Origin: a virus
Virus record (IMG/VR): IMGVR_UViG_3300037491_000133
Coordinates: 1 to 22,090 of that record
Length of the DNA stretch: 22,090 nucleotides
Strand: one strand, 5' to 3'
Part shown: positions 1-22,090 of the stretch, piece by piece
Layout of the letters: the number at the start of each line of letters is the position of its first letter
Numbering within the stretch: the stretch's first letter is position 1
Made by a program: the position numbers and the translations under genes
The notes under the pieces: model-generated
Seen by the model: the letters and a program-made list of their open reading frames with translations, nothing else
What the model was told of the DNA's origin: nothing
Databases searched by the model: none

Positions 1-411
1 TCAGGGACGAGCGGCCTGACCGGTTGCTCGGCGGGCAAGAAGATCGATCTCGACAAGCGCGCCGAGGGCAAGGCCGGTGACGCCGACGCAGGTCCGTGCC
101 GGCAGTCGTCCGGTTGCGAAATATGACGCGTAGACGGCGTTCATCGCGGCGTAATCGCGATCGAAATGCGTGAGGTAGACGCGGGCGAAGACAACGCAGT
201 CAAGGGAGCTGCCAGCGCCGGCCAGGACACGCTTCAGGTTCTCGATAACGCGCCGCGTTTGCGCCGCGATCCCGTCGGGCAACGGCCCCTTGTCGTCGTC
301 CGGCTGGGTCGGCATTTGGCCGGTGACAAACACCCAGCCGTCCACCGCGGTCGCATGGCTGAAAGGCCCGACCGGCGTCGGCGCCTCGGGGATCATCAAG
401 AATTCGATCAT
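1..411 (-). CDS. RidA (YjgF/YER057c/UK114) family protein
   Basis: The 136-aa product matches the Rid family, whose archetype RidA hydrolyses reactive enamine/imine intermediates from PLP enzymes in the cytoplasm. The C-terminal block LPARTCVGV followed by GALVEIDLLA is diagnostic. Counting from ATG 411, Arg106, Cys108 and Glu121 sit one residue from Arg105, Cys107 and Glu120 of canonical RidA, and Phe17 replaces the usual Tyr17. The catalytic Arg argues for a true deaminase-type Rid. I chose ATG 411 because it places GPFSHA about 15 residues in, as in the family. A GTG at 453 is possible but would put the 424-453 palindrome inside the gene, and ATG 396 is also possible. No strong Shine-Dalgarno is seen before any of them. 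The stop codon falls exactly at the window edge. It follows phage genes directly, so it is either a phage accessory gene or flanking host DNA. Confidence 0.9.
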   Translation of the reverse strand: MIEFLMIPEAPTPVGPFSHATAVDGWVFVTGQMPTQPDDDKGPLPDGIAAQTRRVIENLKRVLAGAGSSLDCVVFARVYLTHFDRDYAAMNAVYASYFATGRLPARTCVGVTGLALGALVEIDLLARRATGQAARP

Positions 412-423
412 CGCCACGCGCTC

Positions 424-453
424 GTGGATAAACCCGCGAGCCGGTTTATCCAC
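424..453. repeat. Perfect 11-bp inverted repeat before the RidA gene
   Basis: Arms GTGGATAAACC (424-434) and GGTTTATCCAC (443-453) are perfectly complementary around an 8-nt loop. It lies between the end of the upstream lipoprotein gene (476) and the RidA start (411). Neither side has a T-run, so it does not look like an intrinsic terminator. Each arm contains a TTATCCAC core resembling a DnaA box (TTATCCACA), facing opposite ways. It could be an operator, an mRNA hairpin, or coincidence. Confidence 0.6.
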
Positions 454-475
454 CTTATCGAGTGCATGGTCACCC

Positions 476-718
476 TCAACGGCTAGCGGCGAGGCAGGCT
501 CGCAGATCGTCCCGCTCGTCCTCGTAATCGTCCATTGCCTGGTGCAGAACGTTGTCGGACGGCAACGCGCGCAAGGCTGCCGTTATTTTCTTTATCGCCG
601 CATCATCATAGTTGACAGGTTGAGGACACTGGCACGCCGTCGCCCGCGCGCCACTGCAACCGCTTATCGTCAACGCCACCAGAAACGCAGTGACAACCGA
701 TACTACTCTCGACCGCAT
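476..718 (-). CDS. Small lipoprotein, o-spanin (Rz1)-like candidate
   Basis: This 80-aa protein has a basic N-terminus (MRSRVV), a hydrophobic stretch to about residue 19 and a lipobox ISGC with the lipidated Cys at 21, so it is probably an outer-membrane lipoprotein. After the lipobox come CQCPQP and an acidic helical segment including DDYEDERDDLRACL. I chose ATG 718 because it places the signal peptide correctly and follows a G-rich ribosome-binding stretch (TTGGGGGGTGGT). The open frame extends upstream to 934, but that extension is not protein-like. A short lipoprotein at the end of a phage tail/lysis region fits an outer-membrane spanin subunit. That role is inferred from architecture and position, since no sequence signature proves it. 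Confidence 0.7.
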   Translation of the reverse strand: MRSRVVSVVTAFLVALTISGCSGARATACQCPQPVNYDDAAIKKITAALRALPSDNVLHQAMDDYEDERDDLRACLAASR

Positions 719-787
719 ACCACCCCCCAATCGTGCCGTAACACCATGGCCACAGGACGGCTCGGGATCAAGCCCGAAGCGCGCGCG

Positions 788-807
788 GAGCCCAATGTAT
801 TGGGCTC
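788..807. repeat. 9-bp dyad, intergenic
   Basis: Arms GAGCCCAAT (788-796) and ATTGGGCTC (799-807) are perfectly complementary around a 2-nt centre. It lies in the 131-nt gap between the small gene ending at 850 and the lipoprotein gene starting at 718. No T-tract follows on either strand. It could be a regulator-binding dyad or a repetitive palindromic element. Apart from it I see nothing in this gap. Confidence 0.45.
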
Positions 808-849
808 GCCCAGGTGCAAATGCTCCAGGCTTGACGAGGATCGCCCGGT

Positions 850-1059
850 CTACCGGGAAGCGGTGACGATGCGGAGGCCCTCCGGCCCAAAGTTGAATTC
901 CTGGCTTGCTCCATTTGACAACCGCACAAGACACAGTCCGCTTTCGACATTGGCGGAAAGTATGAGGCCGGGTACGTCCTCCATTGTGTCACGACGGACG
1001 ATTTTATATCGCCGTCTCTCGCTTTCGGGATCGACGGCTGTCAATTTGCGCGGAAGCAT
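850..1059 (-). CDS. Small hypothetical protein, 69 aa
   Basis: I do not recognise this protein. It is soluble, charged and has no signal peptide or membrane segment. The N-terminal third is basic (ESERRRYKIVRRD), and the rest looks like short beta strands (DVPGLILSANVESGLCLVRL). The ATG at 1059 is preceded by TTGGAGAAGCA, giving a GGAG Shine-Dalgarno about 7 nt upstream, which supports translation. It lies between a membrane-anchored coiled-coil gene and a small lipoprotein gene and is probably co-transcribed with them. The overlapping frame 768-992 on the same strand is less protein-like and is treated as a shadow. Confidence 0.6.
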   Translation of the reverse strand: MLPRKLTAVDPESERRRYKIVRRDTMEDVPGLILSANVESGLCLVRLSNGASQEFNFGPEGLRIVTASR

Positions 1060-1103
1060 TGCTTCTCCAAGCGAAGGAAGACCTATGATGACCCATTGGA
1101 ATG

Positions 1104-1418
1104 TTACTTGCGGTCCTGCTTCTGCACGATCTGCGTCCGCAGGTCGGCAATGGCGTCGATAATGCGCGCCAGCGCGGCGCGCATTTCTGCCTGAAAATCG
1201 CGCTCGTCAATCCGGCCTTGTTCGAGGGCTCGCTCCGCCGCGGCGATGCGCAACTCGTGCGAAGCGATCTGGACGTCGAGCTCAGCCCGCAGATTTTCGA
1301 TGTCCCCGCGCAGGCTGATGTAGCTGGTCACAGCACCGCCGCCCACAGTCAGCAGCAGCACGGCCGCCTGCATGACATGACCGAAGTTGATCTCGGGCGA
1401 GAACCGCGGCTTCAACAT
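1104..1418 (-). CDS. Membrane-anchored coiled-coil protein, i-spanin-like candidate
   Basis: The 104-aa product has one predicted membrane helix at about residues 15-36 (VMQAAVLLLTVGGGAVTSYI). A long charged alpha-helical segment follows at about 37-100, rich in Glu, Arg, Ala and Leu and likely to form a coiled coil. A single N-terminal anchor plus a periplasmic coiled coil is the architecture of inner-membrane spanins (Rz) and of some holin-associated phage proteins. The ATG at 1418 overlaps the upstream lipoprotein stop as TGATG, indicating translational coupling. The upstream frame to 1490 is discarded. The spanin role is inferred from shape and from the nearby lipoprotein genes. A holin or other membrane protein cannot be excluded. 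Confidence 0.7.
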   Translation of the reverse strand: MLKPRFSPEINFGHVMQAAVLLLTVGGGAVTSYISLRGDIENLRAELDVQIASHELRIAAAERALEQGRIDERDFQAEMRAALARIIDAIADLRTQIVQKQDRK

Positions 1419-1741
1419 CAAGGGACGAACGGAGCTGCCGGGGTGGCTTTCAGCAGCTCGGCCAGAACCCCAGCCCATACCGGTTGGCATTGCGTGCTTT
1501 GCAGAGCCATCTGCACCGCACGCTTCTCTTCGATCGCGACCAGTATACCGGGTTTATCCCCGACGCTGGAGATCGCGTTTCCGGTCGCCTCCAAAATCGG
1601 CCAGCAGGCCGCGCCCACCGGATCCCCTGCAGCTGTTGCGATCGTCGCTGCGTTGCCTGCATCCTCGGCGCTGAATTGGCCAACTTGGGCGCAGCCCGTC
1701 AACCACAATGCCAGCACGCTCGCCATTATCAATACCGACAT
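1418..1741 (-). CDS. Phage lipoprotein, 107 aa
   Basis: The N-terminus (MSVLIMASVLALWLTGCAQ) is a lipoprotein signal with lipobox LTGC, the modified Cys being residue 17. The mature part is Ala-rich with two further Cys (in AACWPIL and STQCQPVW) that could form a disulfide, and a Pro-rich end. I chose ATG 1741 because it begins the signal peptide and has GGAG 8 nt upstream. The longer frame to 1939 adds residues that would block secretion. The stop overlaps the next gene's start (TGATG). It is the first well-supported gene after the tail-tip gene. The function is unknown; cell-envelope or lysis-related roles are possible. Confidence 0.75.
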   Translation of the reverse strand: MSVLIMASVLALWLTGCAQVGQFSAEDAGNAATIATAAGDPVGAACWPILEATGNAISSVGDKPGILVAIEEKRAVQMALQSTQCQPVWAGVLAELLKATPAAPFVP

Positions 1742-2053
1742 CGACGCTACTCCGTCACACAAGCTGACGTTCCGGCAATCGACAAAATTCCAGAATCTAA
1801 ACATTGGTTTCATGCTCCATTGGTCCAGTGAAAGGTCTGCGCCGGGTCGGCGACAGTCAGTTTGGCTGGATGGTGTTTGGCCGGCGGGGTTCCGGGGTTC
1901 CGATGCGCGCGGCGGCGAAGCCTGTCGCGGTGTCGGCACACGCCGCGACCCACGGGATCAGCATTGCAGATCAGAAGAGAGGCGAGCCATGATCGCAAGT
2001 TGGTGCAGCCGCGCCCGCATCAACCCGATCGGTCGAATGATTTGACGTCGCGC
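1742..2053. other. 312-base stretch with no clear gene
   Basis: This gap separates the tail-tip stop from the lipoprotein start. No terminator hairpin with a T-tract and no promoter I would trust is visible. The best coding candidate is the short minus-strand frame at 1857-1964, listed separately. Minus-strand frames 1810-1998 and 1418-1939 also cross it, but their translations are Arg/Pro/His-rich and shadow-like. Confidence 0.5.
1857..1964 (-). CDS. Possible 35-aa ORF, low confidence
   Basis: Minus-strand ATG at 1964 opens a 35-codon frame with mostly G/C third positions. It encodes a short hydrophobic start (MLIPWVAACADTATGFAAAR) and a Pro/Asn-rich end. An in-frame TGA lies just upstream of the ATG, so the frame cannot be extended. 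There is no convincing Shine-Dalgarno. It is listed only because it is the most protein-like reading of the gap after the tail-tip gene. I do not recognise it. Confidence 0.3.
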   Translation of the reverse strand: MLIPWVAACADTATGFAAARIGTPEPRRPNTIQPN

Positions 2054-4735
2054 TCAGTTGCTCTCCAGGGGATCGCGGCCGTCGCGCCGCGTAATCTGGC
2101 CGATCTCGGAGGCGAGCACGGTGTCCCGCGCCAGTCCTCGGCGCTGCTCGACCGGCAAAATGTGGTCGCGGCGCGTGGTGCCCGACGCGACCTCCACCGC
2201 CATCGGATTGCCGGTCGTTGTCGCGACTGGGAAGATGCCCGGAACAACCGATGAGCCGACCGGCAGATAGCTGTAGATCGTGGTTTCGGCCAGGCTTTGT
2301 TCGCCACCGCCAACCGGGTTAAAGCTCTGAAATTCGAAATAGAGCGTATGTCCGACGAATTGTGACGGCAGCACCTCGAAGAAAAACCGGCTGGAGCCGA
2401 GCGACAGAAATTGCGACCCGGCGGGCAGGTCGATTTCGTAAGTGCCGTACAGGCCGCGGTAGAGGCCGGCCAATGTATATTGGTTGGGGGCGGTCAGCGT
2501 CGCGTTCGTGTAGCTCAGGAATTCGAGCAGACCGTCCGGTGTCCGCACCGCGCACAGGCTCAGCCCGTTCGCGGCGAGTTGCGCTGAAACGCTGTTGAGG
2601 GCGCCGTCGCTCTCGGCGAGATTAACCGACAGCGACGTGCCGGTCGCCGTACAATCGGCCGTCGTGTAGCCCATTGTCGAGCGGCCGACAAACTCGCCGA
2701 ACGGCGCAAAGGTCGAGCCGTCCAGGGACACATAGACGTTGGCGCCGCCCCAGTTGGGGTCATAAGTCCCGTTTGGCCCACCTGAAAGCCCCACGATAAT
2801 ATAGGGTGAGGTCTGCCCTTGCGCGGCGAGGAGTTGGGCTGTCGGCTCGAGAATGAAGGGCGCGTTGACCGACGGCGCGGCCTGTCCGTAATTCGGCGCC
2901 GATGTTTCGGATGCGCCCGCCTGTTTGGGGTATGGCTGCGCCGTGGCGCCCCCATACCCTAGGATGGTCACCCCGCCGCTGACGGCTGGTATCGGCGTCG
3001 CTGGCGGGTACATCACGGCGCCGGGAGTGCCGAGCCAATCCTCGGCGGTTACCGACAGCATGCCCTCGTCGTCTTCCTCGATCGAGGTAATGCGCACCGT
3101 AATGGCCTGCGCGCCCAGTCGTGGGTCGGTGATCTGCACGAGGTCCATCGGCTCCAACAACACGTATTTCCAACCGAGTTGCCAGGAGTAGGTATTGCGA
3201 TACAGAATCTGGCGCTGCAGGACAAGCTGCGCAGCTATTGTCGCCACGTAATATGGATCGACGATTGCCCGTGCCTGGACCGATGTATCCCGTCGAACCC
3301 CGTACAGATCGATCGAGCCCTGGTCAAACGCTTCCGTGATCGATGTGTTATAGGACGTGCCGCGGTCGGTGGTTTCGAGCTGAACCATGTTCAACGCGTC
3401 GGCCGGGGTCGAGCGCGTGATGTGCACGGGATCGTCGGTAAAGCCGCCGGTGATCGGACCCGCTCCCGTACGCAATGCCGGTCCGCCCGGCGTCACGCCA
3501 AGATAGGTGCCGACGCTCGTCTCCTGGACGATGTAGTCGTCCTCGCCGAGCGAATAAATCGGGGTCGTGTTCGGCGTGTATAAATAGGGTGCGGTGGTCG
3601 TCCCGACGGTCAGCGTCTCGGAACCCGAGGCGCTCGTCGTGATTGCAACGTCGGTCCCTCGCGTCTGCACGATCACTAGCCCGGTTGTCGTGACCGAAGC
3701 ATAGATGCCGGCGGCGGCGAGCGCGCCGTTGCCGGGATCGGCGAGGGTCCCGTCGCCGGTGATCAGCATCGCCAGCGACGCGCCAACCGACGAATAGCTG
3801 ATGATGTCGTTCGCGGTCAGGTAGTGGCTGACCAAAATGGGTGAGGCGGGGAATGCGCCGGAAAAGGTCAGCGACAGCAGATCGCCTTGGTTCACCTCGC
3901 CAGTCAGCGAGATCGGGGTAAAAGTGACCGACAGCGGGGTGTCTCCGTAAGGGATGATCTTGAGGAGCCCTCCCGACCAGACGATCGCACTGTTTGTGAC
4001 GGCGGCGATCTCGGCCAGCATTTGCGAAGCTGCCTGCTGACTGTCGTATACTGGCGCCAGCATCAATCCGGCGGCGTCGCAGTAGGCCGCATAAGAACTC
4101 AGATCATCGAGATTGGCAGCCGGGAAGCCGGCGCCGTATCGGGTGTTCGTTAACAGGTCCTCGACGATGTTGGCAGGGTTCGCGTCGACGCCGTTCGGCG
4201 CCGTTCCGGCTTCGATACCGTAGACTTCGACATTGAAGTTCGGCAAAGCAGGGCTCATCCCGAGCTGGTACTGGTCACCTGTGAAGAATGCCGTGCCGGA
4301 GTAGTTGATCGCGTTGTTCGGGTAGTTCGTTGTCCAATAAAAATCCGTCGCCTGGCCATCGGCCCCGACCGCCGAGAACGAAATGCCGTTGCCGCCGGTG
4401 AGGGTGCTGCCGCCGCCCTGCAAAGTCGTGACGGTTTTATTGTACCATAGGAGCCCCCAGCCGGCGATCGGCCCCTGGCACACGCCGGCGGCGAAGTCGA
4501 CCTGGTACATCGTCTGTGTGCCGCCCTTTCCGGCGGTCTTGCTGCCGCCGCCGCCCTTGCCTTTCCCCCCGCCGCCGTTCGCGTTGAAATTCTGGTAGTC
4601 GAGAAGGTTGACCGCCAGCCGCGCCGTTCCGTACACGAGCGGAATGACGCCGCCTTTTTGCGAGCTCTGAAATCGCAGCGACGCAGCAACGTTTTGCTGC
4701 TTGGCGTTGGAGCCGCGACCGAGGATGCCGCTCAT
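2054..4735 (-). CDS. Tail-tip / host-specificity protein (Phage-tail_3 type, RcGTA g15-like)
   Basis: The 893-aa product has the size and position of the tail-tip (baseplate 'megatron') protein that follows the NlpC/P60 gene in RcGTA-type tails. The N-terminus (SSQKGGVIPLVYGTARLAVN) is typical of J-like/Phage-tail_3 proteins. A flexible Gly/Lys-rich stretch follows at about residues 52-72. The middle contains the conserved segment ending SWQLGWKYVLLEPMDLVQIT and VRITSIEEDDEGMLSVTAEDW, and the C-terminal third carries beta-rich modules likely to contact the host. ATG 4735 overlaps the preceding stop as ATGA. The upstream frame to 4873 is a shadow. It is much shorter than RcGTA g15 and I see no obvious TIM-barrel hydrolase part, so it resembles the shorter phage version. 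I expect it to cap the tail and take part in adsorption and DNA ejection. Confidence 0.88.
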   Translation of the reverse strand: MSGILGRGSNAKQQNVAASLRFQSSQKGGVIPLVYGTARLAVNLLDYQNFNANGGGGKGKGGGGSKTAGKGGTQTMYQVDFAAGVCQGPIAGWGLLWYNKTVTTLQGGGSTLTGGNGISFSAVGADGQATDFYWTTNYPNNAINYSGTAFFTGDQYQLGMSPALPNFNVEVYGIEAGTAPNGVDANPANIVEDLLTNTRYGAGFPAANLDDLSSYAAYCDAAGLMLAPVYDSQQAASQMLAEIAAVTNSAIVWSGGLLKIIPYGDTPLSVTFTPISLTGEVNQGDLLSLTFSGAFPASPILVSHYLTANDIISYSSVGASLAMLITGDGTLADPGNGALAAAGIYASVTTTGLVIVQTRGTDVAITTSASGSETLTVGTTTAPYLYTPNTTPIYSLGEDDYIVQETSVGTYLGVTPGGPALRTGAGPITGGFTDDPVHITRSTPADALNMVQLETTDRGTSYNTSITEAFDQGSIDLYGVRRDTSVQARAIVDPYYVATIAAQLVLQRQILYRNTYSWQLGWKYVLLEPMDLVQITDPRLGAQAITVRITSIEEDDEGMLSVTAEDWLGTPGAVMYPPATPIPAVSGGVTILGYGGATAQPYPKQAGASETSAPNYGQAAPSVNAPFILEPTAQLLAAQGQTSPYIIVGLSGGPNGTYDPNWGGANVYVSLDGSTFAPFGEFVGRSTMGYTTADCTATGTSLSVNLAESDGALNSVSAQLAANGLSLCAVRTPDGLLEFLSYTNATLTAPNQYTLAGLYRGLYGTYEIDLPAGSQFLSLGSSRFFFEVLPSQFVGHTLYFEFQSFNPVGGGEQSLAETTIYSYLPVGSSVVPGIFPVATTTGNPMAVEVASGTTRRDHILPVEQRRGLARDTVLASEIGQITRRDGRDPLESN

Positions 4736-5157
4736 TCGGAAAACGGCGAAAAGAACCTTACCGGCCGCCCGGCGAGGAGCGGCTGCAACGCGTCGCCGCG
4801 GATAACCCCGCCGCTGTGCCAGGCGTGGATCAGCAGCGGCCATTCGGTGATGATCGCGCCGTGTGCAAAGCACCGCCCAAAGCGAAACAGCGCCACGTCG
4901 CCGGCGCCGCCCCGGTCCGTCTCGCGTGTTTTTTTGGCGAGCCCGTTCATGTAGCGTTCGACCCCGCGATGCAGGTGCCAGTCCGGCGGGTAATAGGGAA
5001 TTTCAACATGGCCGACGATTTCGGCGCGCTCATAGACCTCGGCAATCAGGGTCAGGCAGTCGCAGCCGACGCCCTTGACCCGTCCCATGTGATGATACGG
5101 CGTGCCCAGCCAGGTCTCGGCCTCGCCAATGACCGCGGCGCGCTGCCGATCGGTCAC
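4732..5157 (-). CDS. NlpC/P60 family peptidase, tail-associated (RcGTA g14-like)
   Basis: The 141-aa protein has the NlpC/P60 signature: WLGTPY near the start, then the catalytic Cys in VGCDCLTL (Cys34), and the catalytic His in FAHGAII (His99). A third polar residue is probably His111 in IHAWH. Such tail enzymes cut peptidoglycan peptides locally during DNA injection. The start is GTG at 5157, overlapping the DUF2163 stop as GTGA, and the stop overlaps the tail-tip start as ATGA, so three genes are translationally coupled. The order DUF2163, peptidase, tail tip is the same as RcGTA g13-g15. All expected catalytic residues are present, so it is likely active. Confidence 0.93.
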   Translation of the reverse strand: MTDRQRAAVIGEAETWLGTPYHHMGRVKGVGCDCLTLIAEVYERAEIVGHVEIPYYPPDWHLHRGVERYMNGLAKKTRETDRGGAGDVALFRFGRCFAHGAIITEWPLLIHAWHSGGVIRGDALQPLLAGRPVRFFSPFSE

Positions 5158-6008
5158 ACCGAATTCTCCGGCGCCGGGATAAACGGCATTCCGCCAAAGT
5201 GGATCTGGTTGTTAAAGGTGTTCGTGCAGGTGCCAAGACTGCGGTCGCACCCTGGCAGGAGTTGGAATTGATCGCCCGCTGCGGGCGGGTAGAGGAACGC
5301 CAGCTTGATCGTTACCGATTGTCCGGCTGCAAAGCCGCTGATCGTGCGCGTCTCGCCTGCATTGGCGCCGGTGACGCCGACGATCGTCCCTTGCACGTAG
5401 GGATTGGCGGTCAACGGCGGTCCCTGAATGACCGTTTGCGTCGATCCCGACGCGCAGCTAAAGGTGACGGCAAGGCTCGACCGATCGAACTGGCACATTG
5501 CGTCGCCGAACACATGGGTGCAGCTTTGCTGCCACAGTCGGCGCGGCATCTGGATGTTCAGCAATTCGAGATGCGAGCGACATTTCATGTCGACGCCTGT
5601 GCGGCTGCAATCGATGTCCGAGATGCGCCCGGCGAACAGCACGACGGTCCCGACCACGGTCCCGTAAGGCTGCATAAAGGCGCGCTCGACCTGCAATACC
5701 CCGCCGTCGAACTGGCCAGTCCACGCGGCTTGCAGCCAGGCGACCGCACCCAAGAGATCACTCGGCTCAGGGTAGATGTTGACGTCGAGCTCATCGACTT
5801 GCACCCCGATCACGACTTTGGTTTTCGACCGCTCGAGTTTCGGCCCGAGCTCGAAATAGCGCCCGGTCGTCTGGTCGGTGATCGCGCTCGCCGCAGCCGA
5901 ATAGAGATAGACGCCACCCTCAGCCAAGCTGAAGGTATAAAGGTCTGCCATGGTAAACTGCTCGCTGGAATTCAACAGCGCGATCAGCTCAGCTGATGCT
6001 GCCTTCAT
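5154..6008 (-). CDS. DUF2163 tail hub protein (RcGTA g13-like, Cys cluster)
   Basis: The 284-aa protein matches the DUF2163/BR0599 type. The N-terminal half is the beta-rich DUF2163 part. The C-terminal part carries the hallmark pattern GCDRSLGTCTNTFNN then HFGGMPFIPAPE. Cys163, Cys172, Cys254 and Cys261 are spaced as in the RcGTA hub protein, for which I recall an iron-sulfur cluster being reported. Cluster binding here is inferred. ATG 6008 overlaps the DUF2460 stop as ATGA. The 13-residue upstream extension to 6047 would run back into that gene and is rejected. The protein would form the hub below the distal tail ring. Confidence 0.92.
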   Translation of the reverse strand: MKAASAELIALLNSSEQFTMADLYTFSLAEGGVYLYSAAASAITDQTTGRYFELGPKLERSKTKVVIGVQVDELDVNIYPEPSDLLGAVAWLQAAWTGQFDGGVLQVERAFMQPYGTVVGTVVLFAGRISDIDCSRTGVDMKCRSHLELLNIQMPRRLWQQSCTHVFGDAMCQFDRSSLAVTFSCASGSTQTVIQGPPLTANPYVQGTIVGVTGANAGETRTISGFAAGQSVTIKLAFLYPPAAGDQFQLLPGCDRSLGTCTNTFNNQIHFGGMPFIPAPENSV

Positions 6009-6625
6009 GTGCGCACCGAGATGAAAGTCAGTTTCTTCAGCTGCCACAATCGGAACATGAAGTTTTCGAAATCATAGCTGTCGTCGACGAACCGACAGCG
6101 AAACCAGTACGAGAAATCCGCTGCGACGACGATGCCAGTGGCCGGGGGGTTCGCGAAGGTCACCAACCCCGTCTCGGGGTCGACACTGTAGCTCGAAGCG
6201 CTTTGGCTGATGCCGTTGAAATAGACCGCTCCAACGGTGTTGGGGGCGGTAACCGGCTCAATAAACCCGCCGTTCGGCAACGCTGCTCCCATGGTCCGTT
6301 GCAGCTGAAAAACCGATGCGCTTGAGTCTCCGGTGCCGAGATATTGCCCCCGGATCTGGAAGTCGCTCGGGTCCTCGAACAGAAAGGTGCCGTAGGCGCC
6401 CTGGCAGGACAAGTAGAAGCCCATCAACGTGCGCAGCTCGTCGAAGCCGGCCCCGGGGTTGTCGCGTAAGAACGCGAAAACGAGCGTGAACTGCCATAGC
6501 GGGAACGGGTAATCGAGGGCCCTCAGCTCGCGGCCGGAAACAGCCCGCTGAATGCGGGTTTGAAACGTCGGAGTCTTGGTAACGCTCCAAGCGAGTCCCG
6601 GCAATTCGGGAAAAACCAACGCCAT
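6005..6625 (-). CDS. DUF2460 distal tail protein (RcGTA g12-like)
   Basis: The 206-aa product is a DUF2460 (TIGR02217) protein, close to the family's usual length. Recognisable parts are the N-terminal FPELPGLAWSVTKTPTFQTR, the central YPFPLWQFTLVFAFLRD, GAYGTFLFEDPSD, and the C-terminal DFSYWFRCRFVDDSYDFENF. In RcGTA this protein forms the distal tail ring between tube and hub. The ATG at 6625 overlaps the tape-measure stop as TGATG, and a GTG one codon earlier (6628) is also possible. A CGGAG motif lies a few bases upstream. The gene is coupled to DUF2163 downstream by ATGA. Confidence 0.93.
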   Translation of the reverse strand: MALVFPELPGLAWSVTKTPTFQTRIQRAVSGRELRALDYPFPLWQFTLVFAFLRDNPGAGFDELRTLMGFYLSCQGAYGTFLFEDPSDFQIRGQYLGTGDSSASVFQLQRTMGAALPNGGFIEPVTAPNTVGAVYFNGISQSASSYSVDPETGLVTFANPPATGIVVAADFSYWFRCRFVDDSYDFENFMFRLWQLKKLTFISVRT

Positions 6626-8136
6626 CACGAGCTCCGTAGTGCGGATCCGTTGCGCATCGCCCGGTTGATCGCACTGACCAAAAGGCTTCCGTTTGACTGG
6701 AAGAATTTCGCTACGGATTGGCTGTCCATCGCCGACACGTTAAACATGACGTTGGCCCCACCTCCCGCTCCCCCGCTGCCGGCTATCATTGTTTGCAGTC
6801 CTTGGCTGATGTCTGCCGGGAGCACCATCTCATTCGTGTGCAGCATCGCGAGTGAGGTCGAGGGAACCATCCAGCCGCCTTGGGCCGACGGCACGATCCC
6901 GCCGTGCTCGAAGCTGAACAATGATCCGATACCCTTAAACAGGCTGCTGAAAAGACCGCCTCCCGAAAACAAGCTGCCAAGACCCAAGGCTCCGAAAAGG
7001 CCGCCGGAGCCGAATAGCCCCTGCGAGATCCCGCCGCCGGCAATCGCCTCGCCGGCGCCGGTAACCCCACCCGAGAAATCTTGATCGGCGCTCCCGCCGG
7101 TGCCCCCAACCAGGCTTGCGCCGAGCGATTTTCCGAGGCTGCCAAGGATGCCGCCGACCGCGGAATTGACGAACTCGGCAATGATCGACTGCGCTAAGTT
7201 GGACAAAGCCTTTTGCACGGTGGTCGTGCCCATGATGATTCCGGTGATCGAGGTGTCCAACGCGCGCTGGATCGGCTGCAACAGGCTTTGCCATTGTTTT
7301 TGACTGTCTTGAACGGCTTGGGCGTCGAGCTTGTCCTTGTCGGCCAGGTATTTTTCGTAGGCAAGCTCCTCCTGCTCAGTCAGTTTTTCCTGCTGCTGGG
7401 CGTCGTCCGCGGCGGCAGCCAGCTTTTTTTCATAGAAATCCTGCTGGAGCGCCCACTCGGTATCGAGCGCATCCTTGAGTTGTGCAATCTCCTCGCTCGT
7501 CGAGATTTTGCCGAGCTCGGCCTCCTCCTCGATCGCCGCCTTCTTACGCGCATAGGCAGCGTCGGTGATTTTTTCGTCGGACGAGAGCGCGGCAAGCGTG
7601 TCCCGCTCGTTCTGTATGGCTAGCTGTTTTTCGAGCTGATAGACATTGCTCTCGACCGCGAGCTGTTCTTTCGACCCTGCTTCGGTTAATGCTTGCTTAT
7701 CCTGCCAAAACGCCAACTCCTCAGCCTTTGAGTCGCTAAAGAACGACTGCTCTTCCGCGAGTTGACTTTGCAGCTCGGCGCGCCAGGTTTGCAGCCGGTT
7801 AGCGGCACCGCCGCCGCCTTGCGTCCCGCTTTTTGCCTGCTGACTGACCGAAATCCCGGGCTGCTGGTTGGCGGCATTGCCGGATTGGCTGATCGCGCCG
7901 CCAACGGAACCGGCAAGTCCGGCGGTTCTCGCTTGCAGCGCGCTGATTGTCGATCCGATCTGCGCGGCGGCGGCTCCGATATGGGCCTGCGCCTGTTGCG
8001 CCGCGGTCCCGAGATCGGCGAAATGGACCTTCATCGCCCCGGTGGCCGCCTCTACTGCGTTGGCGGCCTCTTCCATTCCGGACTGAAGCTCGTCGGTCTG
8101 AGCAGAGATGGCAACGCTGGTTTCGATATCCGCCAC
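6625..8136 (-). CDS. Tail tape measure protein (short, lambda family)
   Basis: The 503-aa protein sits between the tail assembly chaperone pair and the distal tail gene, the fixed position of the tape measure. Residues about 115-300 are a long charged helical coiled-coil region with many Glu, Lys and Gln. The C-terminal part is Gly/Phe/Leu-rich and hydrophobic (TSITGIIMGTTTVQKAL, then repeated GLFGALGLG-type turns). It ends with the characteristic FEHGGIVPSAQGGWMVPS and TNEMVLPADIS segments. The start is GTG at 8136, chosen because AAGGAG lies about 6 nt upstream; no better start exists nearby. By the usual rule of about 0.15 nm tail per residue, this would give a tail of roughly 75 nm. It acts as length ruler and is ejected with the DNA. 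Confidence 0.9.
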   Translation of the reverse strand: MADIETSVAISAQTDELQSGMEEAANAVEAATGAMKVHFADLGTAAQQAQAHIGAAAAQIGSTISALQARTAGLAGSVGGAISQSGNAANQQPGISVSQQAKSGTQGGGGAANRLQTWRAELQSQLAEEQSFFSDSKAEELAFWQDKQALTEAGSKEQLAVESNVYQLEKQLAIQNERDTLAALSSDEKITDAAYARKKAAIEEEAELGKISTSEEIAQLKDALDTEWALQQDFYEKKLAAAADDAQQQEKLTEQEELAYEKYLADKDKLDAQAVQDSQKQWQSLLQPIQRALDTSITGIIMGTTTVQKALSNLAQSIIAEFVNSAVGGILGSLGKSLGASLVGGTGGSADQDFSGGVTGAGEAIAGGGISQGLFGSGGLFGALGLGSLFSGGGLFSSLFKGIGSLFSFEHGGIVPSAQGGWMVPSTSLAMLHTNEMVLPADISQGLQTMIAGSGGAGGGANVMFNVSAMDSQSVAKFFQSNGSLLVSAINRAMRNGSALRSS

Positions 8137-8204
8137 GCCGTCTCCTTTACCTATAGACTGCGCCCGCAGGCGCCCGTTTCTGCCCGGATCCCTTTCCCGC
8201 CGGG

Positions 8205-8564
8205 CTAGGCCGAGGCTTTGCTTTGCCGGTGCAGCTCGGGAAAATCGAGCACGACGGGACGCAAACCCGCGTGAACGTCACCGCTTGCGAACGACGGCCC
8301 CAATTCGGCGAGCAGTTGTCCAACGTTGGCGTTCAGGTTCGATCGTGCCGTGCCCGGCCGTGTTGCGCGCTCGCGCTGCTCTTTGCCGACCCCGAGATAG
8401 GCCGCGATCATCAGGTGCAGCGGCGGATGGTCGATCCAATACCGCGTCAGCTCTTCGACGTCGAACAGCGTCATCGCGTCGATTATCGGATAGCTGTACC
8501 CGCAGGCGGTGGCGAGCAGGCCATAGATGTCTCCCCAGCGGTCGCTGCGATCGGCGTCGTCGCC
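8205..8564 (-). CDS. Tail assembly chaperone C-terminal extension (gpT-like), made by -1 frameshift
   Basis: This frame lies -1 relative to the upstream chaperone gene and overlaps its end. Slipping at 8570-8564 would fuse the first 109 residues of that protein to 119 residues here, giving a 228-aa product. The joined reading continues through WGDIYGLLATACGYSY and ELTRYWIDHPPLHLMIAAYL, a conserved-looking stretch that an independent start at ATG 8474 would cut. That ATG has no Shine-Dalgarno. The arrangement (tube, G, G-T fusion, tape measure) matches lambda gpG/gpGT. The fusion would bind the tape measure during tail assembly and be absent from the virion. Confidence 0.85.
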   Translation of the reverse strand, partial: GDDADRSDRWGDIYGLLATACGYSYPIIDAMTLFDVEELTRYWIDHPPLHLMIAAYLGVGKEQRERATRPGTARSNLNANVGQLLAELGPSFASGDVHAGLRPVVLDFPELHRQSKASA

Positions 8565-8890
8565 CCCGGGTCTGGCCCGGGGGCTGCGGCTTCCCCCAAT
8601 CGATTTGCCCGTGGCCGCAGACCGGAGCCGGTCAGGACTGCGTTCAGCACCGGCCCGGCATTGCCGAGGTCCAACAGATCTTCAACCATTTCTGGCGTCA
8701 TGTCGGGATAGTTCCGCTGCAAGGCGGAGGCGACGATTTCGAGCAGAACGCCAATTTGCGTTTCACCCATTTGCGCGCCGATCTCGGAGAGCTGGCGGAC
8801 CTTCGGCATCAGCCGGCGCAGCTGGCCCAAGGTCAACGGTGGGACGGTCCATTCCCGGCCGCCCATGGTGATCGCTATGCCTGGGATCAT
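8483..8890 (-). CDS. Tail assembly chaperone (gpG-like)
   Basis: The 135-aa product begins with a short beta segment containing GREWTVPPLTLGQLRRLMPK, followed by helices (IGVLLEIVASALQRNYPDM, then TPEMVEDLLDL). This is typical of phage tail assembly proteins lying between tube and tape measure genes. ATG 8890 has GGAGGG 6 nt upstream. From about residue 100 the zero-frame tail becomes Pro/Ala-rich low complexity, while the -1 frame becomes protein-like. This is what is expected where most ribosomes terminate early and a few shift. It chaperones the tape measure during tube polymerisation. Confidence 0.88.
   Translation of the reverse strand: MIPGIAITMGGREWTVPPLTLGQLRRLMPKVRQLSEIGAQMGETQIGVLLEIVASALQRNYPDMTPEMVEDLLDLGNAGPVLNAVLTGSGLRPRANRLGEAAAPGPDPGATTPIAATAGETSMACSPPPAGTAIR
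8562..8584 (-). promoter_or_regulatory. Programmed -1 frameshift site: slippery CCCGGGG within a perfect hairpin
   Basis: On the minus strand, 8570-8564 reads C CCG GGG in the zero frame (codons 108-109), a canonical X XXY YYZ heptamer. Slipping back one base re-pairs CCC and GGG and enters the gpT-like frame. The heptamer lies in the 3' arm of a perfect 9-bp hairpin: arm GCCCCCGGG (8584-8576), loop CCAGA (8575-8571), arm CCCGGGGGC (8570-8562). The hairpin's role is unknown, because it is opened when the ribosome reads the heptamer. Confidence 0.8.
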
Positions 8891-8936
8891 GCCGCCCTCC
8901 GCCCAGCGGGCTGCCGCCGCCGCGACCTGGTGCTCG

Positions 8937-9683
8937 TCATTCGACCGTGCTCAGATAACCGATTGTCCCCGATGCGTCGGCAAACGCCATGAAGTCCAGT
9001 TCGCTGATCGTCCAATCGTCAATCTTGGTCGGCATCGACAGCTTGTTGGCGGTGCAGGCGTTGAGCCGCAGTGCCGTCCCCTCGCCGCTGTACGTGGTGT
9101 AGAACGTCGCCTTGAAGGTCGGAGTGGTGCCCATCACCTGGTTGGTCAGCGTGAGCTTGTTGCCGCTCGTCGTGATGCTGTAGGTATAGGAGATCAGCAG
9201 TGCTGCGTTTGCGTCGGCCGCGGCGAAGGTGTAAACGCCGGTCGCGAAGTTCACCGAATATTGGCCGGCCGCGGAAGGGGTGGTTACGCGGTTGAAACGG
9301 CGGCCGTTCGCGGCGTAAACCACCCCGAGGTCGTCATTGTAGCTGGACGCGTTGGCGACCGTCACTGTGTAGGGGCTCGCGGCCGGGACGATCGCTGCCT
9401 CAAGTTCCGATACGGCGAATTGACCCGTCGCCGCCGTCACCCCGAAGAAAATGTCGCTGTACAAAAGACCGAGGATCTGCGCGAGTTTCGCCTTTCCGCT
9501 GATCTTGCCCTGACCGCGAGCGATCGCAACGGGAAACTGAAGCTGGCCGTAAAGCTCTTTGTCGGTCCAGTCGAAATCGATTTGAACGTCTTGGAGCACA
9601 CCGAATTGGCGTGGGCCGATACCCGACCCGGTCACATCCGTGCGCTCGCCCCACAGCGCGCCCGACCCGAAGCTGAGCTGCAT
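8937..9683 (-). CDS. Major tail tube protein
   Basis: The 248-aa protein precedes the assembly chaperone pair, the expected place of the tube gene. Its sequence is beta-rich with few charged helices. It has the N-terminal SFGSGALWGERTDVTGSG, then a segment KELYGQLQFPVAIARGQGKI that resembles tube proteins of GTA-type and related siphophages. A Ser/Thr/Ala-rich middle (about 110-175) could be a surface-exposed insertion, and the C-terminal KIDDWTISELDFMAFADASG closes the fold. ATG 9683 has AAGGGAG about 8 nt upstream. A short neighbouring gene ends 1 nt before it. It should polymerise into hexameric rings forming the tail tube. Confidence 0.85.
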   Translation of the reverse strand: MQLSFGSGALWGERTDVTGSGIGPRQFGVLQDVQIDFDWTDKELYGQLQFPVAIARGQGKISGKAKLAQILGLLYSDIFFGVTAATGQFAVSELEAAIVPAASPYTVTVANASSYNDDLGVVYAANGRRFNRVTTPSAAGQYSVNFATGVYTFAAADANAALLISYTYSITTSGNKLTLTNQVMGTTPTFKATFYTTYSGEGTALRLNACTANKLSMPTKIDDWTISELDFMAFADASGTIGYLSTVE

Positions 9684-9684
9684 T

Positions 9685-9927
9685 TTAGATACTCCCTTGG
9701 AAATCGTTCTCCGCTGCCGTCTCTGGCAGGGGCTTCCGCACGCGTACCGGCAGCCGCTTCAGGGCCTCTTTGGCGGCATGCGCCACATTCCAGGCCGCAG
9801 TGTTGCGAGCGACCGCCGAGCCCGGAAAATGATCGGTCCACCAACGCTCGATCACCGCGTCGAGCAGATCGTCCGCTTGTAAGGCTGCAAAAGGTCTCGC
9901 CGGCGGGGCATCACGGTCATCGCTCAT
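9685..9927 (-). CDS. Hypothetical protein, 80 aa
   Basis: I do not recognise this protein. It is soluble, with an acidic start (MSDDRDAPP) and two likely helices: ADDLLDAVIERWWTDHF, then NVAHAAKEALKRLPVRVRK. ATG 9927 is preceded by AAGGA about 9 nt upstream. The gene lies 1 nt upstream of the tail-tube start and 30 nt downstream of the glycosyltransferase gene. It could be a tail accessory factor or partner of the neighbouring enzyme; the sequence gives no proof. Confidence 0.65.
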   Translation of the reverse strand: MSDDRDAPPARPFAALQADDLLDAVIERWWTDHFPGSAVARNTAAWNVAHAAKEALKRLPVRVRKPLPETAAENDFQGSI

Positions 9928-9957
9928 GTCGTCGTGTCCTTGCTGATTGACCTGGGC

Positions 9958-11055
9958 TTATTGACCTGGCCGGCCGCGAGGCGGTTCACCCGGCCGCGGC
10001 AGCGGATGTCTCGGCGGCTTTGGCGGATGGGGTGCGGGATGCGAGACGGGCGGTATTGGCGGCTGCGGATGGGGCGGCCGGTGATGCCGTTCGGGCGGAC
10101 GAAACGTCTGGGCGACAAAATTGTCGTCCTCGCGCCGCGACCGCAGATATTGGTCCCACTCATGCTCGAGCTCGGGCTTGTTGCCGGCAAATTCGAGCAC
10201 GCCCCACATGTTACGTTTTAGATCGGTAATCGGGTCGAAGCCGTGCCGCAGGAACATCTGCCAGCGATCCCAGTACTGGCGATTGACCTTGGCCCCGTGA
10301 AACCGATGCTCGATCGTCCCGGCCACATAGCCGATCCGGCCGTTGACGGCGTGCCTGGCGCGGTGTTGCCAGGCCTCCAGCATCGCCTTGTAGGTCGGCG
10401 AAACGCCGCTCGGAAACGAGCGGCTCGCCATGCCCAGCATCGCCACCGCCTGGTGATGGTCTGCGGCGCCCATCCCGCCATATTCGAAAAGCCCGCCGAT
10501 CAGGTTCAGCGTGTCGCGTCTGATCGCCCACATGTAGCCGGGGTGCGGGTAATGGTGCTGGCCGCCGCCGCCGATCCAGAATTTGTGAAAGTCCTGACCC
10601 TCGCCGACGACGATCGGGTTTCCATGCACGTATTGGTGACAGAACGAGCGCCAGTGATCCTGGTGCGAATCGGCTGGCCCGAGATCATAGCAATCGCGCC
10701 ACGGCTGCACGACCCGGTAATGCTGCAACGCCGCGATCGTTTCCGCCGCCCAGTCGCGGTGTCGCGGAAATACGTCGCTGTCGGACCAGCAGATGTATTT
10801 TGCTTCCGGGCGGCGCTGGATGCCGATGTTCAACAGGCATTCCTTGGTCCATGCCCAGCTATCGGCGCGCACGCCAATGTGGGTCACGGTCCCGGGGATT
10901 TCGCATTCGAAAGGCGCCTCGCCATAAGCGCACTCGATCACCGTCACATCGGCGCCGAGTTCGTGAAGGTGACGCGCCCAATCGACGTAATGCTGATGGG
11001 GCCGGCGCCAACGCAGTGGATTGAACCGCGCGGTAAAGACATGGAGTACGCTCAT
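9958..11055 (-). CDS. Glycosyltransferase (GT-A/GT2-like) with a Pro/His-rich C-terminal tail
   Basis: The 365-aa protein looks like a GT-A fold glycosyltransferase. It has an N-terminal Rossmann-like start (MSVLHVFTARFNPLRW), a DXD metal/nucleotide-sugar motif at Asp91-Ser-Asp93 in ICWSDSDVFP, and an acceptor-side block GGMGAADHHQAVAMLG near residues 192-206 that likely provides the catalytic Asp198. The last 47 or so residues (319-365) are almost only Pro, His and Arg and are probably disordered. ATG 11055 was chosen because it starts the fold; the longer frame to 11229 overlaps the previous gene. It is embedded between tail terminator and tail tube genes, so it may glycosylate a virion protein or modify the host surface. 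Substrate and sugar cannot be read from sequence. Confidence 0.85.
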   Translation of the reverse strand: MSVLHVFTARFNPLRWRRPHQHYVDWARHLHELGADVTVIECAYGEAPFECEIPGTVTHIGVRADSWAWTKECLLNIGIQRRPEAKYICWSDSDVFPRHRDWAAETIAALQHYRVVQPWRDCYDLGPADSHQDHWRSFCHQYVHGNPIVVGEGQDFHKFWIGGGGQHHYPHPGYMWAIRRDTLNLIGGLFEYGGMGAADHHQAVAMLGMASRSFPSGVSPTYKAMLEAWQHRARHAVNGRIGYVAGTIEHRFHGAKVNRQYWDRWQMFLRHGFDPITDLKRNMWGVLEFAGNKPELEHEWDQYLRSRREDDNFVAQTFRPPERHHRPPHPQPPIPPVSHPAPHPPKPPRHPLPRPGEPPRGRPGQ

Positions 11056-11068
11056 GAGCGGTGCGGCC

Positions 11069-11503
11069 TCACACACAAAGGATTTCGACGGGAACGATTG
11101 CGATCGCCTGGTCGCCGAGCACGCCTTCATCGGTCTCGATCTTGCCGGCGATATAGGCGTGCTGAACCATGTCCGGCAAACCGAGGTTCTGAATCCCGGA
11201 CGCCGGAGAGGGCGCCAACGCCTGCTCAAGGGAGTCGAGCAGCGGGTTCAAGATCGACGCCGGCGCTGCATAGGGATCGCTCGAATGCACGTAAATGTAA
11301 AAATCGGCGAAGAGCGTCCATACTGTCGGCGCGCCCAGTGCCTTGACGACCGCGTGCCCGCCCTTTTCGCTCATGAACAACGCGGGCTGCTCGACCGGCG
11401 CTACGTCGGACCAGTGCCGCAGCCGCCGGTTGGCGCTGGCAAAGCTCCAGGCGCGCGAACCAGCGGACCAAAGCGCGCCGTAAATCGCTTCACGGTCGAT
11501 CAT
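11069..11503 (-). CDS. Probable tail terminator protein (RcGTA g8 position)
   Basis: The 144-aa protein lies directly after the HK97-gp10-like gene and upstream of the tail tube, the usual place of the tail terminator (lambda gpU-like, DUF3168-like). Sequence features fit: an N-terminal helix (MIDREAIYGALWSAG), a strand and helix around ALFMSEKGGHAV, a strand WTLFADFYIYV, then ILNPLLDSLEQAL and strands to the end (AIAIVPVEILCV). ATG 11503 overlaps the previous stop as ATGA. It would form the ring closing the tail tube and joining it to the head. The call rests on position and fold impression; similarity is not strong enough to name a family firmly. Confidence 0.65.
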   Translation of the reverse strand: MIDREAIYGALWSAGSRAWSFASANRRLRHWSDVAPVEQPALFMSEKGGHAVVKALGAPTVWTLFADFYIYVHSSDPYAAPASILNPLLDSLEQALAPSPASGIQNLGLPDMVQHAYIAGKIETDEGVLGDQAIAIVPVEILCV

Positions 11504-11982
11504 TGGCTGATTGCCTCGCGTAATGCACTTTCGATGCCCGCCGCAATGTCCGGCGTCATGTCATCGAGCGCCGACCGCAGGAACGACCGCTCCGGCAGAT
11601 CCATTCGCCGGGCGTGCCCGGCGACGCCGATGGTCTCGGCCGCGATCGGGTGGCCAAAAGCCTCCTTGATCTGGCGCAGGCTCGCGCGCACGTTTACGGT
11701 GCCGGAGAAGCCATATTCCTGGGCGGCGGCATAGTTGAGAGCGCTGTATACGGTCGTGTGCACGGCACTGCCGGTATCGTCGACCTGCCCGGCGATGCTC
11801 TGCCTGAGCGCGCCGCTGCGGACCTGCAGAACCTGGCCGCTGAGCTTGTCCTGTTGGACATTGTTTTGCAGGTCGATGCCGAGCTTGGCGATCGCTCGCG
11901 CTATCCCCTGGTTGGCGTCCTGCCGCATCGCGGTCAGCCGACCCAATGCCGCGCTGTCGCCGACAAGGCGGGCCGCGATCAC
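11500..11982 (-). CDS. HK97 gp10-like neck/tail-completion protein
   Basis: The 160-aa protein carries the pattern of HK97 gp10-type proteins: an N-terminal helix (ANQGIARAIAKLGIDLQNNV), then the hallmark KLSGQVLQVRSGALRQSI, a central YAAAQEYGFSG, and a C-terminal PERSFLRSALDDM. Start is GTG at 11982, overlapping the adaptor stop as GTGA; the stop overlaps the terminator start as ATGA. These proteins are found between the head-tail connector and tail terminator and function in head-tail joining or tail completion. Confidence 0.85.
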   Translation of the reverse strand: MIAARLVGDSAALGRLTAMRQDANQGIARAIAKLGIDLQNNVQQDKLSGQVLQVRSGALRQSIAGQVDDTGSAVHTTVYSALNYAAAQEYGFSGTVNVRASLRQIKEAFGHPIAAETIGVAGHARRMDLPERSFLRSALDDMTPDIAAGIESALREAISQ

Positions 11983-12626
11983 AACGCACCCCCGATTAGT
12001 GCCGGGTCGGTCGCGGTCGCCGCCATCATTACCGAATAGGCGGCAATGGGCGCCACGACACGATACTGCTGAAGCAGGGTCGCTATGGGTGCGCTGATGT
12101 CCTTCTGCGAGTAGCTGACCGTCTCGCCACCGCCTACGGCCTTCGAGACCTCGCCGATCCTGGTACGTTCGCGATAGCGAAGCGCCACGAGCTCGATACA
12201 GGCCTGCGCGATCTCCGGCGGCGTCGTCGGGTAGCCGGCGGTATAGGAAAAGGCAATATTCTGCGCCCGCCGGGTAAAATGGTATCCTCGTACCGAGAGT
12301 TGGGTCGGCGAAAATACATAACCCGCCGCCAGTCCGGTGCTCGGCGAAGGCGGCGGCGCCTGCGGGATCGCAATCCCGTCAATCGTCAACGACAGCACGG
12401 CGCAGACCGGAAAGCAGGCGAATTGCAGCTGCTGGCCGCCGGTTCCGTCGCGCACCTCGAGATAATCGGCGACGGCAATTCGTCGACTGAGCCAAACTTG
12501 GATGTATTGACTCGCAGCGGTAATCAACCTCGTCAACAGCGCGTCATCGGTCGGTGGAAATGCGCTTTGCCCGGTTTGCAGCCAGGCCTTTACATCAGCC
12601 AAATTCGTCAGGTCGCCGTATGCCAT
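11979..12626 (-). CDS. Head-tail connector/adaptor protein (gp6-like)
   Basis: The 215-aa protein starts MAYGDLTNLADVKAWLQTG, with a helical N-terminal part (LLTRLITAASQYIQVWLSRR) typical of gp6/gp15-type adaptors that dock under the portal. A beta-rich insertion occupies about residues 60-135, and the C-terminal helix IAQACIELVALRYRERTRIG then SKAVGGGETVSYSQKD is the conserved family end. ATG 12626 overlaps the upstream stop as TGATG; the six-residue extension to 12641 is not needed. It corresponds in position to RcGTA g6. Confidence 0.85.
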   Translation of the reverse strand: MAYGDLTNLADVKAWLQTGQSAFPPTDDALLTRLITAASQYIQVWLSRRIAVADYLEVRDGTGGQQLQFACFPVCAVLSLTIDGIAIPQAPPPSPSTGLAAGYVFSPTQLSVRGYHFTRRAQNIAFSYTAGYPTTPPEIAQACIELVALRYRERTRIGEVSKAVGGGETVSYSQKDISAPIATLLQQYRVVAPIAAYSVMMAATATDPALIGGAL

Positions 12627-12901
12627 CAGGCACGCCCCCACGGGTTCTCATCCTTTGCGGGCGCCATTACCGGCGCCCAGGCGCGCTCGAGCCGTGCGAC
12701 GTCCTCGTACATTTTGCCGCAAGCCGAGCGCGCCTCGTCCGGACCAACCGCTGCGATGAGCAGCGACATCAGGATCGTGCTGACCGCGTCGAGGGCCGCG
12801 GGCCAGCCGTGCGCCGTTGCCGCGTCCGCGACTGCCGGGTTGATGGTCTTTATCGCCTTGCGCACGATGTCGACGTAAACGCCGTCGTCGATCTCCGACA
12901 T
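12626..12901 (-). CDS. Hypothetical protein in neck region, 91 aa
   Basis: I do not recognise this protein. It appears all-helical and Ala-rich, with an acidic start (MSEIDDGVYVDIVRKAIK) and a hydrophobic helix (VSTILMSLLIAAVGPDEA) that is probably a buried amphipathic helix. ATG 12901 has CGGAG about 7 nt upstream. It lies between two well-packed genes and its stop overlaps the adaptor start (TGATG). Small genes at this place often encode head-completion or packaging accessory proteins; that is inference from position only. Confidence 0.7.
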   Translation of the reverse strand: MSEIDDGVYVDIVRKAIKTINPAVADAATAHGWPAALDAVSTILMSLLIAAVGPDEARSACGKMYEDVARLERAWAPVMAPAKDENPWGRA

Positions 12902-12903
12902 CT

Positions 12904-13341
12904 TCAGCTCCGGTCCGAAGGTGGGGGTTCCGGTACCCCGCGCGCAGGCTTTAATTGCTCCTTACGGAGCGTCTGCTCGTCCCGGCTTTCCTGATGCCGC
13001 GCCGGCGTAAAACCGTGCGCCATCAGCTCCATCACCGCCGCGGCCGGGACCAAAAAATCTCCCGCCGCAGTAGCGCGGTATTCGTTGCCGTCGTAGCTGC
13101 AAGCGACCGCTGTATTATGACGAACTCGAACGAGGGGTCCACACCGGACGTCACTCGCCCGTGGCTCCACAGCAGCCTCGGCAGTTCGGTTCAGCACTGA
13201 GAACCCCCCGTTGTTGACCAAGTGAACCGCGACATCTGACGGCACGTTGACCGTGCCGTCGATGCCGACCCGATAGCGCGCCGTACCGTGATTTGCCTCG
13301 TCCTGGCCGAACATGGCGCGGAGTGCTATCAGGTCGGGCAC
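12904..13341 (-). CDS. Hypothetical protein after the capsid gene, 145 aa
   Basis: I do not recognise the family. The product has a short N-terminal helix (MPDLIALRAMFG), a strand-rich part with TVNVPSDVAVHLVNNGGFSV, and a charged, Pro-containing C-terminal tail. Start is GTG at 13341, six nt after the capsid stop; ATG at residue 9-10 (MFGQDE) is an alternative. The Shine-Dalgarno is weak (TGACGGAC). Position between major capsid and adaptor suggests a capsid-associated or head-completion role. I see no gene clearly matching a head-tail stopper in the neck, and this or its neighbour might supply it, which is speculation. Confidence 0.7.
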   Translation of the reverse strand: MPDLIALRAMFGQDEANHGTARYRVGIDGTVNVPSDVAVHLVNNGGFSVLNRTAEAAVEPRASDVRCGPLVRVRHNTAVACSYDGNEYRATAAGDFLVPAAAVMELMAHGFTPARHQESRDEQTLRKEQLKPARGVPEPPPSDRS

Positions 13342-13346
13342 GTCCG

Positions 13347-14846
13347 TCAGCCGTTGGCGATGTTGGTGATCACACCCATTGCAAACGGGGCGTAGACCGC
13401 CAGCACCTCTTCGGCGTAGACCCCCACCTGGCGCTGGCGGGTGACGATCGGCCAGTCGATCTGGTAATAGTCCTGCCGCGTCTTGATCTCCGCGACGTTG
13501 GGAACCTCATTCGACTGGTACTGGATCGGCAGGTTCTCGGCCCATCCGATGATTGTGCCGGGCGGGACCCGCGGGTGGATCTTGATCGGGATCCGCAGAC
13601 CGCCGTAGATCGCGAACGGATTGTAGTAGAATTGCACGGTGCCCGATGCCGTCAGCTGATACTCCCCCTCGCTGCCGTCGGCTGGCGTGTCGTAGCGCAG
13701 CAGCGGACCCGACGCGTTGGAGAGCACCTTGGTGGTGATGTTTTTGAGCTCCTGGGCGTTGACGTAAAGCACGGTCGGCGACAATTCGAAATTGTTCCAC
13801 ATCGTCTGGAACATCGTGTCGATCTCATTGACCGAGCCGCGGCCCGAAGGGGTCAGCGTCGTGCCGGTCCCAGGAGTGCCGGTCGCTAGCGTATTGACGT
13901 ATGCGTTGGAGCCGTTTTTTAGCGCGGTCGTCAACAGCCCGTCATAGGCGTAGCTTGGGTTCGCGGAATTGTCCGCGGTAACTGCCGACTGCAGCTGCAT
14001 GCCGGTGAGGAGCGGCGCCGACACCGCCAGGCTGTTCAATGTCGTGATGGCCTGTAGGGTTTCGGTTCCGGTCGAGGTCGAGATGTACCAGGCATAAGCG
14101 ACCGCCCCCTGGATCGGGGTGACGCTGCAAAACAGTGACTGGCCCAGAGTGACTGGCTGGCTCGCTTCGCCGCTGATGTTCGACGAGCCGCCGTTGAGCG
14201 TAAAGGTCTTGCCGTCGACCCCCGTGACCACCTTGGTCGTGGCGACGCCCGCAGCGACGCTGGAGTTTTGGTATCCTTCAAGGGTCAGGGCGACGACTTT
14301 GACAAAATAGGTCGCGGCCGGCAGCGTCGCGGCGCTGCCCGAGGCGGATAGGGTTGGGGTCGCCGGCGTTCCGAGCGACAACGACGCATTGCCGGCGAGG
14401 ATCGCCATCTCCTCCTTCAGCATCATCTTTTGCAAGAGCCGAAAAGTCATTCGCGCCTGGATGTCTTCGAACTCCCGGCCGGCGGAAATCGCTTCGAACG
14501 TCGCGGCGTCCTCCTCGCCGATCGTGACAAACGTCGCGGACTTGCTCGAAGTCGAATACGACATCTGGCCCGAACGCTGACCTTCCGGGACCCAGCCCAT
14601 CGCGTCGAAGCCGGAACCGATGATGGCATTTACCTGGCGCCAATTGGTCGCCGTGCCGGTGCCGCCGCCAACCCGCGGCATGACGTTGCGGATCGGGGTG
14701 ACAAACGGATAGAGATTTTTCGCCGGGGCCTGGAGGTCGTAGGCGACCAAACCGGTCGCCGTGGAGATCGACTTGGCGAGACTGCCGTCCGGTGACGCCA
14801 AAGCCCTCTTCAAAAGCTCCAGGGATTCCTGGGTAATCGAACTCAT
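13347..14846 (-). CDS. Major capsid protein (HK97 fold) with inserted Ig/Fn3-like domain
   Basis: The 499-aa protein follows the protease gene. It has HK97-type parts: an N-terminal arm, then PFVTPIRNVMPRVGGGTG, NWRQVNAI, the helix ATFEAISAGREFEDIQARM through KMMLKEEMAILAGN, and C-terminal core segments including VLYVNAQELKNIT and QVGVYAEEVLAVYAPFAMGV. Residues about 157-280 interrupt the core with a beta-rich Ser/Thr/Gly segment (TPTLSASGSAATLPAATYFV and QGAVAYAWYISTSTG) that looks like an Ig/Fn3-type domain, probably displayed on the capsid surface. ATG 14846 has a strong GGGAGGA about 7 nt upstream, fitting high expression; the extension to 14978 is discarded. It corresponds to RcGTA g5. 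Confidence 0.9.
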   Translation of the reverse strand: MSSITQESLELLKRALASPDGSLAKSISTATGLVAYDLQAPAKNLYPFVTPIRNVMPRVGGGTGTATNWRQVNAIIGSGFDAMGWVPEGQRSGQMSYSTSSKSATFVTIGEEDAATFEAISAGREFEDIQARMTFRLLQKMMLKEEMAILAGNASLSLGTPATPTLSASGSAATLPAATYFVKVVALTLEGYQNSSVAAGVATTKVVTGVDGKTFTLNGGSSNISGEASQPVTLGQSLFCSVTPIQGAVAYAWYISTSTGTETLQAITTLNSLAVSAPLLTGMQLQSAVTADNSANPSYAYDGLLTTALKNGSNAYVNTLATGTPGTGTTLTPSGRGSVNEIDTMFQTMWNNFELSPTVLYVNAQELKNITTKVLSNASGPLLRYDTPADGSEGEYQLTASGTVQFYYNPFAIYGGLRIPIKIHPRVPPGTIIGWAENLPIQYQSNEVPNVAEIKTRQDYYQIDWPIVTRQRQVGVYAEEVLAVYAPFAMGVITNIANG

Positions 14847-14870
14847 TTGCAGTTCCTCCCGATAGGGGGG

Positions 14871-14898
14871 CAAAGAAAAACCCGCCCGCAGGCGGGTT
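14871..14898 (-). terminator. Terminator-like hairpin between protease and capsid genes
   Basis: On the minus strand, an 8-bp perfect stem (AACCCGCC / GGCGGGTT, 14898-14879) with a TGCG loop is followed directly by TTTCTTTG, the form of an intrinsic terminator. It lies 21 nt after the protease stop and about 25 nt before the capsid start. There is no room for a promoter between hairpin and capsid gene, so it probably acts as a partial terminator, a processing or stability hairpin, or is overridden by antitermination. Confidence 0.7.
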
Positions 14899-14919
14899 GG
14901 ATTACGGCCGAAGCCGGAC

Positions 14920-16614
14920 TTACTCGCCGCGCATTTCCCTTGCTGTCGCCAGACCGGGCGGCTGGATCGGACGGGCATGGCTCGCCTTGATCAAGGTCAA
15001 CGTCTGCTCTTCCTTGCTCATGCGAGAGAAGGCCGTGGCAAGCTCGTCCGATGACAGGGCGTCGCCGCCGGCGTCTTGCTGTTTGGAGATCGCGGTGATG
15101 TTCTTAGCGACCGCCAGCGGCGGCAGCGGCGTGCGCGCGATATCTTCGACCCGTTTCGTCAGCTGGTCGAGCCGCGGCACGATGTCGGTTAAGGTCGCGA
15201 TCAGCGCCGCCTTTTCGGGTCGCTCGCCGGCCAGCAGCTTGGAGAGGTTCCCCATTGCGGCCTTACCGGACTCGAATTCCGTTCCTTGCGTTGCCGTCTC
15301 TGCCGTATATCCGGCGGCGTCGCACTTTGCTCCTGCGGCCACCAAGTGATCGTGCGCGTTTGCGAGATGGCCTAATGTCTCTTGCGAATGACGGGCCCCG
15401 GCCTTGGCGGCCGCGCAGCACGCGCCGTCCGTAAGCTTGCCGACGCAGTCGTGCGCGACGTCCATCAACGCCTGATGGCTGTGCCCTCTTTTGCCCAATG
15501 CCGTTGCGATCATTTCCAATACGCCGTCGGTATCGGCCGATGCCGGGTACGGCGCGGTATTGACCGTGGCGTTGGCGTCGGGGTGGTACTCCGCCGCCGG
15601 CGGGCGAACCATCGGGACCCGCGTCTCGGGATTGCGTGCGGTGTCGACCGTCGCTTCCTCGCTCGGCGCGGCCCCGGCGAACTGCAGCGCGTCACGGGCT
15701 TTGGCAATGTGGCTCCGTTCAACGAACAGCAAGCCACCCATTCCCATGCATTTGTCGACGGCATCGTAGGCGAGGTCGAGGAGCGCTTGGTCGCCCTCGC
15801 TGTGCTTGGACTTGGCGAGGATCGCGGCGGCGAGCTTCTGCAATTCCGGGCTTCGGCTGTCGCACAACTCCGCCACGAGCCCCGCCGCCCTGCCGGCTGC
15901 CATGGCTATAACAGCCGGGACATTTGGATTCTCTGGATCCCCGACAAGCTCAGTGTCGTTCAGGATTTCGCTGGTCTCCTCCGCGACCAATGCGTTCAGA
16001 AACCCGCACAGCTCGGCGATGATCGCCTGCAATCTCGCCGGCTGAGGCGAGCCGTCACCCTCCATCGCCGCTTCGGCCGAAAGGTTATCCTTGAGCCAGT
16101 TCAGATCAAGGATGATGCGCGCGACGTGACCCACATCACACGACGCCTTTGTCAAGGCGGCACGGGTGGCGCCGCGCCCCGAACGCTTGTTGTGAGCCGA
16201 GGGCGGGCCGTCTTTATCAATTTTCGCTCGCCAGGCGGCGATAATTGCCGCCTTTATCTCTTCGAGTTGCGCATCGCTGTATCTTTGCGCGTTGCTTGGC
16301 CGATTGATGAAGTTCCAGGCGGCGCGAATATGTGCTTCTGTGTCGATCGGATAGCGCTTCTTGCCGTCGGCTTGATAACCCGGGTCTGCGTATTCCGCAT
16401 CGGCCTGCGAAGTTTGCTCTCCGGGTTTGTCTTGGACCTGATCCAGCACGTCTTCGGCGCTGGCGAGCGCGTTTCGCGCTGCGGCGATCAAATCGCGGCC
16501 CGAACCGGTGAGCTTCGACTGACACCTCAGCGCGTCGGCCTTGGCAAGGTGGCGATGCTCGGGCACGCCGCACGCCCAGATCTGGAATGGCGGGTTGAAC
16601 CGGGTCTCCGGCAT
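14920..16614 (-). CDS. Possible internal start giving a scaffold-only product
   Basis: Met145 of the protease-scaffold gene (ATG 16614) is preceded by AGGAG at 16627-16623, an 8-nt spacing. It falls just after the protease domain. Initiation here would make a 564-aa product lacking the protease, comparable to the nested scaffold of lambda C/Nu3. Only the Shine-Dalgarno match and the domain boundary support it. Confidence 0.35.
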   Translation of the reverse strand: MPETRFNPPFQIWACGVPEHRHLAKADALRCQSKLTGSGRDLIAAARNALASAEDVLDQVQDKPGEQTSQADAEYADPGYQADGKKRYPIDTEAHIRAAWNFINRPSNAQRYSDAQLEEIKAAIIAAWRAKIDKDGPPSAHNKRSGRGATRAALTKASCDVGHVARIILDLNWLKDNLSAEAAMEGDGSPQPARLQAIIAELCGFLNALVAEETSEILNDTELVGDPENPNVPAVIAMAAGRAAGLVAELCDSRSPELQKLAAAILAKSKHSEGDQALLDLAYDAVDKCMGMGGLLFVERSHIAKARDALQFAGAAPSEEATVDTARNPETRVPMVRPPAAEYHPDANATVNTAPYPASADTDGVLEMIATALGKRGHSHQALMDVAHDCVGKLTDGACCAAAKAGARHSQETLGHLANAHDHLVAAGAKCDAAGYTAETATQGTEFESGKAAMGNLSKLLAGERPEKAALIATLTDIVPRLDQLTKRVEDIARTPLPPLAVAKNITAISKQQDAGGDALSSDELATAFSRMSKEEQTLTLIKASHARPIQPPGLATAREMRGE

Positions 16615-17046
16615 GCATGAAGCTCCTGCTGCTTTCCAGTAATCGAAAACCGCTTCGGGATTGGCTGGACGATCTACAAGGGAAATCTCGTTGAGCACGA
16701 GGCCGGTAATCGTCTTCGAATCGGTCGGATCGCGCTGGGTTATACGGCCGCCGATCGAATAGCCCTTGTAGACGCCCTCGACGACCTTCTGCCACGCTTG
16801 ATCATCGACAATCTTGGCTCCGATATAGAGGCCCTTGTCGTCAATAGCCGCTTCTTTGGCTACGCCGACCGCCGACAGCTGGTGCATCTCTCGGATGTTG
16901 GCGAATTGCATGTAGTCGCCGAGCGCCGCCACGAGGGCGTCGCGCTTGACAATCTCGCCCTGGTCGTCGCGCGCTTCGGTCGAGGCATAGCCCCACACCT
17001 CGCGGCGCTCGGCGTCGACCTTGGCGATCGGCAGATAAATCTTCAT
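14920..17046 (-). CDS. Prohead protease (XkdF-like) fused to a scaffold-like helical region
   Basis: The 708-aa protein starts with an XkdF-type protease domain (about 1-140): REVWGYASTEARDDQGEIV, MHQ with His55, KGLYIGAKIVDDQAW, KGYSIGGR with candidate catalytic Ser97, and EISLVDRPANPEA. Residues about 229-275 (KKRYPIDTEAHIRAAWNFIN and the following helix) form a small domain often found with such proteases. The rest is Ala-rich and helical, ending in a likely coiled coil (LDQLTKRVEDIA), suggesting an internal scaffold cleaved at maturation. Residues about 410-458 and 517-573 are a divergent duplication. ATG 17046 has AGGA 8 nt upstream; the extension to 17115 is not needed. The fusion is large for a prohead protease. 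It should assemble with, and trim, the capsid. Confidence 0.85.
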   Translation of the reverse strand: MKIYLPIAKVDAERREVWGYASTEARDDQGEIVKRDALVAALGDYMQFANIREMHQLSAVGVAKEAAIDDKGLYIGAKIVDDQAWQKVVEGVYKGYSIGGRITQRDPTDSKTITGLVLNEISLVDRPANPEAVFDYWKAAGASCMPETRFNPPFQIWACGVPEHRHLAKADALRCQSKLTGSGRDLIAAARNALASAEDVLDQVQDKPGEQTSQADAEYADPGYQADGKKRYPIDTEAHIRAAWNFINRPSNAQRYSDAQLEEIKAAIIAAWRAKIDKDGPPSAHNKRSGRGATRAALTKASCDVGHVARIILDLNWLKDNLSAEAAMEGDGSPQPARLQAIIAELCGFLNALVAEETSEILNDTELVGDPENPNVPAVIAMAAGRAAGLVAELCDSRSPELQKLAAAILAKSKHSEGDQALLDLAYDAVDKCMGMGGLLFVERSHIAKARDALQFAGAAPSEEATVDTARNPETRVPMVRPPAAEYHPDANATVNTAPYPASADTDGVLEMIATALGKRGHSHQALMDVAHDCVGKLTDGACCAAAKAGARHSQETLGHLANAHDHLVAAGAKCDAAGYTAETATQGTEFESGKAAMGNLSKLLAGERPEKAALIATLTDIVPRLDQLTKRVEDIARTPLPPLAVAKNITAISKQQDAGGDALSSDELATAFSRMSKEEQTLTLIKASHARPIQPPGLATAREMRGE
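15322..15819 (-). repeat. Duplicated helical module within the scaffold region
   Basis: Copy A (residues about 410-458, 15819-15673) and copy B (residues about 517-575, 15498-15322) share HS, then QALLDLAYDAVDK versus QALMDVAHDCVGK, then HIAKARDALQFAGA versus HLANAHDHLVAAGA. Copy B has an extra Cys/Ala-rich stretch (GACCAAAKAGARHS). The duplication is visible at protein level only. Confidence 0.65.
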
Positions 17047-17131
17047 TGCGGTGTCCTGGTTTGCAAAGCGAGCTGGGCTTGCCGGGGTCGGTGGAGGCCC
17101 GAGATCGGTGGACAAGCTTTCGGGGCGTTGA

Positions 17132-17509
17132 CTACACGGTTGACGGCGCGCAAAGCACGGTTGAGTAAAGCTTTAAAATCCGGCCGTCGCTGAGCGTCGC
17201 TCCCGCCTCGAGTATATACGTTGCACCGACTGCCGAGCCCGGCATCCCGCCGATCGTGGCAACCGAAAAAAAGCCTGTCTTGGTCTGTAGTGACCCGTCG
17301 AGCGGAGAGCGGAGCTGGATTATCGTCTCGGCCGAAGCCGCCAAAATTCTCGCTTGTGGCGTCGGGTCGATCGCGGTTTGAAACGGCGCGAGCGTGCAGG
17401 TCCAATTTGTCGACCGAATTGTCGCCGATCCCACATCGGCAGTGAAGTCGAAGGCGAAATTATCGATTTCGCCGGCCTCGATCGGGTCGAACGCCATCGG
17501 CAGTCGCAT
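17132..17509 (-). CDS. Small structural protein, possible fibre-tail adaptor
   Basis: The 125-aa protein (start MRLPMAFDPIEAGEIDNFAF) is strand-rich throughout (FTADVGSATIRSTNWTCTLA, AETIIQLRSP, GATYILEAGATLSDGRILKL). The pattern of a short beta protein with a DVGSATI/WTC block resembles small alphaproteobacterial phage proteins annotated as fibre-tail adaptors, but I cannot confirm this. I chose ATG 17509, which has CGGAG 9 nt upstream and starts 2 nt after the stop of the glycine-rich gene; ATG 17497 is an alternative. The long frame to 17920 is a shadow. Neighbours support a role in attaching the large glycine-rich protein to the virion. An 85-nt gap without clear signals separates it from the protease gene. 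Confidence 0.7.
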   Translation of the reverse strand: MRLPMAFDPIEAGEIDNFAFDFTADVGSATIRSTNWTCTLAPFQTAIDPTPQARILAASAETIIQLRSPLDGSLQTKTGFFSVATIGGMPGSAVGATYILEAGATLSDGRILKLYSTVLCAPSTV

Positions 17510-17511
17510 TT

Positions 17512-19395
17512 TCAGCTTCTCCGCAGGAGGCGAATTCGCCCTGGTGTCGCGAGCAATCGAACGCGGTTCGGCCCGTTTTGCACCGACACCAGCACAGCCG
17601 CGGGAACCCCGACGCTCTCCAGCGGGACTAGGGAATCGGCTACTACTGTGGTTCCACCTGACATCAGCTCGTATGGAAAACCGGCGTCGCGCAAAAGGCC
17701 GCCAACCGCTTCTGCGCAAGCCACGTCGTCCCGGCGAATGGTGCCGGACCATTCGAGCTGCCCGTCTTGGTTTGCGATGAGGACGGCAGTTGTCTCGATC
17801 TCTGAGCCAGAATCCCTCGCCAGCGCCGCGGCCCATTCGGCGGGTATCGCAGTGTCGCGCGCCACCAGCACCCCACCCGACCATTCGACCGAGGTCGGTC
17901 CGTCCAGCCCGGCTGTGCAAACAAACTCAACCCTTAATGCGGGGTCGGCCTGTACTGCCCTAAGCGCCTCCAATGGCGCTCCTCGATCGAGCACGACGCG
18001 ACCTCCGGTCTCGCCCGGCGCCCCGAGGTCACGCAGCACCCCGGCGGCCAGCTCAGCCGGCAGGTTCGGGTCGGCCGCAAGGCGCGCCAGCCCTTCGGCG
18101 CGCAGGCCGGGATTGGCGACTGTGCGCGCCATGATTTCGACCGGAAACAGATTGTCGCCGGCGACCGTGTTGCCGGAGGCGAGCCACTCGGCGGGGCCAA
18201 AGCCGTCGCGCCGTGGCGTCGCCAGAAACTCAACTGGGTAGCCGCCCGTAGCATAGCTGATCACGATCAGCCCTGCGGCCCCGTTGCCGCCACGTGCCGC
18301 GCCCGCTGTCGCAACATTGCCGGAACCGCCGCCGCCCGCGCCATAGAGGCCGCCGTCGCCGCCCTGACCGCCCGTGGTGGCTGTGCCGAGGCCGGAGCCG
18401 CCGCCGCCACCGCCGCCGCAGCCCCATATACCCCATTCCGAGCCGTTACCGCCGGCGCCGCCGGGCGAGGCAGTGGTCTCGCTGCCGACGCCGTCCATCA
18501 CCGCACCCGAGCCGCCGCCGCCGGTGCTCGCTGTCCCGGGGTTGCCTGGGACCGTGCTGTTGCTGCCGGCGAGTGCTGTCACATAGGCGCCGCCGCCGCT
18601 GCCGCCTGGCCCGTTGCCGCCGGAACCGGAGTGGTAGCCCGAGCCGAGCCCGCCGCCGACGCTCGAATTGGCGCCGGCGCCGCCGTTGTCGGCGCCGCCG
18701 CCACCGCCACCGCCGGGGTTGGTGCTTTCGCCCGCCGCCCCGCCGTTGCCCACGGGGCCGGCGGCCCCACCGCCGCCCGATCCGCCGTCCGAGCCCTGCG
18801 AATTATTGCCGCCCTGGCCGCCGGCGAAGGTCAGGCTCGCGGCCGAACCGCCGCCAGTACCCCCGGCGCCGCCGCCGCTATAAGGGCCGGAGAGCTGGTA
18901 GCCGGCCGCGCCGCCACCCCCACCAGCGGCATTGACGAGTGCGCTCGCAAAGCTGGCTCCGCCAAACCACGTGCCGCTGCCGGCGCTGCCGACCCCGGTC
19001 GAGTTGCTTCCCTGCCCCGCGGCGCCGCCGGCGCCACCATGGCCGATCCCGATGTTGACCGTTTGGCCCGGCGTCAACGCGAGATTGACCGCCTTCGCAT
19101 AGCCGCCGCCGCCACCACCCGCCGCTGGGCTATTGACGTAACCGGTGCCGCCGCCGCCGCCGTCGCCGACGCACTCGACCGTGTTGTTGGCGCTGTTCCA
19201 ATCGGCCGGGACCGTCCAGTTCGACCCCGATGTCAGAACGACGCGAGCCGTGCCCGCCGGCGCGGAACGCACCAGGCGCCCGAGAAGCTCGACCCCGAGG
19301 CGCGCGTCGACCGCGACAGAAGTGGTGCCGGCCCCCCCTGCGGCGGCAGCTGCCGTCGCGACCGTCGCCGGCGCCGGCGCGCCACCCCAGATCAT
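17512..19395 (-). CDS. Glycine-rich fibre/adhesin-like protein with 14-residue C-terminal repeats
   Basis: The 627-aa protein has three parts. Residues 1-50 are Ala-rich with one stretch (GVELLGRLVRSAPA) resembling the C-terminal repeats. Residues about 50-385 form a glycine-rich domain opened by NWTVPADWNSANNTVECVGDG and closed by GAAGLIVISYA, like the Gly-rich domains of phage tail fibres and adhesins, whose Gly runs can pack as polyglycine II helices. Residues 387-604 are 15 tandem copies of a 14-residue unit with consensus P-(V/A)-E-(W/F/L) and an Asp near position 11. ATG 19395 lies 12 nt after the previous stop with GAGGG upstream. A virion surface or receptor-binding role is likely but inferred; where it sits on the particle is unknown, and its gene is unusually upstream of the capsid genes. 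Confidence 0.8.
   Translation of the reverse strand: MIWGGAPAPATVATAAAAAGGAGTTSVAVDARLGVELLGRLVRSAPAGTARVVLTSGSNWTVPADWNSANNTVECVGDGGGGGTGYVNSPAAGGGGGGYAKAVNLALTPGQTVNIGIGHGGAGGAAGQGSNSTGVGSAGSGTWFGGASFASALVNAAGGGGGAAGYQLSGPYSGGGAGGTGGGSAASLTFAGGQGGNNSQGSDGGSGGGGAAGPVGNGGAAGESTNPGGGGGGGADNGGAGANSSVGGGLGSGYHSGSGGNGPGGSGGGAYVTALAGSNSTVPGNPGTASTGGGGSGAVMDGVGSETTASPGGAGGNGSEWGIWGCGGGGGGGSGLGTATTGGQGGDGGLYGAGGGGSGNVATAGAARGGNGAAGLIVISYATGGYPVEFLATPRRDGFGPAEWLASGNTVAGDNLFPVEIMARTVANPGLRAEGLARLAADPNLPAELAAGVLRDLGAPGETGGRVVLDRGAPLEALRAVQADPALRVEFVCTAGLDGPTSVEWSGGVLVARDTAIPAEWAAALARDSGSEIETTAVLIANQDGQLEWSGTIRRDDVACAEAVGGLLRDAGFPYELMSGGTTVVADSLVPLESVGVPAAVLVSVQNGPNRVRLLATPGRIRLLRRS
17584..18237 (-). 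repeat. Fifteen tandem 14-residue (42-nt) repeats in the glycine-rich protein
   Basis: A Glu recurs at residues 389, 403, 420, 434, 448, 462, 476, 490, 504, 520, 534, 548, 562, 576 and 593. Spacing is 14, except three steps lengthened by 2-3 residues. Units include PVEFLATPRRDGFG, RAEGLARLAADPNL, PAELAAGVLRDLGA, PLEALRAVQADPAL and PAEWAAALARDSGS. Asp or Asn occupies position 11 in most copies and moves to 13-14 in the longer ones. DNA copies are well diverged. Confidence 0.85.
18271..19167 (-). repeat. Low-complexity Gly-coding tract
   Basis: About 300 codons dominated by GGC/GGT/GGG glycine codons interspersed with Ala, Ser, Asn. On the plus strand it appears as GCCGCC-type runs and opens false Pro/Arg/Ala-rich frames. 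It encodes the Gly-rich domain of the fibre-like protein. Confidence 0.85.
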
Positions 19396-19407
19396 CGCCG
19401 CGGGCCC

Positions 19408-20223
19408 TCAGCCGACCAGGCCGTAGAGAAAGACGCCGACGCTGTTCGTGTCCGTGGTCTGGCACTGGGCGCGCGCGACGAGCCGCTTGCCGGCCGGGAT
19501 GTTGCACGGGAACCAGTCGGTGCCGCCGGGGCCAAAGCCGCCGGTCGCGAGCTGGGTCGCGAACTTGATGCCGAGCGACACCTCGTTGCCCGACGTGCCC
19601 ATGCCGAGCTCGAACATCGCGTTCATCGTGCCGAGCCCGACGCCGAGGTCGTCGAGCCGCATCATCAGCGCCGCCAGCCGGTTTGGGGTCGAGGCCATGA
19701 CCTGCGTCCACCCGGTCAAGGTCGAGCCGTTGAGCGTGATCGTGTTGGTCGGGTCGCTGCCGGTGAGGTCGGTCGCGCAAATCTGCTTTGAGAAGCCGGC
19801 GAGCATGCGCCCGTCGCCGGCATAGCCGAGGGTCGACACCGACAAGGTGCCGCCGCCGGCCGAGGACTGGCAGCGGGCATAGAGGGTGGCACCCTTCTTG
19901 ACCTTGACCGGGATGTAGACGAACTGCCGGTCGGCGGTGTAGCTGCCCGCCGCCTGCGGGTCGAAAAACAGGTTCGCGGCGACGACTTCCTGGGCTGTGT
20001 TGTCGGCGGCGATGTCGGTCAGGTACCTCACGGTGCCTCCGCCCGAATTGCCGGTGATCGCTACATAAAACCCGTCATATTCGAACCCGGTGGCCCCGCC
20101 GAGCGCGATATAGCTGCCCTTGGTGTTGGCGGTGCCGCTCGCCGTGACGGACGTGCCGATGCCGGACGAGAGCCCTTGGGTTTCATAGCGCGCCGAGGCG
20201 GCGAGCGGCTGTCCGAAGCCCAT
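19408..20223 (-). CDS. Two-domain beta-rich structural protein
   Basis: I do not recognise a named family. The 271-aa product appears to hold two related beta-sandwich halves. The first (about 30-136) ends IPVKVKKGATLYARCQSS then LSVSTLGYAG; the second (about 175-271) ends CNIPAGKRLVARAQCQTT then VGVFLYGLVG. Both place a Lys/Gly turn, an AR.QC strand and a final aromatic-Gly strand at the same place. ATG 20223 lies 3 nt after the previous stop. It lies between a 122-aa structural gene and the glycine-rich gene and probably forms part of the same surface appendage or decoration. Confidence 0.75.
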   Translation of the reverse strand: MGFGQPLAASARYETQGLSSGIGTSVTASGTANTKGSYIALGGATGFEYDGFYVAITGNSGGGTVRYLTDIAADNTAQEVVAANLFFDPQAAGSYTADRQFVYIPVKVKKGATLYARCQSSAGGGTLSVSTLGYAGDGRMLAGFSKQICATDLTGSDPTNTITLNGSTLTGWTQVMASTPNRLAALMMRLDDLGVGLGTMNAMFELGMGTSGNEVSLGIKFATQLATGGFGPGGTDWFPCNIPAGKRLVARAQCQTTDTNSVGVFLYGLVG

Positions 20224-20226
20224 CCG

Positions 20227-20595
20227 TCACGTCCCGTAGAGGTTGTAGACCGCCCACTGGTAGGCGCGAGCGGTGCCGGCGGTCTGGTTGATCGTGACTT
20301 TCCAGGCGTTGACTGCCGGGACCGCCGGCAATGGCGGGCACGGGTCGCCCTGGGCATTGGCGAACGCCATGTAGGCCTGCTGCACCAGCGACGCGCTTGA
20401 ATTCGCCTGGTTGTAGTAGCGCACCTCGAGCACGTCGCCGTCGGCCATGTTCGAGAGGTCGATCTGCAGCTGAAAGCTGCCGCCCTGGGAGAGGCTCGTC
20501 GCGGAGGCGAGCGTCGTCTCGGTGCCGACAACAGGCGTCGTGCTGCCGCTCGCCGGGTTCGGCGACAAGAGAGTAGTGATGATGGGCGCGGTCAT
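20227..20595 (-). CDS. Hypothetical beta-rich structural protein, 122 aa
   Basis: I do not recognise this protein. The N-terminal third is Ser/Thr/Pro-rich (LLSPNPASGSTTPVVGTETT). Strands follow (SFQLQIDLSNMADGDVLEVR) and the end is WKVTINQTAGTARAYQWAVY. The composition and the 'ADGDVLEVRYY' pattern resemble small virion beta-sandwich proteins. ATG 20595 has only a weak GGACGG upstream. It is followed by the two-domain beta protein after 3 nt. A capsid-decoration or appendage role is an inference from company. Confidence 0.72.
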   Translation of the reverse strand: MTAPIITTLLSPNPASGSTTPVVGTETTLASATSLSQGGSFQLQIDLSNMADGDVLEVRYYNQANSSASLVQQAYMAFANAQGDPCPPLPAVPAVNAWKVTINQTAGTARAYQWAVYNLYGT

Positions 20596-20675
20596 TTATA
20601 CCGTCCGAAAAGGATCATGATGCCTGCGCCTGCTTGGTTGCGCGTGCGGACGCGGCATCAGGCGATTCTCCGCGA

Positions 20676-20759
20676 CTATTTTGGGCATAGCAGCATCAGG
20701 ACGATGACAAGCGCGCCGCCGATGCAGAACAATTGCAGCGCAAGGGCGCTGCCGCTCAC
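20676..20759 (-). CDS. Tiny membrane peptide, 27 aa
   Basis: A GTG at 20759 overlaps the stop of the upstream structural gene as GTGA, the same coupling used elsewhere in this block. The 27-codon frame encodes a short polar start (MSGSAL) followed by a continuous hydrophobic helix (FCIGGALVIVLMLL) and a Cys-Pro-Lys end, so it would span the membrane once. It is too short for standard gene calling. Its role is unknown; a holin-like or host-membrane function is possible but only guesswork. The following 80 nt (20596-20675) contain only two very short frames that I do not call. Confidence 0.55.
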   Translation of the reverse strand: MSGSALALQLFCIGGALVIVLMLLCPK

Positions 20760-22090
20760 GTCGTCGTCCCCTGAGTGCGCAAATCGGCCGAGCCCTTGTA
20801 CGCGGCGGTGCCGGCTGGCAGGGTCAGGCGCAGCCACGCGCCTTGGGCACCGGCGGCGTTGGGGGCCGCTCCCGATGGCAGGTTGCCCGTGCCCGGCACG
20901 CTGATAAAAGCCGGCTGCGTGACAAACGAGCCCGAGCCCATCGGCACGAACGACGAGGCTTGCTGGCGCGGATTGCAGGTATTGGTGTCGTTGAGCGCGG
21001 TGGTCAAGGCCGCGTCGAGCAATGCGCCAGACGGCAGGGTCGGGCTCTCGCTGGCAATCTCGACCTGCGCCGCGGTCAACGCCGTCGCGGTGTTGTTATT
21101 GACGACAAACACCTTTTCGAAAAAATACCGGGCCGATCCGGTCGGCACGTCCGCCGCGGAGGTCGCAAAGCTGCGCACTACCGAGGTGACCGGGTTGGGG
21201 TCTCCATAAGTGGTGCCGGAGCTGGCAAAGCCGGTCTCGAACAGCATACCCTGAAAAACGCTGTATGTTGTTGAGCTGGACGGGACGATCGACCAGTCGC
21301 GGTTGATCGCGACGACATCGGTGCCGTAGCCCGAGGTCGCGGTGATCATGCGCAGCTGGTACTGGGCGCCGCTCGGCGTGTTGTTGGTGATCTGGATGAT
21401 CATTCCGCCCGACACGCTGGCGCCGTCGCCCGCTTGCAATTTCATCAGCGGCGGGGTCGTGCCGCTATGATTGGCTGCGCCCGACTGTGCGGTGTGCCCA
21501 GAGATGACGGCGGTGTTGGCGATCGCCGCGACGTCGCCGACCGGCATCAGTTTGACCGCGGCACCCGAGCTGTGGACGACGCCCTGCGGTGCCGGGCCGG
21601 AGACGCCCCGCGTCACCGTCCAGGTTGTGGTTCCCTGACCGCCGGTGACGAGCATGATTTCGAAGCTGGCGCCGGCATCGACCGCAATGTAGTAATTGCC
21701 CGACCCCGGAAAACCCGAGGCCGAGGCGACCGGCAGGCTTGTCGCGGAGCTCGTGATGCCGCCGGCGCCGACCGTTGTGCTGGTGCCGCTCGGGTCGCCG
21801 AGCGGGCCGTTTGGCGAAGCGCCGGAGACCACGCCGTAGAGCAGCCGCTCGAAGCTTTGCAAGCCGGTGACCGGGGTGGTGCCGTTCAGGGTGACGGCGG
21901 CGGGGGTTTGGATCGCGCCGGTCGAGTCGCGGCCGGCAACCTGAATCTTAACCCCGGTGTCGACCGCTGAAGACGAGACAAAGTTGATCGTTCCGGCCGG
22001 AGTGACGTCGTAAAAGGCGACGCGGCGCGAAAAGTCGACCGCACCACCGACGGTGACGCCGTCGGCCTCGGGCATATTGGCCGCCCCGTA
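20756..22090 (-). CDS. Structural protein, 5'-truncated by the window edge
   Basis: The frame stays open to the right edge (444 residues visible). An ATG at 22075 exists but lacks a good Shine-Dalgarno, and the five codons before it continue plausibly (YGAAN), so the true start is probably outside. The visible part begins MPEADGVTVGGAVDFSRRVA, then beta-rich segments. It includes a module with ITSSATSLPVASASGFPGSG and TTTWTVTRGVSG (about residues 105-160 from that Met) that recurs in phage structural proteins as a short adhesive or linker fold. The C-terminal half is Ser/Thr/Ala-rich beta structure. It is probably a virion surface component; no enzymatic motif is visible. Confidence 0.78.
   Translation of the reverse strand, partial: YGAANMPEADGVTVGGAVDFSRRVAFYDVTPAGTINFVSSSAVDTGVKIQVAGRDSTGAIQTPAAVTLNGTTPVTGLQSFERLLYGVVSGASPNGPLGDPSGTSTTVGAGGITSSATSLPVASASGFPGSGNYYIAVDAGASFEIMLVTGGQGTTTWTVTRGVSGPAPQGVVHSSGAAVKLMPVGDVAAIANTAVISGHTAQSGAANHSGTTPPLMKLQAGDGASVSGGMIIQITNNTPSGAQYQLRMITATSGYGTDVVAINRDWSIVPSSSTTYSVFQGMLFETGFASSGTTYGDPNPVTSVVRSFATSAADVPTGSARYFFEKVFVVNNNTATALTAAQVEIASESPTLPSGALLDAALTTALNDTNTCNPRQQASSFVPMGSGSFVTQPAFISVPGTGNLPSGAAPNAAGAQGAWLRLTLPAGTAAYKGSADLRTQGTTT

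Follow-up and report, generated by a model that had tools for sequence, protein, structure and literature searches.

A 14-residue repeat array that looks like a holder for exchangeable adhesin domains in uncultured phages of soil Alphaproteobacteria

A 14-residue repeat with a conserved corner

What role could a protein that joins a Gly-rich, adhesin-like domain to an array of short regular repeats play when its gene lies among phage head genes? The question is raised by a 627-aa protein encoded on the minus strand (17512..19395, ATG start at 19395) of the viral record IMGVR_UViG_3300037491_000133, of which a stretch of 22,090 nucleotides was analysed (hereafter the window). The initial annotation, made from the sequence alone, described a Glu residue recurring with a strict 14-residue step over 15 units. 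Our analysis bears this out: the unit Glu residues occupy positions 389, 403, 420, 434, 448, 462, 476, 490, 504, 520, 534, 548, 562, 576 and 593, so that of the 14 steps, 11 measure exactly 14 residues, one 16 and two 17 (unit 11 holds one additional Glu, 532). Residue identity at lag 14 in the 627-aa protein is 43 versus 17.7 expected, a value reached by none of 5000 shuffles; identity at lag 28 is likewise above expectation (31 versus 16.5, P 0.0004), and the chain score exceeds that of shuffled versions of the array by 36 SD. These shuffle tests rule out chance or composition as the source of the period. The late Asp was said to survive in the three longer steps, and indeed the position six residues before Glu (E-6) is Asp (12) or Asn (2) at all 14 junctions, those of the 16- and 17-residue units included. 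The array extends over 17578..18240 (minus strand, residues 386–606), slightly more than the 17584-18237 originally proposed, and is followed by a basic C-terminal tail, NGPNRVRLLATPGRIRLLRRS (17515..17577, minus strand, residues 607–627). A 42-bp tandem repeat was sought in the DNA of the array and none was found, which implies that the units are well diverged at the DNA level.

Comparison with relatives (see below) yields the unit consensus (A/L/V)-P-(V/T/A/L)-E-(S/F/W/L)-L-A-x-x-R-x-D-(A/G)-(G/P/S). An acidic residue or Asn stands at E-6 in 174/216 units of 14 residues, 22/25 of 16, 23/30 of 17 and 19/34 of 18. The D-x5-E corner is thus usually kept, because the additional residues of long units fall between Glu and Asp. 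The final unit ahead of the tail is usually long, and a short basic tail of the RxRLL type forms the C-terminus of all 36 full-length array proteins. Short array proteins with 3–4 units (L027 5030-5365, L048 4763-5098 and L052 4954-5379) begin with TADGRVRR-type basic motifs, present repeatedly and similar to this tail. Locus L069 carries two adjacent array ORFs (6411-6623 and 6627-7298), the array running upstream past the stop codon in the same frame.

Distribution and searches

Used as a query against viral contigs, the window array matched the same phage only (loci L001 and L002 overlap the window with 99.97% identity over 9171 bp), and searches of isolate phages and plasmids retrieved no arrays. 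Relatives were therefore obtained mostly via the neighbouring capsid gene: the major capsid protein retrieved 80 syntenic viral loci and 13 genome contigs, the latter mostly from Alphaproteobacteria MAGs, with Methylobacterium, Caulobacteraceae and one Binataceae MAG also represented. Arrays in these loci were located by tblastn and a profile of four units. This gave 36 full-length array proteins with 3 to 29 units from phages of Alphaproteobacteria and one Binataceae MAG; as a group, the carriers are uncultured phages of soil Alphaproteobacteria. An order scan found 3 of 43, and wide genome scans returned only the already known contig G002, a weak negative given that few candidates were scored per genome. 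The array of locus L089 as a query against viral contigs gave no match. Two candidates were discarded: a match of the consensus query in Aeromonas phage BUCT552 is antisense to an annotated gene and attributable to chance, and an array match in locus L101 scored no higher than shuffles. No family in Pfam, PHROGs, NCBIfam or PDB convincingly covers the array; with no match there or in the searched isolate phages and plasmids, the repeat family is an undescribed one, which adds to phage surface biology.

Exchangeable N-terminal domains and unit-wise evolution

The Gly-rich domain (18244..19251, minus strand, residues 49–384) is preceded by the stretch TTSVAVDARLGVELLGRLVRSAPAG (19252..19326, minus strand, residues 24–48). 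The initial annotation had pointed to an array-like segment near residue 34, as if the Gly-rich domain had been inserted into a repeat array, and both suggestions hold. The stretch has the D-x5-E corner (D30, E36) and fits the array start TxVxAD(A/S)xxxPxE of relatives, while the N-terminal MIWGGAPA..GG is common to the window protein and that of L003, whose array is without the Gly-rich domain. In the window and in L013 a single array unit precedes the domain, whereas the arrays of L003 and L008 begin without it. A TNF-like sandwich has its two ends close together, so insertion into the array would be feasible. The label "adhesin-like" is also borne out: the sole PDB sequence match is the TNF-like/Gly-rich receptor domain of the Pam3 tail fibre, a weak match that yet covers non-Gly columns (E 0.001 for the whole protein or profile A6 as query, and 0.25 when the domain was searched by itself). 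The match to PF21722 (E 0.0044) falls below the cut-off of that family.

N-terminal parts of the array proteins fall into a Gly-rich cluster (17 members and L066), a five-member type represented by L026, the pair L018/L089, the first domain of L013, and a laminin-G-like domain in L023 (PF13385, E 5e-8); in the remaining proteins the N-terminal domain is absent or lost to the contig end. Array and tail are the constant part, and the N-terminal part, of at least five unrelated types or missing, has been exchanged.

Variation in copy number among relatives, which the initial annotation had proposed to look for with a profile of the unit, was found in the range of 3–29 units and proceeds by whole units. 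Between relatives at least 54% identical, internal indels are exclusively 14, 42 or 56 residues long; in more distant pairs, indels of 14 and 28 occur among many other lengths. Where computable, dN/dS of the array between relatives is 0.29–0.54. In closer pairs dS is about 1 for the cargo, a value possibly inflated by misalignment in Gly-rich domains, versus 0.2–0.35 for the array. In the pairs measured, purifying selection acts on the arrays and divergence of the cargo is usually much greater, which is what an exchange of cargo would produce.

Genomic context

The operon order is portal, a 439-aa protein, a variable slot, the array protein, a 125-aa protein, protease and major capsid protein. 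In many loci the array gene is packed tightly with head genes, with gaps of a few bases. The 125-aa gene (17132..17509, minus strand), directly downstream in the window with a 2-nt gap, served as the locus marker; its product is 62–82% identical in the relatives listed. Of the 51 loci in which enough sequence was available, 47 have an array gene next to it, though some of these had been fetched by array queries; among loci fetched by the capsid gene only, we read from the table 34 of 38, redundancy included. Loci L009 and L083 were scored negative, yet they retain a degenerate array and tail. In L092 and L094, distant members of the same capsid family, the portal is close to the protease with no array between them, and L089 carries the array gene between terminase and portal; the array cassette is therefore an addition that is able to move.

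A modular adhesin as the preferred explanation

We propose, with a probability of about one half, that the protein is a modular adhesin attached to the virion. The 14-residue array and basic tail, as the constant part, would fix the protein to the particle, with either the tail or the array making the contact; the number of units would set the reach of the protein; and the exchangeable N-terminal or inserted domain, here TNF-like/Gly-rich, would touch the host surface. The proposal builds on the array itself, its unit-wise change in copy number, the exchange of cargo, the constant tail and the place in the head operon between portal and protease, which together give the protein the appearance of a holder, so far undescribed, into which phages fit exchangeable adhesins. 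From these features we infer its presence in the virion, attachment by tail or array, receptor binding and a rigid array. Likenesses of the cargo to the Pam3 tail fibre, which has receptor-recognising Gly-rich domains (PMC9608196), and to laminin G also count in its favour, and phages are known to carry a class of head fibres and decoration proteins that help in attachment to the host (PMC7602432). What speaks against it is the location in the head genes, as a receptor-binding protein would more usually be encoded beside the tail tip.

The Gly-rich adhesins Pam3 gp24 and S16 gp38 share with the array protein the TNF-like/Gly-rich receptor domain and a GIIVxY-type closing strand. In Pam3 gp24, however, an N-terminal helical domain docks to the baseplate and the Gly-rich domain forms the distal tip, whereas here the Gly-rich domain is N-terminal or comes after unit 1, with the C-terminal array as the constant part; the array gene, moreover, lies between portal and head protease and not among tail or baseplate genes as for gp24 and gp38. 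Like the array protein, the head fibres and decoration proteins phi29 gp8.5, T4 Hoc and T5 pb10 are encoded in the head module, and by this analogy an accessory role in adhesion is plausible. We found no sequence relation to these proteins and no Ig or coiled-coil signature. If the adhesin reading is correct, a constant array with exchangeable binding domains would be a natural record of adhesin swapping and of whole-unit tuning of reach, and its locus marks where host-range determinants of uncultured soil phages could be sought.

Shape of the array

The initial annotation read the repeat as a solenoid or fibre shaft; the array is genuine and its shape is unproven. AlphaFold2 gave a pLDDT of 48 for the window array (27 sequences) and 64 for that of L043, which has 12 clean units, with pTM of 0.25 and 0.29. 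The models tend towards a single short helix in each unit, spaced by about 14 residues in parts, with packing that is not confident, and Foldseek searches with them returned nothing meaningful (best E 2.3). Tentatively, the D-x5-E unit might be a new structural repeat, perhaps with one short helix per turn, forming an adjustable rod for unrelated adhesin domains; its C-terminal anchor would be the reverse of ordinary tail fibres. We regard this as possible, if doubtful.

Low confidence in both runs would also suit an extended flexible tether without a solenoid fold, on which beads with PxEW-type motifs each bind a repeated partner, e.g. the capsid lattice. Outside E, D, P and a small residue the units are strongly diverged; this, together with the wide span of unit numbers, points the same way. 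However, the largely fixed D-x5-E corner, the hydrophobic pattern, the confinement of additional residues to one segment and dN/dS of 0.3–0.5 look like structural constraint, and we consider such a tether rather unlikely. Monomer prediction would miss a trimeric beta-structure, be it a YadA-head-like beta-roll of 14-residue turns or a triple beta-spiral. Fibres are often trimers, the unit length is 14, and long units appear beta-rich by eye (EWxGAxxVxxD); the YadA-head repeat (PF05658) likewise gives an adhesin a 14-residue period. Yet 27 arrays searched against Pfam at E 0.1 yielded no relevant repeat, YadA-head and adenovirus-shaft included, the AlphaFold models lean helical, and the C-terminus of the array protein is a short basic tail, not an autotransporter domain. 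A trimeric beta-structure is accordingly unlikely.

The variable slot and other neighbours

In the window, the slot upstream of the array gene holds a 271-aa gene (19408..20223, minus strand) present in only two relatives and a 122-aa gene (20227..20595, minus strand) present in only one; its other edge is the conserved 439-aa gene (20756..22075, minus strand), found in 28 relatives. In nine relatives (L008, L010, L018, L020, L027, L048, L052, L069 and L089), genes with strong Sec-like signal peptides, called by a simple rule-based prediction, lie beside the array gene in the head-gene operon; one is Tat-like (L010), and those of L027 and L048 are alpha/beta-hydrolase-like. Such neighbours would fit export better than virion assembly, which counts against the modular adhesin. 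With these genes and the highly variable content of the slot in its favour, a non-virion protein, i.e. a prophage-encoded lysogenic-conversion or released adhesin, is nevertheless distinctly improbable, as the array proteins inspected (window, L013 and L059) have no signal peptide at their start and the array gene is conserved and tightly packed with head genes.

Elsewhere in the window, a lipoprotein-like gene follows the tail-tip gene (1418-1939, minus strand); its product is 38% identical to a lipoprotein encoded between the array and 125-aa genes in other loci, hence this gene changes place. Amid the head and tail genes, a 423-aa ORF (9958-11229, minus strand) that looks like a glycosyltransferase (WSDSDVF) and ends in a proline-rich stretch had no match in Pfam or PHROG. 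At the end of the record, positions 1-453 (minus strand) encode a member of the RidA/L-PSP family (PF01042, E 2e-31), either a host gene or phage cargo.
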